DNA of 59,113 nt. Origin: an uncultured Eubacteriales bacterium. GTDB taxonomy: Bacteria > Bacillota > Clostridia > Lachnospirales > Lachnospiraceae. Of this stretch, positions 1 through 59,113 are shown piece by piece; position 1 is the stretch's first letter; every line of letters begins with the position of its first letter. The notes beneath the pieces were generated by a model. The model was not told where the DNA came from, made no database searches, and worked only from the letters and a program-made list of their open reading frames with translations. Position numbers and translations under genes: made by a program. The stretch lies in assembly GCA_949292785.1 (NCBI GenBank), contig CASFBK010000018.1:1-59113 (forward strand), written 5' to 3'.

Positions 1-950
1 CAGTAACCAGTATAGGAACAAATGCATTTTATGGATGTACATCATTAAAGAGTATAACAATTCCATCAAAGGTAACAACAATAGGAAGTGATGCATTTTG
101 TAATTGTACCTCTTTAAGTAGTGTAAGCTTTCCAGCAGGATTAAAAACCATAGGATATGAAGGATTTACAAACTGTAGTGCATTACAGCAGATAGTGATA
201 CCGAAAAAGGTAGAGGTAATAGGAGCACGCGCCTTTAATGGATGCAGCAGTCTTACAAAAGCAACTGTAAACTGTTCTAATGCAGAGTTTGGATTTAGTA
301 TTTTTGATGGTGCTTCTGCTCTGACAATATATGGATTAACGGGTTCAACAACAGAAACATATGCGAACAAAAATGAAATTCCATTTGTTTCTATCGGACA
401 TGCTTCCGGCTGGTTCACAGGAGCGGATGGGGAATTGCGTTTCTATGATGATAATGGAAATATGGTGACAAATCAGTTTGCCTTTGATGGTACGTATACT
501 TATTATTTGCAGGCAGATGGTAGCCCAATGAAGGACAAATTGACTTACCATCCGGATGGAGTACATATTATTTATCTGGATAGTGATGGGCATGAGGTGT
601 TTAATAGTTTCCAATACTGCCCAAGTGTAGGATATACTTGCTATTTTGATTCTCAGGGCTATTTGTACAAGGATCAGATTACATTTGTCGGAGATAAAGT
701 TTATTACTTAAATGGAAATGGAGCGTTAGAGAATAGCGGGTGGTTCCAGTTTGCAAATGGTGTGGACTATGGATTTGCAAATGGGGATGGAACTTTAAAT
801 ACAAGTGGATTTTCTTATGACCCATGGGGAAGAGTCGTATTCTATCATTGGAATGGAATGGTGGCTCGCGGATTGATTACAGATGGAGCATATTATTATT
901 TAATGGATGAAACAGACGGACATTATCTGGGAAGTTTTCCGGTAAACTGA
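1..950 (+). CDS. BspA-like leucine-rich-repeat surface protein, 5' end outside the window
   Basis: The frame is open from base 3 to the TGA at 948-950, so the start and signal peptide lie upstream of the window. The first ~100 codons encode BspA/LRR_5 type repeats of the form IGxxAFxxCxSLxxIxIPxxV. The last ~165 residues form an aromatic and glycine-rich module with repeated YTYYLQADG / YTCYFDSQG / GWFQFANG units, ending GHYLGSFPVN. This resembles choline- or glucan-binding cell wall repeats. The same module ends the next gene and occurs in two more nearby genes. A GTG at 195 could be read as a start, but the LRR reading frame continues upstream of it. The next gene begins 16 nt downstream behind a strong RBS, so the two are probably co-transcribed. 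Likely a non-covalently wall-bound adhesin; the ligand is unknown. Confidence 0.85.
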   Translation, partial: VTSIGTNAFYGCTSLKSITIPSKVTTIGSDAFCNCTSLSSVSFPAGLKTIGYEGFTNCSALQQIVIPKKVEVIGARAFNGCSSLTKATVNCSNAEFGFSIFDGASALTIYGLTGSTTETYANKNEIPFVSIGHASGWFTGADGELRFYDDNGNMVTNQFAFDGTYTYYLQADGSPMKDKLTYHPDGVHIIYLDSDGHEVFNSFQYCPSVGYTCYFDSQGYLYKDQITFVGDKVYYLNGNGALENSGWFQFANGVDYGFANGDGTLNTSGFSYDPWGRVVFYHWNGMVARGLITDGAYYYLMDETDGHYLGSFPVN

Positions 951-966
951 TTAGGAGGAGATTAAT

Positions 967-2859
967 ATGAAGAAGAGAATGATAAAAGCATTGGCTGCGG
1001 GAACCTGTATGGGAGTATTACTTTTTTCTGTTGAAAATCAAACAGTATTTGCGGAAGAAACAAATAGCCTGATGATGGAGTCTCAGACTTATGCGGCGGG
1101 AACAATCGTCATTTCATCGGCAGAAGATTTTGTAGCATGCATCAGTGGGGATACATTGTATCAAAACTATATTCTTACTAATGATATCGATATCAGCTCC
1201 TATGTTGGAAGCATTGCTGGAAAGAACTTAAATGGAACCTTTGATGGAAATGGACATACTATCTATGGTCTGCAAGGCGAACAGGGATTGTTTAATTATG
1301 TTTATACAGCAGGAACCGTAAAAAACCTAACAGTGGACGGTACACTGAATGTAAATAGTGCTTCCTTTAAGGATGTTGCTGGAATCTGCCAGCATAATTC
1401 CGGAACTATTGAAAATTGCGTCAACAGCGTAGATATTAACGTTACCGGATATCCGAATCAAGTGGGAGGAATTGCAAGTCAGAATGCGGGAGTAATTACA
1501 GGATGTAAGAATGAGGGAAACCTTACAGGTAATCTGAGCGCGGTAGGAGGAATTGCCGCACTTAACGGAGGAATCTTGGTTTCAGATTGCAAAAATACAG
1601 GGAATATTACAATTCGCGGTACAGGGGAATCTTCTTATGTGGCAGGTGGAATCATTGGATCAGAAATATTTTATGGTGTGGCAGGTGAGGAATTCGAACT
1701 TAAAAATTGTACGAATTCCGGAACGATTCAAATGGACAAAAGTACACCTTATGGTGGTAGCTTGGGCGGAATTGTCGGAGAGTCAAATGTGAAAAGAGAC
1801 AATACAGTTTCTAAAATTACGAACTGTGCAAATACGGGAAAAATATCCGGGAATGGACAACTGGGGGGAGTCGTTGGAAAGCTGGCAGTGGATGGAGGCG
1901 GAGGCATTAATGGAGTTTATGCGCCCCATTCTGGAAATGTTATTATGGAAAATTGTTGGAATGCAGGCACAATTATTGCCCAGTATTCTGAGAAAGAGCT
2001 AATGTGTAACGTGGGCGGAATTTGTGGATGGATAATGATTGGAGCTGAAAATAGTGGTACTATTTATGTGAAAGACAGCTGCAATGTTGGAAGCTTGTAT
2101 AAAGAAGCCGGGGTAGAAAGATATGATGATTTTGGTGGTATTGCAAGTCTTTTGTGGAATGGTGCAAGCGAGCAGGGAATTACGAATGCATATATTTTCA
2201 TAGAAAATTGTAAGAATAAAGGATATATAGATGATAGTGTTAGTAACAAATCTACGCATGTAGCAACAACACAGGGAACCAATATGGCAATAACGGGATG
2301 CGATTATAATGGAGAAACTTATAAAACTGATGTGGACGGAACAATACATGGTTATTATGCAGATGGAAGTAATATGATAAATCAGTTTGTGTTTGATGGA
2401 AGATACACCTATTATTTTCAGGCAGATGGAACTGCAATGAGAGACCGGCTGACTTATCATCCGGATGGGGAACATATTATTTATTTTGATTCGTTTGGAC
2501 ATGAAGTATTTACTGATTTTCAGTATTGTCCGAGCGTGGGCTATACCTGCTATTTTGATTCACAGGGATACATCTATAAGGACCAGATTACATTTGTAGG
2601 AGATAAGACATATTACTTAAATGCAAACGGAAAAATGGAAGATGCAGGATGGTTTCAGTTCGCGAATGGCAGAGATTTTGGTTATGCAAATGCGGATGGT
2701 ACTTTGATGGATGATGGTTGGGGCTATGATCCATACGGCAGAGTGGTCTTTTATCATTGGAATGGTATGGTAGCACGTGGTCTGATTACAGATGGTGTAT
2801 GGTATTACAGTATGGATATGACAGACGGACATTACTTGGGAAGTTTTCCGGTAAATTAA
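967..2859 (+). CDS. Secreted GLUG-repeat protein with C-terminal wall-binding-like module
   Basis: 630 residues. A basic start (MKKRMIKA) plus a hydrophobic stretch ending VFAEE is a signal peptide of about 29 residues. Residues ~75-440 carry repeats such as GTFDGNGHTIYGL, GGIA and NxGTI/NxGNIT with spaced Asn-Cys pairs, typical of GLUG-motif beta-helical surface proteins of gut bacteria. Residues ~468-630 are the conserved aromatic module shared with the preceding gene (nearly identical in YCPSVGYTCYFDSQGY and FYHWNGMVARGLITDG). The start has AGGAGGAG 6 nt upstream. No LPxTG-type sorting signal is visible, so attachment is probably through the C-terminal module. Role as adhesin or glycan binder is inference from domain type. 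Confidence 0.85.
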   Translation: MKKRMIKALAAGTCMGVLLFSVENQTVFAEETNSLMMESQTYAAGTIVISSAEDFVACISGDTLYQNYILTNDIDISSYVGSIAGKNLNGTFDGNGHTIYGLQGEQGLFNYVYTAGTVKNLTVDGTLNVNSASFKDVAGICQHNSGTIENCVNSVDINVTGYPNQVGGIASQNAGVITGCKNEGNLTGNLSAVGGIAALNGGILVSDCKNTGNITIRGTGESSYVAGGIIGSEIFYGVAGEEFELKNCTNSGTIQMDKSTPYGGSLGGIVGESNVKRDNTVSKITNCANTGKISGNGQLGGVVGKLAVDGGGGINGVYAPHSGNVIMENCWNAGTIIAQYSEKELMCNVGGICGWIMIGAENSGTIYVKDSCNVGSLYKEAGVERYDDFGGIASLLWNGASEQGITNAYIFIENCKNKGYIDDSVSNKSTHVATTQGTNMAITGCDYNGETYKTDVDGTIHGYYADGSNMINQFVFDGRYTYYFQADGTAMRDRLTYHPDGEHIIYFDSFGHEVFTDFQYCPSVGYTCYFDSQGYIYKDQITFVGDKTYYLNANGKMEDAGWFQFANGRDFGYANADGTLMDDGWGYDPYGRVVFYHWNGMVARGLITDGVWYYSMDMTDGHYLGSFPVN

Positions 2860-2965
2860 GCGTATAGCAGTATCCGGAGATAGATAAACTGAATAGGGAA
2901 TTTAGGATTCAACTGGGATTCAAATTTCCTGACTGTTAGGTACTATGAAAGAGAGAGGTAAATAT

Positions 2966-4117
2966 ATGAAAAAATATGTTAGAGGGCTATTGGTGGCATT
3001 AGTGGTTATGAGCATGTGTCTAACTGCAAAGACTACTGTAAATGCTGAGGAAGATGTTAAAGCAGCTAGTGGACGTACCGTGCCATATTATGATTATACG
3101 AAAAGTGGCGGTGTATGGAATGGGATTAATTATTATTTGCCAAATGGAATAAAGGTAACAGATGCTTTTTTCTTTGATGGAAGCTATACATATTACTTGC
3201 AATCAGATGGTTCCCCAATGAAAGACAGGTTGACTTATCATCCGGATGGAAATCACATAATATATTTTGATTCAAATGGGCATGAAGTTTTTAATAGATT
3301 TCAATATTGCCCAAGTGTAGGATATACTTGTTATTTTGATTCAAACGGATATTTGTATAAAGATAAGATAACGTTTGTAGGTAATGAGGTGTATTATTTA
3401 AATGCAAACGGAAAAATGGAAGATGCAGGATGGTTTCAGTTTGCAAATGGAGTGGATTATGGGTGTGCTAACTGGGATGGAACTTTGAATACTGGTGGAT
3501 TTTCCTATGATCCGTGGGGAAGAGTTGTATTTTACCATTGGAACGGAATGGTGGCAAGAGGATTAATTACAGATGGAACCTATAATTATAATATGGATGC
3601 AACAGATGGACATTATTTAGGACAGTTTCAGCATGTCCATAATTTAACAGCAGCAACATGTACAGAGGGAAGTATGTGTCTTGATTGCGGATTAAATGTA
3701 AGTGAGGCATTAGGACATAATTGGAACAATAACTTTTATTGTGAACGGTGTGGAGAATATGAATACAAGGTGTATTTTGATGATGGATATCCATTTGAAG
3801 TGAATTATGTGAGCTATTCTGGAAGAATATATTCTACAGTAGAAATAACTAATATAGAATATCAATTATCAAGAAATTATGATGGTACAATGAATGTGAA
3901 GTTATATTTTGATGGTATTAAAACGTACGATTATAAAGGAAGTAATAATAGTGCATCATCATATTTTAATTGTAAACTGTATAAAGGGGATACCGTAGTT
4001 GCTAGTACAATGATTGGAACACCATTATTGATGGAGGGAGAATATTTTGAAGATGAGAGCGCATATTTTTGGTCATTGCCGCCTGGGGATTATACAATTA
4101 AATTACTAGATAGATAG
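2966..4117 (+). CDS. Secreted protein with wall-binding-like module and C-terminal HxH/CxxC region
   Basis: 383 residues from the ATG at 2966. An ATG at 2945 is in frame, but the RBS-like AGAGAGG (2952-2958) sits correctly only for 2966. The signal peptide is MKKYVRGLLVALVV...TTVNAEE. Residues ~55-215 are the shared aromatic module. Unlike its relatives the protein continues for ~165 residues: first an HVHNLTAATCTEGSMCLDCG...LGHNW...CERCG stretch, a Cys/His pattern common in clostridial secreted proteins and possibly metal-binding, then a beta-rich domain ending PPGDYTIKLLDR. The module here is internal, so it is not strictly C-terminal. The function of the last domain is not recognised. Confidence 0.8.
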   Translation: MKKYVRGLLVALVVMSMCLTAKTTVNAEEDVKAASGRTVPYYDYTKSGGVWNGINYYLPNGIKVTDAFFFDGSYTYYLQSDGSPMKDRLTYHPDGNHIIYFDSNGHEVFNRFQYCPSVGYTCYFDSNGYLYKDKITFVGNEVYYLNANGKMEDAGWFQFANGVDYGCANWDGTLNTGGFSYDPWGRVVFYHWNGMVARGLITDGTYNYNMDATDGHYLGQFQHVHNLTAATCTEGSMCLDCGLNVSEALGHNWNNNFYCERCGEYEYKVYFDDGYPFEVNYVSYSGRIYSTVEITNIEYQLSRNYDGTMNVKLYFDGIKTYDYKGSNNSASSYFNCKLYKGDTVVASTMIGTPLLMEGEYFEDESAYFWSLPPGDYTIKLLDR

Positions 4118-4140
4118 TATTTTGTTATATGAAAATGTAT

Positions 4141-4180
4141 AAGAATCATGCATGATAATATGTCATGCATGATTCTTGAT
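4141..4180 (+). terminator. 15-bp perfect hairpin after the third surface gene
   Basis: Bases 4141-4155 and 4163-4177 are perfect inverted repeats (AAGAATCATGCATGA) around a 7-nt loop, followed by GATTTTG. It lies 23 nt after the stop codon at 4117. The T-tract is weak, so this may be a transcript-end stabiliser or an inefficient terminator. Confidence 0.55.
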
Positions 4181-4213
4181 TTTGCAAGAAAATTGTAAAT
4201 TTATGGAATGTAG

Positions 4214-4242
4214 TTGAATGTGAAAAAAAGGGGTGGTATACT
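4214..4242 (+). promoter_or_regulatory. Promoter of the amidase/glucosaminidase gene
   Basis: TTGAAT at 4214-4219, a 17-bp spacer, and TATACT at 4237-4242 preceded by TGG, giving an extended -10. The spacer holds an A-run and a G-run. It lies 53 nt before the start codon of the next gene. Confidence 0.75.
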
Positions 4243-4295
4243 AGGATAGTATTACGAATTTGATAAGTAAGTGAAAGGTAGGGCAGGAAGGCAGA

Positions 4296-7200
4296 ATGAA
4301 AAAAAGAGCGAAAAAAATAATATCTATGATATTGACAGCGTTGGTTGTTACAACTACTGTGCCGATACAGCCGGTTATGGCAGCAGAACCGGAGATATCG
4401 CGACAGGAGGAAACGGTTGAGCCGGAAGTGCAATCAAAGGAATCCCAGCAGGAGGAAACAGTTGAGTCGGAAGTGCAGGCAGAGGAATCCCAGCAGGAGA
4501 TAAATGTGGAACCAGAAGCGCAAGCAGAGAAAACTGTGGGAGATCCGGAGATACAAGCAGAGAAAACTGTGGAAGATCCGGAGATACAAGCAGAAAACTC
4601 TATTGTAGATGAGGCTAAAGATGCAGCAATCGGTTATGTTGTTGTAGCGGAACCGTACATAGGATTGAATGAAACACAAAATATTCTGGTTGGACTTGGC
4701 GAGGATAACACAGATATCCAAAATCCTGTACTTAACGTAGTGCGAGAAGAGGATGGAGCAGTCTTTCAGATACCGCTAAGTAAGCAGGATGGAAGTGCAT
4801 TTCTGTTTACGAAACAGTATGCCCAGGATGCGGAGAGCGGAACCTATCGACTTGAGAGTATTACATATGCAAGCAATGGCGCAGAAGTGACCAAGGGGTT
4901 CGCAGAAGCAGGGTTTGATATTCGTTATGGTGTAAATAAGGAAGTAGAGACCAATCCGGATGCAGTTGTCAGTGAAGAAGACGGTGCGGTGGACTTGGAT
5001 ATCGTAACGATTGATGAAAATGGAAATACGACATCTCAGAATACCATCGGGGAAGCTTTAGAAGAAGCAGGCAGCAGTGACGGATTAAACGGAAGGGCAA
5101 AAGCTGCATCTGGCAATGTGGTAGTAGTTTTAGATCCGGGACATGATAATACACATGCAGGAGCAAGTGGAAATGGATTGCGTGAGGAAACACTAAATTT
5201 AAAGATTGCACAGTATTGTAAAGAAGAACTGGAGCAGTATGCAGGTGTCACCGTATATATGACAAGAGACGATAGCGGAAATTGTCCATATCCTGGAACA
5301 ACATCTACGATTTGCAATGCCAATCGTGTGGCATTTGCAAAAAGTGTAGGAGCGAATGTTTATGTAAGTATTCATATTAACTCAACTAGCGGCTCGTCTA
5401 CTACCGCAAATGGAGCACAGGTTTATTATCCGAATGGAAACTATAATGCGGCTGTAGGTAGTCAGGGAAAACAGCTTGCTAGCATTATAGAAGAAAAACT
5501 GGTGGCTTTAGGATTAAATGAAAGAGGAATTACAATCAGAAATTCTGAAGATGGCACAACCTATCCGGATGGTTCTTTGGCAGATTATTATGGTGTTATC
5601 AAAAGAAGTAAGGAAGTAGGAATTCCGGCAGTTATTGTAGAACACGCATTTATTAATAATAGTAATGATGTAAATAACTTTTTAAATAGTGATGAGAAAC
5701 TGAAAAAGTTAGGTGTGGCAGATGCAACTGCTATTGCAGAATATTTTGGTTTGTCTAAGAGTAATTTGGATTTGAGAGGAATCTGCTATATATATGGTAA
5801 TAGTGGAATTGATGTTGGTGTAGATTACGCTACAAATGGAAGCAATATCCGTTTTAAGTGGCTTGCTTATAATCTGGATACCCAGCAGTGGTCATCAATT
5901 AGTGACTGGTATGGTGGAAACTGGGCAACTTGGCAGCCGGAACCGGGAAATTATTGGCTTCAGGTTCAGGCAATCACAGATGAAGGATATTCGGCTAGTT
6001 ATACGATTGCGTTTCATGTAGACAAGAACTATTCACCATATGCAGTAAATATATCGGGGATTTGTTATCAGTACCAGGAGAATGGAATTGATATTGGGGT
6101 AGGATATGATAGTAATGACAAAAATTTACAGTTTAAATGGCTTTCCTACAATCTGGATACGCAACAGTGGGAAACGATTAGTGACTGGTATGGTGGAAAC
6201 TGGGCAACTTGGAAAGCGAAGCCAGGAAACTACTGGCTACAGGTTCAGGTAAAAAATTCAATTAACCAGATAGAATCTTATACAATTTGTTTTTATAATG
6301 ACAAGAATTATGTTACAGAGCCATTGACTTTGGATGGAATTGCATATGTAGTAAATGAGGAATGCATAGATATTGGTGCGGCATATACGGCTACACAGTC
6401 TGGAACAGAGTTTCGGTGGATGTCCTATAATTTGGATACTCAGCAGTGGAAGACTATTTCTGACTGGAACGGTGGAAACTGGACAAACTGGTATCCAGAG
6501 CCGGGAAATTATTGGCTTCATGTAGAGGCAAGAACGAAAGATGGAATCGTGAAGGATTATACTGTTTGCTTTGCAGTGCAAAAGGATTACTCTAAAAAAG
6601 GAATCGATATCACTGGTATTTGTGTACTCCAGGAGAATATCGGTATTAATATCGGGGTTGCATACGAAACAAAAGCATCAAATGTAAAGTTTAAATATAG
6701 CATATATGATCTGAATAATCAGGTGTGGAGTGAGCTTGCCGGATGGACAGGGGCAAATTGGGTGACATGGTATCCGGAATCTGGTTCCTATTGGATTTAT
6801 GTAGAGGCAGTAACGGAGGATGGAGTTACTGCCGATAAATGTATTGGATATGTGGTAGATTCCAGATATGGAATCATGGGAACTAGCAATACAACGGTGG
6901 AGCAGATGGTAAAGTATTACAATGCTAATCAGGCGTATCCGGTTTTTTATCAGAACTCAGATGCTCCTACCATAGAAGATTTTTGCCGGATATACTTGGA
7001 AGAGTGTGAGGCAGAAGGTGTAAGAGCGGAGGTTGCCTTTTGTCAGGCAATGAAAGAAACGGGATTTTTGCGTTTTGGTGGCGATGTGGATATATCACAA
7101 TTTAATTTTGCCGGATTAGGAGCAACCGGAAATGGAGTTTCAGGGAATTCTTTTAGTAGTGTGAGAGAAGGAATTCGGGCGCAGGTGCAACATTTAAAGG

Positions 7201-7433
7201 CATATGCATCAACAGAACCGTTAAAAAATGCATGCGTGGATCCAAGGTTTGGATATGTAAGGAGAGGAACCGCACCTTATGTAGAATGGCTTGGAATACA
7301 GGAAAATCCATATACCACATGGAAAGTAGAAGATGGAGTAACGAAAGTAGATGTGGGATGTGGCTGGGCGACAGCTAAGAATTATGGATATAGTATAAAG
7401 AAAGACTATATGACAAAATTATTCTCCTATTAG
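4296..7433 (+). CDS. Secreted bifunctional wall hydrolase: N-acetylmuramoyl-L-alanine amidase plus glucosaminidase
   Basis: 1045 residues. Signal peptide to about residue 30 (...QPVMAAEPE), then a Glu-rich, internally repeated linker (30-110) and a beta-rich domain (~115-245). Residues ~275-490 are an Amidase_3 zinc amidase with VLDPGHD, LREETLN, VSIHINS and VIVEHAF, the usual His/Glu/His/Glu set. Residues ~495-870 hold four ~85-residue repeats, each with FKWLxYNLDTQQW, SDWYGGNWATW and PGNYWLQV (the fourth diverged). The C-terminus (~875-1045) has the glucosaminidase pattern with FCQAMKETGFLRFGG and FNFAGLGATG. Both activities cut peptidoglycan at the cell surface, in stem-peptide linkage and glycan strand respectively. 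The ATG has an AGGAAGG RBS. It is monocistronic, with its own promoter and a bidirectional terminator. Confidence 0.9.
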   Translation: MKKRAKKIISMILTALVVTTTVPIQPVMAAEPEISRQEETVEPEVQSKESQQEETVESEVQAEESQQEINVEPEAQAEKTVGDPEIQAEKTVEDPEIQAENSIVDEAKDAAIGYVVVAEPYIGLNETQNILVGLGEDNTDIQNPVLNVVREEDGAVFQIPLSKQDGSAFLFTKQYAQDAESGTYRLESITYASNGAEVTKGFAEAGFDIRYGVNKEVETNPDAVVSEEDGAVDLDIVTIDENGNTTSQNTIGEALEEAGSSDGLNGRAKAASGNVVVVLDPGHDNTHAGASGNGLREETLNLKIAQYCKEELEQYAGVTVYMTRDDSGNCPYPGTTSTICNANRVAFAKSVGANVYVSIHINSTSGSSTTANGAQVYYPNGNYNAAVGSQGKQLASIIEEKLVALGLNERGITIRNSEDGTTYPDGSLADYYGVIKRSKEVGIPAVIVEHAFINNSNDVNNFLNSDEKLKKLGVADATAIAEYFGLSKSNLDLRGICYIYGNSGIDVGVDYATNGSNIRFKWLAYNLDTQQWSSISDWYGGNWATWQPEPGNYWLQVQAITDEGYSASYTIAFHVDKNYSPYAVNISGICYQYQENGIDIGVGYDSNDKNLQFKWLSYNLDTQQWETISDWYGGNWATWKAKPGNYWLQVQVKNSINQIESYTICFYNDKNYVTEPLTLDGIAYVVNEECIDIGAAYTATQSGTEFRWMSYNLDTQQWKTISDWNGGNWTNWYPEPGNYWLHVEARTKDGIVKDYTVCFAVQKDYSKKGIDITGICVLQENIGINIGVAYETKASNVKFKYSIYDLNNQVWSELAGWTGANWVTWYPESGSYWIYVEAVTEDGVTADKCIGYVVDSRYGIMGTSNTTVEQMVKYYNANQAYPVFYQNSDAPTIEDFCRIYLEECEAEGVRAEVAFCQAMKETGFLRFGGDVDISQFNFAGLGATGNGVSGNSFSSVREGIRAQVQHLKAYASTEPLKNACVDPRFGYVRRGTAPYVEWLGIQENPYTTWKVEDGVTKVDVGCGWATAKNYGYSIKKDYMTKLFSY
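4522..4587 (+). repeat. Two tandem 33-bp repeats inside the hydrolase linker
   Basis: Units 4522-4554 and 4555-4587 differ at one base and encode QAEKTVGDPEI and QAEKTVEDPEI. A partial third unit follows, and a looser 45-bp repeat precedes them. Such repeats are prone to length change by slippage, so linker length may vary between strains. Confidence 0.85.
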
Positions 7434-7482
7434 CATAAAAAAGTGAAAAATGAAGAAAAGAAATATTTTCTTCATGATAACG

Positions 7483-7520
7483 AAAAAGTGCTGTGCTAAA
7501 AAGCAACAGCACTTTTTTCG
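7483..7520. terminator. Bidirectional terminator between convergent genes
   Basis: GTGCTGT (7488-7494) pairs with ACAGCAC (7506-7512), flanked by an A-run on the left and a T-run on the right, so it works on both strands. It serves the hydrolase gene and the minus-strand gene at 7525-8688. A second hairpin (7450-7459 with 7466-7475) precedes it. Confidence 0.85.
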
Positions 7521-7524
7521 TATA

Positions 7525-8688
7525 TTATTTTACCGGAAACTGTCCGATATAGTGTCCGTCTGTTTCGTCCATGTAATAATAGTTAATACCATCTGTAATG
7601 AGTCCTCTAGCGACCATTCCATTCCAATGGTAGAAGACAGTTCTTCCCTGGGAATCTTTTCCCCAACAATTTGTGATAAGAGAACCGTCAGTGTTTGCAT
7701 ATCCATAGTCAAGACCATTTGTAAATTTGAACCAGCCATTTTGTTCTAATGCACCATTATTGTTTAAATAATAGGTCTTATCTCCAATGAAAGTGATTTG
7801 GTCTTTGTAAAGATAGCCGTCGGAACCAAAGTAGCAAGTATATTGGACTTCAGGGCAATAGTGAAAATTGGAGAATATCTCATGACCATTTTCATCAAAG
7901 TAAACAAGATGTATTCCATCCGGATGGTAGGCAAAAGTATTTTTCATTGGTGTGCCGCTGTATTGGAGAAAATAAGTATATGTTCCATCATAGAAAAAAG
8001 CATCATGGACATGGTCGCCATCAGGAAGAAAATAGTGTATTTCCCCGTTTTGGTCTATTTTGATTTCACCACCATCTTTTGTAATATCATAGTGAGGTAA
8101 GATACGGTAACTAGGATTAAATTCAGTCGCAGCCTGTGGTGCACAAACGATGGTAAAATCACCTATAGTTAAATCAGTTGCTTCTGCATATTCTTGCGAT
8201 GCAGGTTTGGAATTACTGATAAGGTATGCATTTTTACCATTTTCATCGGTTACCACAATTTCAAACAGTTCCCATGTGCCGGCAGCGGCATTTGAAGGAA
8301 TGACAGTTTTAATGGTCCATAGATTCGTTTGTGGATTATAGTCTTTTTCTTTTGTAGCATAGCAGTTTTTGTATCCGTAACTTCCGTCTATTGTATAATA
8401 GGAAAATTCAAATTTAATCTGTTCTGCGTGTTCAGCCTGAAAAGTAGTATAAATAATGTCCTTTGGTTTTGCATATTTTGTACCTATTTTAATCGAAGAT
8501 ACATCAACAGAACCTAATGCACCCGGTTCACTTAAAGAAGCACCAACAGAATTATTCATAACAGAGATTTCCGTTGCCAATGCAGAAGTTGGAGAAGTAA
8601 CATTAATAGCAACAATTGTGGTGATGCAGGCAAGCGAAAAAGAAATTGCCTGTTTTAAAACATTAGATATCAATTTTTTTCTTTTCAT
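7525..8688 (-). CDS. Secreted Ig-like protein with C-terminal wall-binding-like module
   Basis: 387 residues on the minus strand with an AAGGGGAT RBS. Signal peptide MKRKKLISNVLKQ...SALATE. Residues ~60-190 form a beta-rich region with KPKDIIYTTFQAEH...IKFEFSYYT and TWELFEIVVTDENGKN, like the Ig-type domains of clostridial surface proteins. Residues ~225-387 are the aromatic module found in three other genes here (FYHWNGMVARGLITDG...DETDGHYIGQFPVK). It is more diverged from the other three than they are from each other, which fits an older duplication. It is the only member on the opposite strand. No sorting signal is seen. Confidence 0.85.
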   Translation of the reverse strand: MKRKKLISNVLKQAISFSLACITTIVAINVTSPTSALATEISVMNNSVGASLSEPGALGSVDVSSIKIGTKYAKPKDIIYTTFQAEHAEQIKFEFSYYTIDGSYGYKNCYATKEKDYNPQTNLWTIKTVIPSNAAAGTWELFEIVVTDENGKNAYLISNSKPASQEYAEATDLTIGDFTIVCAPQAATEFNPSYRILPHYDITKDGGEIKIDQNGEIHYFLPDGDHVHDAFFYDGTYTYFLQYSGTPMKNTFAYHPDGIHLVYFDENGHEIFSNFHYCPEVQYTCYFGSDGYLYKDQITFIGDKTYYLNNNGALEQNGWFKFTNGLDYGYANTDGSLITNCWGKDSQGRTVFYHWNGMVARGLITDGINYYYMDETDGHYIGQFPVK

Positions 8689-8926
8689 AAATCTTATCCC
8701 CTTTTGTCTTTTTTTAAAATGTATTTTCGTTATAATTCAGTAATAAAATAATGAATAGTTTTATTTTATATTATTTCAGAGTAAATGGCAACAATATTGT
8801 TATCTCGGGGAGTAAAGTGTAGTGTCAGTATGATAGTATTGCTGAAATAGAAAAAGCGTATATAATGATATATAGCGGACTCTGCATATTTATTAAATAT
8901 TTTGGGTAGATAATAATATAATTTTA

Positions 8927-8935
8927 TGCTAAAAT
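8927..8935 (+). promoter_or_regulatory. Possible extended -10 promoter for the first large glycosyltransferase
   Basis: TGC followed by TAAAAT at 8930-8935, 35 nt before the ATG at 8971. No good -35 hexamer is seen at 16-18 bp. The divergent intergenic region 8689-8970 is very AT-rich and contains a perfect 12-bp palindrome at 8790-8801. Confidence 0.4.
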
Positions 8936-8970
8936 GGCAATGGTTTATAGATTGAAATGGAGAAATTAAA

Positions 8971-11418
8971 ATGGATAGAAACAGATTTTATATAGAAAAA
9001 ATAAGATTTCATCTTCAAAAAGAAAATACCTTGCTCATACGCGGCTGGTATCCACAGGACAACCCTCAGGGACGGCAAGTGAAAGTATTTTTGGATAATC
9101 AGGAGCTTCCTGGTACAGTAAAAATAAACAGCGGCGTTACCGTTCGTCAGCGTTATCTGCGCTATCAGGAAAATATCAGTGAAGAACTGACGATAGAGGT
9201 AGCACTACCGGAAGACTGGCAGACAAAAAAGCAGTTGTCCATCGTAGACACTAGAAAAACAGCAGAGTGGCAGATTATGAAGCTAACCGTAAAGCAGCTG
9301 AAGAAGAAACAGTCTGGTCTGGAATACTTTATTGAGACTACGAATGTTTCCGAAAATGTGCTTACCATTAGCGGCTGGGGAATGGGCGCAGAAGAGCTGA
9401 AGGTAAATCTGAAAATAGATGGAAAGCCGGCATCCGACATTCAGATAAAGAAGAATTACCGCCGGGATGTGATGGAAGTATTTGAGGAGGCGCCTGAAAA
9501 ATACGAAGCAGGATTCCAGATATCTGTTCCGGTAAAGAGAGCAAAAAAGCTGGAAGTTGTGTTAGAATCCGGAACGAAAAGAAGTGTTTATAAGACCTCA
9601 ATGTCAGCTGCGGCAAGTGGAAAAGGAAGTGCGGCTGCACTAAATGCTTTTCAGAAGTTCTTTATATATTGTAAAAAAGAAGGAATTTCAGCAACAATCA
9701 ATAGAATTCGGGTTAAATTGTTTCACAAAAAGGACACGTTCACTTATGAACGGTGGCTGAAGGACAATCAAATAACTAGAGAAGAATTGGAAGAGCAGCG
9801 TAAAGAAAAATTCGATTACAATCCCAAATTTAGCATTGTGGTACCGCTCTTTCAGACAAAAGAGATATATTTACGGGCATTAATTGAGTCTATTGTAACT
9901 CAGACCTATAGAAACTGGGAGATATGTCTGGCGGATGGGAGCGGAGCCAATAGTCCGTTAGAGAAAATCGTAACAGAATATCAGAAAAAGGGTTTGAACA
10001 TCACTTATCATATATTAGAGGAAAATAAAGGAATTTCTGAAAATACCAATGCAGCTATCCGAATGGCAACCGGAGAATACATTGTTCTGGCAGACCATGA
10101 CGATATGCTGGCAGAAAATGCGCTGTATGAATGTGCTAAGGCAATCAATTTGAATGAAAATGTGGATGTTTTATATTCTGACGAGGATAAAATAGACATG
10201 GTAGGGAAAAAATATTTTGACCCTAATTTCAAGCCGGACTTAAACATCGACCTGCTTTGCAGCATGAATTATATCTGCCATTTGTTTGTAGTAAAAAAAT
10301 CTGTGATCGACAAGGTTGGTATGCTGCGCAGTGAATTTGACGGCGCACAGGATCATGATTTTATTCTGCGTTGTGTAGAAGCCGCAAAGAGAGTATATCA
10401 TATTCCAATGGTGCTGTATCACTGGAGATGTCATATTAATTCCACAGCGGCAAATCCGGAAAGCAAGCTTTATGCTTTTGAAGCAGGAAGAAAAGCCGTA
10501 GAAGAGCATTATAGGAGAATTGGTGTTCCGGCAAAGGTGGAGCACAGCAGCTTCTATGGAATGTTCCGCACGAAATACTGCTGGCAGGAACAGCCATTGA
10601 TTTCTATTATTATTCCTAATAAGGACCACGTGGAAGATTTAAAGAAATGTATGGAATCTATCGAACAAAAGTCTGTTTATCGTAACTTTGAATTTGTGAT
10701 AGTGGAAAATAATAGTACCGAGGAAGAAACATTTCCATATTATAAGGAACTGGAGCAAAAAGAAAACGTTCAGGTGGTTTATTATAAAGGTGGATTTAAT
10801 TTTTCAAAAATCAATAATTACGGTGCAACATATGCAAAAGGCGAATATTTATTACTGCTAAATAATGACACGGAGATTATCAATCCTGAGTGTTTAGAAG
10901 AATTGTTAGGCTACTGTATGCGTGAGGATGTCGGAATCGTTGGAGCAAAGCTGTGCTATGAAGATGATACGATTCAGCATGCAGGAGTAGTCATTGGATT
11001 TGGTGGAATGGCAGGACATGCTTTCATTGAATCTTCCAGATATGATACAGGATATATGGGGCGTATTATGTGCGCCCAGGATTATTCCGCGGTAACCGCA
11101 GCATGTATGATGACAAAGAAGGGCGTATTTAACGAGGTTGGAGGATTGACAGAAGAGCTGGAAGTTGCCTTTAACGATATTGATTATTGTCTGAAGGTGC
11201 GGGAGCTTGGAAAGCTTGTAGTATACAATCCTTATGCAGAACTGTACCATTATGAATCAAAGTCCAGAGGCATGGAGGATACGCCGGAAAAGGTAGAACG
11301 CTTTAACAGTGAAGTAGCAAAGTTCTGCGAGCGTTGGGAAGAGATTCTAAGAAAGGGAGACCCTTACTATAATCCGAATTTAACATTGGATAAGGCAGAT
11401 TTTTCGTTAAGGGTATAG
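8971..11418 (+). CDS. Two-domain family 2 glycosyltransferase with N-terminal beta-rich region
   Basis: 815 residues. Residues 1-~215 form a beta-rich region of two similar parts, not recognised but unlike a GT fold. The first GT-A domain starts near residue 287 (FSIVVPLFQTKEIYL) and carries ADHDDM and YSDEDKID. The second starts near 541 (PLISIIIPNKDHVEDL) with VIVENNS, LLLNNDTEI and the HAG/HYESKSRG features of rhamnan-type GT2 enzymes. It is probably cytoplasmic and builds a rhamnose-rich or related wall polysaccharide from nucleotide sugars. The next gene, 23 nt downstream, is a paralog lacking the N-terminal ~220 residues. Sugar specificity cannot be read from sequence. Confidence 0.85.
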   Translation: MDRNRFYIEKIRFHLQKENTLLIRGWYPQDNPQGRQVKVFLDNQELPGTVKINSGVTVRQRYLRYQENISEELTIEVALPEDWQTKKQLSIVDTRKTAEWQIMKLTVKQLKKKQSGLEYFIETTNVSENVLTISGWGMGAEELKVNLKIDGKPASDIQIKKNYRRDVMEVFEEAPEKYEAGFQISVPVKRAKKLEVVLESGTKRSVYKTSMSAAASGKGSAAALNAFQKFFIYCKKEGISATINRIRVKLFHKKDTFTYERWLKDNQITREELEEQRKEKFDYNPKFSIVVPLFQTKEIYLRALIESIVTQTYRNWEICLADGSGANSPLEKIVTEYQKKGLNITYHILEENKGISENTNAAIRMATGEYIVLADHDDMLAENALYECAKAINLNENVDVLYSDEDKIDMVGKKYFDPNFKPDLNIDLLCSMNYICHLFVVKKSVIDKVGMLRSEFDGAQDHDFILRCVEAAKRVYHIPMVLYHWRCHINSTAANPESKLYAFEAGRKAVEEHYRRIGVPAKVEHSSFYGMFRTKYCWQEQPLISIIIPNKDHVEDLKKCMESIEQKSVYRNFEFVIVENNSTEEETFPYYKELEQKENVQVVYYKGGFNFSKINNYGATYAKGEYLLLLNNDTEIINPECLEELLGYCMREDVGIVGAKLCYEDDTIQHAGVVIGFGGMAGHAFIESSRYDTGYMGRIMCAQDYSAVTAACMMTKKGVFNEVGGLTEELEVAFNDIDYCLKVRELGKLVVYNPYAELYHYESKSRGMEDTPEKVERFNSEVAKFCERWEEILRKGDPYYNPNLTLDKADFSLRV

Positions 11419-11441
11419 AAAAGAGTAAGAAGGAAAAGGAT

Positions 11442-13301
11442 ATGAAAATTACACCATACCGAATCGTAAAAGGATTCAAATATTTAAAACACTATGGTCC
11501 CAAAGCCTTCTGGGCGCGTCTCCTTGACCGGATGGAGCCGGAAGAAGTACCATACGAGCCTTGGTTTGAATATTACAAAGCCAGTGAAGAAGAATTGGAA
11601 AAGCAGAAAAAGAAGGAAAAAAAGTTTTCCTATCGCCCGGTCATTAGTATTGTGGTGCCTGCCTTTCAAACCCCGGAAAACTATCTTGTGGAAATGTTGG
11701 AATCGGTATACAAGCAGTCCTATTCCAACTGGCAGTTGTGCATAGCAGATGCCAGCCCATCGGAAGAAGTGAAAAAATCTGTAGATGCTTTTGTTCAGGA
11801 AAAGCAGGAAACCAGAATCATCTACAAACATCTGGAAAAGAATTTAGGAATTGCAGAAAATACCAATGCAGGGCTTGAAATGGCAACCGGTGCATGGATA
11901 GGACTATTAGACCATGATGATTTACTGGCACCGGAGGCACTGTTTGAAATGGTGGAAAAAATGAATCAGAATGCTGATTTTGAAGTGATTTATTCCGATG
12001 AGGATAAGATTACAGAGGGAAAGCGGGGAGAGTGGAAGCATTCCCAGCCCCATTTCAAACCTGATTTCAGCATAGATTTGCTGCGTTCTAATAATTACAT
12101 TACACACTTTTTATGTGTAAAACGAAATGTATTAGAAAAGATAGGTGGATTTCGTCGGGAATTTGATGGTGCCCAGGATTATGATTTTATTTTGCGTTGT
12201 ACAGAAGAAGCAAAAAAAGTGGGACATGTATCTAAGGTGTTGTATCACTGGCGGGTACACCGCAGCTCCACGTCAGATAATCCCATGAGTAAAAAATATG
12301 CCTATGATGCCGGTCAGCGTGCTATTGAAGAGCACTTAAAGCGTATGGGACAGCAGGGGACGGTAAGTCAGCGGAAGTTTTTTGGGTTCTATCGGGTGAA
12401 ATATCAGGTGCAGGGAAATCCGTTGATTTCCATTCTGATTCCCAACAAAGACCAGGCAGGAACATTGAAACGCTGTATTGCGTCTGTTGAGAAGTCAACG
12501 TATCAGAATTATGAAGTGATTATTATAGAAAATAACAGCGAGGAACCGGAAACTTTTGAGTATTATGAAACTCTTTGTCATGCAAAATATGAAAAAGAAG
12601 CAGAGGGAATCTCCTGTGAAGGGAAATTGTCTGGCGGTCAGAGGATAAAGGTTGTGACATGGAAAGAAGGATTTAATTATTCTGCCATCAATAACTTTGG
12701 AGCTTCCTTTGCGTCGGGAGAATATCTGATTTTGTTGAACAACGATATTGAATTGATTACAAGAGACTGGATGGAAGAGATGCTGGGAAACTGTCAGCGG
12801 CCTGAAGTGGGAATTGTAGGAGCAAGACTTTATTATCCGGATAATACCATTCAGCATGCAGGAATTGTAGTTGGAATAGACGGAATCGCGGCCAATATGT
12901 TTCCCGGAATGAAGCGGGAACGGGAAGGCTATATGCATAGAGCCGCTACCCAGTTGAATTATAGTGCTGTCACCGCTGCCTGTATGATGATAGAAAAGAG
13001 AATCTTCGATGAAGTAGGCGGATTAGATGAGGTACTTACCGTTGCATTTAATGACTTGGACTTGTGTCTTCGTGTAGGAGTTGCCGGATATCTGGTGGTT
13101 TATAATCCGTCGGTGGAGGCGTATCATTACGAGTCAAAGAGCCGCGGGAAGGAAGATACCAAGGAAAAGGTCCGAAGATTTGGCGACGAGATTGAATTCA
13201 TCCGCACCCGTTGGATTAAGCTGCTGAAAGAAGGAGACCCGTATTATAATTCCAATTTTTCCCTGAAAAAGTGTAATTATGCCTTGAAACCATATAAGTA
13301 G
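11442..13301 (+). CDS. Two-domain family 2 glycosyltransferase, paralog of the preceding gene
   Basis: 619 residues. GT-A domains start near residue 66 (VISIVVPAFQTPENYL, then LLDHDDLLAPEAL and YSDEDKIT) and near 325 (PLISILIPNKDQAG, then ILLNNDIELI). It keeps QHAGIVVGIDG, CMMIEKRIFDEVGG and YHYESKSRGKED in the same order as the upstream protein. The linker between the halves has a short insertion (CEGKLSGGQ). Tandem paralogs of this kind usually make successive linkages of one repeat unit. Downstream spacing of 12 nt to the small DMT gene indicates one operon. Confidence 0.85.
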   Translation: MKITPYRIVKGFKYLKHYGPKAFWARLLDRMEPEEVPYEPWFEYYKASEEELEKQKKKEKKFSYRPVISIVVPAFQTPENYLVEMLESVYKQSYSNWQLCIADASPSEEVKKSVDAFVQEKQETRIIYKHLEKNLGIAENTNAGLEMATGAWIGLLDHDDLLAPEALFEMVEKMNQNADFEVIYSDEDKITEGKRGEWKHSQPHFKPDFSIDLLRSNNYITHFLCVKRNVLEKIGGFRREFDGAQDYDFILRCTEEAKKVGHVSKVLYHWRVHRSSTSDNPMSKKYAYDAGQRAIEEHLKRMGQQGTVSQRKFFGFYRVKYQVQGNPLISILIPNKDQAGTLKRCIASVEKSTYQNYEVIIIENNSEEPETFEYYETLCHAKYEKEAEGISCEGKLSGGQRIKVVTWKEGFNYSAINNFGASFASGEYLILLNNDIELITRDWMEEMLGNCQRPEVGIVGARLYYPDNTIQHAGIVVGIDGIAANMFPGMKREREGYMHRAATQLNYSAVTAACMMIEKRIFDEVGGLDEVLTVAFNDLDLCLRVGVAGYLVVYNPSVEAYHYESKSRGKEDTKEKVRRFGDEIEFIRTRWIKLLKEGDPYYNSNFSLKKCNYALKPYK

Positions 13302-13313
13302 GAGCGAAATCTT

Positions 13314-13655
13314 ATGAGAGAATCATTTGCCAAAAACAGAACAGGAATTTTACTAATGTTGATTTCCTCTATTTGTGCCTGCGTGGGACAGTTGTTTTGG
13401 AAGCTGTCCGCAGAGCAGGGAATCTGGGTGGCATTGGCAGGATTTTTGTTTTATGGAATGGGAGCGCTGATTATGCTGATTGCATATCGTTTTGGCAGTC
13501 TTTCCGTTCTGCAGCCAATGCTCAGCATGAACTATGTGTTAAGCATTCTATTAGGAGCCTTAATTTTAAAAGAAGCAGTCACCATACGGAAGGTAATCGG
13601 AGTGTTGGTAATTATGGCAGGAGTTGTTTTAATCGGGGGAGGAGACGAAGAATGA
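13314..13655 (+). CDS. Half-size DMT/EamA-type membrane protein, first of a pair
   Basis: 113 residues with four predicted transmembrane helices (LMLISSICACVGQLFW, VALAGFLFYGMGALIML, VLQPMLSMNYVLSILLGAL, VIGVLVIMAGVVLI). The LSVLQPMLSMNYVLS...LKEAVTIRKVIGVLVIMAGVVLI pattern is that of half-size EamA transporters and ArnE/ArnF-like flippase subunits. Its stop overlaps the start of a second such gene by 4 nt, so a heterodimer is likely. In a glycosyltransferase locus, flipping of a polyprenyl-phosphate sugar is a better guess than multidrug export. This is inference from context. Confidence 0.75.
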   Translation: MRESFAKNRTGILLMLISSICACVGQLFWKLSAEQGIWVALAGFLFYGMGALIMLIAYRFGSLSVLQPMLSMNYVLSILLGALILKEAVTIRKVIGVLVIMAGVVLIGGGDEE

Positions 13656-13975
13656 TTTATTATGTAATTTTAATCGGCGGAACGATGCTTGGAGCTCTCG
13701 CCTCTATGCTTTTTAAGCAGGCTTCCGAAAAGGAAGAGATAATAAAGGTATTGTGGGACAAAAAATTATATATTGGTGGATTCTTATATCTGGCATCTGC
13801 ACTGGTGGATATTTATGTATTGCGTTTTCTGGATTATTCTGCTGCGCTTCCATTTACAGCGATTACCTATATTTGGACTCTGATTTTAGCGTATATTGTT
13901 TTAAAAGAGAAAATATCAAAGAAAAAGATTGTGGGAGTTGGAATGATTGTGTTAGGTGCAATATTGGTAATGTAG
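13652..13975 (+). CDS. Half-size DMT/EamA-type membrane protein, second of a pair
   Basis: 107 residues starting at the ATG at 13652, inside the ATGA overlap with the upstream stop. A longer open frame upstream is only the shifted shadow of the preceding gene. Four hydrophobic helices are visible (MIYYVILIGGTMLGALASML, LYIGGFLYLASALVDIYVL, FTAITYIWTLILAYIVL, IVGVGMIVLGAILVM), with LPFTAITYIWTLILAYIVLKEKISKKK matching the conserved half of EamA proteins. The adjacent overlapping pair resembles ArnE/ArnF in size and organisation. It probably ends the operon that starts at 8971. Confidence 0.75.
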   Translation: MIYYVILIGGTMLGALASMLFKQASEKEEIIKVLWDKKLYIGGFLYLASALVDIYVLRFLDYSAALPFTAITYIWTLILAYIVLKEKISKKKIVGVGMIVLGAILVM

Positions 13976-14023
13976 TATAGAAAATATAAAATGTGAATTT
14001 ATGCATCAATGGCTGCCTCTGTA

Positions 14024-14051
14024 ACAGCACCAAAGACAGGTGGGGTGCTGT
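14024..14051 (+). other. Hairpin in the region before the sortase gene
   Basis: ACAGCACC (14024-14031) pairs with GGTGCTGT (14044-14051). No T-tract follows. It could belong to the 5' leader of the sortase transcript or the 3' end of the upstream operon. I do not recognise a riboswitch class here. Confidence 0.4.
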
Positions 14052-14110
14052 CAGAAAACAGCTCGCTAGATTAAATAGGTACATATAAAAATAGTTGTGT
14101 GGTAAAGAAG

Positions 14111-14146
14111 AAAGCTGTATACTTATATAAGTATACGGCTTTTTAT
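14111..14146 (+). terminator. Strong hairpin and T-tract directly before the sortase RBS
   Basis: A 15-bp stem (14111-14125 with 14128-14142, one G-U pair) ends in TTTTAT. The sortase RBS (AGGAGGAG) begins at 14148 or so, immediately after the T-tract. Either it ends the glycosyltransferase operon and the sortase promoter is hidden inside, or it is an attenuator for the sortase. Confidence 0.7.
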
Positions 14147-14157
14147 AGGAGGAGATT

Positions 14158-14940
14158 ATGGATAAGAAGAGAAAGAAAAATATTATTATTCTTGGTCTAT
14201 TGATTCTAGTGTTTGTAGTTAGTGTGGGATTTATTATAGGCTACTATATAAAACAGAAAAAAGCAGAGAATGAGTACGAGGAAATCAAGGAAAAGGCAAA
14301 GATTTCTGTTGAGAAAGAAGTAAAAGAACCGGAAAGAGAGTCAGAGGAACCGTATGAAAGCCCCATCGATTTTGAAGAATTGTGGAAAACAAATGAGGAA
14401 ATTTATGCTTGGATTCAAATACCGGGAACAGATATTGACTACCCCATCGCGCAACGGGCAGATGATGATGCATACTATCTGAACCATACCATTGAAGGGA
14501 CAGAGGGACTTCCCGGCTCAATTTATACGGAAGCTGTAAATAGCAAAGACTTTACGGACTTTAATACCGTAATCTATGGACATAATATGAAGAACGGAAG
14601 TATGTTTGCAGGACTTCATAAGTATGAGGACAAAGAATTTTTAGAAGAAAATCCATATGTATACATTTATCTGCCGGATAAGACTTTAAAATATCAGATT
14701 TTTGCAACAGTAGTATTTGATGATCGTCATATTATGCATAGTTTTGATTATAGTACACCAGAAGGGTGTCAGGAATTTTTGGACGAGCTAAAAGCAGTTC
14801 AAACTATGGAATCTACTTATGATGATACAGTAGAAGTGACAACAGACAGTAATATAATTACACTTGCAACCTGTATAGGAGGACAGCCGGATAACAGATG
14901 GCTGATAGAGGCGGTATTAATAAACGATGGAGCGGAATAG
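14158..14940 (+). CDS. Class B sortase
   Basis: 260 residues with an N-terminal membrane anchor (residues ~7-30) and an acidic/basic linker. The sortase domain runs from ~residue 75 (FEELWKTNEEIYAWIQIPGTDIDYPI) to the end. Catalytic residues are visible: His142 in YGHNMKNGSMF, Cys239 in LATCIGG and Arg247 in DNRW. The DIDYPI and YGHNM patterns fit class B. It would transpeptidate a surface protein to peptidoglycan on the outer face of the membrane. None of the surface proteins in this window has an NPxTN or LPxTG tail, so its substrate is elsewhere or lost. The RBS is AGGAGGAG. Confidence 0.9.
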   Translation: MDKKRKKNIIILGLLILVFVVSVGFIIGYYIKQKKAENEYEEIKEKAKISVEKEVKEPERESEEPYESPIDFEELWKTNEEIYAWIQIPGTDIDYPIAQRADDDAYYLNHTIEGTEGLPGSIYTEAVNSKDFTDFNTVIYGHNMKNGSMFAGLHKYEDKEFLEENPYVYIYLPDKTLKYQIFATVVFDDRHIMHSFDYSTPEGCQEFLDELKAVQTMESTYDDTVEVTTDSNIITLATCIGGQPDNRWLIEAVLINDGAE

Positions 14941-14956
14941 GGAAACTATAGTTTGA

Positions 14957-15070
14957 AATGTTATTGCTATATCAGTTGCTGGAATCGTAGCAACCTTTAT
15001 GATTCTACGCTACAGAGGAGAAAAGAGACTGAAAGTATTAGCATTTAAAAGAAACAGCAAATGTCAATGA
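14957..15070 (+). pseudogene. Possible remnant of a sortase-substrate tail
   Basis: Directly after the sortase, a frame with no start codon reads NVIAISVAGIVATFMILRY then RGEKRLKVLAFKRNSKCQ and a stop. A hydrophobic helix followed by a basic tail is the C-terminal anchor layout of sortase substrates and of single-pass membrane proteins. There is a TGA just upstream in this frame. It may be a degraded gene end; a chance frame is also possible. Confidence 0.25.
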
Positions 15071-15087
15071 CATCTGCTGTTTTTTTG
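15053..15087 (+). terminator. Terminator downstream of the sortase
   Basis: AACAGCA-ATGTCA pairs with TGACAT-TGCTGTT (15053-15081, one mismatch) and runs into seven T residues. Confidence 0.8.
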
Positions 15088-15248
15088 TATAAAAATTCAC
15101 AGAATATCATGCAAATGGAAAACAATCAGTGGGAAAATAAGCGTAAAACTATATAAACATCAAATAAAGGATGGAAAATATTGTACAGGGCAATAATGGT
15201 GAAAAACGTCAGAGGTATTTGGTAATCTTCTGAATAATTATGTTCCAT

Positions 15249-15320
15249 TTCGTGTATAAAATAAAATTAAATCCGCAAAATTCGTATAAAATGGAAAAAT
15301 GTGGAAAATCATGATAGAAT
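15249..15320 (+). promoter_or_regulatory. Promoter and direct repeats upstream of the TPR regulator
   Basis: TAGAAT at 15315-15320 with a TG extension, 17 bp after TGGAAA (15292-15297). Just upstream are two near-identical direct repeats, TTCGTGTATAAAAT (15249-15262) and TTCGTATAAAAT (15281-15292), 32 bp apart, about three helical turns. They may be operator half-sites. The rest of 15088-15248 is AT-rich with nothing else recognised. Confidence 0.5.
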
Positions 15321-15356
15321 ACTTTCATAATAACAAAAGAAAATGAAGGTAATAGC

Positions 15357-17201
15357 GTGGACGGAATCGGAAAAATTATTTATAAAGAAAGAGAGCGGGC
15401 AAAGATTCCACAAAATGAATTGTGTGCAGGGATATGCTCGATGACTACTTTGTCCAGATTAGAGTGGCAAGAAAAAAATATTGGTAAGTGGACGATTGAC
15501 GCTTTTTTGCAGCGGCTTGGGAGATCACAGGACAAATTTTGGACCATTGTTCATATTGGAGATTATGAATTGATGGAACTGAGAAGAAAAATCTGGAATA
15601 ATATTTTATATGGAAGCTGTGAAGAGGCCCAAAAGGATATTCAGAAGTATCGTGCCAGTGTTAATATAGAAAATCTTCATGAGCAGTTCCTGAAAAAATG
15701 TCTTGGAATGATGAAAGGAAAGCGGGAAAATGACTGGGAAGCAGCATTGGAACTCTTTCAGGAAGCAATCGAAAGAACAGTGCCCGAAATAGAACTGGAC
15801 AAATTGGAAGGAATTCTAATAGGAAGAGATGAAATGCAGATTATTCTGCTAATGGCAGAGGCATATTGTCATTTGGGAAAAGAAGACCTTGCACAGAAAA
15901 TAGTGGAAAAGCTTTTGGAAAATATCCAAAGGAAAGACTGGGATGAGGAAGAACTGGTTAAGATTTATCCGAAAGTGGTAAGTGTCTATATAAACTTTTT
16001 GAAAAAAGAGGATAGATATGAGGAGGTTATTCTTATTTCTAAAAAGGCAATAGGAATGTTGGTTGATAATGTAATTATATTTTTGTTGGCAGAGTTAATG
16101 GAAGCGGCTGTCTGGGGGTTGGAAAGGCGTAAGAAGATAGAAGAGAGACGTTTTTCTATTGTTGAAGAACAGGAGTATATCCAACTTAAACAGAACATAG
16201 TAGTATTAAAAGAATTGTGGGAGGAATATGGAAATTTTCCAGAAGAATATATGTTATATTGCACCAATGTGCAAAAGGATATTAGTGTAAGTAATGAGAT
16301 TATTGCAAAATGTCGAAAACTATGTAACCTGTCTCAGGAAAAGTTAAGTGAGGAGGTTTGTAGTGTGGAGCAGTTTTCCAGAATAGAAACTGGAAAATGT
16401 TCGCCTATGGAAAAGAGCTATCGTGCATTAATGGAGAAGATGAATCAGGCACAGGAAAGAAACCGGTTTTTCATTAATGCCCAAGAATACGATTTACATG
16501 AAAAAATGCGGCAAATAGAAAAGAAACTTGGTGTGCAGGAAATCAAAAAGGCAACGGAGGAGTGGAAAAAGCTTAGGGGAAAAATATCAGATGATACCTT
16601 GAATAATCAACAGTATATTGCCAGATACGATGCTATTATGAATCTGCACAATAAGGTAATAAATCAGGAAAAGTACATACAGGAGTTAGAGGATGCATTG
16701 CGTCTTACTATGCCGGAATTTGAAACGGTAGATATTAAGAACTGGCCGTTGTCACGGAATGAAATTATCTTATTGAATAATATTGCAAACTCATACTATC
16801 TGTCGGGCAGAGTAGAAGATGCAAAGCATATTTATTATGCGCTTTGGGATACCATTGGAGAGAGTCGTACCGAGAGAATATATCATATTACTGGATATCG
16901 GTTATTGGCTTATAATATGGGATTGATGGAAGGGCTGGAGGAAAACTATAGTAAGGCAAAAGAAATTTTAGAATGTGGAATTCGAAGCAGTATGTTAGCT
17001 GGAAGGGATGAATTATTACCAAGGTTTCTGTATTGTCTTGGATGGGTAATAAAAAAAGAGGGCAGAAAGGAAAATGACAAAAAAGCCCGCTATATTGTAA
17101 AACAGGCTTTTTATATTGCTGATTTGTTAAAATTACCTAATCTCTCCAATGAAATTTGCAATTATTATGAAGAGGAGTGGTATGATAAACTTACATACTA
17201 A
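15357..17201 (+). CDS. Tandem HTH-TPR transcriptional regulator (RRNPP-like), two fused units
   Basis: 614 residues from a GTG with GAAGG upstream. Residues 1-60 are an XRE-type HTH (IGKIIYKERERAKIPQNELC...LSRLEW). After ~250 helical TPR-like residues a second HTH appears near 312-365 (CRKLCNLSQEKLSEEVC, FSRIETGKCSP) with its own helical tail. The halves are homologous: TVPEIELDKL...GRDEMQIILLMAEAYCHLGK in the first matches TMPEFETVDI...SRNEIILLNNIANSYYLSGR in the second. So it is an internal duplication of an HTH-TPR unit like those of Rgg/PlcR-type regulators, which bind exported signal peptides after re-import. Its stop overlaps the stop of a small secreted-peptide gene on the other strand by 4 nt. 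Targets are unknown; neighbouring envelope genes are candidates. Confidence 0.8.
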   Translation: MDGIGKIIYKERERAKIPQNELCAGICSMTTLSRLEWQEKNIGKWTIDAFLQRLGRSQDKFWTIVHIGDYELMELRRKIWNNILYGSCEEAQKDIQKYRASVNIENLHEQFLKKCLGMMKGKRENDWEAALELFQEAIERTVPEIELDKLEGILIGRDEMQIILLMAEAYCHLGKEDLAQKIVEKLLENIQRKDWDEEELVKIYPKVVSVYINFLKKEDRYEEVILISKKAIGMLVDNVIIFLLAELMEAAVWGLERRKKIEERRFSIVEEQEYIQLKQNIVVLKELWEEYGNFPEEYMLYCTNVQKDISVSNEIIAKCRKLCNLSQEKLSEEVCSVEQFSRIETGKCSPMEKSYRALMEKMNQAQERNRFFINAQEYDLHEKMRQIEKKLGVQEIKKATEEWKKLRGKISDDTLNNQQYIARYDAIMNLHNKVINQEKYIQELEDALRLTMPEFETVDIKNWPLSRNEIILLNNIANSYYLSGRVEDAKHIYYALWDTIGESRTERIYHITGYRLLAYNMGLMEGLEENYSKAKEILECGIRSSMLAGRDELLPRFLYCLGWVIKKEGRKENDKKARYIVKQAFYIADLLKLPNLSNEICNYYEEEWYDKLTY

Positions 17202-17356
17202 CAGATGCCATCAGCAAAACTAGGATGAGTGGCTACAATAGCCGATGTTGCAGAATCCGGAGCAGAAACTGCATTTATCACACCGCAAGTCAGCCCTGCG
17301 CAGACAGCGGCAGCAATAATAATAGATTTTACAGATTTAAAAACAGTTTTTTTCAT
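17198..17356 (-). CDS. Small exported peptide precursor, candidate signal for the convergent regulator
   Basis: 52 residues, read from the raw sequence. ATG is at 17356-17354 on the minus strand, with GGAGA 8-9 nt upstream, and the TAG is at 17200-17198. The N-terminus MKKTVFKSVKSIIIAAAVCAG is a signal peptide. A cleavage-like site INAVSA precedes the tail PDSATSAIVATHPSFADGIC. The tail ends in cysteine. Size and layout match Phr-type and other precursor peptides of RRNPP systems, and it converges on a TPR regulator with a 4-nt overlap of stop codons. A TTGACA lies at 17414-17409 on this strand, but no well-placed -10 is seen. It could instead be an unrelated small secreted protein. Confidence 0.7.
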   Translation of the reverse strand: MKKTVFKSVKSIIIAAAVCAGLTCGVINAVSAPDSATSAIVATHPSFADGIC

Positions 17357-17542
17357 AAGTTTTGTTCTCCTTTTATCGTTTGATGTAAGGTCATTATGTA
17401 AAAAATAGTGTCAAAAACCCATGAGCTTTGGTGAAAGAAAAAGGCAGAAAATTTCACGTGTGGAATCATGGCTTTTTTTGCAGAAATTTGTAATAATTAA
17501 AAGTTTAGGCATGAATGAGAAGGTGAGGTTTTTTAACAGAAC

Positions 17543-17571
17543 TTGCCCTTTTTGGAATTCAATGCTACAAT
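17543..17571 (+). promoter_or_regulatory. Promoter of the zinc-ribbon/wecE/gtrB operon
   Basis: TTGCCC (17543-17548), a 17-bp spacer, and TACAAT (17566-17571) with TGC before it (extended -10). It is 46 nt before the ATG at 17617. Confidence 0.65.
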
Positions 17572-17616
17572 AGGAGAACAGATTATAAAAAGTGAACCAG
17601 GATGTGAGATAGACGG

Positions 17617-17817
17617 ATGATGAAAGTATTTATCTGCCCCGGATGCGGCAGTATGACAACAGTATCCAGAAGAAAAGAAGTGATGTGCTATAAATGTGAA
17701 GGAATTCAGATGGTTCCTTCTAAGTTAAGTTTTGCAAAATATAGTGAGATGGATGAGCAGCAGCGGAAGGATTATGCTGAAAGTTGGTTGTATATACGGA
17801 ATCGTAACAGGAATTGA
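17617..17817 (+). CDS. Small double-CxxC zinc-ribbon protein
   Basis: 66 residues: MMKVFICPGCGSMTTVSRRK then MCYKCEG, giving two CxxC/CxxC knuckles, followed by a charged helix (SEMDEQQRKDYAESWLYIRNRNRN). A single zinc ribbon is likely. It is the first gene after the promoter at 17543 and 16 nt before wecE, so it is co-transcribed with the amino-sugar gene. The function is not recognised. It could be a small regulator or an RNA- or protein-binding accessory. Confidence 0.7.
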   Translation: MMKVFICPGCGSMTTVSRRKEVMCYKCEGIQMVPSKLSFAKYSEMDEQQRKDYAESWLYIRNRNRN

Positions 17818-17833
17818 GAAAAAGGAGTAGAAA

Positions 17834-18967
17834 ATGATACATTTTAATGAACCTCCCTTTACGGGGAAGGAATTTGAATATATGAAGCAGACTGTCGAAA
17901 ATGCACATATCTGCGGGGACGGAGAATTCACGAAGAAATGCCATGCATGGTTGGAAGAAAGGATGCAAAGTCCGAAGGTATTACTGACTACATCCTGCAC
18001 GCATGCACTGGAGATGGCGGCGCTTCTTGTTAATATTCAACCGGGGGATGAGGTTATTATGCCATCTTACACATTTGCATCTACAGCAGATGCTTTTGTC
18101 ATGCGGGGAGCTAAGATTGTATTTGTAGATATCAGACCAGATACCATGAATATAGATGAGAACTTGATTGAAGAGGCAATTACAAATCGTACAAAGGCAA
18201 TCTGTGTTATGCATTATGCCGGGGTTGCCTGTGAGATGGATACGATTATGGAAATCGCAAACCGACATCATTTGGCGGTAGTAGAGGATGCAGCCCAGGC
18301 AGTAATGAGCAGTTATAAGGGAAGACCGCTGGGGAGCATTGGAGATTACGGTTGTTATTCTTTCCATGAGACAAAGAACTATTCTATGGGAGAAGGCGGA
18401 GCACTTCTGATTCGGGACATTGCTAATCGTGATAAAGCAGAGATTATAAGAGAAAAGGGAACAGACCGCAGTAAATTCTGGCGTGGAGAAGTAGACAAAT
18501 ATACCTGGGTAGATTTTGGCTCTTCTTATCTTCCAAGTGACATGAACGCAGCTTATTTATGGGCGCAGCTGGAACTTGCAGACGAGATTAATGATAAAAG
18601 ACTGCATTTGTGGAATACTTATTACAAAGAATTGTCAGATGTGGCAAAAGAAGGGAAAATAGAACTTCCCGTAGTTCCGGATGAGTGTACCCATAATGCC
18701 CACATGTTTTACATCAAAACGGACAACATCGAACAGCGCAGTGAACTAATCACATACCTAAAGGAATGTGGTGTTGGTGCAGTGTTTCACTATATCCCGC
18801 TTCATACAGTAGCTGCCGGAAAGAAATTCGGTGTATTTCATGGAGAAGACCGTTATACCACCCGGGAAAGCGAGCGTTTGCTAAGATTACCACTTCATTA
18901 CAATGTAAGTGAAGCGGACGTGCATTATGTATGTGAACAGATTAAAAAATACTATAAAAGAGGATAG
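17834..18967 (+). CDS. wecE: dTDP-4-amino-4,6-dideoxygalactose transaminase (WecE/RffA-like)
   Basis: 377 residues. The sequence follows the WecE/RffA family closely: FNEPPFTGKEFEYM, CGDGEFTKKC, LLTTSCTHALEMAALL, QPGDEVIMPSYTFASTA, FVDIRPDTMNIDE, HYAGVACEMDTIM and SFHETKNY. The PLP-binding lysine is Lys181 in HETKN, the same position as in the E. coli enzyme. HGEDRYTTRESERLLRLPL near the C-terminus is also family-typical. The reaction transfers an amino group from glutamate to TDP-4-keto-6-deoxyglucose, giving TDP-Fuc4N. The gene is followed after 2 nt by a GtrB-like polyprenyl-phosphate transferase. No rml genes for the precursor are in the window. In this organism the product presumably modifies a wall polymer rather than ECA. 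Confidence 0.92.
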   Translation: MIHFNEPPFTGKEFEYMKQTVENAHICGDGEFTKKCHAWLEERMQSPKVLLTTSCTHALEMAALLVNIQPGDEVIMPSYTFASTADAFVMRGAKIVFVDIRPDTMNIDENLIEEAITNRTKAICVMHYAGVACEMDTIMEIANRHHLAVVEDAAQAVMSSYKGRPLGSIGDYGCYSFHETKNYSMGEGGALLIRDIANRDKAEIIREKGTDRSKFWRGEVDKYTWVDFGSSYLPSDMNAAYLWAQLELADEINDKRLHLWNTYYKELSDVAKEGKIELPVVPDECTHNAHMFYIKTDNIEQRSELITYLKECGVGAVFHYIPLHTVAAGKKFGVFHGEDRYTTRESERLLRLPLHYNVSEADVHYVCEQIKKYYKRG

Positions 18968-18969
18968 TT

Positions 18970-19923
18970 ATGAAGAAACTTTCATTTGTAATTCCGTGCT
19001 ACAATTCAGAGCACACGGTAGGACATGTAGTAAATGAGATAGAGGAAGAATTTCAGGGAAATGACAGATATGAATATGAAATTATTCTGGTAAATGACGC
19101 ATCTCCCAAGGATGATACCCTTGGAGCCATTCGTAAAATAGCGAAGGAAAATCCAAGAGTAGTGGCAGTAAATCTATCTAAAAATTTTGGTCAGGATAGT
19201 GCACTGATGGCAGGATATTCTATTGCACAGGGAGAATACATTGTATCTCTGGATGATGATGGACAAAATCCGGCAGCAGAAGCATGGAAGCTTTTAGATA
19301 AGATGGAAGAAGGCTGGGACGTTGTCTTTGGAAGATACAAGGTAAAGAAACATAGTAAGTTTAAAAACTTTGGAAGTAAGGTAAATGACATTATGGCAGC
19401 AGTTCTTTTGGACAAGCCAAAGGATTTGCGGCTTTGCAGTTATTTTGCCATGGACCGTTTTGTAGTAGAGCAGATGCTAAGAGACCGTAACTCATTTCCG
19501 TATATTTGGGGATTGATTTTGCGTTCTACCAATAAAATGACCAATGTTTACATTGAACATAGAGTAAGAGAAGAGGGAAAGTCTAATTTTACGCTGATGA
19601 AGTGTCTTAAGGTCTGGTTTAATGGATTTGTAGCTTTTTCCGTAAAGCCGCTGCGTTTTTCTGCTTTGGTAGGTATCATGATTGCAATGCTGGGATTCTT
19701 TTATGGAATTTATGTAGTTGTGAAAGCAGTCTTTTTTGCAGAACCGGTGGTAGGCTGGAGTTCTCTTATGGTAGCAGTGCTGTTGCTGGGAGGAATTATT
19801 TTAATGATTCTGGGATTGCTTGGGGAGTATGTAGGGCGCATGAACCTAAGTGTTAATAATACACCACAGTATATTATTCGCGAGGTGTATCGGCAAGAGG
19901 AGGAAGGGTTAAGGAAAAATTAA
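18970..19923 (+). CDS. Polyprenyl-phosphate glycosyltransferase (GtrB/ArnC/DPM1-like)
   Basis: 317 residues. The GT2 domain starts KKLSFVIPCYNSEHTVG, with ILVNDASPKD, NLSKNFGQDSALMAGY and the metal-binding SLDDDGQNP. Two transmembrane helices follow (FSALVGIMIAMLGFFYGIYVVV and VAVLLLGGIILMILGLLGEYVG), with the membrane-proximal GKSNFTLMKCLKVWFNGF typical of GtrB/ArnC enzymes. It moves a sugar from a nucleotide to undecaprenyl phosphate on the cytoplasmic face. Starting 2 nt after wecE, it most plausibly uses the amino-sugar nucleotide. The half-DMT pair at 13314-13975 would be a fitting flippase. GtrA (24383) is another candidate. Confidence 0.88.
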   Translation: MKKLSFVIPCYNSEHTVGHVVNEIEEEFQGNDRYEYEIILVNDASPKDDTLGAIRKIAKENPRVVAVNLSKNFGQDSALMAGYSIAQGEYIVSLDDDGQNPAAEAWKLLDKMEEGWDVVFGRYKVKKHSKFKNFGSKVNDIMAAVLLDKPKDLRLCSYFAMDRFVVEQMLRDRNSFPYIWGLILRSTNKMTNVYIEHRVREEGKSNFTLMKCLKVWFNGFVAFSVKPLRFSALVGIMIAMLGFFYGIYVVVKAVFFAEPVVGWSSLMVAVLLLGGIILMILGLLGEYVGRMNLSVNNTPQYIIREVYRQEEEGLRKN

Positions 19924-19990
19924 TAGTTTTTAGATAGTTTGAGTAACTTTCTGTTATAAAATACTATTGAATATTGTTGAGGGTTATATT

Positions 19991-21409
19991 ATGTACAAAA
20001 AACAGAAAAAAAGCTGGGTAAAACATTTGGATTTTCTCCTGATTGATGTACTTTGTCTGGAGATAGCGTTTCTTATCTCCTTTTGGATAAAGTTTGGCGA
20101 AAGAGCAGTTCGTTCCTCTGTTATAAATGAATTTTATATCAGACTGGCAGTTGTGCTGTTATTGATGGATGTTTGTATTGTATTTCTATTTGAATCCTAT
20201 ACTGGGATTTTAAGGCGAAATAAGGTACAGGAGTTAAAAGCGGTTGTTGTTCATTGTAGTTTTGTCTTTGCTGCCATTACAGTATATCTGTGGGGAACAA
20301 AACAGTCAGAAATCTACTCGAGACAGGTTATTATGGTATTCTGGGGAATTGCTGTATTTATAGAATATTTTTCCCGGTGTGCCTGGAAAATCTATATTCG
20401 CCAGAGAATGATACGTGGGAAGCGTTTTTCAAAACTGATTATTATCACAGAGGAACGCTACGCTCTGGAATGTGTCAAAGAATTTCAGCATGACAGATAC
20501 AAGGAATTTGAAGTGGTAGGTGTCATTGTGGTAGATAAGAACCGCGAGGGCGAAGAAATCTACAACGTTCCTGTTGTGGCAAGTGCAGATACCTGTATGG
20601 AATATGTAAGAACCAATGTAGTGGATGAAGTGTTCATCAATGGCAATACCAGAGAGAGCAGTGAAGCATTGGCAAATGAACTGTTAGAATTAGGATGTAC
20701 GGTACATTTCAGCCTGGTACATGAATCACAGCTGATGCCCAATAAAATTGTGGAGCGTTGCGGAAGATACATGGTGCTGACCTCAAGTATGAAAATAGCT
20801 TCCACCAGACAATTATTTGTAAAACGTACTATTGATATCATAGGAAGTCTGATAGGATTGTTCTTTACGGGAATTGCATTTATTATTTTTGCTCCTGTGA
20901 TAAAGATACAGTCTCCGGGTCCCATTTTCTATTCTCAGACCAGAATTGGAAAAAACGGCAGAAGATTTAAGTTTTACAAGTTCCGTACCATGGTAGTGGG
21001 TGCAGATGCCATGAAAAAGGACCTGATGGAGCAAAACGAGATGGACGGGCTTATGTTTAAAATGGAAAATGATCCTCGAATTTTTGGAATTGGAAAGTTT
21101 ATGCGGAAGTTCTCTATTGATGAATTGCCCCAGTTCTGGAATGTATTGAAAGGCGAAATGAGTCTGGTTGGGACAAGACCTCCGACAGAAGAAGAGTTTG
21201 AACAATACGAACTGCATCACAAGGCACGTCTTGGGATTAAGCCGGGACTGACAGGAATGTGGCAGGTAAGTGGCAGAAGCGACATTAAGAATTTTGAAGA
21301 AATTGTGGCACTAGATACCCAGTATATATCCAACTGGTCACTTGGTGTGGATATTCGTATTCTGTTTCGCACCGTTTTGGTAGTATTGACGGGGAAAGGA
21401 TCATCATGA
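19991..21409 (+). CDS. Initiating polyprenyl glycosylphosphotransferase (sugar transferase)
   Basis: 472 residues from the ATG at 19991 with GAGGG 7 nt upstream. A TTG at 19967 is in frame but lacks an RBS. The N-terminal ~130 residues hold four to five membrane helices, followed by a CoA_binding_3-like domain (RFSKLIIITEERYALECV) and then the bacterial sugar transferase domain from ~residue 275: KRTIDIIGSLIGL, SPGPIFYSQTRIGKNG, FYKFRTMV, DELPQFWNVLKGEMSLVGTRPP and KPGLTGMWQVSGRS. It transfers a sugar-1-phosphate to undecaprenyl phosphate, the first committed step of the repeat unit. The downstream GT2 gene overlaps by 4 nt. Confidence 0.92.
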   Translation: MYKKQKKSWVKHLDFLLIDVLCLEIAFLISFWIKFGERAVRSSVINEFYIRLAVVLLLMDVCIVFLFESYTGILRRNKVQELKAVVVHCSFVFAAITVYLWGTKQSEIYSRQVIMVFWGIAVFIEYFSRCAWKIYIRQRMIRGKRFSKLIIITEERYALECVKEFQHDRYKEFEVVGVIVVDKNREGEEIYNVPVVASADTCMEYVRTNVVDEVFINGNTRESSEALANELLELGCTVHFSLVHESQLMPNKIVERCGRYMVLTSSMKIASTRQLFVKRTIDIIGSLIGLFFTGIAFIIFAPVIKIQSPGPIFYSQTRIGKNGRRFKFYKFRTMVVGADAMKKDLMEQNEMDGLMFKMENDPRIFGIGKFMRKFSIDELPQFWNVLKGEMSLVGTRPPTEEEFEQYELHHKARLGIKPGLTGMWQVSGRSDIKNFEEIVALDTQYISNWSLGVDIRILFRTVLVVLTGKGSS

Positions 21410-22170
21410 CAGATATTTCTATTACGATTGTTGCCTATAACGATGAAGAAGATGTAAGAAATGCGGTATGTTCCATTATGGAGCATACCGTTGCAACTAT
21501 TCAGAAGAAAATATATATTGTAGATAACAGTACAGAAGAAAATGAGCTTGAGTCTTTTACAAATCAGTGGGAAGAGGTGTGTTACCGAAGACCGGAACAG
21601 AATCTTGGCTTTGGGGCAGGACATAATTTTGTACTTTCTGAATTGGACTCTGAGTATCACGCCATTGTAAATCCGGATATCATATTAAAAGAGGACAGCC
21701 TTGGGATTCTGATGGAATTCATGAAACAAAAAGGAATCGGGATGGCGGTTCCGAGAATGGTGGATGAGAAAGGAAATTTTCAGGCGGTATACCGCAGAGA
21801 GCTTACCGTATTTGACATGGGAGTACGAATGTTTTTATCTTCTCATTTTAAGAAACGTCAGGCATATCACACCATGCAGGATATGGATTATTCCAAACCA
21901 TTTCAAGTGCCCTTTGCCCAGGGAAGCTTTTTAATGATTCGAACAGAATTATTCCGGAAAATAGGGGGATTTGATACCAGGTACTTTATGTATATGGAAG
22001 ACGCTGATTTGTGCAAGCAGGTAAATCAGTGCAGCAGCCTGTATTATTGTCCTGATACTACTGTAATTCATAAGTGGGAACGAGGCTCGAAGAAAGATAA
22101 AAGGCTCAGGCGCATACATATGACATCCATGTTTCGATATTTCTGTAAATGGGGGTGGAAGCTGTGGTAG
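21406..22170 (+). CDS. Family 2 glycosyltransferase (rhamnosyltransferase-like)
   Basis: 254 residues. The start lies in the ATGA overlap with the upstream gene. Features: ISITIVAYNDEEDVRNAV, IYIVDNSTEENEL, NLGFGAGHNFVL, HAIVNPDI, then GSFLMIRTELFRKIGGFDTRYFMYMEDADLCKQV and VIHKWERGSKKD. This is the pattern of WbbL-type rhamnosyltransferases. It should add the second sugar to the lipid-linked primer made by the preceding enzyme. Donor specificity is inferred from the family, not proven. Its end overlaps the next GT gene. Confidence 0.87.
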   Translation: MTDISITIVAYNDEEDVRNAVCSIMEHTVATIQKKIYIVDNSTEENELESFTNQWEEVCYRRPEQNLGFGAGHNFVLSELDSEYHAIVNPDIILKEDSLGILMEFMKQKGIGMAVPRMVDEKGNFQAVYRRELTVFDMGVRMFLSSHFKKRQAYHTMQDMDYSKPFQVPFAQGSFLMIRTELFRKIGGFDTRYFMYMEDADLCKQVNQCSSLYYCPDTTVIHKWERGSKKDKRLRRIHMTSMFRYFCKWGWKLW

Positions 22171-22892
22171 AACAGATGCAGGTATCCGTTGCAATGATTA
22201 CATATAATGGAGAAAAGTATTTAAGACAGCAGTTAGATTCTATTTTGTGTCAGCTGATGGAGCAGGATGAAGTGATTGTGTCGGATGATGGTTCTACCGA
22301 TGGTACAATCACTATTTTAAAGGAGTATCAGAAGAAGGATAGTCGGGTAAAAGTAGTGGAAGGACCGCGGGCAGGAATTAAAAAGAATGTGGAACATGCA
22401 TTAAAACAATGCAAAGGAGAAGTGATATTCTTAGCAGACCAAGATGATATTTGGAGAGCCAATAAAGTGAAACGGGTATTAGGGGTAATGGAGCAGGAAA
22501 ACGGTATGCTGGTCATTCATGATGCCGAAGTGTTTCGAGAACATCCGGAGCAGATTACCATGGAATCGTTCTTTGCATTTCGCAGTGCTAAAGCAGGGGT
22601 CATGAAAAATATTTTGAAAAACAGCTACATCGGCTGCTGTATGGCGTTTCGCAGAGAATTGTTAGATAAGGTAATTCCCATTCCCGACAATATAGAAATG
22701 CATGATCAGTGGATTGGAGTCTTAAGTGATTTCTATTTTGGAAAGTCCGTATTCCTAAAAGAACCTTTGTTATGTTACCGCAGACATGGCGAGAACAGCT
22801 CTGCTATGCGGCACTATGGAATAGGGAAAATGATTCGTAACAGAGTAGTATTTTGTAAGAAGTTTATGGGGAGAATTCTCCATATTTGCTAG
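22149..22892 (+). CDS. Family 2 glycosyltransferase
   Basis: 247 residues as drawn. Features: VSVAMITYNGEKYLRQQLDSIL, EVIVSDDGSTDGT, EVIFLADQDDIWRANKV, NSYIGCCMAFRRELL and MHDQWIGVL with LLCYRRHGENSS. This matches the rhamnan-type GT2 enzymes that add alpha-1,3-rhamnose. The start is uncertain: ATG at 22149 has no RBS, GTG at 22164 has GGGGGTGG correctly placed (22151-22158), and ATG at 22176 is also possible. Overlap with the upstream gene implies translational coupling. Confidence 0.85.
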   Translation: MGVEAVVEQMQVSVAMITYNGEKYLRQQLDSILCQLMEQDEVIVSDDGSTDGTITILKEYQKKDSRVKVVEGPRAGIKKNVEHALKQCKGEVIFLADQDDIWRANKVKRVLGVMEQENGMLVIHDAEVFREHPEQITMESFFAFRSAKAGVMKNILKNSYIGCCMAFRRELLDKVIPIPDNIEMHDQWIGVLSDFYFGKSVFLKEPLLCYRRHGENSSAMRHYGIGKMIRNRVVFCKKFMGRILHIC

Positions 22893-22933
22893 AAAAAAGA
22901 GAAGAGTTAATAAATTTTTAAGAAAAATTACAG

Positions 22934-22962
22934 TTGTTAAATGAGAAAAAATATTATAAGAT
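22934..22962 (+). promoter_or_regulatory. Promoter of the LCP gene
   Basis: TTGTTA (22934-22939), a 17-bp spacer, and TAAGAT (22957-22962), 88 nt before the ATG. The interval 22893-23050 is otherwise AT-rich and empty. Confidence 0.5.
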
Positions 22963-23050
22963 AGGTCATGTATATTAGAGCATGAAGAAAAGACCAAAAA
23001 TGGGAAATAAAGTAAGGTAAGGAAGAGTATAAGATAAGAAAGGTGAAAAT

Positions 23051-24214
23051 ATGTCAGATAATAGAAGAAACACACGAAGTAGTAATGTAGCACAGGGACA
23101 AAGACGGCAGCAGCCGAAAATGAGCAAGAAAGCTATGAGAAAGAAAAAAAGAAAGAGAAAAATAATTCTTCTGGCAGTGGAACTGATTCTGCTGATTGTG
23201 GTATTGGCAGGTCTCTGGTTTTGGCAGAAGTTGAGCAAAATAGAAACAGATGACACTTTTGTGGCGGAGTCGAATGAAGAGTTGACGGATGATACGAAGG
23301 ATATCTTAGGAGAATATACCACTATTGCACTGTTTGGATTGGACAACCGTGATAATGGTAATTATAAGTCCGGTAACAGTGATGTTATTATGATTGCCCG
23401 GATTGATAATGAGACCAAGGAAGTGAAGCTGGTTTCCGTATATCGTGATACCATGTTGAATATGATGGACGAAGATGACAAGGATGCTTATAGTAAAGCA
23501 AATGCAGCTTATAATATAGGCGGACCGGAGCAGGCAGTCAGAATGCTGAATGTAAATCTGGATTTGGATATTAAGGAATATGTATCCTTTGACTTTAATG
23601 CAGTAGCGGAAGCCATAGATTTATTAGGCGGCGTCGAAATAGAGATTAGTACGGCAGAAGCAGTTGCGATGCAGGGGTATCAGGAAGAAATTGCAGAAAT
23701 GACTGATAAAGATAAAGATTATTTATATCAGGGCGGTACCTATAACCTGAATGGTGTACAGGCAGTTGCTTATGCCAGAATACGTTATATAGGAAATGGA
23801 GATTTCCAGAGAACGGAACGTCAGCGTCTGGTCGTGAATAAAATGGTAGAAAAGGCGTTAGCATCCGATTTAGGAACGATAAACGAATTAATTGATACGG
23901 TATTTCCACAGATTAAGACCAGTCTTTCTAAGACGGAGATATTAAGTCTTGCGAAGGATGCCATGAATTATTCTATGGGAGATAATACAGGATTCCCATT
24001 TGATCAGGAAACCGGAAGCTATAAGGTAAGCTATCAGAGTAAAAAAGCTGATTGTGTAATACCGGCAGACCTTGCAAGCAATGTAAAACAGTTGCACGAA
24101 TTTTTGTACGGAACAACAGATTATGAGGTGACAAAGAGTGTACAGAATATCAGCGATGAAATTGTAAACCGTACAGGAGTAACAGCTCCGAAAAAGGAAT
24201 CAGAAGATGAATAG
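23051..24214 (+). CDS. LytR-CpsA-Psr (LCP) family cell-wall polymer ligase
   Basis: 387 residues. A very basic cytoplasmic N-terminus (KKAMRKKKRKRK) is followed by one transmembrane helix (LLAVELILLIVVLAGLWFW, ~residues 38-56). The LCP domain runs ~95-300, with IALFGLDNRDNG, NSDVIMIARIDNETKEVKLVSVYRDTML, YAKANAAYNIGGPE-like spacing, INLLGGVEIEI-like AIDLLGGVEIEIS, and YARIRYIGNGDFQRTERQR. The Asp and Arg residues that bind the pyrophosphate lipid are present. It transfers the finished undecaprenyl-linked glycopolymer to peptidoglycan outside the cell. Its place after the glycosyltransferases fits the last step of that pathway. Confidence 0.9.
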   Translation: MSDNRRNTRSSNVAQGQRRQQPKMSKKAMRKKKRKRKIILLAVELILLIVVLAGLWFWQKLSKIETDDTFVAESNEELTDDTKDILGEYTTIALFGLDNRDNGNYKSGNSDVIMIARIDNETKEVKLVSVYRDTMLNMMDEDDKDAYSKANAAYNIGGPEQAVRMLNVNLDLDIKEYVSFDFNAVAEAIDLLGGVEIEISTAEAVAMQGYQEEIAEMTDKDKDYLYQGGTYNLNGVQAVAYARIRYIGNGDFQRTERQRLVVNKMVEKALASDLGTINELIDTVFPQIKTSLSKTEILSLAKDAMNYSMGDNTGFPFDQETGSYKVSYQSKKADCVIPADLASNVKQLHEFLYGTTDYEVTKSVQNISDEIVNRTGVTAPKKESEDE

Positions 24215-24286
24215 AAACCGGAAGCAGTGATTCTGGCAAAATCCGTAACCGTAGAATAAAAAAATCCTGTGGGAAAAAGAAAATAT

Positions 24287-24315
24287 TTGCAAAATAAAAG
24301 AAAATAGGGTAGAAT
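24287..24315 (+). promoter_or_regulatory. Promoter of gtrA
   Basis: TTGCAA (24287-24292), a 17-bp spacer, and TAGAAT (24310-24315). Confidence 0.7.
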
Positions 24316-24317
24316 AG

Positions 24318-24347
24318 GAAAGTCGGTGTGGGGAAACGCCGACTTTC
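24318..24347 (+). promoter_or_regulatory. Hairpin at the 5' end of the gtrA transcript
   Basis: GAAAGTCGGTGT pairs with ACGCCGACTTTC (one G-U pair) around a 6-nt loop, starting about where transcription from the 24310 -10 box would begin. There is no T-tract, so RNA stabilisation or a regulatory leader is more likely than termination. Confidence 0.5.
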
Positions 24348-24382
24348 GCAAGTTACAGTGAGTGTGAATGAGAGAGGATATT

Positions 24383-24817
24383 ATGAAAAAGATTTTAAAG
24401 CAGTTTTGCAGATTCAGCGTAGTAGGCGTTGTGGCATTCCTGATTGATTATGGTCTGCTTTTTGCGTTTACTGACACATTACATATGCATTATCTGTTAT
24501 CTTCCATGTTGTCATTTTCTGCGGCAACCGTATTTAATTATGTATACAGTACGAAGTATGTATTTGAATGCAGGGAAGAACAGAGTAAGGCAGGGCAGTT
24601 TACTGTTTTTCTGCTGTTAAGTGCATGTGGACTTTTATTGAATTCCATGTTGATGAAAACACTGGTAGAAAGTATGGAGCTTCATTATATGTTTGCAAAG
24701 TTATTTTCTGCGGTGATAGTTTCTATTTGGAATTTCGCTTCAAGAAAAATATTTTTAGAAGAAAAGTTTCTGGAAAAGATTTTTTCCAGAAGAAGAGAAT
24801 TGCTCCAGAATCGTTAG
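24383..24817 (+). CDS. GtrA-like membrane protein
   Basis: 144 residues from the ATG at 24383 with AGAGAGG 5 nt upstream. An in-frame ATG at 24368 lacks one. Four transmembrane helices and GtrA signature segments are present: FCRFSVVGVVAFLIDYGLLF, LSFSAATVFNYVYSTKYVF and KLFSAVIVSIWNFASRKIFLEE. GtrA family members are implicated in flipping or handling undecaprenyl-phosphate sugars together with GtrB. The GtrB-like gene is at 18970, so GtrA may serve it. The exact role of the family is not settled. Confidence 0.88.
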   Translation: MKKILKQFCRFSVVGVVAFLIDYGLLFAFTDTLHMHYLLSSMLSFSAATVFNYVYSTKYVFECREEQSKAGQFTVFLLLSACGLLLNSMLMKTLVESMELHYMFAKLFSAVIVSIWNFASRKIFLEEKFLEKIFSRRRELLQNR

Positions 24818-24836
24818 TTCTGGAGTTTTTTATATG

Positions 24837-24903
24837 ATAGGAAATTGCGTTGCAATTACCTATTATATAAAATCGCTCCGCTAAGGATGCGCACCTCGCG
24901 GAG
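24837..24903. repeat. Hairpin-rich intergenic element after gtrA
   Basis: ATAGG...AATTGC GTT GCAATT..CCTAT forms a near-perfect hairpin (24837-24863), followed by CTCCGC/GCGGAG (24876-24881 with 24898-24903). Similar TATAGGAAAT starts occur after terminators at 31852 and 47652, suggesting a degenerate repeated intergenic element. Confidence 0.4.
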
Positions 24904-24938
24904 ATGAAGTTAGTCATAAATGACACCGCTCGGGCGCG

Positions 24939-24965
24939 AAAGAGTCCGGCAAGCGGACTCTTTGT
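24939..24965 (+). terminator. Terminator after gtrA
   Basis: AAAGAGTCCG (24939-24948) and CGGACTCTTT (24954-24963) form a perfect 10-bp stem with a 5-nt loop. The A-run and T-run at its ends allow function in either direction. Confidence 0.75.
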
Positions 24966-24995
24966 TCTGCTTTAAAAACATATATTTTTAAAATA

Positions 24996-25016
24996 TTTAT
25001 CACAATTTTATCACAA
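24996..25016 (+). promoter_or_regulatory. Tandem 11-bp direct repeats upstream of htrA
   Basis: TTTATCACAA occurs at 24996-25005 and again at 25007-25016, spaced exactly 11 bp. Two half-sites one helical turn apart are the usual target of OmpR-type response regulators. HtrA genes in Firmicutes are often controlled by the CssRS stress system, so this is a candidate operator. A possible -10 (TAATAT, 25034-25039) lies just downstream. Confidence 0.5.
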
Positions 25017-25074
25017 ATCTACCGTAAACTCCTTAATATAAGCAAAGAGCAAAAGAAGAAAGGAGAGTTGTATT

Positions 25075-26490
25075 ATGGAAGTAAATAACAACAACAGTAA
25101 CAATAGTAATACCTCAGATTCTTTATATTCATATAGCTATGTAAACGAAGACAATCAGGAACGGAATCCGAATTATTACGAGAAAATGGAGTCAGAGAAT
25201 CAGTATTACACAAATACTAATACTTACACAGAACCACAACAGGAGGCAAAAGAGAAAAAGGCAAAAAAGGTGAAAATAAAAAAGAAACATGGTTTTGGAG
25301 CTGCATTAGGAAAAACAGCAGCCATTGCATTGGTATTCGGAATGGTATCCGGGTCAGTATTTTATGGAACAGGATATGCCTTGGATTATGCCAACGGCAA
25401 GGTGATTAGCTCCGAAAATCAGGACACCCTTCAAACAAGCAGTTCTAATAGCAGCGGAAAGCTGTCAGCAACTAATGTCAGCACAGCGACTACGGTAAAT
25501 GATGTTTCTGATATTGTGGAAAATGTAATGCCATCCATTGTTTCCATTACGAACATGGGACAGCAGACGGTGAATTTCTTCGGACAAAAGCTGACACAGG
25601 ATACCGAAGGAGCCGGAAGTGGTATTATTATTGGACAAACAGAAGATACTATTTATGTTGCAACCAATAACCATGTTGTGGCAAATGCAAATCAGTTGAC
25701 AGTAACCTTTATTGATGACCAGAGCGTAACCGCAGAGATTAAGGGAACGGATGCCAGCACTGATTTGGCAGTACTTGCAGTAGCAGTCAGCGATATTCCC
25801 AAAGATACCTTGAGCCAGATAAAGGTCGCAACTCTTGGAGATTCTGATAATATCAGGGTCGGGGAATCTGCCATAGCAATCGGAAATGCATTAGGCTATG
25901 GTCAGTCCGTAACAACCGGTGTTATCAGTGCATTGAATCGTGAAGTGACAGTGCAGGATGAGACGACCGGAACTTCTGTTACCAATGATTTGATTCAGAC
26001 CAGTGCAGCCATCAATCCCGGAAATAGCGGTGGTGCATTACTGAATATGAAAGGAGAGGTAATTGGAATTAACTCTGTAAAATATTCTGATGAGGATGTA
26101 GAAGGAATGGGATTTGCAATTCCGATTTCACAGGCAGAGCCAATTATCAATGACCTGATTAACAGAGAAGTGGTGGATGAAGCAGACACAGCATATTTCG
26201 GAATTGCAGGTCAGGATGTTACTTCGGATATCTCAGAAGCTTATGGTATGCCGGAAGGTATTTATGTAACACAGGTAAAGCAGGGAACGGCAGCAGAAGA
26301 AGCAGGTATTCAGAAGGGTGATATTATCACAGAATTTGACGGTAAGAAAGTAAGCTCTATGGAAGGGCTTCGGGATAATCTGCAATATTATGCAGCAGGA
26401 ACTACCGTAGACGTGGTAATTCAGAAAAATCAGAACGGAGAATGGCAGGAACAGACCATATCTGTAACACTGGGCAGAAAAAATGGCTAA
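25075..26490 (+). CDS. htrA: HtrA/DegP-type membrane-anchored serine protease with PDZ domain
   Basis: 471 residues. An Asn/Tyr-rich cytoplasmic N-terminus and a Lys-rich patch (EKKAKKVKIKKK) precede a single transmembrane helix (~residues 82-102). The trypsin-like domain covers ~145-370 with catalytic His200 (TNNHVV), Asp230 (STDLAVLAV) and Ser318 (NPGNSGGALL). A PDZ domain (~375-470) has YVTQVKQGTAAEEAGIQKGDIITEFDGKKV. It degrades or refolds misfolded proteins outside the membrane, and here it sits next to a locus with many exported proteins. AGGAGAG precedes the ATG. Regulation through the direct repeats at 24996-25016 is likely but inferred. Confidence 0.93.
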   Translation: MEVNNNNSNNSNTSDSLYSYSYVNEDNQERNPNYYEKMESENQYYTNTNTYTEPQQEAKEKKAKKVKIKKKHGFGAALGKTAAIALVFGMVSGSVFYGTGYALDYANGKVISSENQDTLQTSSSNSSGKLSATNVSTATTVNDVSDIVENVMPSIVSITNMGQQTVNFFGQKLTQDTEGAGSGIIIGQTEDTIYVATNNHVVANANQLTVTFIDDQSVTAEIKGTDASTDLAVLAVAVSDIPKDTLSQIKVATLGDSDNIRVGESAIAIGNALGYGQSVTTGVISALNREVTVQDETTGTSVTNDLIQTSAAINPGNSGGALLNMKGEVIGINSVKYSDEDVEGMGFAIPISQAEPIINDLINREVVDEADTAYFGIAGQDVTSDISEAYGMPEGIYVTQVKQGTAAEEAGIQKGDIITEFDGKKVSSMEGLRDNLQYYAAGTTVDVVIQKNQNGEWQEQTISVTLGRKNG

Positions 26491-26551
26491 ATTCTTCTTT
26501 TAAAATCTCTCAAAGTGTGGTAGGATAGGAATATATGCAGGAGGGATTTTC

Positions 26552-27475
26552 ATGAGAAAGAAAAAAATTGTGATTGCGCTGGGACATGATGCGTTAGGTA
26601 CCACCTTACCGGAACAGAAAAATGCTACGAAGAAAACGGCAAAAGCGGTAGTGGATTTTATAAAAGATGACTATCAGGTAGTGATTTCACATAGTAATGG
26701 ACCACAGGTTGGAATGATTCATACGGCAATGGCAGAATTTTGCAGAATATATCCGGAATTTACGGCAACGCCAATGTCCGTATGTTCCGCCATGAGTCAG
26801 GGATACATCGGTTATGACCTGCAGAATGCAATTCGTACCGAATTGTTGAACAGAGGAATTTACAAGCCGGTTTCTACCATTCTGACTCAGGTATGTGTAG
26901 ATCCATATGATGAAGCCTTTTATCATCCCACCAAAGTGATTGGTCGTGTTATGGATGAGACCGAAGCGGAAGCAGAGGAGAAGAAAGGTAACCATGTTGT
27001 AAAGACAGAGGAAGGCTATCGTAGAATCGTAGCTGCGCCAAAGCCAATGGACATTGTAGAAATCGATGCAATCAAGGCACTGCTGGATGCAGACCAGATT
27101 GTAATTGCCTGTGGCGGTGGTGGAATCCCAGTGCTTGCTCAGGATAATAATTTAAAAGGTGCCAGCGCTGTTATTGAGAAAGATTCTGCAGCAGGAAAAC
27201 TGGCCGAAATGATAGATGCCGAAATGCTGGTTATTTTGACCGGAGTAGATAAGGTATGCTTGAATTTTGGTACAAAGGAAGAACTGCGGTTGGATGAGAT
27301 GACAGTGGATGAGGCAAAGAAATACATGGCAGAAGGACAATTTGAAGAAGGAACCATGCTTCCGAAAATTGAAACAGCGGTAGAATTTATCGGTAATTCT
27401 GCAGTTAAAAAGGTGTTGATTACCAAGTTGGATGCAGCACCTGCAGAGAGCCATGGAACAATAATCCATAAATAA
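26552..27475 (+). CDS. arcC: Carbamate kinase
   Basis: 307 residues of the amino-acid kinase fold. Typical segments: VISHSNGPQVGMI, AMSQGYIGYDLQNAI, TQVCVDPYDEAFYHPTK, VIACGGGGIPV, VIEKDSAAGKLAEMI, LVILTGVDKVCLNFG and GTMLPKIETAVEFI. The usual N-terminal ALGGNAL is ALGHDAL here, a small deviation. It makes ATP and ammonia/CO2 from carbamoyl phosphate and ADP, normally the last step of arginine or purine-derivative fermentation. No arcA or arcB lies next to it. Length is normal and the RBS is AGGAGGG. A terminator follows directly. Confidence 0.93.
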   Translation: MRKKKIVIALGHDALGTTLPEQKNATKKTAKAVVDFIKDDYQVVISHSNGPQVGMIHTAMAEFCRIYPEFTATPMSVCSAMSQGYIGYDLQNAIRTELLNRGIYKPVSTILTQVCVDPYDEAFYHPTKVIGRVMDETEAEAEEKKGNHVVKTEEGYRRIVAAPKPMDIVEIDAIKALLDADQIVIACGGGGIPVLAQDNNLKGASAVIEKDSAAGKLAEMIDAEMLVILTGVDKVCLNFGTKEELRLDEMTVDEAKKYMAEGQFEEGTMLPKIETAVEFIGNSAVKKVLITKLDAAPAESHGTIIHK

Positions 27476-27480
27476 AAGTA

Positions 27481-27520
27481 AAGAAACCGTAGAAAAATAA
27501 AAGATACGGTTTCTTTTTTT
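27481..27520 (+). terminator. Terminator of arcC
   Basis: AAGAAACCGTA (27481-27491) pairs with TACGGTTTCTT (27505-27515) and runs into a T-tract to 27520. Confidence 0.9.
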
Positions 27521-27529
27521 GAGTTTATT

Positions 27530-27565
27530 TGTTATAATATGGACTGGAATGTTTTGGAGACATTC
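27530..27565 (+). promoter_or_regulatory. pyk promoter with a palindrome at the transcription start
   Basis: An extended -10, TG-T-TATAAT (TATAAT 27533-27538), with a poor -35. Seven nt later the palindrome GAATGTT-N5-GACATTC (27547-27565) begins, followed by TGGAA. The same arrangement is present before tex (43983-44012). A repressor site overlapping +1 is the simplest reading. Confidence 0.6.
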
Positions 27566-27618
27566 TGGAAACGTTGATATTCCTTGAATTTTCGGGCTTT
27601 TGTATGTTAAGTATGATA

Positions 27619-27745
27619 ATGTCAAAAGCGCACATCATAGAGATGATGTGCGATAATTGCACATAATTGCACTCGAAAAACTTGTTTTTCAGATGCAATT
27701 TCGTGCAATGTTGCAATACTGCTTCGTAGTATGCTCTTTTGACAT
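27619..27745 (+). ncRNA. Four-way-junction structured element in the pyk leader
   Basis: Nested pairing gives a compact fold. P1: ATGTCAAAAG (27619-27628) with CTTTTGACAT (27736-27745). P2: CGCACATCAT (27629-27638) with ATGATGTGCG (27643-27652). P3: ATTGCAC, ATTGCA and GAAAAAC with GTTTTTC, TGCAAT and GTGCAAT (27656-27709), separated by 3-by-3 internal loops. P4: GCA-TACT with AGTA-TGC (27713-27734). It lies within the ~300-nt untranslated leader. ATGATA flanks both sides (27613-27618; 27744-27749), so a MITE-like insertion is an alternative to a cis-regulatory RNA. Confidence 0.55.
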
Positions 27746-27841
27746 GATAGACATAAGTTCTGGAATTCATACACATTTCCAATCAGATATCAAATTTTGA
27801 TAGATAGATTGCAATTATGCAAAGCAAAGAGAGGTAGAAAA

Positions 27842-29275
27842 ATGAAAAAAGAAAATCTGAGAAAAACAAAAATTGTCTGCACGATGGGACCTTCTACGGA
27901 AAAGGGCGATGTATTAAAGCAGTTAATGCTCGCTGGTATGAATGTTGCAAGATTCAACTTTTCCCATGGTGACCATGACGAACAGATGGGACGTCTGGTA
28001 GAATTAAGAAGACTCCGTAAAGAATTAGGACTTCCGGTAGCTGCATTATTAGATACCAAGGGACCGGAAATTCGTTTGCGTGAGTTTGAAAATGAAAAGG
28101 TAGACTTAGTAGCAGGACAGACTTTCACCCTGACTGCGGAAGAGATTATGGGTGATGAAACAAGAGTATCCATCAGCTACAAAGAATTGGTAAATGACGT
28201 AAAAGTAGGCGATACCATCTTAATCGACGATGGATTAATCGAGTTAAAAGTGCAGTCCTTAACAAAGACAGATATTGTATGCGTTGTTGTAAATGGTGGA
28301 AAAGTTTCTAATAAAAAAGGTGTTAACGTACCAAATGTAGACCTTACCATGCCGTTTATCAGTGAAAAAGACCACTCTGATATTGTATTTGCAGTAGAGC
28401 AGGATTATGATTTTATTGCAGCATCTTTTGTTCGTACCGCAGATGATGTACTTCAGATTCGTAAGATTTTAAAAGAAAATGGCAATAGCACCATCAAAAT
28501 CATCTCTAAGATTGAAAATATGCAGGGTGTAAAGAATATTGATGAAATCATTGAAGTATCTGATGGAATCATGGTAGCTCGAGGAGACATGGGTGTAGAA
28601 ATTCCGTTAGAAGATGTACCTTCTATGCAGAAAATGATTATTAAGAAAGCAACAAAGGCAGGAAAACAGGTTATTACTGCAACTCAGATGCTGGATTCCA
28701 TGATTAAGAACCCAAGACCTACCAGAGCAGAAGCAACCGACGTTGCAAATGCAATTTATGATGGAACCAGTGCAATCATGCTTTCCGGAGAAACAGCTGC
28801 TGGTGATTATCCGGTAGAAGCTGTTAAGACAATGGTTCGTATTGCTGTTCGTACAGAGCAGGATATTAATTTCAGAGCAAGATTTAAGCAGAGAGAAAGT
28901 TTGGACAATCCGGATATCACAAATGCAATTTCTCATGCAACCTGTACAACTGCACACGATTTAAATGCAGCTGCAATTATTACGGTATCTAAGTCCGGTA
29001 GAACCGTACAGGATGTTTCCAAATATCGTCCGGACTGCCCAATCATCGGAGGAAGTACTTCTGAAAAGGTTTGCCGTCAGTTGAACCTTGCATGGGGTGT
29101 TGTTCCTGTATTAGTAGATGAAAAGGATGACATTGACGAATTATTCGATCATGCAGTAGAAACAGCAGAAAAGGCTGGAGTAATTGAAAAAGGCGATATT
29201 GCAGTTTTAACCGCTGGTGTTCCACTTGGTGTATCCGGAACAACGAATATGATTAAAGTGCGTGTGGCAGATTAA
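27842..29275 (+). CDS. pyk: Pyruvate kinase
   Basis: 477 residues from the ATG at 27842 with AGAGAGG upstream. The open frame extends back to a TTG at 27797, which lacks support. Typical segments: KTKIVCTMGPST, MNVARFNFSHGDH, LLDTKGPEIR, the B-domain, DFIAASFVRTADDV, KIISKIENMQG, DGIMVARGDMGVEIP and ATQMLDSMIKNPRPTRAEATDVANAI. The length corresponds to the ~475-residue form without the extra C-terminal PEP-utilizer domain of Bacillus enzymes. It converts PEP and ADP to pyruvate and ATP, the last step of glycolysis. The long structured leader and the palindrome at +1 suggest special control. Confidence 0.96.
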   Translation: MKKENLRKTKIVCTMGPSTEKGDVLKQLMLAGMNVARFNFSHGDHDEQMGRLVELRRLRKELGLPVAALLDTKGPEIRLREFENEKVDLVAGQTFTLTAEEIMGDETRVSISYKELVNDVKVGDTILIDDGLIELKVQSLTKTDIVCVVVNGGKVSNKKGVNVPNVDLTMPFISEKDHSDIVFAVEQDYDFIAASFVRTADDVLQIRKILKENGNSTIKIISKIENMQGVKNIDEIIEVSDGIMVARGDMGVEIPLEDVPSMQKMIIKKATKAGKQVITATQMLDSMIKNPRPTRAEATDVANAIYDGTSAIMLSGETAAGDYPVEAVKTMVRIAVRTEQDINFRARFKQRESLDNPDITNAISHATCTTAHDLNAAAIITVSKSGRTVQDVSKYRPDCPIIGGSTSEKVCRQLNLAWGVVPVLVDEKDDIDELFDHAVETAEKAGVIEKGDIAVLTAGVPLGVSGTTNMIKVRVAD

Positions 29276-29313
29276 TCATATCTTGGAAAGAATAGAAGCA
29301 AAGGAGTAATCAG

Positions 29314-30696
29314 TTGCAACTAGTCAATGATGTGAAAAAATGTAAGTGGCTGGAAAGAACATGCTATTGCGTGTTCTTTCTGGCGGCATTTTTTTTATGT
29401 AGGATAATAAAATACAGCGATGGCGATGATGCCTATTTTTATGAGATGGCGCATAGTATGGGATTCTTTGAGTACCTGAAGATGCGCTATATTACGTGGG
29501 AAGGTCGAATGACCTCAGAGGCAATGACTTATATTTCCATGTATTTAGGAAAGAGTTTCTGGAATGTGGCAAATGCCGGAATGCTTACGCTGTTAGTGGG
29601 TGGATTGATAAAAGTCATCAAGAAGATAAGCGTACAAATGGAACCGCAAAAAGAAGCGGCATTGACTTTTTTTATGTGTACAGGAATTCTTATGATGGGC
29701 GTTCCGGTCATTGGGTATGCAGGATTTTGGATTACCGGTTCTACCTTTTATCTGTGGTCAGTAGTAGCAGGAATCTGGGCTGCGATTCCAATTACAGAAT
29801 TGGCATTTTCACCACAGGAAGTTAGCTGGAAAAGCTATCTGTATGCCATTCCATGCGGATTTATTGCATCCATGGGGCTAGAACAGATAGCGGCGGTTGT
29901 TATTACCTTTGGTGCACTTGCGATAATCTATCATTTTTATAAAGAGAAAAAGATACACATACTGACCGCTATTGAAATAGTAATTATGATTGCGGGTCTG
30001 GTACTGCTGTTTATTTCGCCGGGAACCAGTGCGCGGGGTGGACAGGAATTGGAGTGGATGCCGGAATTTGATACCATGAGCGTACCACATCATATATTTA
30101 TTACCCTTCAGTGGATTTTAAGCAGTTTTGCCAACTATCATAAGGTGCTGGTAAGTGCAGTATTGCTGCTGGCAATGATATTTTATCTATCCTATAACCA
30201 GAAAAAGCAAAAGAACAAGATGGTCGTTACAGTTTTGACGGCAGCCGGAGTTATTAGTGTATGGATAAGCTTATTTGGAAGCAGTCTGTTTTCAGAACTT
30301 GGTATGGGCGTTCCGGAAGGAATGGAGCCGGTAATAAAGACAGCAACACTTTCGTCTTTGAGTGGTTCAGAGTTATTTGCATGTATCTGGCAGGTGATAT
30401 TGCTGGTGCTGATGGGAGTTCTGTTATGGAAGACCGGAGAAACGCTTTTGGAAAAATCAGTGATGCTATTGATACTGTTGGCGTCCATTGCCAGTGCAGC
30501 GGTGATGTATTTTTCACCGACCATGTATGTTTCAGGACCGAGAGTTATGTTTGTAACAGCGGTATTATTGTGGATTTTGACAGGGATATTGTTTGATAAA
30601 ATAAGAAGCGATAAGGTACAGGCGTTGATAACAGGATATGTAGCAGTGGCAGGTATCGTAAATGTTGTGGTGTACGCCATTGATTTCATAAGATAA
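29314..30696 (+). CDS. Polytopic membrane protein, DUF6056/GT-C-like
   Basis: 460 residues from a TTG with AAGGAG 7-8 nt upstream. About eleven hydrophobic helices are visible. After the first helix comes an exported loop with SDGDDAYFYEMAHSMGFFEYLKMRYITWEGRMTSE, which has the acidic pair and Arg pattern of GT-C type transferases that use polyprenyl-phosphate sugars. The remainder resembles DUF6056 proteins found with GtrA/GtrB in Firmicutes. I assign the family by appearance only. It could be the third component (transferase) for the GtrB-made lipid sugar at 18970. It is followed after 12 nt by a lipoprotein amidase. Confidence 0.6.
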   Translation: MQLVNDVKKCKWLERTCYCVFFLAAFFLCRIIKYSDGDDAYFYEMAHSMGFFEYLKMRYITWEGRMTSEAMTYISMYLGKSFWNVANAGMLTLLVGGLIKVIKKISVQMEPQKEAALTFFMCTGILMMGVPVIGYAGFWITGSTFYLWSVVAGIWAAIPITELAFSPQEVSWKSYLYAIPCGFIASMGLEQIAAVVITFGALAIIYHFYKEKKIHILTAIEIVIMIAGLVLLFISPGTSARGGQELEWMPEFDTMSVPHHIFITLQWILSSFANYHKVLVSAVLLLAMIFYLSYNQKKQKNKMVVTVLTAAGVISVWISLFGSSLFSELGMGVPEGMEPVIKTATLSSLSGSELFACIWQVILLVLMGVLLWKTGETLLEKSVMLLILLASIASAAVMYFSPTMYVSGPRVMFVTAVLLWILTGILFDKIRSDKVQALITGYVAVAGIVNVVVYAIDFIR

Positions 30697-30708
30697 AGGG
30701 GAATGAAG

Positions 30709-31791
30709 ATGAGAAAAAGAATTCTAGTGGCAGTATTGCTGGTTACGGCGCTGCTGGCAGGCGGCTGTGGAAAGGAAAAAGAAGTTTTTAAGGAGCAGGT
30801 GACTCAGGAAGAACAGACAGATTCCAAAGAGCAGGAAAGCCCAAAAGAGCAGGAAAGCTCTGCGGAACAGGAAGAGGGGGTTAATACACTTCCTCAAAAG
30901 ACAGATAATCAGGAAAATGTGGAACCATTGCCTGCACTGAATCCGGATACCGTTGTATATACAGAAGACGTGGTCTTGACTACAGACCGGGTAAATGTCC
31001 GTAAATATCCTTCCGAGGATAGCGAGATATTTGAAACGGTGGCACGAAGAACTAAGTTTTTGCGGACTGCAGATGACGGAACCTGGAGTGCCGTGCAGAT
31101 AGAAAATGAAGAATATTACATTGCCTCAAGATACTTGAAACTGGAATCTGAAATGCTGACCGGAGGTCATCTCATTGTAATTGATGCAGGTCATCAGTTA
31201 AAGGGAAACAGTGAACAGGAACCGATAGGACCGGGAGCAACGGAAACGAAGGCGAAGGTAACGGGCGGAACCACAGGAATCACCACTGGATTAAAGGAAT
31301 ATGAATTGAATCTTCAGGTCTCACTGAAACTACAGGCAGAGCTAGAAGCAAGAGGCTACGAGGTTATCATGGTGCGCACCACCAATGACGTGAATATGAG
31401 CAACAGTGAGCGTGCAGCGGTGGCAAATAATGCAGGAGCAGATGCTTTTATCCGAATCCATGCCAATGGTTCGGAAAACAGCAGTGAAAATGGAATCTTG
31501 ACGATTTGTCCAACTGCATCGAATCCATATATGGGAAATCTTTATGAACAGAGCCGTTCCTTGTCCGACTGTGTCTTAGATGGTGCAGTAAACGCCACAG
31601 GAGCAAATAAAAAATACGTCTGGGAAACAGATACCATGAGTGGTATTAACTGGTGTACTGTGCCGGTAACCATTGTTGAGATGGGATTTATGACCAATCC
31701 TACCGAGGATCAGAATATGGCGACAGATAGTTATCAGCAGAAGCTGGCGCAGGGAATTGCGGATGGAATCGATGCGTATTTTGCCAACTAG
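30709..31791 (+). CDS. Lipoprotein N-acetylmuramoyl-L-alanine amidase with SH3 domain
   Basis: 360 residues from the ATG at 30709, which has AAGGGGA 6 nt upstream. The in-frame ATG at 30703 is too close to it. A lipobox LAGG-Cys20 marks a lipoprotein. A Glu/Gln-rich linker (~25-80) is followed by a bacterial SH3 domain ([19 protein letters not shown]...) and an Amidase_3 domain (~150-360) with [22 protein letters not shown] and [10 protein letters not shown]. It cleaves stem peptides from glycan strands outside the membrane. It is the second amidase in the window, unlike the first in being membrane-anchored. A terminator follows. Confidence 0.9.
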
Positions 31792-31812
31792 AATATAGAT
31801 AGCTAAAATGGC

Positions 31813-31847
31813 ATGGCAGTCTTTTGATAGAAGGACTGCCATTTTTC
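31813..31847 (+). terminator. Terminator of the amidase operon
   Basis: ATGGCAGTC (31813-31821) pairs with GACTGCCAT (31834-31842), then TTTTT. Just after it, CTCTATAGGAAAT...ATTTCTATAGAG (31850-31904) forms another inverted pair. Confidence 0.85.
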
Positions 31848-31945
31848 ACTCTATAGGAAATACCGTGTTGTGTTAAAACGTAAAATTGTGATTTCTATAG
31901 AGCAAAAAACGCTTCACAAAGGATGCGTAATTAGGAGAGGAAGCT

Positions 31946-32638
31946 ATGAGAACATATGACAATACATGGATAAGGGAACAATTAGAACAGTTAAAAGAAC
32001 CGGAATATCAGGCGTTTACCGCAAGGCTTTTGCCGGGAGTAGAGCCGATTCTTGGAGTAAGATTACCGGAACTTAGAAAAATAGCAAAGAAACTGGCAAA
32101 GGATAGCTGGCAGGAATATTTAGTCCAAGCAAGCAATGACAGCATGGAGGAAATTATGCTGCAGGGAATGACTCTCGGGTATGCCCGTGGAACCTTGCAG
32201 GAGAAGGAATGCTATTTGAGAAAATTTATCTCCAAAATTGATAACTGGTCCGTCTGCGATAGCTGTTGTGCCACCATAAAACTGGCAAAAGAACAGCCCC
32301 AAGAGATGTGGGAATTTTTGCAGGAATATCTTCATTCCGAAAAAGAATTTGAAATTCGTTTTGGTCTGGTACAATTACTGAATTATTATGTAAACAAAGA
32401 ATATCTTGCCCGCGTTTTAAAAGAAATAGATAGTATTTCCAACAAGGCTTATTATGTCCAGATGGCGCAGGCTTGGGCAGTGTCTATCTGCTACCGGGAA
32501 TTTCCAGAGGAAACAGAGCCTTTTTTGAAACAGAATCATCTGGATGATTTTACATATAATAAAGCATTGCAGAAGATAACAGAATCCCTAAAGATAAGCA
32601 AAGCCAAAAAGGAATATATTAGAAGCTTAAAGCGATAA
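31946..32638 (+). CDS. AlkD-like DNA alkylation repair protein
   Basis: 230 residues, all helical, with the HEAT-like repeats of the AlkC/AlkD family (PF08713 type): LLPGVEPILGVRLPELRKIAKKLAK, MEEIMLQGMTLGYA, FISKIDNWSVCDSCCATIK, FEIRFGLVQLLNYYV, SNKAYYVQMAQAWAVSICYREFPEET and TYNKALQKITES. Members are DNA glycosylases that remove alkylated purines, though some short homologs have no proven activity. It has its own RBS (AGGAGAGGAAG) and sits alone between two terminator/promoter regions. Confidence 0.8.
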   Translation: MRTYDNTWIREQLEQLKEPEYQAFTARLLPGVEPILGVRLPELRKIAKKLAKDSWQEYLVQASNDSMEEIMLQGMTLGYARGTLQEKECYLRKFISKIDNWSVCDSCCATIKLAKEQPQEMWEFLQEYLHSEKEFEIRFGLVQLLNYYVNKEYLARVLKEIDSISNKAYYVQMAQAWAVSICYREFPEETEPFLKQNHLDDFTYNKALQKITESLKISKAKKEYIRSLKR

Positions 32639-32642
32639 TCCA

Positions 32643-32671
32643 TTGACTACGATTCCATAAAACTTTATAAT
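32643..32671 (+). promoter_or_regulatory. prfB promoter
   Basis: TTGACT (32643-32648), a 17-bp spacer, and TATAAT (32666-32671), close to the consensus. Confidence 0.8.
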
Positions 32672-32716
32672 AAAACTAATATCGGGGATTATAACCCGTC
32701 AGAAAGAGGTGACATA

Positions 32717-33845
32717 ATGGTTGAATTAGACCAGTTCAAAACAACATTGAACACATACAAAGAACCGTTAGCAGAAGTGAGGGATTCACTTTGACCTGGC
32801 GAACAAAGAACAGAGAATCCAGGAATTAGAGCGGGAGATGGAAGCTCCTGACTTTTGGGATGACACAGAGGTGTCCCAGGAGAAAATGAAGGAATTAAAG
32901 AGCTTAAAGGATGATGTGGAGACATATGCACATCTGACAGAGCAGTACGAAGATATTGAGACATTGCTGGAAATGGGCTATGAGGAAAATGATGCGTCTC
33001 TGATTCCGGAGATAGAAGAAGCCTTAGCGGAATTTCAGCAGACCTATGAAAATATCAGAATCAAGACGTTATTATCCGGTGAGTACGATATGGAGAATGC
33101 CATTGTATCGCTCCATGCAGGAGCAGGCGGTACGGAATCCTGTGACTGGAACGCTATGTTATATCGAATGTATAAGCGTTGGGCAGAGGATAAAGGATTT
33201 TCCGTAGAGGTGCTGGACTCTCTTGATGGAGACGAAGCCGGAATCAAGTCGATTACCTTTGAAGTACGTGGCGAAAATGCGTATGGATATTTGAAGTCAG
33301 AAAAGGGAGTGCATCGTCTGGTGCGTATTTCTCCGTTTAATGCAGCCGGAAAGCGTCAGACTTCCTTTGCTTCCTGTGATGTGATGCCGGATATCGAAAA
33401 GGATTTGGATATTGAGATTAAGGATGATGAATTAAGAATCGATACTTATCGTTCCAGCGGAGCAGGTGGACAGCATATTAACAAGACATCTTCTGCAATC
33501 CGTATTACCCATCTTCCTACCGGAATTGTGGTGCAGTGCCAGAATGAGCGTTCCCAGCACATGAATAAGGATAAGGCAATGCAGATGTTAAAGGCAAAGC
33601 TCTATCTGTTAAAGCAGGAAGAAAACGAGAAAAAGGCAGCAGATATTCGTGGTGAAGTAACGGAAATCGGCTGGGGCAATCAGATTCGTTCTTATGTCAT
33701 GCAGCCATATACTATGGTAAAGGATCATAGAACCAATGCAGAGACGGGAAATGTGGACAGTGTTATGGATGGAGCCATTGACCTGTTTATCAATGCATAC
33801 TTGAAGTGGAAGAGCTTAGGTTGTCCGGAGAAGATGGGAGAATAG
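32717..33845 (+). CDS. prfB: Peptide chain release factor 2, with programmed +1 frameshift
   Basis: 375 residues made from two frames. Codons 1-25 run 32717-32791 and end in CTT, followed by an in-frame TGA (32792-32794). Skipping the T at 32792 continues as GAC CTG GCG to the TAG at 33845. This is the classic RF2 autoregulatory slip site CTT-TGA-C, with AGGG upstream acting as an internal Shine-Dalgarno. The mature protein has the SPF tripeptide (VRISPFNAAGKRQTSFAS) that reads UGA/UAA, and the GGQ motif (SSGAGGQHINKTSSAIRITH). Low RF2 favours slippage, so synthesis is self-regulated. An annotation starting at 32838 would lose the N-terminus. The following gene starts 1 nt after the stop. Confidence 0.97.
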
Positions 33846-33846
33846 G

Positions 33847-34605
33847 ATGAAGGGCTTTATTACATTTGGAATTATCCTTCTATGTATTGTATTAGTGTTG
33901 GCAGGAATCGTAATATACGTTAAGAATAAAGTGCGTAAGTTTTCCCGACAGATGTTTGGAACCGACTCCCTGACGGAAGGATGGAAGCGGCAGGAAGAAG
34001 AACTGTCCATGACGCCGGCTTCTGTATCCGGGATGACCAGAATTCTGGAACCACAGATACAAAGGGACTTTCCGGAATTCAACTGGGTACAGTTTAAAAA
34101 TAAGGCAGAGGAAGCCTTGAGGCTGTCTTTGCTTGCCATATCAATGCACAGCATGGAACAGATGTCAGATATGTCGGATGCCTTAAAGGAACAGGTGCAG
34201 GGAAGAATTTTAGAAAATGAAGCTTCGGGAGCCCGGGAGGTGTATGACCGGATTCGGATTCATCAGACCGAGATTGCAAAATATGAAAAGAAAAACGGCA
34301 GATGTATCATTACCTTACAAAGCGCGGTGGAGCATATTCACTATAAGGAAAAGGAAGGAAGGCTTCTATCCGGCAGAAAAGAACTGTTGGAGCAGACAAA
34401 ATACAATACAGAATTGATGTATATTCAGGATGAAAACAGGGCGAATGAGAATCACGGGGTAGGACTTACCTGCCCGAACTGCGGGGCGCCCATTAAGACA
34501 TTGGGCGTCAAACGCTGTGAGTATTGTGGCAGTGAAGTAGTACCAATTAATATGCAGGTATGGTCCCTGCAGCATTTCTATGAGGTTACATACCAAAAGG
34601 TGTAA
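33847..34605 (+). CDS. Membrane-anchored zinc-ribbon protein
   Basis: 252 residues. One N-terminal membrane helix (ITFGIILLCIVLVLAGIVIYV) is followed by a basic stretch, a Tim44/NTF2-like-looking cytoplasmic domain (~40-190: LEPQIQRDFPEFNWVQFKNKAEEALRLSLLAI...) and a zinc ribbon near 209-230 (CPNCGAPIKTLGVKRCEYCGSE). It begins directly after prfB and opens a cluster with SPFH, TFIIB-ribbon and TPM proteins. The Tim44-like reading is a guess from composition and length. It may be a docking or scaffolding protein for that membrane complex. Confidence 0.7.
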   Translation: MKGFITFGIILLCIVLVLAGIVIYVKNKVRKFSRQMFGTDSLTEGWKRQEEELSMTPASVSGMTRILEPQIQRDFPEFNWVQFKNKAEEALRLSLLAISMHSMEQMSDMSDALKEQVQGRILENEASGAREVYDRIRIHQTEIAKYEKKNGRCIITLQSAVEHIHYKEKEGRLLSGRKELLEQTKYNTELMYIQDENRANENHGVGLTCPNCGAPIKTLGVKRCEYCGSEVVPINMQVWSLQHFYEVTYQKV

Positions 34606-34640
34606 TGTAGTAATAAAACAAAAGAATCAGGAGGTTAGTT

Positions 34641-35987
34641 ATGGGATTAATTAAGGCAGCCGTACAGGCAGTTGGAGGAGCATTAGCAGATCAGTGGTTA
34701 GAAGTCTATGAACCGGATGATATGGGGGATCAGACCGTCTTTACCAGAGGTGTGATGATACGAAAAGGACAGAATACAAAAGGAACAGATAATACAGTAT
34801 CCAATGGTTCTGTGATTCATGTATATGACAACCAGTTCATGATGCTGGTGGATGGTGGTAAAGTGGTAGATTATACCGCAGAGCCGGGATATTACAAGGT
34901 AGATAATTCCTCTCTGCCGTCACTGTTTAACGGACAGCTTAAAGATACGGTGAAGGAATCCTTTTCCCGAATTAAATTCGGTGGACAGACCCCTACCCAG
35001 CAGAAGGTATTTTTCATCAATCTGCAGGAAATTAAGGGAATCAAGTTTGGTACACGTAATCCAATTAACTATTTTGACAGCTTCTATAATGCAGAATTAT
35101 TCTTACGTGCCCACGGAACCTATTCCATTAAGATTGTAGACCCACTTCGTTTTTATGCAGAGGCGATTCCAAGAAATAAAGATTATGTAGAAATCGGCGA
35201 TATTAACGAACAGTATCTGTCTGAGTTCTTAGAAGCATTGCAGACCTCCATTAACCAGTTGTCTGCTGACGGTATGCGCATTTCCTTTGTATCCTCTAAG
35301 GGACGTGAGCTGAGTAAATATATGTCTCAAACGTTAGATGAGGACTGGAATCAAATGCGTGGTATGGAAATTCAGGCAGTAGGTATTGCAAGTATTTCCT
35401 ATGATGAAAAGTCTCAGGAATTAATCAACAGCAGAAATGAAGGTGCCATGTTAAGTGACCCTGCCATTGCACAGGGATATATGGTAAAAAATCTTTCTCA
35501 GGGAGTAAAAGATGCCGGTTCTAACAGTGCTGGTGCCATGACAGGCTTTATGGGCGTAGGCATGGGTGCTTCCGCTATGGGAGGTATGATGAGCGGATTC
35601 TCACAGATGAATCAGAATCCACAGGCACAGATGCCGAATCAACCGCAGCCTCAGAATCCACAAGATTTTCATGTGGGAGGCGCAGCCGCTGCAGGAACAA
35701 CAGTTACGGCAGGAGCAGTGAATGGAGCTGCAGGAACAACGAGTGTAGCAGGAGAGTGGAGCTGTGAGTGCGGAGCAGTAAATACCGGAAAGTTCTGTAG
35801 CGAATGTGGAAAACCAAAGCCGATAATCAATACCGAGTGGACTTGTGAGTGTGGAACCATAAATACCGGAAAATTCTGCTGCGAGTGCGGAAAACCAAAG
35901 CCGGCAGACAGCGGAGAGTGGAGTTGTGAATGTGGAGCGACAAATACCGGAAAGTTCTGCAGCGAATGTGGAAAACCAAGAGCATAA
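34641..35987 (+). CDS. SPFH-domain protein with three C-terminal zinc ribbons (YdjI-like)
   Basis: 448 residues with an AGGAGG RBS. The N-terminal ~290 residues match the SPFH/'virion core' group (LADQWLEVYEPDDMGDQTVFTRGVMIRKGQ, QQKVFFINLQEIKGIKFGTRNPINYFDSFYNAELFLRAHGTYSIKI, SRNEGAMLSDPAIAQGYMVKN). A Gly/Met/Gln-rich linker follows. The last ~75 residues hold three near-identical ribbons, each EWxCECGAxNTGKFCxECGKPK. B. subtilis YdjI has the same SPFH plus ribbon layout and recruits PspA to the membrane with YdjG and YdjH. Homologs of those two follow here, but no pspA is present. Three ribbons is more than the single one I would expect. Confidence 0.85.
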   Translation: MGLIKAAVQAVGGALADQWLEVYEPDDMGDQTVFTRGVMIRKGQNTKGTDNTVSNGSVIHVYDNQFMMLVDGGKVVDYTAEPGYYKVDNSSLPSLFNGQLKDTVKESFSRIKFGGQTPTQQKVFFINLQEIKGIKFGTRNPINYFDSFYNAELFLRAHGTYSIKIVDPLRFYAEAIPRNKDYVEIGDINEQYLSEFLEALQTSINQLSADGMRISFVSSKGRELSKYMSQTLDEDWNQMRGMEIQAVGIASISYDEKSQELINSRNEGAMLSDPAIAQGYMVKNLSQGVKDAGSNSAGAMTGFMGVGMGASAMGGMMSGFSQMNQNPQAQMPNQPQPQNPQDFHVGGAAAAGTTVTAGAVNGAAGTTSVAGEWSCECGAVNTGKFCSECGKPKPIINTEWTCECGTINTGKFCCECGKPKPADSGEWSCECGATNTGKFCSECGKPRA

Positions 35988-36010
35988 GAGAAAGGCAAGG
36001 GTGAGTACCG

Positions 36011-37087
36011 ATGGGTGTTGTAAGTTATAAGTGTCCTCATTGTGGAGGAGAGCTGATTTTCAGTCCCACGACACAGAAGTACAAATGCGAGTATTGTCTT
36101 TCTGATTTTTCACAGGAAGAACTGGAGGCATTAAAGCCCGCAGAAGGCAGTGAGGAAAAGGTAGAAAATTACCAAGATAATTCAGAACGTAAAGAGAGTA
36201 AAACAGAAGAACAGGGCGAGGCAGTGGTTTACCACTGCCCAAGCTGTGGAGCGGAGATTGTAACAGAAGAGACTACTGCGGCGACCTTCTGCTATTATTG
36301 CCACAATCCGGTGGTGTTGTCCGGTCGTGTATCCGGGGAATTTTTGCCGGACAAGATTATTCCCTTTTCCATTGAGAAGAAACAGGCAACGGAAAAGTTC
36401 TTAGAATATGTACATAGTAAAAAGTTTGTTCCAAAGGCATTTTTCAATAAGCAGCAGATAGAGAAGATTTCCGGCGTATATTTTCCATACTGGATGGTAG
36501 ATATGGACCTGGAAGGCTCCTTGCAGGCGGAAGGAAAGAATCTACGTGTGTGGAGAAGCGGTGATACAGAATATACGGAGACCAAGGTCTATCGTGTAGA
36601 ACGAGAAGGTGCGGTTCATTTAGAGGATATTACCAAGAATGCGTTAAAAAAATCCAATGCACAGCTGGCAGAAGGTGTGCTGCCTTATGATGTCAGCAAG
36701 GTACAGAAGTTCCATATGGGATTTTTATCAGGCTTTCTGGCAGAAAAGCGTGACATTGACCGGACCGAGTTGAGCGCCCAGGTGCAGCGGGAGGCGGACG
36801 AATACGGTGAGAAAATTTTGCGGGGAACGGTAAATGGTTATTCTTCCATATCTGTCAAGAACTGTCACCTGAACCGTCAGAAGGAAAACTGGGATTATAT
36901 CATGCTTCCGGTCTGGACTGTTACCTATAAAGGAAGAAATGGAAAAATATATTATTATTCCATGAATGGACAGAATGGAAAGGTATACGGAGAACTTCCG
37001 ATTGATTATAAAAAGGTGTGGACACTGGGTGGAATTATTTCTGCTATCGTCCTGATTCTTGGATTGATTGGAGGGTATCTGTTATGA
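36011..37087 (+). CDS. TFIIB-type zinc-ribbon membrane protein (YdjG-like)
   Basis: 358 residues. Two zinc ribbons: CPHCGGELIF...YKCEYCLSDF near the start, and CPSCGAEIVTEE...CYYCHNPVVLSG near 75-105. The central domain has IIPFSIEKKQATEKF, VYFPYWMVDMDLEGSL and MLPVWTVTYKGRNGKIYYYSMNGQNGKVYGELPID. It ends in a single transmembrane helix (~335-357) and no tail. This is the layout of B. subtilis YdjG, which pairs with YdjH in the membrane. The stop overlaps the start of the TPM gene by 4 nt. It probably belongs to a membrane-stress complex. Confidence 0.85.
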   Translation: MGVVSYKCPHCGGELIFSPTTQKYKCEYCLSDFSQEELEALKPAEGSEEKVENYQDNSERKESKTEEQGEAVVYHCPSCGAEIVTEETTAATFCYYCHNPVVLSGRVSGEFLPDKIIPFSIEKKQATEKFLEYVHSKKFVPKAFFNKQQIEKISGVYFPYWMVDMDLEGSLQAEGKNLRVWRSGDTEYTETKVYRVEREGAVHLEDITKNALKKSNAQLAEGVLPYDVSKVQKFHMGFLSGFLAEKRDIDRTELSAQVQREADEYGEKILRGTVNGYSSISVKNCHLNRQKENWDYIMLPVWTVTYKGRNGKIYYYSMNGQNGKVYGELPIDYKKVWTLGGIISAIVLILGLIGGYLL

Positions 37088-37920
37088 GAAAGAGAAAACA
37101 AAAAGGTATGCTTCTCGTACTTTTATTGAGTTGTACAGTAGCAGTAGGAAGTGGATTTTCAGTATATGCCATTAATAGCCAGCTAACAGACCAGGCAGGA
37201 CTGCTGACGAATTCTGAAGCAGAAGAAGTAGAAGAAATGATAGAGGAACTGGAAGAGAAAACAGGCTGGGACATCATGGCGGTCACTACGGACGATGCAG
37301 AGGGCATGAGCGCCGAGTATTACGCAGAAAAGTGGTTTGATGATTATACCACCAGTGATGATGGCGTGGTTTGTCTTATTGACATGGACAATCGTGAGAT
37401 TCAGTACAAGACTTTTGGTGAGGCAATTTACTATTTTACGGATAATAGATGGAACCGTATTGTAGATGAGGCATACGAGTATGTAAGCGAGGAAGATTAC
37501 TACGGTACCTTCGAAACCATGCTGGAGGAAACCGATTATTATTATAATGCAGGAATCCCTTCTGACCAGTATACTTATGATGAGGACACGCATGAAGTAG
37601 TAAGATATGCTGATACCCATCGCAGTATTACTGTAATAGAGGCATTAATTGCGATTGTAGTTGCACTTGCGGCAGGTGGTATCACCGTGGGAGGAATCAT
37701 TGGTTCTTATCGTTTGAAGTTTGGCGGGTATAAATATCCGATTGAAAAGAACGGAAGTGTGCAGTTAAGGAAGAAGGAAGATACCTTTGTAAATCAATTT
37801 GTAACCCATCGGCATATACCGAAATCCAATGGAAGCAGTGGTGGCTCAAGCAGTGGAAGGAGTACCGTACATACTGGCGCCGGCGGAAGAAGTTCCGGTG
37901 GTGGCGGAAGAAAATTTTAG
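37084..37920 (+). CDS. TPM-domain membrane protein (YdjH-like)
   Basis: 278 residues from the ATG at 37084, which overlaps the previous stop (ATGA). The longer frame upstream is shadow. A signal or anchor helix (LLVLLLSCTVAVGSGFSVYA) precedes the TPM domain (~28-165): LTDQAGLLTNSEAEEVEEMIEELEEKTGWDIMAVTTDD and GVVCLIDMDNREIQYKTFGEAIYYFTD. A second helix lies at ~187-210, then a cytoplasmic part and a Gly/Ser tail ending SSGGGGRKF. It fits the YdjH family, partner of YdjG. The acidic TPM domain would face outside. Confidence 0.87.
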   Translation: MRKRKQKGMLLVLLLSCTVAVGSGFSVYAINSQLTDQAGLLTNSEAEEVEEMIEELEEKTGWDIMAVTTDDAEGMSAEYYAEKWFDDYTTSDDGVVCLIDMDNREIQYKTFGEAIYYFTDNRWNRIVDEAYEYVSEEDYYGTFETMLEETDYYYNAGIPSDQYTYDEDTHEVVRYADTHRSITVIEALIAIVVALAAGGITVGGIIGSYRLKFGGYKYPIEKNGSVQLRKKEDTFVNQFVTHRHIPKSNGSSGGSSSGRSTVHTGAGGRSSGGGGRKF

Positions 37921-37950
37921 CAATAAAATGCAGTAAAATAGAAAAAGGTG

Positions 37951-37979
37951 TTGCATTACAATAGTAAATATGCTAACAT
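37951..37979 (+). promoter_or_regulatory. Promoter of the threonine/aspartate-family operon
   Basis: TTGCAT (37951-37956), a 17-bp spacer, and TAACAT (37974-37979) with TGC before it. An inverted repeat CTGTGA-N13-TCACAG (37985-38009) lies at the expected transcription start and may be an operator. Confidence 0.65.
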
Positions 37980-38031
37980 CTTTCCTGTGAGCACAAATGT
38001 ATTTCACAGACAAACACGTCAGGAGGGCAAA

Positions 38032-38475
38032 ATGGAAGAAAAGACAAAATATTTTGTTCTGAAGAAGAAAGCCGTTCCTGAGGTATTGTTAAAAGTGGTT
38101 GAAGCAAAGAAGCTTTTAGAATCAGAGCGGGCTGAATCCGTCCAGGAAGCAACAGATATGGTCGGAATCAGCAGAAGCTCTTTTTATAAGTATAAGGATG
38201 ACATCTTTCCATTTCATGACAATGCCAAGGGAAAGACCATTACCATGGTGATTCAGATGGATGATGAGCCGGGTCTGCTTTCGGTGGTTCTGCGGATTGT
38301 AGCGGATTTTCATGCTAACATTCTTACGATTCATCAGAGTATACCGGTAAACGGAATTGCTTCGCTGACCTTAAGCGTTGATGTGCTGCCGGATACTAAG
38401 AATGTATCCCAGATGGTGGAAAACATTGAGCAACAGGAAGGCATACATTATTTAAAAATTTTAGCCAGGGAGTGA
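38032..38475 (+). CDS. ACT-domain regulatory protein (UPF0735/PheB-ThrR type)
   Basis: 147 residues from the ATG at 38032 with AGGAGGG 6 nt upstream. An upstream TTG extension (37948) has no RBS. The N-terminal half is HTH-like (LKVVEAKKLLESERAESVQEATDMVGISRSSFYKYKDDIFPF), and the C-terminal half is an ACT domain (TITMVIQMDDEPGLLSVVLRIVADFHANILTIHQSIPVNG). A B. subtilis relative (ThrR) has been reported to control threonine biosynthesis. Here the gene is 4 nt before hom, which fits. It may bind the inverted repeat at 37985-38009. Confidence 0.85.
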   Translation: MEEKTKYFVLKKKAVPEVLLKVVEAKKLLESERAESVQEATDMVGISRSSFYKYKDDIFPFHDNAKGKTITMVIQMDDEPGLLSVVLRIVADFHANILTIHQSIPVNGIASLTLSVDVLPDTKNVSQMVENIEQQEGIHYLKILARE

Positions 38476-38479
38476 CAAC

Positions 38480-39682
38480 ATGATCAAGATAGCAATTTTA
38501 GGTTATGGAACCATCGGTTCCGGTGTAGTAGAAGTATTACATACCAACAAAGAAAGCATTGCCAAGCGTGCAGGCGACGAAATCGAAGTAAAATATATTC
38601 TGGACTTACGGGATTTCCCGGGAGACCCAATGGCAGATAAGGTAGTACATGATTACGATATCATTGCCAATGACGAAGAAGTTCAGGTAGTAGTAGAGGC
38701 TATGGGCGGTGTAGAACCGGCATATACCTTTGTAAAAAGAGCATTGTTAGCAGGAAAGAATGTAACAACCTCTAATAAGGCATTGGTGGCAAAGCATGGA
38801 GCAGAGCTTCTTGCCATTGCCAAGGAGAATGATATTAATTTCTTATTTGAAGCAAGTGTAGGAGGCGGTATTCCGATTATCCGTCCATTGAATTCTTCTC
38901 TTACCGCAGACGAAATCGAAGAAATTACCGGTATCTTAAATGGTACAACAAACTATATGTTAAGCAAGATGACCTTTGAAGGACTGGAATTTGATGATGT
39001 ATTAAAAGATGCACAGTCCAGAGGTTATGCAGAGGCAGACCCCACCGCAGATATCGAAGGCTACGACGCATGCCGTAAGATAGCAATTTTGACTTCTCTG
39101 GTATGCGGTCAGCAGGTAGACTTTGAAGAAATCTATACCGAAGGAATTACCAAGATTACTGCAACAGATATCAAGTATGCTAAGGCAATGGGAAGAGTTA
39201 TCAAGCTGCTTGCTACCAGCAAAAAGGTGGGAGACAGCTACTATGCCATGGTAGCACCGTTTATGCTGTCGCAGCAGCATCCGTTATTTAGTGTCAACGA
39301 TGTATTTAATGCAATTTTTGTGCATGGAAATGTACTCGGAGATGCTATGTTCTATGGAAGCGGAGCCGGAAAGCTTCCTACCGCAAGTGCAGTAGTTGCT
39401 GATATTGTAGATATTGCAAAGCATTTACATAGAAATATTATGATTTCCTGGAGTTCCAAGAAATTGAATTTAATTGACTGCAAAAATGCAGAGAGCCGTT
39501 TCTTTGTAAGAACAACGGACAGCGAAGAAGCAGTAACATCTATCTTTGGTGACGTGGAATTTGTGAAGGTTCCGGAAATCAACGGAGAAGTTGGATTTTT
39601 GACAGGAGTCATGTCAGAAGAAGAGTTTGAAAATAAGTCTGCAGAGCTTAAGAACATGCTTCAGCGGATTCGTGTAGAATAG
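38480..39682 (+). CDS. hom: Homoserine dehydrogenase
   Basis: 400 residues. NAD(P)-binding GYGTIGSGVVEVL at the start, then NVTTSNKALVAKHG, EASVGGGIPIIRPL, ITGILNGTTNYML, RGYAEADPTADIEGYDACRKIAIL and YSGGAGKLPTASAVV-like GSGAGKLPTASAVVADIVD. These are the full set of family motifs. It reduces aspartate semialdehyde to homoserine, the branch point to threonine and methionine. The C-terminal tail (~320-400) looks like a short ACT-type regulatory region. Ten nt after it comes an ApgM-like gene rather than thrB. Confidence 0.95.
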   Translation: MIKIAILGYGTIGSGVVEVLHTNKESIAKRAGDEIEVKYILDLRDFPGDPMADKVVHDYDIIANDEEVQVVVEAMGGVEPAYTFVKRALLAGKNVTTSNKALVAKHGAELLAIAKENDINFLFEASVGGGIPIIRPLNSSLTADEIEEITGILNGTTNYMLSKMTFEGLEFDDVLKDAQSRGYAEADPTADIEGYDACRKIAILTSLVCGQQVDFEEIYTEGITKITATDIKYAKAMGRVIKLLATSKKVGDSYYAMVAPFMLSQQHPLFSVNDVFNAIFVHGNVLGDAMFYGSGAGKLPTASAVVADIVDIAKHLHRNIMISWSSKKLNLIDCKNAESRFFVRTTDSEEAVTSIFGDVEFVKVPEINGEVGFLTGVMSEEEFENKSAELKNMLQRIRVE

Positions 39683-39692
39683 AGGTTTGAAA

Positions 39693-40892
39693 ATGAAATA
39701 TGTAATCGTATTAGGAGACGGTATGGCAGACCGTCCCTTAGAAGAATTACAGGGGATGACCCCTCTGGAATATGCCAAAACACCGATAATGGACGAATTG
39801 GCGGCAATCGGAGAAATCGGAACCGTACATACCATTCCTGATGGAATGTCACCGGGAAGCGATACAGCAAATCTTTCTGTATTAGGATATGCACCAAGAA
39901 AATATTATTCCGGACGTTCTCCGTTAGAAGCACTGAGCATCGGGGTAGATATGAAACCTACCGATGTGTCCTTGCGCTGTAATATTGTTACGGTATCTGA
40001 GGAAGAAGAGAACTATGAGGATAAGACCATTATCGACCACAGTTCTGATGAAATCAGTACCGAAGATGCAGCAGTTTTGCTTGAAGCAGTCAGAAAAGAA
40101 CTGGAAACAGAGATATATAAATTTTATGTAGGAACCAGTTATCGTCATCTGCTGATATGGGATAAGGGAGAAGTGGTAGAGCTGACACCACCTCATGATG
40201 TACTGGGACAGAAAATCGGTCAGTATCTTCCAAAGGACGCTGCCTTAAGAGAAATGATGAAAAAGAGCTATGATATTTTGGTAAATCATCCCATTAATGT
40301 AGAACGCAGGAAGAAGGGACTGAACCCTGCCAATTCCTGTTGGTTCTGGGGAGCAGGAACAAGACCGGCACTGTCCTCCTTTGAAGAAAAGATGCACTTG
40401 CGTGGAGCCATGATTTCTGCCGTGGACCTGTTGAAGGGAATTGCGGTAGGAGCATCCATGAAAAATATTTCCGTAGAAGGTGCCAACGGCGGACTGCATA
40501 CCAATTACGAAGGAAAAGCCCAGGCAGCAGTAGATGTTCTGACAAAGGAAGACTACGATTTTGTTTATGTGCATGTAGAAGCGCCGGATGAAATGGGACA
40601 CCAGGGCAGTGTGGAAAAGAAAGTCCAGGCGATTGAAAACCTGGATGGAAAAGTAATTGCACCAATAAAGGCAGGATTAGAAGCCGCTGGTGTGGACTTT
40701 AAGATGCTGGTAATGCCGGACCATCCTACACCTATTTGTCTTCGTACCCATACGTCAGATGATGTACCGTACCTGATTTATGACAGTACGAAAAAGCAGC
40801 AGCACGATTGGAAGTATAATGAAAGAGAAGCAGCAGAAAGTCAATTCCATATCGCAGAAGGTCATAAAATGATTGAATATTTTATTGGATAG
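39693..40892 (+). CDS. ApgM-type phosphoglycerate mutase family protein, possible homoserine kinase analog
   Basis: 399 residues from the ATG at 39693 with AGAGG at 39681-39685. A TTG at 39687 is disfavoured. Metalloenzyme-superfamily features: VLGDGMADRP, GMSPGSDTANLSVLGY with the Ser that takes the phosphate, WFWGAGTRPALSSFEEK, VHVEAPDEMGHQG and VMPDHPTPICLRTHTSDDVP. Biochemically the family includes cofactor-independent phosphoglycerate mutase (archaeal type). In many bacteria a COG3635 gene lies between hom and other threonine genes without thrB, and has been proposed to phosphorylate homoserine. The context here (hom upstream, aspartokinase downstream) favours that role. No thrB or thrC is in the window. 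Confidence 0.8.
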   Translation: MKYVIVLGDGMADRPLEELQGMTPLEYAKTPIMDELAAIGEIGTVHTIPDGMSPGSDTANLSVLGYAPRKYYSGRSPLEALSIGVDMKPTDVSLRCNIVTVSEEEENYEDKTIIDHSSDEISTEDAAVLLEAVRKELETEIYKFYVGTSYRHLLIWDKGEVVELTPPHDVLGQKIGQYLPKDAALREMMKKSYDILVNHPINVERRKKGLNPANSCWFWGAGTRPALSSFEEKMHLRGAMISAVDLLKGIAVGASMKNISVEGANGGLHTNYEGKAQAAVDVLTKEDYDFVYVHVEAPDEMGHQGSVEKKVQAIENLDGKVIAPIKAGLEAAGVDFKMLVMPDHPTPICLRTHTSDDVPYLIYDSTKKQQHDWKYNEREAAESQFHIAEGHKMIEYFIG

Positions 40893-40928
40893 AAAAGTAG
40901 AATAGAGCATGGAATCCAGGAGGAAATT

Positions 40929-42134
40929 ATGCTGATAGTGAAAAAATTCGGCGGAAGTTCCGTAGCCGATAAGGAAAGAATTTTCAATGTTGCCAAAAGA
41001 TGCATCAAGGAGTACCAAAAGGGAAATGATGTGGTAGTTGTGTTATCTGCCATGGGAAAGACCACAGACCATCTGATTGAGATGGCGAGGGAAATTACCC
41101 CCAATCCATCCAAGCGAGAGCTTGATATGCTTCTTGCAACCGGCGAGCAGACGTCGGTGGCGTTGATGGCGATGGCAATGTCAGCCCTTGGAGTTCCGGC
41201 GGTATCCCTGAACGCGTTTCAGGTAGTGATGCATACTACTTCCAGATATGGTAATGCCCGTTTTAAACGGATTGACACAGAGCGGATTCGTCACGAACTG
41301 GAATCACGTAAGATTGTGATTATTACCGGCTTCCAAGGGGTCAATAAGTATGATGACATTACCACGCTGGGACGTGGCGGCTCTGACACCACAGCAGTTG
41401 CCCTTGCGGCGGCACTTCACGCTGATGCATGTGAGATATATACAGATGTAGAGGGCGTATATACTGCTGACCCCAGAATTGTGCCAAATGCCAGAAAGCT
41501 AAAAGAAATCACCTATGACGAAATGCTGGAACTGGCAACTCTTGGGGCAAAGGTATTGCATAACCGTTCCGTAGAGATGGCGAAGAAATACGGCGTGCAG
41601 CTGGTGGTTCGTTCCAGCCTTAACAATACGGAAGGAACCATTGTGAAGGAGGAAACAGACGTGGAAAGTATGCTGATTAGCGGTGTGGCAGTAGATAAAA
41701 ATGCAGCTCGAATTGCAGTTATCGGGGTAGAAGATATCCCCGGAATTGCCTTTAAGATGTTTGATTTGCTGGCAAAGCATAATATCAATGTAGACGTTAT
41801 CCTGCAGTCGATTGGAAGAGACGGAACAAAGGATATTTCCTTTACAGTGGCAAGAGATGATTTGCAGGAAGCAGTTGCAGTTTTGAACGAAAACAAAAGC
41901 CGTATCACAGCAAAGGAGATTCAATCCGATGATACGGTTGCAAAAGTATCAATCGTGGGTGCAGGCATGCAGTCTAATCCCGGTGTAGCAGCCCGGATGT
42001 TTGAAGCACTTTACAATGTGGGGATTAATATTCGCATGATAGCAACTTCCGAGATTCGTATTACCGTGTTGATTAACGAAGAAGATGTAGAAAAAGCAAT
42101 GCGTGCGGTACATGATAAATTTATGGAAGAATAA
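40929..42134 (+). CDS. lysC: Aspartokinase
   Basis: 401 residues with an AGGAGG RBS. Kinase domain: KKFGGSSVADKERI, VVVLSAMGKTTDHL, LLATGEQTSVALMAMAM, GFQGVNKYDDITTLGRGGSDTTAVALA and DVEGVYTADPRIV. Two C-terminal ACT domains are visible (~265-335 IAVIGVEDIPGIAFKMFDLLAKHNINVDVILQ; ~345-401 VSIVGAGMQSNPGVAARMFEALYNVGINIRMIATSEIRITVLI). It phosphorylates aspartate, the entry to lysine, threonine and methionine synthesis. The arrangement is that of the single-chain feedback-inhibited class. It is the last gene of the operon and a strong terminator follows. Confidence 0.95.
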   Translation: MLIVKKFGGSSVADKERIFNVAKRCIKEYQKGNDVVVVLSAMGKTTDHLIEMAREITPNPSKRELDMLLATGEQTSVALMAMAMSALGVPAVSLNAFQVVMHTTSRYGNARFKRIDTERIRHELESRKIVIITGFQGVNKYDDITTLGRGGSDTTAVALAAALHADACEIYTDVEGVYTADPRIVPNARKLKEITYDEMLELATLGAKVLHNRSVEMAKKYGVQLVVRSSLNNTEGTIVKEETDVESMLISGVAVDKNAARIAVIGVEDIPGIAFKMFDLLAKHNINVDVILQSIGRDGTKDISFTVARDDLQEAVAVLNENKSRITAKEIQSDDTVAKVSIVGAGMQSNPGVAARMFEALYNVGINIRMIATSEIRITVLINEEDVEKAMRAVHDKFMEE

Positions 42135-42165
42135 TTTGAAGTAAGAATAGTTTGAAGTAAGAATA
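42135..42165 (+). repeat. 15-bp tandem duplication after lysC
   Basis: TTTGAAGTAAGAATA at 42135-42149 is repeated at 42151-42165, starting right after the stop codon. Confidence 0.85.
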
Positions 42166-42168
42166 AAG

Positions 42169-42213
42169 AGGTAAGAAATGCAGGAGAGAGAAATTACATT
42201 TCTTACCTTTTTT
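42169..42213 (+). terminator. Terminator of the aspartate-family operon
   Basis: AGGTAAGAAATG (42169-42180) pairs perfectly with CATTTCTTACCT (42197-42208), followed by six T. Confidence 0.9.
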
Positions 42214-42226
42214 GAATACAAGTATT

Positions 42227-42667
42227 TTACAGAACATAATTTGCCAGAATATCCACATGCCATACAAGCAGTAGTACATTTTTTAGAATAAAATTCACCA
42301 CCATAATTCCAAGTGCAATCCAAAGATAAGCGTCCCGATAATGCAGTCCGATTGCTATTTTGTGTTTTGAGACACGTTCTATGGTCTGACTAATCAAAAA
42401 CCAGCCGCCAACAAATGCGGTATAGGGGACCAGAGGATGACAGACGAAAGAGTCCCACAGATGTCCGTGCAAAAGGGCGGAAATGGCACGGGTGCCGCCG
42501 CATCCCGGACAATAAATGCCGAAGAAGGTACGCAGAACACAAGGCGCATTCGTATTAAGAAGTGAAATGGGAAATATCTGGCAGGAGATGTATACAAGGA
42601 ACAGGATTCCTACCATAGACCAGCCAATGAGAAATAAAGCATTTTCTTCCTTTTTTCTTTCACGCAT
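42227..42667 (-). CDS. DUF2752 membrane protein
   Basis: 146 residues on the minus strand, starting MRERKKEENALF. The signature FFGIYCPGCGGTRAISALLHG (Cys-rich CPGCG followed by TRA and a loop) identifies DUF2752. About three membrane helices are present. An AAGGATG-type RBS lies before the ATG, and longer in-frame starts exist upstream (e.g. MIYIMRERK). Function of the family is unknown; members are common in Clostridia and Bacteroidetes. It is transcribed divergently from the DUF975 gene. Confidence 0.8.
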   Translation of the reverse strand: MRERKKEENALFLIGWSMVGILFLVYISCQIFPISLLNTNAPCVLRTFFGIYCPGCGGTRAISALLHGHLWDSFVCHPLVPYTAFVGGWFLISQTIERVSKHKIAIGLHYRDAYLWIALGIMVVNFILKNVLLLVWHVDILANYVL

Positions 42668-42732
42668 AATATAAATCATCCTTACTGTAAATATTGATAT
42701 CTTTTTTTGCAGTATAACGGTTCTGTTTGGAT

Positions 42733-42761
42733 TTGTCAAAAGAAAAAGAGTGTGATATACT
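42733..42761 (+). promoter_or_regulatory. Promoter of the DUF975 gene
   Basis: TTGTCA (42733-42738), a 17-bp spacer, and TATACT (42756-42761) with TGA before it (extended -10). Confidence 0.8.
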
Positions 42762-42792
42762 ACCTTTCATAAAAAGAATGGAGAGTATAGAG

Positions 42793-43548
42793 ATGAAACG
42801 AACATCAGCAGAATTAAAGAGAATGGCAAGAGAGAAATTGAGTGGACATTGGGGAATCATGATTGGAACCTATGTTTTAATGCTGCTTATCATATATGCC
42901 GTTGAAATACCGATTGTGTTTTTGATAAATGTAAGTAGGAATATGGAAGAACGTGTTGGAGTGGTAGCAGTCTTTAGCATAATTAGTATTCTAATTGGTC
43001 TTGCAGCTGTAATACTGCAGGCAGGAGTTGCAGGAATGCAGTTGAAATTGGCAAGAGGTCAGGAAATAAGTCTTGGAATGATGTTTACGCAGTTTACCAA
43101 TCGACCACACCGCTATATTTTAGGAAGTTTGTTGTTGGGAGTGATTGCAATGGTATGTTTTGCTCCCGGTTATGCATGTGCACTATATGGAACACTTTCC
43201 TGGAAGTATGGTTTAGCGGCAGTGGGAACGGTGCTGATGATTGCCGGAGGAATCGTATATATTATTTTAGTATTAAATTTTTCGTTAATCATATCTCTCT
43301 TTTTGGATGATGCTAAGATGGGAGTCATGGCGGCATATCGGGAAAGTGCACGATTAATGAAAGGAAATAAAGGACGTATTTTCTATATTATATTAAGCTT
43401 TATCGGTTGGATGTGTCTGGGAATGCTTTCCTTTGGAAGCGGTTTGTTGTGGGTGATTCCTTATATGCAGCAGACGCTGATACAATTTTATCTGGATGTA
43501 AAGGGAGAACTGGATGGTGGTCAGCAGGAAGAAGAAAAATATATTTAG
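42793..43548 (+). CDS. DUF975 integral membrane protein
   Basis: 251 residues from the ATG at 42793 with GGAGAG upstream. The N-terminus KRTSAELKRMAREKLSGHWG is the DUF975 signature. Six hydrophobic helices follow, plus the late motif MAAYRESARLMKGNKGRIFYIILSFIGW and YMQQTLIQFYLDVKGEL. The family is widespread in Firmicutes, has no assigned function, and is related in layout to glycerophosphodiester-phosphodiesterase membrane domains. Its stop overlaps the stop of the convergent minus-strand gene by 4 nt. Confidence 0.85.
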   Translation: MKRTSAELKRMAREKLSGHWGIMIGTYVLMLLIIYAVEIPIVFLINVSRNMEERVGVVAVFSIISILIGLAAVILQAGVAGMQLKLARGQEISLGMMFTQFTNRPHRYILGSLLLGVIAMVCFAPGYACALYGTLSWKYGLAAVGTVLMIAGGIVYIILVLNFSLIISLFLDDAKMGVMAAYRESARLMKGNKGRIFYIILSFIGWMCLGMLSFGSGLLWVIPYMQQTLIQFYLDVKGELDGGQQEEEKYI

Positions 43549-43841
43549 AAATATTTCCCGTATACTAATAAAAAACTAAAATAGCCCATCCAAACAAAGA
43601 TTGCGATAATACTAATCAAAATTGAAATAATTCCAAGTACAATGCCTGCCTTTCCATAGCCTGGATAGGTCATTTCTCCGCCTCTGGAAAGAATCCCGAA
43701 AATAATGCCGAGGGAACCTAATATAAATCCCGGGTAGACGCAAAAGCTCATGACAAGACCGGTAATGCCAAGTACCAATGCAGCAATCGCCATGCTGCCG
43801 GAATGTTTGTTTGCATAAGATTGATTTAATTCATACTCCAT
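43545..43841 (-). CDS. Small DUF4190-like membrane protein
   Basis: 98 residues starting MEYELNQSYANKHSG at 43841, with AAGGAGG 7 nt upstream; the longer frame before it has no RBS. Two helical hairpins are seen (MAIAALVLGITGLVMSFCVYPGFILGSLGIIFGIL and AGIVLGIISILISIIAIFVW), with GSMAIAALVLGI and GKAGIVLGIISIL typical of DUF4190. A short hydrophilic N-terminus precedes them. No function can be assigned. Confidence 0.8.
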   Translation of the reverse strand: MEYELNQSYANKHSGSMAIAALVLGITGLVMSFCVYPGFILGSLGIIFGILSRGGEMTYPGYGKAGIVLGIISILISIIAIFVWMGYFSFLLVYGKYF

Positions 43842-43959
43842 AAAAGCCTCCTTATATACTGTACTTCGCAGTGTACGTTCAATTTCACTTCGGTTCCACA
43901 CTGCTCATTAACCTACGCGACATTATAGCATGAGCAGGAGGAAAATACAAATAGTTTTC

Positions 43960-44012
43960 TTGAATCCCCTCTGCAAATCCGTTATAATGAAACAGGAATG
44001 TTAAGAACATTC
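43960..44012 (+). promoter_or_regulatory. tex promoter with a palindrome at the transcription start
   Basis: TTGAAT (43960-43965), a 17-bp spacer and TATAAT (43983-43988). Seven nt on is the perfect palindrome GAATGTT-AAG-AACATTC (43996-44012), followed by TGGAA. The pyk promoter has the same element at the same place (27547-27565). Confidence 0.75.
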
Positions 44013-44049
44013 TGGAATGACATAGATTTCAAAAGTGAGGAGAACTACC

Positions 44050-46383
44050 ATGGATATAATCGCAAAGCTGGCAGAAGAACTGAACATACGTAAAAATCAG
44101 GCGGAAGCCGCAGTAAAATTAATCGACGAAGGAAATACCATCCCTTTTATTTCCAGATACCGTAAGGAAGCAACCGGAGCATTGAATGACGAGGTACTTC
44201 GTAATCTTTTTGAGAGACTGAACTATCTGCGTAATCTGGAAGAAAAAAAGGAGCACGTTTTATCAAGTATAGAAGAGCAGGGAAAATTAACAGACGAGTT
44301 AAAAAATCAGATTCTGGCAGCCGAAACGCTGGTAGTCGTGGAAGACCTGTACCGCCCCTACCGTCCGAAACGCCGTACCAGAGCAACCATTGCAAAGGAA
44401 AAGGGTCTGGAGCCTCTGGCAAACATTATATTGCTTCAGATGACAGAAAAGACCTTAGAAGAAGAGGCGAAAAGCTTTCTGAATGAAGAAAAGGAAGTAA
44501 GCACGGTGGAAGATGCCATTGCAGGCGCTATGGATATTGTAGCGGAGGGGATTTCTGACGAAGCAGATTATCGAAAATATATCCGTGATATTACCATGAA
44601 AAAGGGAAAAGTTACCTCTACGGCAAAAGACCCTGAAGCAGAATCCGTATATGAGATGTATTACGAATTTGAGGAAGGTCTTTCTAAGCTGGCAGGACAC
44701 CGGATTCTTGCCCTGAACCGTGGGGAAGCAGAGAAGATTCTGACGGTAAAAGTAGAGGCACCGACAGAAGATATTTTAAGATATCTGGAAAAGAAAATCA
44801 TTACAAAGGACAACCCCAATACCACGCCGGCATTAAAATCCGCCATAGAAGACAGCTACAAGCGTCTCATTGCACCGGCTATTGAGCGTGAAATCCGCAG
44901 TGACCTGACAGAAAAGGCAGAGGATGGAGCGATTAAGGTATTTGGCAAAAATTTAGAACAGCTCTTAATGCAGCCGCCAATTACCGGAAAAGTTGTACTT
45001 GGATGGGACCCGGCATTTCGTACCGGCTGCAAGCTTGCAGTGGTGGATTCCACCGGAAAAGTATTAGACACTGTGGTCATTTATCCGACCGCGCCTCAAA
45101 ATAAGGTGGAGGAGTCCAAAAAGATTTTAAAGCAGTTGATTCAAAAATACGATATTTCCCTGATTTCCGTAGGAAACGGAACCGCATCCAGGGAATCGGA
45201 AATGATTATTGTAGACCTGTTAAAGGAAATCCCAAAGCCGGTACAGTATGTCATTGTAAATGAAGCAGGAGCTTCTGTATACTCAGCAAGTAAACTGGCA
45301 ACGGAAGAATTTCCAAATTTTGATGTGGGACAGCGAAGCGCCGCCTCCATTGCGAGACGTTTGCAGGACCCATTGGCAGAGCTGGTAAAAATTGACCCCA
45401 AGTCCATCGGTGTGGGGCAGTATCAGCACGACATGAATCAGAAGAAGTTAAGTGATGCATTAGGCGGCGTAGTAGAAGACTGCGTAAATAAGGTAGGAGT
45501 CGACCTGAACACAGCCTCTGCCTCACTGTTGGAATACATTTCAGGAATCAGCAAGGTGATTGCAAAAAATATCGTAGCATACCGGGAAGAAAACGGAAGA
45601 TTTTTAACACGTGCACAGTTATTAAAGGTAGCAAAATTAGGTCCCAAGGCATATGAGCAGTGCGCCGGATTTATGCGTATTACAGATGGCAAGAATCCCC
45701 TGGATGGAACCAGTGTCCATCCGGAAAGCTATGAAGCAACCAAGAAGCTGTTAGAAAAGTTAGGATATGCCCCGGAGGACATTCAGGGTGGAAAACTGGC
45801 AGGAATCTCCAAAAAGATAGGAGATTACGAAAAGCTGGCGCAAGAGCTGGAAATCGGTGAAATGACGTTGCAGGATATTGTGAAAGAATTAGAAAAGCCT
45901 GCACGCGACCCTCGTGAGGATATGCCAAAACCGATTCTGCGAAGCGACATTTTAGAAATCAAAGACCTGAAACCGGGCATGATTTTAAAAGGAACGGTTC
46001 GTAATGTCATTGATTTTGGTGCTTTCGTCGATATCGGAGTCCATCAGGACGGACTGGTGCATCTTTCTGAAATCTGTGAGCGTTTTATCAAGCACCCGCT
46101 GGAAGCAGTCAGCGTAGGGGATATCGTGGACGTTCAGGTACTCTCTGTGGATGAGAAAAAGCAGCGTATCCAGCTCACGATGAAAATCGGTGACGGAAAG
46201 ACTCAGGCACAGAAGAAGGAGGAACGCAAAGAAAAGCCGGTGAAGAACCAAAATAGCGGAAAGAATGTAAACGGTGGAAGAAACGGTCATGCAGGCAATA
46301 AGAATCAGAGAGAGCGCAACCGGAGAAATAATGATAGAGGACATAAGGGAAATAATTTCTTTGATGGAATTATCATTGAGTAA
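44050..46383 (+). CDS. tex: Tex-family S1 RNA-binding protein
   Basis: 777 residues from the ATG at 44050 with GAGGAGA upstream; a GTG at 44035 is not needed. Family order is intact: N-terminal helical region (IAKLAEELNIRKNQAEAAVKLIDEGNTIPFISRYRKEATGALND), YqgF/RNase H-like domain (VVLGWDPAFRTGCKLAVVDSTGKVLDT, ISVGNGTASRESE), helix-hairpin-helix (VGVDLNTASASLLEYISGISKVIAKNIVAYREENGRF) and an S1 domain (~650-725, LKPGMILKGTVRNVIDFGAFVDIGVHQDGLVHLSEI). The basic Asn/Arg-rich tail is strain-like low complexity. Tex proteins bind nucleic acid and affect transcription or translation; the precise role is unclear. Confidence 0.95.
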   Translation: MDIIAKLAEELNIRKNQAEAAVKLIDEGNTIPFISRYRKEATGALNDEVLRNLFERLNYLRNLEEKKEHVLSSIEEQGKLTDELKNQILAAETLVVVEDLYRPYRPKRRTRATIAKEKGLEPLANIILLQMTEKTLEEEAKSFLNEEKEVSTVEDAIAGAMDIVAEGISDEADYRKYIRDITMKKGKVTSTAKDPEAESVYEMYYEFEEGLSKLAGHRILALNRGEAEKILTVKVEAPTEDILRYLEKKIITKDNPNTTPALKSAIEDSYKRLIAPAIEREIRSDLTEKAEDGAIKVFGKNLEQLLMQPPITGKVVLGWDPAFRTGCKLAVVDSTGKVLDTVVIYPTAPQNKVEESKKILKQLIQKYDISLISVGNGTASRESEMIIVDLLKEIPKPVQYVIVNEAGASVYSASKLATEEFPNFDVGQRSAASIARRLQDPLAELVKIDPKSIGVGQYQHDMNQKKLSDALGGVVEDCVNKVGVDLNTASASLLEYISGISKVIAKNIVAYREENGRFLTRAQLLKVAKLGPKAYEQCAGFMRITDGKNPLDGTSVHPESYEATKKLLEKLGYAPEDIQGGKLAGISKKIGDYEKLAQELEIGEMTLQDIVKELEKPARDPREDMPKPILRSDILEIKDLKPGMILKGTVRNVIDFGAFVDIGVHQDGLVHLSEICERFIKHPLEAVSVGDIVDVQVLSVDEKKQRIQLTMKIGDGKTQAQKKEERKEKPVKNQNSGKNVNGGRNGHAGNKNQRERNRRNNDRGHKGNNFFDGIIIE

Positions 46384-46462
46384 GAAATAAGTGCTATATC
46401 GTGTTTCTGTCTATTTCTAATATCAATTTTGTTTTCATTATTGGTAAGATGAAATATTATAG

Positions 46463-46491
46463 TTGACAAAATAGAAACAGGTGAGTACAAT
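46463..46491 (+). promoter_or_regulatory. Promoter of the ribU transcript
   Basis: TTGACA (46463-46468), a 17-bp spacer, and TACAAT (46486-46491), 27 nt before the FMN aptamer. The stretch 46384-46462 after tex shows nothing else. Confidence 0.85.
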
Positions 46492-46517
46492 ATAGCTTGT
46501 AAAAATAAAATAAAGAT

Positions 46518-46655
46518 GTTCTTCAGGGCAGGGTGACTTTTTTAAAGAATTCCCGACCGACGGTGATACCACAATGTGGGCAAGTCCGTGAGCCGCAAGG
46601 CAGGATATTGGTGCGAATCCAAAACCGACAGTACAGTCTGGATGGGAGAAGAAAA
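46518..46655 (+). promoter_or_regulatory. FMN riboswitch controlling ribU
   Basis: Conserved blocks are in order: CTTCAGGGCAGGGTGA, ATTCCCGACCGACGGTGAT, GTCCGTGAGCCGCAAGGCAGGAT, TTGGTGCGAATCC, AAACCGACAGTACAGTCTGG and ATGGGAGAAGAA. P1 pairs TTCTTC with GAAGAA. The AAGCCCTGAGAA terminator follows. FMN binding should turn off riboflavin uptake. Confidence 0.95.
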
Positions 46656-46684
46656 CAACGTTTTGAAATAAATGCGTGTATTAG

Positions 46685-46718
46685 AAGCCCTGAGAATTAA
46701 TTTTCTCAGGGCTTTTTG
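46685..46718 (+). terminator. Riboswitch-controlled terminator before ribU
   Basis: AAGCCCTGAGAA (46685-46696) pairs with TTCTCAGGGCTT (46703-46714), followed by a T-run. It is the expression platform of the FMN aptamer. Confidence 0.9.
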
Positions 46719-46780
46719 ACATACTGCAAGAAACGCTGTAAGTCCTTACAAGAACAGAAAGAAAAAAGGAGAGAGTAAGT

Positions 46781-47410
46781 ATGTACACAGCAAACACAAC
46801 AGTAAAAACAGCAAAAACGGCAAGACGCACCAATGTATGGAAGATGACCATGACAGCAATGCTGTCCGCAGTGGCATTTATTTTGATGTTTCTTGAGTTT
46901 TCTGTTCCATTTATGCCGGAATTTATCAAGATGGATTTGTCAGAGCTGCCTGCGTTAATCGGAACCTTTGCCATGGGACCGGTTAGTGGAGTGGTTATCT
47001 GCCTGATTAAAAATCTGCTTCATCTATTTATGACCAGCACCGGAGGTGTAGGTGAACTTTCCAACTTTATCCTGGGCGCAGCCTTTGTACTTCCGGCAGG
47101 TCTGATCTATAAAAAATGGAAGGGCAAAAAGAGCGCGTTAATCGGAGCCTTTACAGGAGCGGTTTTAATGGCACTTATCAGTATTCTGTCAAATTATTTT
47201 ATTGTATATCCGGTGTATTATAACTTTATGCCAGAGGAGACTATTATAGCGGCATATCAGGCGATTTTTCACGGAGTAGACAGCATTCTGGAATGCCTGA
47301 TTATATTCAATGCCCCATTTACATTTCTTAAGGGATTGTTCAGTGTGGTGATAACACTGGTAATCTATAAGCCGATTTCCCCATTTCTGAAGGGTGATTA
47401 CAGAAAATAA
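46781..47410 (+). CDS. ribU: Riboflavin ECF transporter substrate-binding subunit
   Basis: 209 residues, six membrane helices. Typical RibU segments: MTMTAMLSAVAFILMFLEFSVPFMPEFIKMDLSELPALIG, MGPVSGVVICLIKNLLHLFMTSTGGVGELSNFILG and NFIVYPVYYNFM-like LSNYFIVYPVYYNF. It captures riboflavin outside and needs the shared EcfA/A'/T energising module, which is not in this window. The FMN riboswitch directly upstream confirms the substrate. The first ~20 residues (TANTTVKTAKTARRTN) are a hydrophilic leader. An AGGAGAG RBS precedes the start. Confidence 0.95.
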   Translation: MYTANTTVKTAKTARRTNVWKMTMTAMLSAVAFILMFLEFSVPFMPEFIKMDLSELPALIGTFAMGPVSGVVICLIKNLLHLFMTSTGGVGELSNFILGAAFVLPAGLIYKKWKGKKSALIGAFTGAVLMALISILSNYFIVYPVYYNFMPEETIIAAYQAIFHGVDSILECLIIFNAPFTFLKGLFSVVITLVIYKPISPFLKGDYRK

Positions 47411-47453
47411 TTTGTTGCGGAACCTTATTCTGCGGATAAAGTAAATAAGAGAA

Positions 47454-47571
47454 ATCTTCAGGGCAGGGTGCAAGTCCCTACCGGCGGTAAAGCCCGCGAG
47501 CACTACGGTGCAGATTCGGTGAGCCAGGCGGCAACTCCGAAGCCGACAGTATAGTCTGGATGAAAGAAGAT
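47454..47571 (+). promoter_or_regulatory. FMN riboswitch controlling the ribDEBAH operon
   Basis: All FMN aptamer blocks are present: ATCTTCAGGGCAGGGTGCAA, GTCCCTACCGGCGGTAAAGCCCGCGAGC, ATTCGGTGAGCC-type arm, ACTCCGAAGCCGACAGTATAGTCTGGATGAAAGAAGAT. P1 pairs ATCTTC (47454-47459) with GAAGAT (47566-47571). A weak promoter, TTGTTG-N17-GATAAA, lies just after ribU, so read-through from ribU is also possible. Confidence 0.95.
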
Positions 47572-47608
47572 AGATAATAGCGTGAGGTAACTCATGCGTG
47601 ATTTAGCT

Positions 47609-47647
47609 ACCCTGAAATTTCATGAAAAAGGAATTTCAGGGTTTTTT
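47609..47647 (+). terminator. Riboswitch-controlled terminator before ribD
   Basis: ACCCTGAAATT (47609-47619) pairs with AATTTCAGGGT (47632-47642), followed by TTTTT. Confidence 0.9.
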
Positions 47648-47724
47648 GTTCTATAGGAAATGTAATGTTGCAAGAGGCTGTATAGTGTGCGGAGCACACT
47701 TTGTTTTGAAAGAAGTGAGATAAG

Positions 47725-48855
47725 ATGCAAGAAAAAGAAAACTACATGAAAAGAGTTCTGGAACTTGCCCAAAAAGGAGCGGGCAGAACTTCACCCAATC
47801 CAATGGTAGGCTGTGTGGTGGTAAAAGACGGTAAGATAATTTCCGAAGGATATCACGAAAAGTACGGTGGTTTTCACGCAGAGCGCAACGCACTGTTAAA
47901 ATGTGGACCGGAGGCAGAAGATGCAGACCTGTATGTGAATCTGGAGCCCTGCTGTCATCAGGGAAAAACGCCACCCTGTACAGATATTATTATCGAAAAG
48001 AAAATAAAACGAGTATTCATAGGATGTCTGGATTCCAATCCGCTGGTGGCAGGAAAAGGCGTGGAAATATTGGAAAAACATGGAATTGAAGTAGAAGCTG
48101 GAATTTTGGAGAAAGAGTGCCGGACACTGAACGAAGTGTTTTTCCATTATATTGAGACAGGACTGCCCTTTGTGGCGATGAAATATGCCATGACGCTGGA
48201 TGGAAAAATCGCCTGCGAGACAGGAGATTCCAAGTGGGTAACCGGAGAAGAAGCAAGGAAACAAGTGCAGTACCTGCGAAACAGATATCGGGGAATTATG
48301 GTGGGAATCGGAACCGTGTTAGCCGATGACCCTATGCTGAATTGTCGATTGGAACATGGAAGAAACCCCATTCGGATTATTTGTGACTCCGGGCTTCAAA
48401 TTCCGGAGGATTGTCAGATTGTTGAAACAGCCAAAGACCAGGAAACCATAATTGCATATTGTGAGAGCAAAGCCTTGTATGGTCAGGACAGCAGTAAGAC
48501 CTTGCAGAAACAGGAAAAAATAGAACGCTTAGAGAAAAAGGGCATTCAACTGATATCAATATCAGCGCAGAATGGAAGATTGTACCTGCCGGAACTATTA
48601 CAAAGACTGGCAGAACGGAAAATCGACAGTATTCTCTTAGAGGGTGGAGGAACTCTGAACGCATCCATGTTAGAAGAACATCTGGTGCAGCGTTTATATG
48701 CTTTTATTGCGCCAAAGCTTGTGGCAGGGGCAAAAGCCAAATCTCCCATAGAAGGGAAAGGAATCGAAAAAATGCAGGAAGCAGTCAGATTACATAATAT
48801 AGAAACCACCTTTTGCGGCGGAGACATCTGTATTACAGGAAGGATAGGTGAATAA
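47725..48855 (+). CDS. ribD: Bifunctional pyrimidine deaminase/reductase of riboflavin synthesis
   Basis: 376 residues. The N-terminal deaminase has the zinc site His51-Ala-Glu (FHAERNAL) and Cys76/Cys85 (PCCHQGKTPPC). The reductase domain from ~150 shows AMTLDGKIACETGDSKWVTGEEARK, GIMVGIGTVLADDPMLNCR and ILLEGGGTLNASMLEEHLVQRLYAFIAPKLVAG. It converts the GTP cyclohydrolase II product in two steps to the ribitylamino-pyrimidine phosphate. First gene after the second riboswitch; ribE follows after 2 nt. Confidence 0.96.
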   Translation: MQEKENYMKRVLELAQKGAGRTSPNPMVGCVVVKDGKIISEGYHEKYGGFHAERNALLKCGPEAEDADLYVNLEPCCHQGKTPPCTDIIIEKKIKRVFIGCLDSNPLVAGKGVEILEKHGIEVEAGILEKECRTLNEVFFHYIETGLPFVAMKYAMTLDGKIACETGDSKWVTGEEARKQVQYLRNRYRGIMVGIGTVLADDPMLNCRLEHGRNPIRIICDSGLQIPEDCQIVETAKDQETIIAYCESKALYGQDSSKTLQKQEKIERLEKKGIQLISISAQNGRLYLPELLQRLAERKIDSILLEGGGTLNASMLEEHLVQRLYAFIAPKLVAGAKAKSPIEGKGIEKMQEAVRLHNIETTFCGGDICITGRIGE

Positions 48856-48857
48856 AA

Positions 48858-49505
48858 ATGTTTACCGGAATTGTAGAAGAGACCGGAACCATAGAAAACA
48901 TTCATAGACAGGGAACTTCAGCAGTCATTCAGATTGGATGCAGTAAGGTGCTGGAGGGAACCAAAGAGGGAGACAGCATTGCAGTAAATGGAATCTGCCT
49001 GACGGTGGTAAGAAAGGATAAAAACAGTTTTTGGGCAGATGTGATGACAGAGACCATGCATCGCAGCAGTCTGTCAGAAGTTCAGGCTGGAGATAAGGTC
49101 AATCTGGAACGCGCCATGGCAGCGGATGGCAGATTTGGCGGTCATATCGTATCCGGTCATATTGATGGAACCGGAAGTATTGCAAACATCCGGTCAGAAG
49201 AAAATGCTGTCTGGTATACCATAGAAGCAGAGCCGGAAATCCTGCGCTATATCGTAGAAAAAGGCTCCGTTGCCATAGATGGAATCAGTCTTACGGTAGC
49301 GGGAGTGACCCAAAAGACATTTCAAGTATCCGTAATTCCCCACACCAGACAAGAAACAATTTTGCCTCTGAAAAAAACAGGGAGCATTGTAAATCTGGAA
49401 TGTGATGTGATTGGAAAATACGTCGAGCGTTTCTTAGGAAAAGCGCCAAAGCAGGAAAAAAGCAAAATTGACGAAGATTTTTTACAAAAATACGGTTTTA
49501 AGTAA
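48858..49505 (+). CDS. ribE: Riboflavin synthase, alpha subunit
   Basis: 215 residues with the internal duplication of the family: MFTGIVEETGTIENI...GDSIAVNGICLTVV and, in the second half, GSVAIDGISLTVAGV...FQVSVIPHTRQETIL. GGHIVSGHIDGTGSI is the active-site loop. It dismutates two lumazine molecules to riboflavin and the pyrimidine precursor as a trimer. The last ~15 residues (KSKIDEDFLQKYGFK) are normal. Confidence 0.96.
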   Translation: MFTGIVEETGTIENIHRQGTSAVIQIGCSKVLEGTKEGDSIAVNGICLTVVRKDKNSFWADVMTETMHRSSLSEVQAGDKVNLERAMAADGRFGGHIVSGHIDGTGSIANIRSEENAVWYTIEAEPEILRYIVEKGSVAIDGISLTVAGVTQKTFQVSVIPHTRQETILPLKKTGSIVNLECDVIGKYVERFLGKAPKQEKSKIDEDFLQKYGFK

Positions 49506-49606
49506 CGGAAAAAACTGTAATTTACCGTTGTCAGTCATAACGAAGTGAATCAAAGAGCGAAATAAAAAGTAAAAAAGACAGAGTGAAATGAATGGAGGAA
49601 AGCAAG

Positions 49607-50809
49607 ATGAAGAAAACAACAGACAGTATCGAACAGGCATTAGAAGATATTCGCAATGGAAAAATCGTCATGGTCATAGATGACCCGGATAGAGAGAACG
49701 AGGGCGATTTTATTTGTGCCGCAGAATTTGCAACACCGGAAAACGTAAACTTCATGGCAACCCATGGAAAAGGATTAATCTGTATGCCAATGAGCAGTGA
49801 ACTCTGCCAGCAGCTTGGCTTAAAACAGATGGTAGAACAGAATACAGACAATCATCAGACCGCATTTACCGTATCCATTGACGGCATTGATACTGACACA
49901 GGAATCTCAGCCTTTGAGCGTTCTGCAACTGCCCTTGCTGCAGTAAAAGAAGGAGCAAAGCCGGAGGATTTCAGAAAGCCGGGACACATGTTTCCACTGG
50001 AAGCAAGAAAAGGCGGTGTGTTAAAACGTACCGGACATACCGAAGCAACAGTAGACCTTGCCCTGCTGGCAGGCTTGAAGCCTTGCGGACTCTGCTGTGA
50101 AATTATGCGGGGAGACGGAACCATGATGCGTACGACGGAGCTGTTGGAACTGGCAGAAAAATTTGGAATGACCGTGATTACTATTGCAGACTTGGTGCGT
50201 TACCGCATGGACAGAGACAGCCTGGTGCATAAAGAAGCACATGCCAAACTGCCTACCAAGTATGGAGCATTTGAAATCTATGGATATGAAAACAAGTTAA
50301 ACGGGGAACATCACGTAGCCTTGGTGATGGGAGATATTTCCAATGGAGAACCGGTACTTTGCCGGGTACATTCCGAGTGTCTTACCGGAGATGTGTTCGG
50401 TTCCGGCAGATGTGACTGCGGCGAGCAGTTAGATGCGGCAATGAAAGCCATTGCAAAAGAAGGAAGAGGTATTCTTCTCTATATGCGTCAGGAAGGAAGA
50501 GGAATTGGTCTCATCAATAAACTGAAATCCTATGAACTGCAGGAACAGGGATTAGATACTGTAGAAGCCAATATCAGACTGGGCTTTGCACCGGACCTTC
50601 GGGATTATGGAATCGGAGCACAGATACTAAATGATTTAGGTGCACACAAGTTGCGGTTGTTGACCAATAACCCTAAGAAAATCAGCGGACTGTCCGGTTA
50701 TGGCATCACCATAGAAGAACGGGTGCCAATTCAGATGCCGGCAAAGAAAACAGATTTGTTTTACCTGAAAACCAAGCAGGACAAAATGCAGCATATGACC
50801 ACTTACTAG
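49607..50809 (+). CDS. ribBA: Bifunctional DHBP synthase/GTP cyclohydrolase II
   Basis: 400 residues from the ATG at 49607 with GGAGGAA 6 nt upstream. An in-frame ATG at 49592 overlaps that RBS. DHBP synthase: [68 protein letters not shown]. Cyclohydrolase [29 protein letters not shown] with the three zinc cysteines, and [33 protein letters not shown]. It supplies both precursors of lumazine synthase. Confidence 0.96.
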
Positions 50810-50921
50810 AGCCGGGAAAGCAGTCGTGAAAGTATTTTACATATGGCAAAGAGAACTTGATAGTCGCGAAAGGTATCGTTAGAAAAATATATATCAGAAA
50901 AAAAGAAAAGAGGAAGAAAAA

Positions 50922-51383
50922 ATGAAAGTATTAGAAGGAAACGTAGTAGCACAGGGAATCAAAGTAGGAATTGTAGCAGCAAGATTTAACGAATTTATTG
51001 TATCAAAGCTAATCGGTGGAGCACAGGATGCGCTGGTACGCCATGGTGTATCCGATGATGATATTACGCTGGCATGGGTGCCGGGAGCATTTGAAATCCC
51101 ATTAGTAGCTCAGAAAATGGCAGAAACCGGAAACTATGATGCTATTGTGTGTGTTGGAGCAGTCATCAAAGGTTCCACCAGCCATTATGACTATGTTTGT
51201 GCAGAGGTCAGCAAAGGAATTGCAACCGTGGGCTTAAAAACGCAGATACCGGTAGCCTTCGGAGTGCTGACTACCGATAATATTGAGCAGGCAATCGAGC
51301 GTGCAGGCACAAAGGCTGGAAATAAGGGATATGATGCAGCTTGTACTGCTATTGAGATGGTAAATTTGATGAAAAATATGTAA
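50922..51383 (+). CDS. ribH: 6,7-dimethyl-8-ribityllumazine synthase
   Basis: 153 residues: [72 protein letters not shown] and [34 protein letters not shown]. His in GSTSHYDY is the catalytic residue position. It condenses the two precursors from RibD and RibBA and usually forms icosahedral 60-mers. The 112 nt between ribBA and this gene hold two imperfect AGTCG-GAAAG repeats and no terminator, so it stays in the operon. Confidence 0.96.
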
Positions 51384-51438
51384 ATAATAACACGTAAATG
51401 CAGGTGTGCGTAAAAAGGTGGGCGTTTAAAAGGGAGAG

Positions 51439-51467
51439 TTGAAAAAGTCAAGTACCTATTATATAAT
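51439..51467 (+). promoter_or_regulatory. Promoter of the two small secreted-protein genes
   Basis: TTGAAA (51439-51444), a 17-bp spacer, and TATAAT (51462-51467), 102 nt before the first ATG. Confidence 0.75.
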
Positions 51468-51569
51468 ATGTGCAGAAAAGTTATTGGATATGAATTCCAA
51501 TTGTAGTTTGTAAGAAAAATTATAAAGAATAGTGGACAAATTAAAAGAAAGAGAGCGAGGGATAGCAGT

Positions 51570-51920
51570 ATGAAAAAGAGAATAGTAACTTCTATAGTAT
51601 TATTATTTTTTTTAGGAAGTATGTGCGTGGAAGTTTTTATTCATAACTCAAATTACGTATATGCAGAAAACAAAGACGGTTTGAATGATTTGATTCCGTA
51701 TGAAAAAGAACTGGAAAGTCTAAATAAAGAATGGGGTACAAATTATAAACTACAAGTAGAAGATGGCAATACTGAGCAAGAAATGGTAGAATATTTTACC
51801 TCCATGTCAATAGAGGAATTTAGAGAATATATAAAGGATGTACATGAGTTGGATGTGGAATCGAGGGAAAAAGAACAAATAAATACAAACATAAAAGTAG
51901 AAGAGAATAGTTTTCCGTAG
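51570..51920 (+). CDS. Small secreted protein, short paralog of the next gene
   Basis: 116 residues. A signal peptide (MKKRIVTSIVLLFFLGSM...YVYAEN) is followed by PYEKELESLNKEWGTNYKLQVEDG, TEQEMVEYFTSMSIEEFREYIKDVHELD and a charged tail ending VEENSFP. The PYExELExLNxEWGTNYKxQV...EYFTSMS block is almost the same in the next gene (51933), which carries an extra ~100 residues. It may be a truncated copy or a stand-alone domain. The stop codon overlaps the RBS of the next gene. Function is unknown. Confidence 0.75.
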   Translation: MKKRIVTSIVLLFFLGSMCVEVFIHNSNYVYAENKDGLNDLIPYEKELESLNKEWGTNYKLQVEDGNTEQEMVEYFTSMSIEEFREYIKDVHELDVESREKEQINTNIKVEENSFP

Positions 51921-51932
51921 GAGGAAATAGAA

Positions 51933-52556
51933 ATGGTATTGAAGAAAAATATTATTGCTATATTAGCATTTTGTTTGGCATTTGGTCAGGTAAGTTTTGT
52001 ACATGCACAGAATGAAGACGATTCTTGTTTATTACAGCCTTATGAAGAAGAATTAGAAAAGTTGAATGAAGAGTGGGGTACAAATTATAAGATACAAGTA
52101 GAAAATGCTTGTAGTGAACAGGAAATGATAGAATATTTTACATCAATGTCTCTAGAAGAATTTGAGGAATATATAAAGGGAGTACATGAAGCAGATATAG
52201 CAGGAATCAAAACGGAGACGGAAGAAAGAAATATTAACGATAAATTACGAAGTTTGACATATAGTCAATATGCGTATTATGATGGAAATAATGCATTAAG
52301 GATACAAGCAGAAATAAATACATCTAGCAGTGGCGTCAAAACATATGATAGTATACCTTCTTATGGATATGTTCAGGATCATTATCCATATTATGACCCA
52401 AGGATAGGCGCTACTTTTACTTTTTCGTCAGATAGAAAAATTGCTACTGGTAGATTTAAATGTATTAAATATATTGGAAAAAATATAACGGATGGTGTCT
52501 CTTATACTATAACTTGTAAGTTCAATGCAGCAAATACTAGAGGAAGTATAATGTAA
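51933..52556 (+). CDS. Secreted protein with EWGTNY domain and beta-rich C-terminus
   Basis: 207 residues. Signal peptide MVLKKNIIAILAFCLAFGQVSFVHA, then the block shared with the upstream paralog (PYEEELEKLNEEWGTNYKIQV...EYFTSMSLEEFEEYIKGVHEAD), then ~105 residues with many Tyr (QYAYYDGNN, YGYVQDHYPYYDPRIG) and a beta-rich end (FTFSSDRKIATGRFKCIKYIGKNITDGVSYTITCKF). The two Cys near the end could form a disulfide. The family is not recognised. A strong terminator follows. Confidence 0.75.
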   Translation: MVLKKNIIAILAFCLAFGQVSFVHAQNEDDSCLLQPYEEELEKLNEEWGTNYKIQVENACSEQEMIEYFTSMSLEEFEEYIKGVHEADIAGIKTETEERNINDKLRSLTYSQYAYYDGNNALRIQAEINTSSSGVKTYDSIPSYGYVQDHYPYYDPRIGATFTFSSDRKIATGRFKCIKYIGKNITDGVSYTITCKFNAANTRGSIM

Positions 52557-52579
52557 TGATAAGGTTATAAAGAAAAAAC

Positions 52580-52617
52580 AGGTCAACGGTGTCGATTTGA
52601 AACCGTTGACCTATTTT
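52580..52617 (+). terminator. Terminator after the secreted-protein pair
   Basis: AGGTCAACGGT (52580-52590) pairs with ACCGTTGACCT (52602-52612), followed by ATTTT. Confidence 0.9.
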
Positions 52618-52678
52618 AATAAAAAGGTTATACTATTATACGAAAAAGACAGAAGAAAATGGAAATGGAGATGTATGG

Positions 52679-53176
52679 ATGACCACAGAATTTGATGTGA
52701 CAATTACTTCTAAGGACATGTACCGTTTTAATATGTATCATGCTTACCATGGATTTCAGGGTATTTTTGCAACGGTAATCGGTATTCTGGTGCTGATTGT
52801 AGCAGGAGCAACCTTTGGAAAAATAGAAACGATGTATACGGTTTTGTATTTTGTTTTCGGGCTTATATTCTTAATATATGTGCCAGTCAGCTTATACATG
52901 CGCTCCAAGCAGCAGATATTGTCTTCCGAGGTGTTGAGACAATCATTACATTATAAGGTAGATGAAGAGGGCGTGCATGTATCCCAGAATGACCAGACGG
53001 CAGACCTTTTGTGGAATCAGATTTATAAAGTAGTTTCCACCAAAAGCAATCTTTTGATTTACAGCAGCAGAGTCAATGCGTATGTAATTCCAAGAAATGC
53101 AATCAGTAAAGAGTATGAAACAGTAGCACAGCTTGCCACCAAGCATTTAGAAAAATATCGTTTGAAATTAAAATAA
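52679..53176 (+). CDS. YcxB-like membrane protein
   Basis: 165 residues. Two close membrane helices (~25-75: GIFATVIGILVLIVAGATFG and VLYFVFGLIFLIYVPVSLY) are followed by the YcxB-type C-terminal domain: SLHYKVDEEGVHVSQNDQTADLLWNQIYKVVSTKSNLLIYSSRVNAYVIPRNAI. The family is of unknown function in Firmicutes. It lies just upstream of tsaE, 52 nt apart, and probably starts the same operon. Confidence 0.8.
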   Translation: MTTEFDVTITSKDMYRFNMYHAYHGFQGIFATVIGILVLIVAGATFGKIETMYTVLYFVFGLIFLIYVPVSLYMRSKQQILSSEVLRQSLHYKVDEEGVHVSQNDQTADLLWNQIYKVVSTKSNLLIYSSRVNAYVIPRNAISKEYETVAQLATKHLEKYRLKLK

Positions 53177-53228
53177 AAGCAGCAGATTTCAGAAGTGTCA
53201 TGCAAAGCAGGAGGATTATCAAAAATTT

Positions 53229-53654
53229 ATGATAAAGGAAACTTTTTCCCCGGAAGAAACATTTTTATTTGGAAAAGAATTAGGTGAAAATGCAAAGCCG
53301 GGAGAGGTATATACATTAATTGGAGAACTGGGAGTAGGAAAAACCGTTCTGACCCAGGGAATTGCAAAGGGATTAAAGATTGAAGAACCAATCTGCAGCC
53401 CTACCTTTACCATTGTTCAGGTATATGAGGAGGGGACGATGCCCTTCTATCATTTTGATGTCTACCGCATCGGTGACATCGAAGAAATGGAAGAAATCGG
53501 ATACGAAGATTATTTTTACGGAAACGGACTTACTATGATTGAATGGGCGAATCTGATAGAAGAGATTCTGCCGGAGCACTACAAAGAAATCAAGATAGAA
53601 AAAGACTTAGAAAAGGGATTTGATTATCGCCGAATTACGGTAAATGAGGTATAA
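53229..53654 (+). CDS. tsaE: tRNA t6A synthesis ATPase
   Basis: 141 residues. Walker A GELGVGKTVLTQGIA, then PTFTIVQVYEEGTMPFYHFDVYRI, and TMIEWANLIEEILPEHY near the end. This is the complete TsaE fold. It stimulates the TsaB/TsaD/TsaE complex that attaches threonylcarbamoyl to A37 of ANN-decoding tRNAs. AGGAGGA lies 13 nt before the ATG, a little far. tsaB follows after 2 nt. Confidence 0.95.
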   Translation: MIKETFSPEETFLFGKELGENAKPGEVYTLIGELGVGKTVLTQGIAKGLKIEEPICSPTFTIVQVYEEGTMPFYHFDVYRIGDIEEMEEIGYEDYFYGNGLTMIEWANLIEEILPEHYKEIKIEKDLEKGFDYRRITVNEV

Positions 53655-53656
53655 AA

Positions 53657-54367
53657 ATGAGAATATTAGGATTAGACAGTTCCGGGCTGGTGGCAAGCGT
53701 TGCACTGGTGGAAGATGACAATATGCTGGCAGAATATACGGTGAATTACAAGAAAACACATTCCCAGACATTGCTGCCTATGTTGGACGAGATTGCCAAA
53801 ATGATAGAATTAGATTTAAAGACCATAGATGCCATCGCCATTGCAGGTGGACCAGGTTCCTTTACAGGGCTTCGTATTGGCTCTGCCACCGCAAAGGGAT
53901 TGGGGCTTGCCTTGCAGAAGCCATTAGTTCAGGTGCCAACGGTAGATGGATTGGCTTACAATTTGTTTGGATGCAAAAATATAGTGTGTCCACTGATGGA
54001 TGCCAGAAGAAATCAGACCTACACCGGTCTGTACGAATTTGATGAGGACGGAATGCACGTACTGGAAAGTCAGTGTGCAGTAGGAATTGACGAAATCATA
54101 GAAAAAGTCAATGGGCTGGGACGTTCCGTTACCTTTTTGGGAGATGGCGTTTCCGTATTTCGAGGCTTTATAGAAGAAAACTGTAAGGTGCCGTTTTCCT
54201 TTGCGCCGGCGCATATGAATAAACAGCGTGCCGGAGCAATCGCAGCCTTGGGAGAAATATATTATAAAGCGGGAAAAATACAGACAGCAGAAGAGCACAA
54301 ACCGGATTACTTAAGACTTTCTCAGGCAGAGCGGGAACGCATGGAGCGGAACAATGGAAAAGCCTGA
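53657..54367 (+). CDS. tsaB: tRNA t6A complex subunit, TsaD partner
   Basis: 236 residues. ILGLDSSGLVASVALVEDDNMLAEYTVNYKKTHSQTLLPML, AIAGGPGSFTGLRIGSATAKGLGLAL and PLMDARRNQTYTGLY are TsaB signatures (ASKHA fold, inactive relative of TsaD). It forms a heterodimer with TsaD (gene at 56611). Its end overlaps rimI by 14 nt. The C-terminal KPDYLRLSQAERER is usual for the family. Confidence 0.95.
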   Translation: MRILGLDSSGLVASVALVEDDNMLAEYTVNYKKTHSQTLLPMLDEIAKMIELDLKTIDAIAIAGGPGSFTGLRIGSATAKGLGLALQKPLVQVPTVDGLAYNLFGCKNIVCPLMDARRNQTYTGLYEFDEDGMHVLESQCAVGIDEIIEKVNGLGRSVTFLGDGVSVFRGFIEENCKVPFSFAPAHMNKQRAGAIAALGEIYYKAGKIQTAEEHKPDYLRLSQAERERMERNNGKA

Positions 54368-54815
54368 GATTGTGATTGCAAAGATGCAGGACAAGGATAT
54401 ACCGGAAGTAGCAAATATCGAGGCCAGAGTATTTTCCATGCCATGGTCAGAGCAGGGCTTTGCAGATGCCTTAAAGCAGGACACCATATTTGTGACAGCA
54501 AAGCAGGAAGAACAAGTGGTGGGATATTGCGGCATGTATTGTTCCTTTGAAGAAGGAGAAATCACCAATGTCGCTGTTTTGCCGGAAGCACAGAATCATG
54601 GAATCGGGAAAAAAATAATTTCCGGTCTACTAAGAGCTGCTCAGGAAAAAAATATCAGCCGCATTGTGCTGGAAGTTCGTGTATCGAATCTACCTGCCAT
54701 AAGACTGTATGAAGGATTTGGATTTCAGAAAGCGGGCATTCGAAAAGGATTTTACGAAAAGCCCCGGGAAGATGCTGCAATCATGATATTGGAACAGATT
54801 CCCTCTTTCCATTGA
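54354..54815 (+). CDS. rimI: Ribosomal protein S18 alanine N-acetyltransferase
   Basis: 153 residues of the GNAT fold: IPEVANIEARVFSMPWSEQGFADAL, GYCGMYCSFEEGEITNVAVLPEAQNHGIGKKIISGLL with the acetyl-CoA loop, and LEVRVSNLPAIRLYEGFGFQKAGIRKGFYEKPREDAAIMIL. RimI acetylates the N-terminus of S18 and is commonly placed between tsaB and tsaD. The start overlaps tsaB. Confidence 0.93.
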   Translation: MEKPEIVIAKMQDKDIPEVANIEARVFSMPWSEQGFADALKQDTIFVTAKQEEQVVGYCGMYCSFEEGEITNVAVLPEAQNHGIGKKIISGLLRAAQEKNISRIVLEVRVSNLPAIRLYEGFGFQKAGIRKGFYEKPREDAAIMILEQIPSFH

Positions 54816-54859
54816 TGCACTGTACCACCTATAATAGAGGTAGAATAGGAGGATGACAG

Positions 54860-55087
54860 ATGAAAACAGAAAATGGGACAATTCTATGCAACTGCTGTAA
54901 AAAAATCGTACAGGAGAAGGGAAAAGTATCTACGATAGAATTTCTTCACATAGAAAAGGAATGGGGATACTTTTCAAAAAAAGATGGAGAAAAACAGGAA
55001 TTTGATATATGCGAGGAATGTTACGATAAATGGACAGCCTCTTTTCAGATTCCGGTACAAAAACAGGAAATGACAGAACTCGTCTGA
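54860..55087 (+). CDS. Small double-CxxC protein of unknown function
   Basis: 75 residues: NGTILCNCCKKIVQEKGKV...HIEKEWGYFSKKDGEKQEFDICEECYDKWTASFQIPV. CNCC and CEEC form a likely zinc site, and the KEWGYFSKKDGE core suggests a small beta domain. RBS AGGAGG precedes it. Its stop is 11 nt before the rnz start, so the two are co-transcribed. A related protein type recurs in Lachnospiraceae, but the family name is not recalled. A role in RNA processing with RNase Z is only context inference. Confidence 0.65.
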   Translation: MKTENGTILCNCCKKIVQEKGKVSTIEFLHIEKEWGYFSKKDGEKQEFDICEECYDKWTASFQIPVQKQEMTELV

Positions 55088-55098
55088 AAGGAAGTATT

Positions 55099-56019
55099 AT
55101 GTTAGATGTATGTTTACTGGGAACCGGTGGAATGATGCCGCTCCCTTATCGGTGGCTTACGTCGCTGATGACCAGATACAATGGAAGCAGTCTGATGATT
55201 GACTGCGGAGAAGGAACGCAGATTGCCGTGAAAGAAAAAGGGTGGAGCACAAAACCCATCGATGTGATGTGCTTCACTCATTATCATGCAGATCATATCA
55301 GCGGATTGCCGGGACTTTTGCTTACCATGGGAAATGCTGAGCGGACAGAGCCTCTTATCATGATAGGTCCGAAGGGGTTAGAACGAGTGGTAACTGCCCT
55401 GCGCACCATTGCTCCGGAACTGCCCTTTCCATTGGAATTTATAGAACTGACGGAACCGGTACAAAAGCTGGAAGTGAAAGGATATCATATAACCGCATTT
55501 AAGGTAAATCACAACATTACCTGTTATGGATATACCATTGAGATTCCAAGAACAGGACAATTTCAGGTAGAAAAGGCACAGGCGCTTGGAATTCCAAGAA
55601 ATTTCTGGAGTAAACTGCAAAAAGGTGCTACCATAGAGATAGAAGGAAAAACATATACACCGGATATGGTACTGGGAGCGCCGCGCAAAGGGATAAAAGT
55701 AACCTATTGTACAGACACAAGACCCACACCTGCTATTACGGAACAGGCAAAAAATGCCGATTTATTAATTATAGAAGGTATGTATGCAGAAAAAGAAAAG
55801 CTGGCGAAGGCAAAACAATATAAGCATATGACCTTTTATGAAGCAGCTCAGATTGCCAGGGATGCGGAAGTGTCTGATATGTGGCTGACGCATTTTAGCC
55901 CGTCGCTGGTAAGGGCAGAAGAATATATGGGCGAAGTGCGCAAAATATATCCAAATGCCAAGCTGGGGAAAGATGGAAAAACCGTAGAACTGGACTTTGA
56001 GCAGGAAAGCAAAGGATAA
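55099..56019 (+). CDS. rnz: Ribonuclease Z / MBL-fold nuclease
   Basis: 306 residues from the ATG at 55099 with AAAGGAAG upstream; the longer frame before it overlaps the small upstream gene. Metallo-beta-lactamase motifs: LLGTGGMMP, SLMIDCGEGTQ, FTHYHADHISGLPGLL, VNHNITCYGYTIE, YCTDTRPTPA, LLIIEGMY and WLTHFSPSLV. The HxHxDH set and the extra His are complete. It trims the 3' end of tRNA precursors; the tRNAs near 58.5 kb lack an encoded CCA and so need such an enzyme. The usual exosite loop of RNase Z is present in part. Confidence 0.85.
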   Translation: MLDVCLLGTGGMMPLPYRWLTSLMTRYNGSSLMIDCGEGTQIAVKEKGWSTKPIDVMCFTHYHADHISGLPGLLLTMGNAERTEPLIMIGPKGLERVVTALRTIAPELPFPLEFIELTEPVQKLEVKGYHITAFKVNHNITCYGYTIEIPRTGQFQVEKAQALGIPRNFWSKLQKGATIEIEGKTYTPDMVLGAPRKGIKVTYCTDTRPTPAITEQAKNADLLIIEGMYAEKEKLAKAKQYKHMTFYEAAQIARDAEVSDMWLTHFSPSLVRAEEYMGEVRKIYPNAKLGKDGKTVELDFEQESKG

Positions 56020-56032
56020 AGGAGGGGATTCT

Positions 56033-56578
56033 ATGAAAAAGAATCTGCGTGCTATTATAGTTGTGGTAATATGTGCAGCCTTATGTATCGGTTATTATTA
56101 CTATTTGTCTAATCGTGATACGGGAAAAGAGGAAAATCTGACAGAGGTAGAGCAGGTGATTACAAAGGACTTGGATAAGTCCTATCCTAAGACAGCGAGG
56201 GAAGTCATAAGATTTTATAATCGTATTTTGCAATGTTACTATAATGAAGAACATACAGATAAGCAGCTTGAGCAGTTGACAGAGCAGGCGAGAGCGCTTA
56301 TGGATAAAGAACTTCAGGAAAAAAATACAGAAAAAGAGTACCTTGATGCAGTAAAAGCAGACATCGAAGATTATAAGGAAAAAGAAAAAGTCATTACCAG
56401 TTTCACCATGGATACCAGTAATGAAATAGATTATAAAAAAGTAAATGGGGACGAGTGCGCCTACGTGGATGTGTCATATTTTATTACAGAAAAGGATGGT
56501 TCCAGCAGAGCTGCACAGACCTATATTCTTAGAAAAGACGGAGATGGAAACTGGAAGATTCTGGGATTTTACCAGTAA
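56033..56578 (+). CDS. Secreted or membrane-anchored DUF6715-like protein
   Basis: 181 residues from the ATG at 56033 with GGAGGGG 7 nt upstream. A basic start and one helix (AIIVVVICAALCIGYYYYLS) anchor it. The outside part has LDKSYPKTAREVIRFYNRILQCYYNEE, helical and charged, and then a NTF2-like beta region (ECAYVDVSYFITEKDGSSRAAQTYILRKDGDGNWKILGFYQ). This looks like DUF6715 of Lachnospiraceae, whose role is unknown. The family name is recalled from pattern, not searched. Confidence 0.7.
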   Translation: MKKNLRAIIVVVICAALCIGYYYYLSNRDTGKEENLTEVEQVITKDLDKSYPKTAREVIRFYNRILQCYYNEEHTDKQLEQLTEQARALMDKELQEKNTEKEYLDAVKADIEDYKEKEKVITSFTMDTSNEIDYKKVNGDECAYVDVSYFITEKDGSSRAAQTYILRKDGDGNWKILGFYQ

Positions 56579-56610
56579 ATAGAAAATAGTAGAACGGAAA
56601 GGGAAAAAAC

Positions 56611-57642
56611 ATGACAAGCAGTAAAGAAGATGTATTAATTCTGGCAATAGAAAGTTCCTGTGATGAGACAGCTGCTGCTGTAGTGCGTAACGGAAGAGAG
56701 GTATTGTCAAATATTATATCTTCCCAGATTGCACTGCATACCTTGTATGGTGGAGTAGTACCGGAGATTGCATCCAGAAAGCATATTGAAAAAATAAATC
56801 AGGTAATCGAAGAAGCATTGAAGGAAGCAGAGGTGACATTAGAAGAAATAGATGCCATTGCTGTTACCTATGGTCCCGGTCTGGTGGGAGCGCTCTTAGT
56901 AGGAGTGGCAGAAGCCAAGGCGATTGCCTATGCAGCAGGAAAACCTCTGATTGGGATTCATCATATTGAAGGACATATCAGTGCAAATTATATCGAAAAT
57001 AAGGAACTAGAGCCACCGTTCCTTTGTCTTGTGGTGTCCGGAGGACACACACATCTGGTAAAAGTAGCTGATTACGGAAAATACGAGATTTTAGGAAGAA
57101 CCAGAGATGATGCAGCAGGAGAGGCTTTCGACAAAGTAGCGCGCGCAATCGGACTGGGATATCCGGGGGGACCAAAGATTGAGAAAGTGTCCAAAGAAGG
57201 AAATGCAAATGCTATTTCATTTCCAAAGGCAAAAGTGGCAGAAGACCCCTATGACTTCAGCTTTAGCGGTGTAAAATCAGCAGTATTAAATTATATCAAT
57301 GGATGCAAAATGAAGAATATTCCCATTGTTGAGGCTGATATTGCAGCATCCTTCCAGAAAGCAGTCACAGATGTATTGATTGAACATGCTATGATGGCAG
57401 TGGACGAATTTGGAATAAAGAAATTTGCTATTGCAGGCGGAGTGGCGTCCAACGGAACACTGCGAAACGGAATGAAAGAAGCCTGTGAGAAAAAGGGCGT
57501 GGAGTTTTATCACCCCTCACCCATATTCTGTACCGATAATGCAGCAATGATTGGTGCAGCAGCCTATTATGAATACATGGCAGGAACCCGGCATGGATGG
57601 GATTTAAATGCAGTTCCCAATTTGAAATTAGGAGAACGTTAG
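56611..57642 (+). CDS. tsaD: tRNA N6-adenosine threonylcarbamoyltransferase
   Basis: 343 residues. [57 protein letters not shown], the metal-binding HxxxH (His118 and His122 in [12 protein letters not shown]), [37 protein letters not shown] and [12 protein letters not shown], and [16 protein letters not shown]. It is the catalytic subunit of the t6A complex with TsaB and TsaE encoded upstream. ispD starts 3 nt after it. Confidence 0.96.
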
Positions 57643-57645
57643 AAG

Positions 57646-58371
57646 ATGGCAGAAGGAAAATATGCAGCCATAGTTCTCTCTGCGGGAAGAGGAAAACGTA
57701 TGAACAGCGCCGTTCCCAAACAGTACCTGTTACTGAATGGAAAACCGGTGCTGTATTATTCTCTGATGGCATTTGAGAACAGTATGGTGGATGAGATTAT
57801 TCTGGTGACAGGTGCGGAAGACATTACTTATTGCCGGAAAGAAATCGTGGAAAAGTATCATATCAAAAAAGTAAAAGCGGTAGTGGCAGGTGGAAAAGAA
57901 CGATACCACTCTGTCTTTTGTGGACTGCAGGAATTAGAAAAGCAAAAGAGCAGTGCCGAATACGTCATGATTCACGATGGCGCGCGTCCTTTTGTGGATC
58001 ATGATATCATAAAACGATGTGCAGAAAATGTGGCGAAGTATAAAGCCTGTGTAGTTGGTATGCCGGTAAAAGATACCATAAAAATAGCAGATGAAAATCT
58101 GTTTGCAAGCCAGACTCCAAAACGCAGTGATGTGTGGATGATACAGACACCGCAGGCATTTGAACGTGCTTTGATTCAGGAAGCATATAAAAATATATTA
58201 GAGAGAGAAGCAGCCGGCGAAGCGCTTTTCATAACAGATGATGCCATGGTGGTAGAAACAACAACAGAGTTTAAGATAAAAATGGTGTCTGGTTCCTATG
58301 AGAACATTAAGATAACAACACCGGAGGATTTGCAAATTGCAAAAGTATTCTGTGAAATGAAAAGACTCTAA
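57646..58371 (+). CDS. ispD: 2-C-methyl-D-erythritol 4-phosphate cytidylyltransferase
   Basis: 241 residues. AAIVLSAGRGKRMNSAVPKQYLLLNGKPVLYYSL, VVAGGKERYHSVFCGL, YVMIHDGARPFVDHDII, VVGMPVKDTIKI, MIQTPQAFERALI and ITDDAMVVE, then GSYENIKITTPEDLQIA. It makes CDP-ME in the MEP isoprenoid pathway, supplying undecaprenyl carriers used by the glycan locus. Isolated from other isp genes. It is 3 nt after tsaD. Confidence 0.95.
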   Translation: MAEGKYAAIVLSAGRGKRMNSAVPKQYLLLNGKPVLYYSLMAFENSMVDEIILVTGAEDITYCRKEIVEKYHIKKVKAVVAGGKERYHSVFCGLQELEKQKSSAEYVMIHDGARPFVDHDIIKRCAENVAKYKACVVGMPVKDTIKIADENLFASQTPKRSDVWMIQTPQAFERALIQEAYKNILEREAAGEALFITDDAMVVETTTEFKIKMVSGSYENIKITTPEDLQIAKVFCEMKRL

Positions 58372-58434
58372 ATCTGTTATTTTCAAGATATAGAAAAAAG
58401 TTTAGAAAAAGTAAAAAAAGTTTCCAAAATTCTC

Positions 58435-58463
58435 TTGACAGTTGAAGATTATTTTGATAGAAT
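58435..58463 (+). promoter_or_regulatory. tRNA-Ser operon promoter
   Basis: TTGACA (58435-58440), a 17-bp spacer, and TAGAAT (58458-58463) with TGA before it. Confidence 0.85.
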
Positions 58464-58494
58464 CATATCTGCGCTGTTGAGAGCGGGACAATCC

Positions 58495-58580
58495 GGAGAG
58501 GTGTCCGAGTGGTTTAAGGAGCTGGTCTTGAAAACCAGTGATTCCGAAAGGGACCGTGGGTTCGAATCCCACCTTCTCCG
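58495..58580 (+). tRNA. tRNA-Ser(UGA)
   Basis: 86 nt class II tRNA. The acceptor stem GGAGAGG pairs with CTTCTCC, discriminator G. The anticodon arm is CTGGT-CTTGAAA-ACCAG (anticodon TGA), with a long variable arm (GATTCCGAAAGGGA) and T-loop GGTTCGAATCC. CCA is not encoded. Confidence 0.95.
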
Positions 58581-58640
58581 TTTAAAAGGAATCATTTCCC
58601 AAGCGCAAATAAAATACTGAATAAATATTCAGCCAATTAT

Positions 58641-58730
58641 GGAGAAGTACCCAAGCTGGCCGAAGGGACACCCCTGGAAAGGGTGCAGGTCGTTAATAGC
58701 GGCGCGAGGGTTCAAATCCCTCCTTCTCCG
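58641..58730 (+). tRNA. tRNA-Ser(GGA)
   Basis: 90 nt class II tRNA. Acceptor GGAGAAG pairs with CTTCTCC, discriminator G. Anticodon arm CACCC-CTGGAAA-GGGTG gives anticodon GGA. The long variable arm is GTCGTTAATAGCGGCG, and the T-loop is GGTTCAAATCC. CCA is not encoded. Co-transcribed with the first tRNA. Confidence 0.95.
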
Positions 58731-58784
58731 TTCCTTGATACTCTATCAGGCACTGGAAAAACTTAAAAGTTTTCAAAAAAAGTG

Positions 58785-58813
58785 TTGACAAAGAAAAATA
58801 AAAGTGATAGAAT
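58785..58813 (+). promoter_or_regulatory. rRNA operon promoter P1
   Basis: TTGACA (58785-58790), a 17-bp spacer, and TAGAAT (58808-58813) with TGA before it. Confidence 0.85.
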
Positions 58814-58875
58814 GATCAAGCTGGTCGAACGAAAAAGAGTAAATCGACTAAGTTCGACAAAAAATAAAAAAGTTG

Positions 58876-58904
58876 TTGACAAGAGCGAATGACTGTGATA
58901 AAAT
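58876..58904 (+). promoter_or_regulatory. rRNA operon promoter P2
   Basis: TTGACA (58876-58881), a 17-bp spacer, and TAAAAT (58899-58904) with TGA before it. Same spacing and extension as P1 and the tRNA promoter. Confidence 0.85.
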
Positions 58905-58911
58905 ATAGAAG

Positions 58912-59113
58912 TTGTCGCTCGAGACAGCAAAAACAGAAACCTTGATAACTGAACAGTGAAACAACCTTGAAAGATTCTAAGAGTTTCCGCCGTTTAAAGG
59001 CGGGAAAGTCAGTGAGAACTGACAGAATTTTTTGCAGGACAGCATCTATAGATGCGACCTTAAAACAGTAAAAGCCAGAACGTTTATCTGTGAAGAACAG
59101 AGAGACCTGGCAG
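58912..59113 (+). other. Leader of an rRNA operon; 16S gene lies beyond the window
   Basis: Contains CCTTGATAACTGAACAG (58941 onward), a sequence typical of Firmicute rRNA leaders, and small hairpins (CCGCC-GGCGG near 58988-59006; TCAG-CTGA near 59010). No 16S start (GAGAGTTTGATCC type) appears before the end, so the mature gene is not reached. Assignment rests on this motif and the tandem strong promoters. Confidence 0.7.

Follow-up and report, generated by a model that had tools for sequence, protein, structure and literature searches.

A tandem RRNPP-like receptor and a convergent candidate pheromone gene, a probable quorum-sensing switch beside a predicted surface-polysaccharide operon

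We propose that a convergent gene pair in the window (the whole stretch of 59,113 nucleotides analysed here) constitutes an autoinducing quorum-sensing switch of the RRNPP type, in which a tandem receptor made of two modules acts on a shared divergent promoter region, and assign a probability of about 0.82 to this reading. The gene layout, its conservation, the two RRNPP-type modules of the receptor and the paired promoter-like sites were observed directly. The pair comprises the following features, which are given with their coordinates in the window, their strands and the evidence used.

15357..17201, plus strand: tandem RRNPP-like receptor/regulator of 614 aa, HTH-TPR-HTH-TPR (ORF, Pfam, AlphaFold2 model)
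15357..16256, plus strand: N-terminal module, residues 1-300 (HTH at ~4-53, then TPR-like helices)
16257..17198, plus strand: C-terminal module, residues 301-614 (HTH at ~312-361, then TPR helices)
17198..17356, minus strand: candidate pheromone precursor gene, 52 aa (ORF and Shine-Dalgarno sequence; conserved in the related genomes G005 and G008; pN lower than pS)
17264..17356, minus strand: predicted Sec-type signal peptide, residues 1-31, with an A-x-A end (VSA) (hydrophobicity heuristic and reading)
17201..17239, minus strand: C-terminal tail IVATHPSFADGIC (residues 40-52), conserved and a candidate for the mature signal (codon conservation; mature ends inferred)

The ORF of the regulator begins with GTG at 15357 and its TAA stop ends at 17201. 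Nucleotides 17198-17201 (CTAA) are common to the stop codons of the regulator and the precursor, so that the tail-to-tail arrangement with a 4-nt stop overlap, which had been reported in the initial annotation, is borne out by the coordinates. The same annotation described the regulator as an HTH-TPR protein; both domain types are indeed present, albeit with two HTH domains instead of one.

To our gene pair, homologous loci were added by searching with the receptor sequence alone. Matches were obtained in 22 of the 29 genomes of the genus (threshold 1e-10) and in 16 of the 397 genomes sampled from the family (1e-25), 14 of the 16 carrying long receptors, and tandem receptors were found in two other families of the order as well. 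The 27 long receptors located in the larger loci fetched were compared with 419 other genes of the same loci as controls; a near copy of G026 (G025:C1:3601917), a 455-aa receptor (G329:C205) for which no ORF preceded by a Shine-Dalgarno (SD) sequence was found, and the frames of 527 aa in G025 and G026 were dropped from this set. The strict rule applied asked for a convergent ORF encoding 12-75 aa, an SD no shorter than 5 nt and a stop at most 60 nt from the receptor stop, and such an ORF accompanied 20 of the 27 long receptors and 29 of the 419 controls (Fisher p 6.1e-16). Those that were also signal-peptide-like numbered 18/27 and 2/419, respectively (Fisher p 1.6e-23; both p values treat related loci as independent), implying that the convergent pairing is not a matter of chance. 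Half of the 20 long-receptor loci with an SD-preceded ORF (10/20) display exactly the 4-nt stop overlap seen in the window. Two peptides lie outside the strict rule, that of L076 (the same as L053), of which the stop is 112 nt inside the receptor gene, and that of L065, which has a weak SD and the same 4-nt overlap; with these two added, an adjacent peptide is present at 22 of the 27 long receptors, two of the peptides being leaderless. The five receptors without a clear adjacent peptide are those of L066 (receptor frame broken), L073, L078, L079 and L081. L079 and L078 retain the inverted repeat described below, and the signal-peptide ORF is missing or, in L078, reduced to a doubtful 13-aa MKKQSLFFYVVYH. 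In L081 (8679-10661), an IS66 transposase gene (9010-10473) is placed between the tandem receptor and a signal-peptide-like ORF in pheromone orientation (10515-10661). This ORF, which we retained among the two control matches, is probably the displaced pheromone gene behind the IS66 element.

Seven more long receptors were later gathered from the order; a convergent signal-peptide-like ORF was found at six of them, preceded in five cases by an SD of 5 nt or more. Compared with the long receptors, the shorter ones, either single-module or split, show a weaker association with a peptide, as an SD-preceded convergent ORF was found at 9/23 and a signal-peptide-like one within 60 nt at 3/23. Altogether, the RRNPP-type architecture suggested in the initial annotation is supported by the RRNPP-like modules and by the small ORF, which recurs beside homologs with a comparable position, ribosome-binding site and signal peptide and often with the same stop overlap. 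That suggestion depended on a conserved small secreted-type ORF beside homologous regulators, which we looked for and found, and the tails vary, as anticipated, between receptor lineages and are conserved among close receptors.

The precursor, MKKTVFKSVKSIIIAAAVCAGLTCGVINAVSAPDSATSAIVATHPSFADGIC (minus strand, 17198-17356), has an AAGGAG ribosome-binding site 10 nt before its ATG, and a Pfam search of the 52-aa peptide gave no family. The N-terminus resembles a Sec signal peptide, with KK in the n-region, a hydrophobic stretch and an A-x-A motif (VSA followed by PDS), and the hydrophobicity heuristic and inspection by eye are in line with the signal peptide and cleavage-like site noted initially. 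The receptors of G005 and G008 are 69% and 66% identical to that of the window, and their precursors end in VTIVATHPDFIGGTY and VTIVATHPNFIDGVC, respectively, the window tail being SAIVATHPSFADGIC. The tail motif IVATHPxFxxG is conserved in both genomes, the IVATHP core being preserved by synonymous codon changes. For the three pairs among the closest three species, pS/pN over the whole precursor gene was 0.49/0.27, 0.70/0.31 and 0.60/0.17, and the 13-codon tail is likewise constrained. The lower pN and the constrained tail point to a translated ORF kept for its protein. The terminal cysteine had been considered unusual; it is not conserved, being replaced by tyrosine in G005, one of the two close relatives, and we rejected it as a special feature.

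The regulator consists of two fused RRNPP-type modules, HTH-TPR-HTH-TPR, both halves being RRNPP-like in sequence and fold. HTH_3 was detected above the Pfam cut-off and TPR_12 just below it, and the sequence comparison demonstrated that the two halves are mutually homologous. The AlphaFold2 model of the 614-aa protein (pLDDT 92.1, pTM 0.91) matched the folds of PlcR, Rap, ComR and NprR, and both the PDB sequence profile and the fold placed PlcR as the closest solved structure, the C module being the nearest to it. When 26 aligned receptors were subjected to NCBIfam, the window protein received no match and the others mostly hit generic HTH/TPR models. No tblastn match to the tandem receptor was found among 72,556 plasmid records. 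In a phage collection, four unverified human-fecal contigs matched the receptor, one of them covering 98% of the query with 25% identity; we did not accept these matches as evidence for phage carriage. A convergent signal-peptide-like ORF accompanies a split receptor pair in one of these contigs (L121) and a single-module receptor in another (L122), and no such ORF was found in L120 (627-aa receptor) and only an 18-aa ORF in L123. In L083, L084, L085 and L121, the two modules are encoded by adjacent overlapping genes of ~300-330 aa each, which possibly represent heterodimeric receptors.

The region between the precursor gene and the divergent genes contains two outward TCATGG half-sites, one facing the peptide gene and the other facing the polysaccharide operon, which like the doubling of the receptor had escaped the initial annotation. 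The region was annotated as follows.

17393..17424, minus strand: predicted pheromone promoter, TCATGG half-site, 20 nt, CATAAT (pattern search; offset recurs in relatives)
17419..17471, no strand: predicted receptor operator, inverted half-sites CCATGA / TCATGG (inverted repeat; extended forms in relatives)
17466..17497, plus strand: predicted divergent target-operon promoter, TCATGG half-site, 20 nt, AATAAT (pattern search; geometry in relatives)

Many loci carry an inverted repeat of the type CCATGACG..CGTCATGG upstream of the peptide gene. The longest repeat was beyond first-order shuffles (at most 1/60) in 20 of 30 loci and not beyond them in the other 10. The repeat of the window has arms of only 6 nt and is not beyond the shuffles (43/60), and thus the support for an operator there comes from the relatives and the pattern search. 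Taking the best GTCATGG on the peptide strand with at most one mismatch, we found the box in 17 of 24 loci (7/24 without it), and a -10-like hexamer starts exactly 20 nt after the box on the peptide side in 15 of the 17, against a background of 1.1 on average per offset outside 19-21 and a maximum of 5 at offset 22; the box was noticed on the same loci in which the offset was counted, and the offset was not used in choosing the box. On the other arm, a -10 is found at 19-20 nt in 12 of 14 loci, and 11 of the 14 have it on both sides. The arms are spaced by 28, 29 (three times), 33, 38, 39 (four times), 41 (three times) and 43 nt, changing in steps of approximately one helical turn. The stringent pattern TCATGGNTTTTTN{13,15}ATAAT has no further match in the 3.65-Mb genome and was not found in the reversed control (0 matches); as the pattern was derived from the two sites of the window, their recovery is by construction, and the information lies in the absence of additional matches. 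With a looser pattern, 13 matches were obtained in the genome versus 2 in the reversed control, so that targets other than those in the window may exist.

On the other side of this region, the rightward genes listed below constitute, judging from their content, a predicted surface-polysaccharide operon, and the gene pair probably controls this neighbouring cell-surface sugar operon.

17617..17817, plus strand: 66-aa ORF containing two CxxC pairs, the first in the predicted target operon (ORF; DNA conserved in G005)
17834..18967, plus strand: DegT/DnrJ/EryC1/StrS sugar aminotransferase, predicted target (Pfam PF01041, 4e-86)
18970..22892, plus strand: family 2 glycosyltransferase (18970-19923), bacterial sugar transferase (19967-21409) and two further family 2 glycosyltransferases, predicted targets (Pfam)
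23051..24214, plus strand: LytR-CpsA-Psr protein (attachment of cell-wall polymers), possibly belonging to the target operon (Pfam PF03816, 1.2e-33)

The 66-aa ORF had no Pfam match, and its CxxC pairs are zinc-ribbon-like. A sortase gene (14158-14940) is situated immediately upstream of the receptor gene. G005 possesses the same sites and the same order of the operon genes, the latter judged from the beginnings of the ORFs. The receptor and promoter sites are retained in G008 and the next gene there encodes a DUF4176 protein, implying that the linkage to the polysaccharide genes is not fixed. Among ten divergent neighbours in other loci, nine had Pfam matches (radical SAM, EAL, ThiF, MFS, pyruvyl transferase, histidine kinase in two, MutS_V and ABC), and we conclude from this mixture that the neighbours have no single function in common.

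The course of events that we infer comprises export, maturation, re-import and binding of the peptide, activation rather than repression, and the operon above as the one regulated. The 52-aa precursor would be exported by Sec and cleaved after the signal peptide, and a C-terminal fragment around IVATHPSFADGIC would build up with cell density. Peptide re-import by an oligopeptide permease is a trait of RRNPP systems, and such a permease would take the fragment back into the cell; the genome has two genes for PF00496 binding proteins. Inside the cell, the peptide would bind a TPR groove of the 614-aa receptor, and the receptor, with two HTH domains per chain, would bind the inverted pair of TCATGG half-sites that separates the divergent operon from the pheromone gene. 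The complex would then activate both promoters, that of the pheromone gene (autoinduction) and that of the surface-polysaccharide operon.

The sign of the regulation is suggested by the half-sites, which are positioned 20 nt upstream of the -10 hexamers in place of a good -35, and thus the receptor complex most likely activates both promoters. The half-sites overlap the expected location of the -35, and the same pair could alternatively be built around a repressor, in which the apo-receptor occupies the half-sites over the -35 region until the peptide releases it. In the text covered of PMC5436883, TprA2 represses until its peptide, PhrA2, relieves the repression, so the sign could be the reverse of what we propose. 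However, the hexamer 17 nt before the peptide-side -10 of the window is, by eye, a poor TGGGTT, which suits an activator-dependent promoter, and the structure entry for PlcR, the nearest relative with a solved structure, names it in its title as a transcriptional activator; we regard repression as rather unlikely. The conserved inverted repeat might alternatively be a transcription terminator or a leader hairpin instead of an operator, as several relatives have long arms with A-/T-tracts reminiscent of bidirectional terminators. This is very unlikely, because the repeat is located between two divergent 5' ends and not behind a gene, the -10 hexamers flank it at 19-20 nt on both sides in the 11 loci mentioned above, the spacing of its arms follows the helical turn, and the RNA hairpin of the window is weak (z -1.67).

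Two further alternatives concern the output of the pair. Its main targets may be elsewhere, the divergent operon being regulated in another way, and both the different gene adjoining the receptor and sites in G008 and the 11 looser matches beyond the two of the window are in line with this; the stringent paired outward sites are nevertheless found nowhere else in the genome and are kept together with the same operon in G005, which makes this alternative distinctly unlikely. The small ORF could also encode an exported antimicrobial or membrane-active peptide, the regulator merely controlling its expression without any sensing. Possible peptide-modification genes beside some homologs (radical SAM in L067, ThiF in L070) would fit such a role, but the position beside the receptor stop is conserved across genera, the tails, for the most part neutral or acidic, change from one receptor lineage to another, and paralogs retain only a leaderless tail of 15-16 aa, leaving this explanation highly improbable. 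The autoinducing switch is the best-supported of these readings.

The paralogs are a second tandem receptor in each of G005 and G008, 46 and 44% identical to the window receptor, respectively, and precede a 619-aa gene resembling the window glycosyltransferase gene 11442-13301. They reside inside the same glycan cluster (L035 in G005, L037 in G008) with an inverted repeat of their own, and the box of L035 differs, reading CCAGAG..CTCTGG by eye. The window has no second receptor; the glycosyltransferase genes are ~24 nt apart there (11418-11442), and in G005 they are separated by an additional gene together with the receptor. Beside the second receptors, convergent mini-ORFs with AAGGAGG encode MCVFNFTDPEWDLDNF (4-nt stop overlap) and MILPYTDPEWDYDNF, which are, like leaderless peptides, short, devoid of a signal sequence, provided with a strong ribosome-binding site and adjacent to a receptor gene. 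In-frame stops just upstream of the mini-ORF rule out a signal-peptide precursor in G008, and the frame stays open upstream in G005. The last ten residues of the leaderless peptides can be aligned by eye with the window tail (TDPEWDLDNF vs THPSFADGIC). Furthermore, among the single-module receptors of the genus, the tail type GFFLG(D/N)V(E/I)ET(Y/F) occurs behind a signal peptide in L087 and L088 and leaderless in L089, L090, L093 and L094. When 45 receptor modules were placed on a tree and 34 labelled by precursor type, the leaderless label needed three changes, at least two of them forced by supported branches, with gains and losses not told apart. As far as the sequences can tell, the precursor type changed at least twice on the receptor tree, whichever the direction. 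The genome of the window itself has two single-module receptors, L038 (contig C20) with a convergent signal-peptide-like ORF (...STYGFYLAIEGQ) and a histidine-kinase gene further on, and L039 (contig C11) with the leaderless MVNANILFRPLDDVEEMF; a CATGG box 20 nt from the -10 was counted for L038 and seen by eye for L039.

RRNPP transcription factors are thought to act as homodimers. A tandem HTH-TPR-HTH-TPR pheromone receptor appeared in none of the literature titles and abstract beginnings searched, which tests its absence from print weakly, and 'Lachnospir' was absent from the searched text of PMC10075063, PMC9765709, PMC10518010 and PMC12700828. We lean slightly towards regarding these loci as a peptide quorum-sensing branch absent from the portions of the literature examined, in which tandem-fused RRNPP receptors, as pseudo-dimers formed by a single chain, would act on the paired half-sites of a divergent promoter that is shared, and the pheromone stops touch or overlap the receptor gene, in 14 of the 397 family genomes and two other families; within the wider clade, the same pheromone type would switch between Sec-exported and leaderless forms, and the 250-500-aa default of the published detector would miss the tandem form. 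If true, this offers a scattered set of bacteria a testable peptide language for which signals, receptors, promoter sites and targets have all been predicted. A sharp structural question also becomes testable through the tandem receptor, in which two unlike modules share one chain, in contrast to homodimers, while related loci have them as the two adjacent genes mentioned above. A pheromone type with both exported and leaderless forms would illustrate a change of export route without a change of the code.

The RRNPP signature, as given in the part of PMC10075063 that was covered, includes a propeptide of 10-100 aa encoded adjacent to the receptor gene and carrying a Sec-type signal peptide, a receptor of 250-500 aa with TPRs and often an HTH, and a mature peptide that binds the TPR domain and alters receptor activity. 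The 52-aa precursor, with its 4-nt overlap, agrees in size and direct adjacency and recurs beside homologs, and the TPRs and HTHs of the receptor are evident from family-wide Pfam matches, the AlphaFold2 model and the fold matches. The length of 614 aa and the two modules, in contrast, exceed the single-module range, and we thus treat the receptor as a tandem variant, homologous to the RRNPP receptors but outside their canonical membership.

PlcR-PapR of the Bacillus cereus group pairs an HTH-TPR receptor with an exported precursor peptide, and PlcR acts on a compact PlcR box. The window system is similar in receptor type and in its exported-type precursor, and its C module is the closest to PlcR by profile and fold, but it has two fused modules per chain, and its inverted TCATGG half-sites are ~40 nt apart, unlike the compact box, placing it outside a PlcR subfamily of single HTH-TPR chains with compact boxes. 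TprA and TprA2 are single HTH-TPR modules. As described in the accessible portion of PMC5436883, TprA2/PhrA2 of Streptococcus pneumoniae comprises a PlcR-family regulator and a small peptide gene on the opposite strand, the C-terminal heptapeptide is active, and TprA2 represses a lanthionine-peptide gene. The window pair shares the PlcR-like regulator and the opposite-strand peptide gene with the TprA-PhrA and TprA2-PhrA2 systems as far as these are described there, and differs from them in its double-module receptor. The leaderless peptides of RopB systems are, in the text seen of PMC10518010, aliphatic/aromatic, 8-9 aa long and transcribed divergently from ropB, with longer precursor forms suggested. 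The G005 and G008 paralogs resemble them in having leaderless peptide genes (15-16 aa) with strong ribosome-binding sites, whereas, compared with that partial description, the paralog peptides are acidic, and their genes are convergent to that of a tandem receptor; these receptors are tandem members of the window family. Rgg receptors consist of a single module. At the capsule locus of S. pneumoniae D39, according to the part of PMC5597970 covered, peptide quorum sensing through Rgg/SHP directly induces surface-polysaccharide genes. The window system is alike in tying, by prediction, peptide sensing to surface polysaccharide, and is distinguished from Rgg/SHP, which has an Rgg-class receptor and an SHP pheromone in the same text (PMC5597970), by its tandem PlcR-like receptor.
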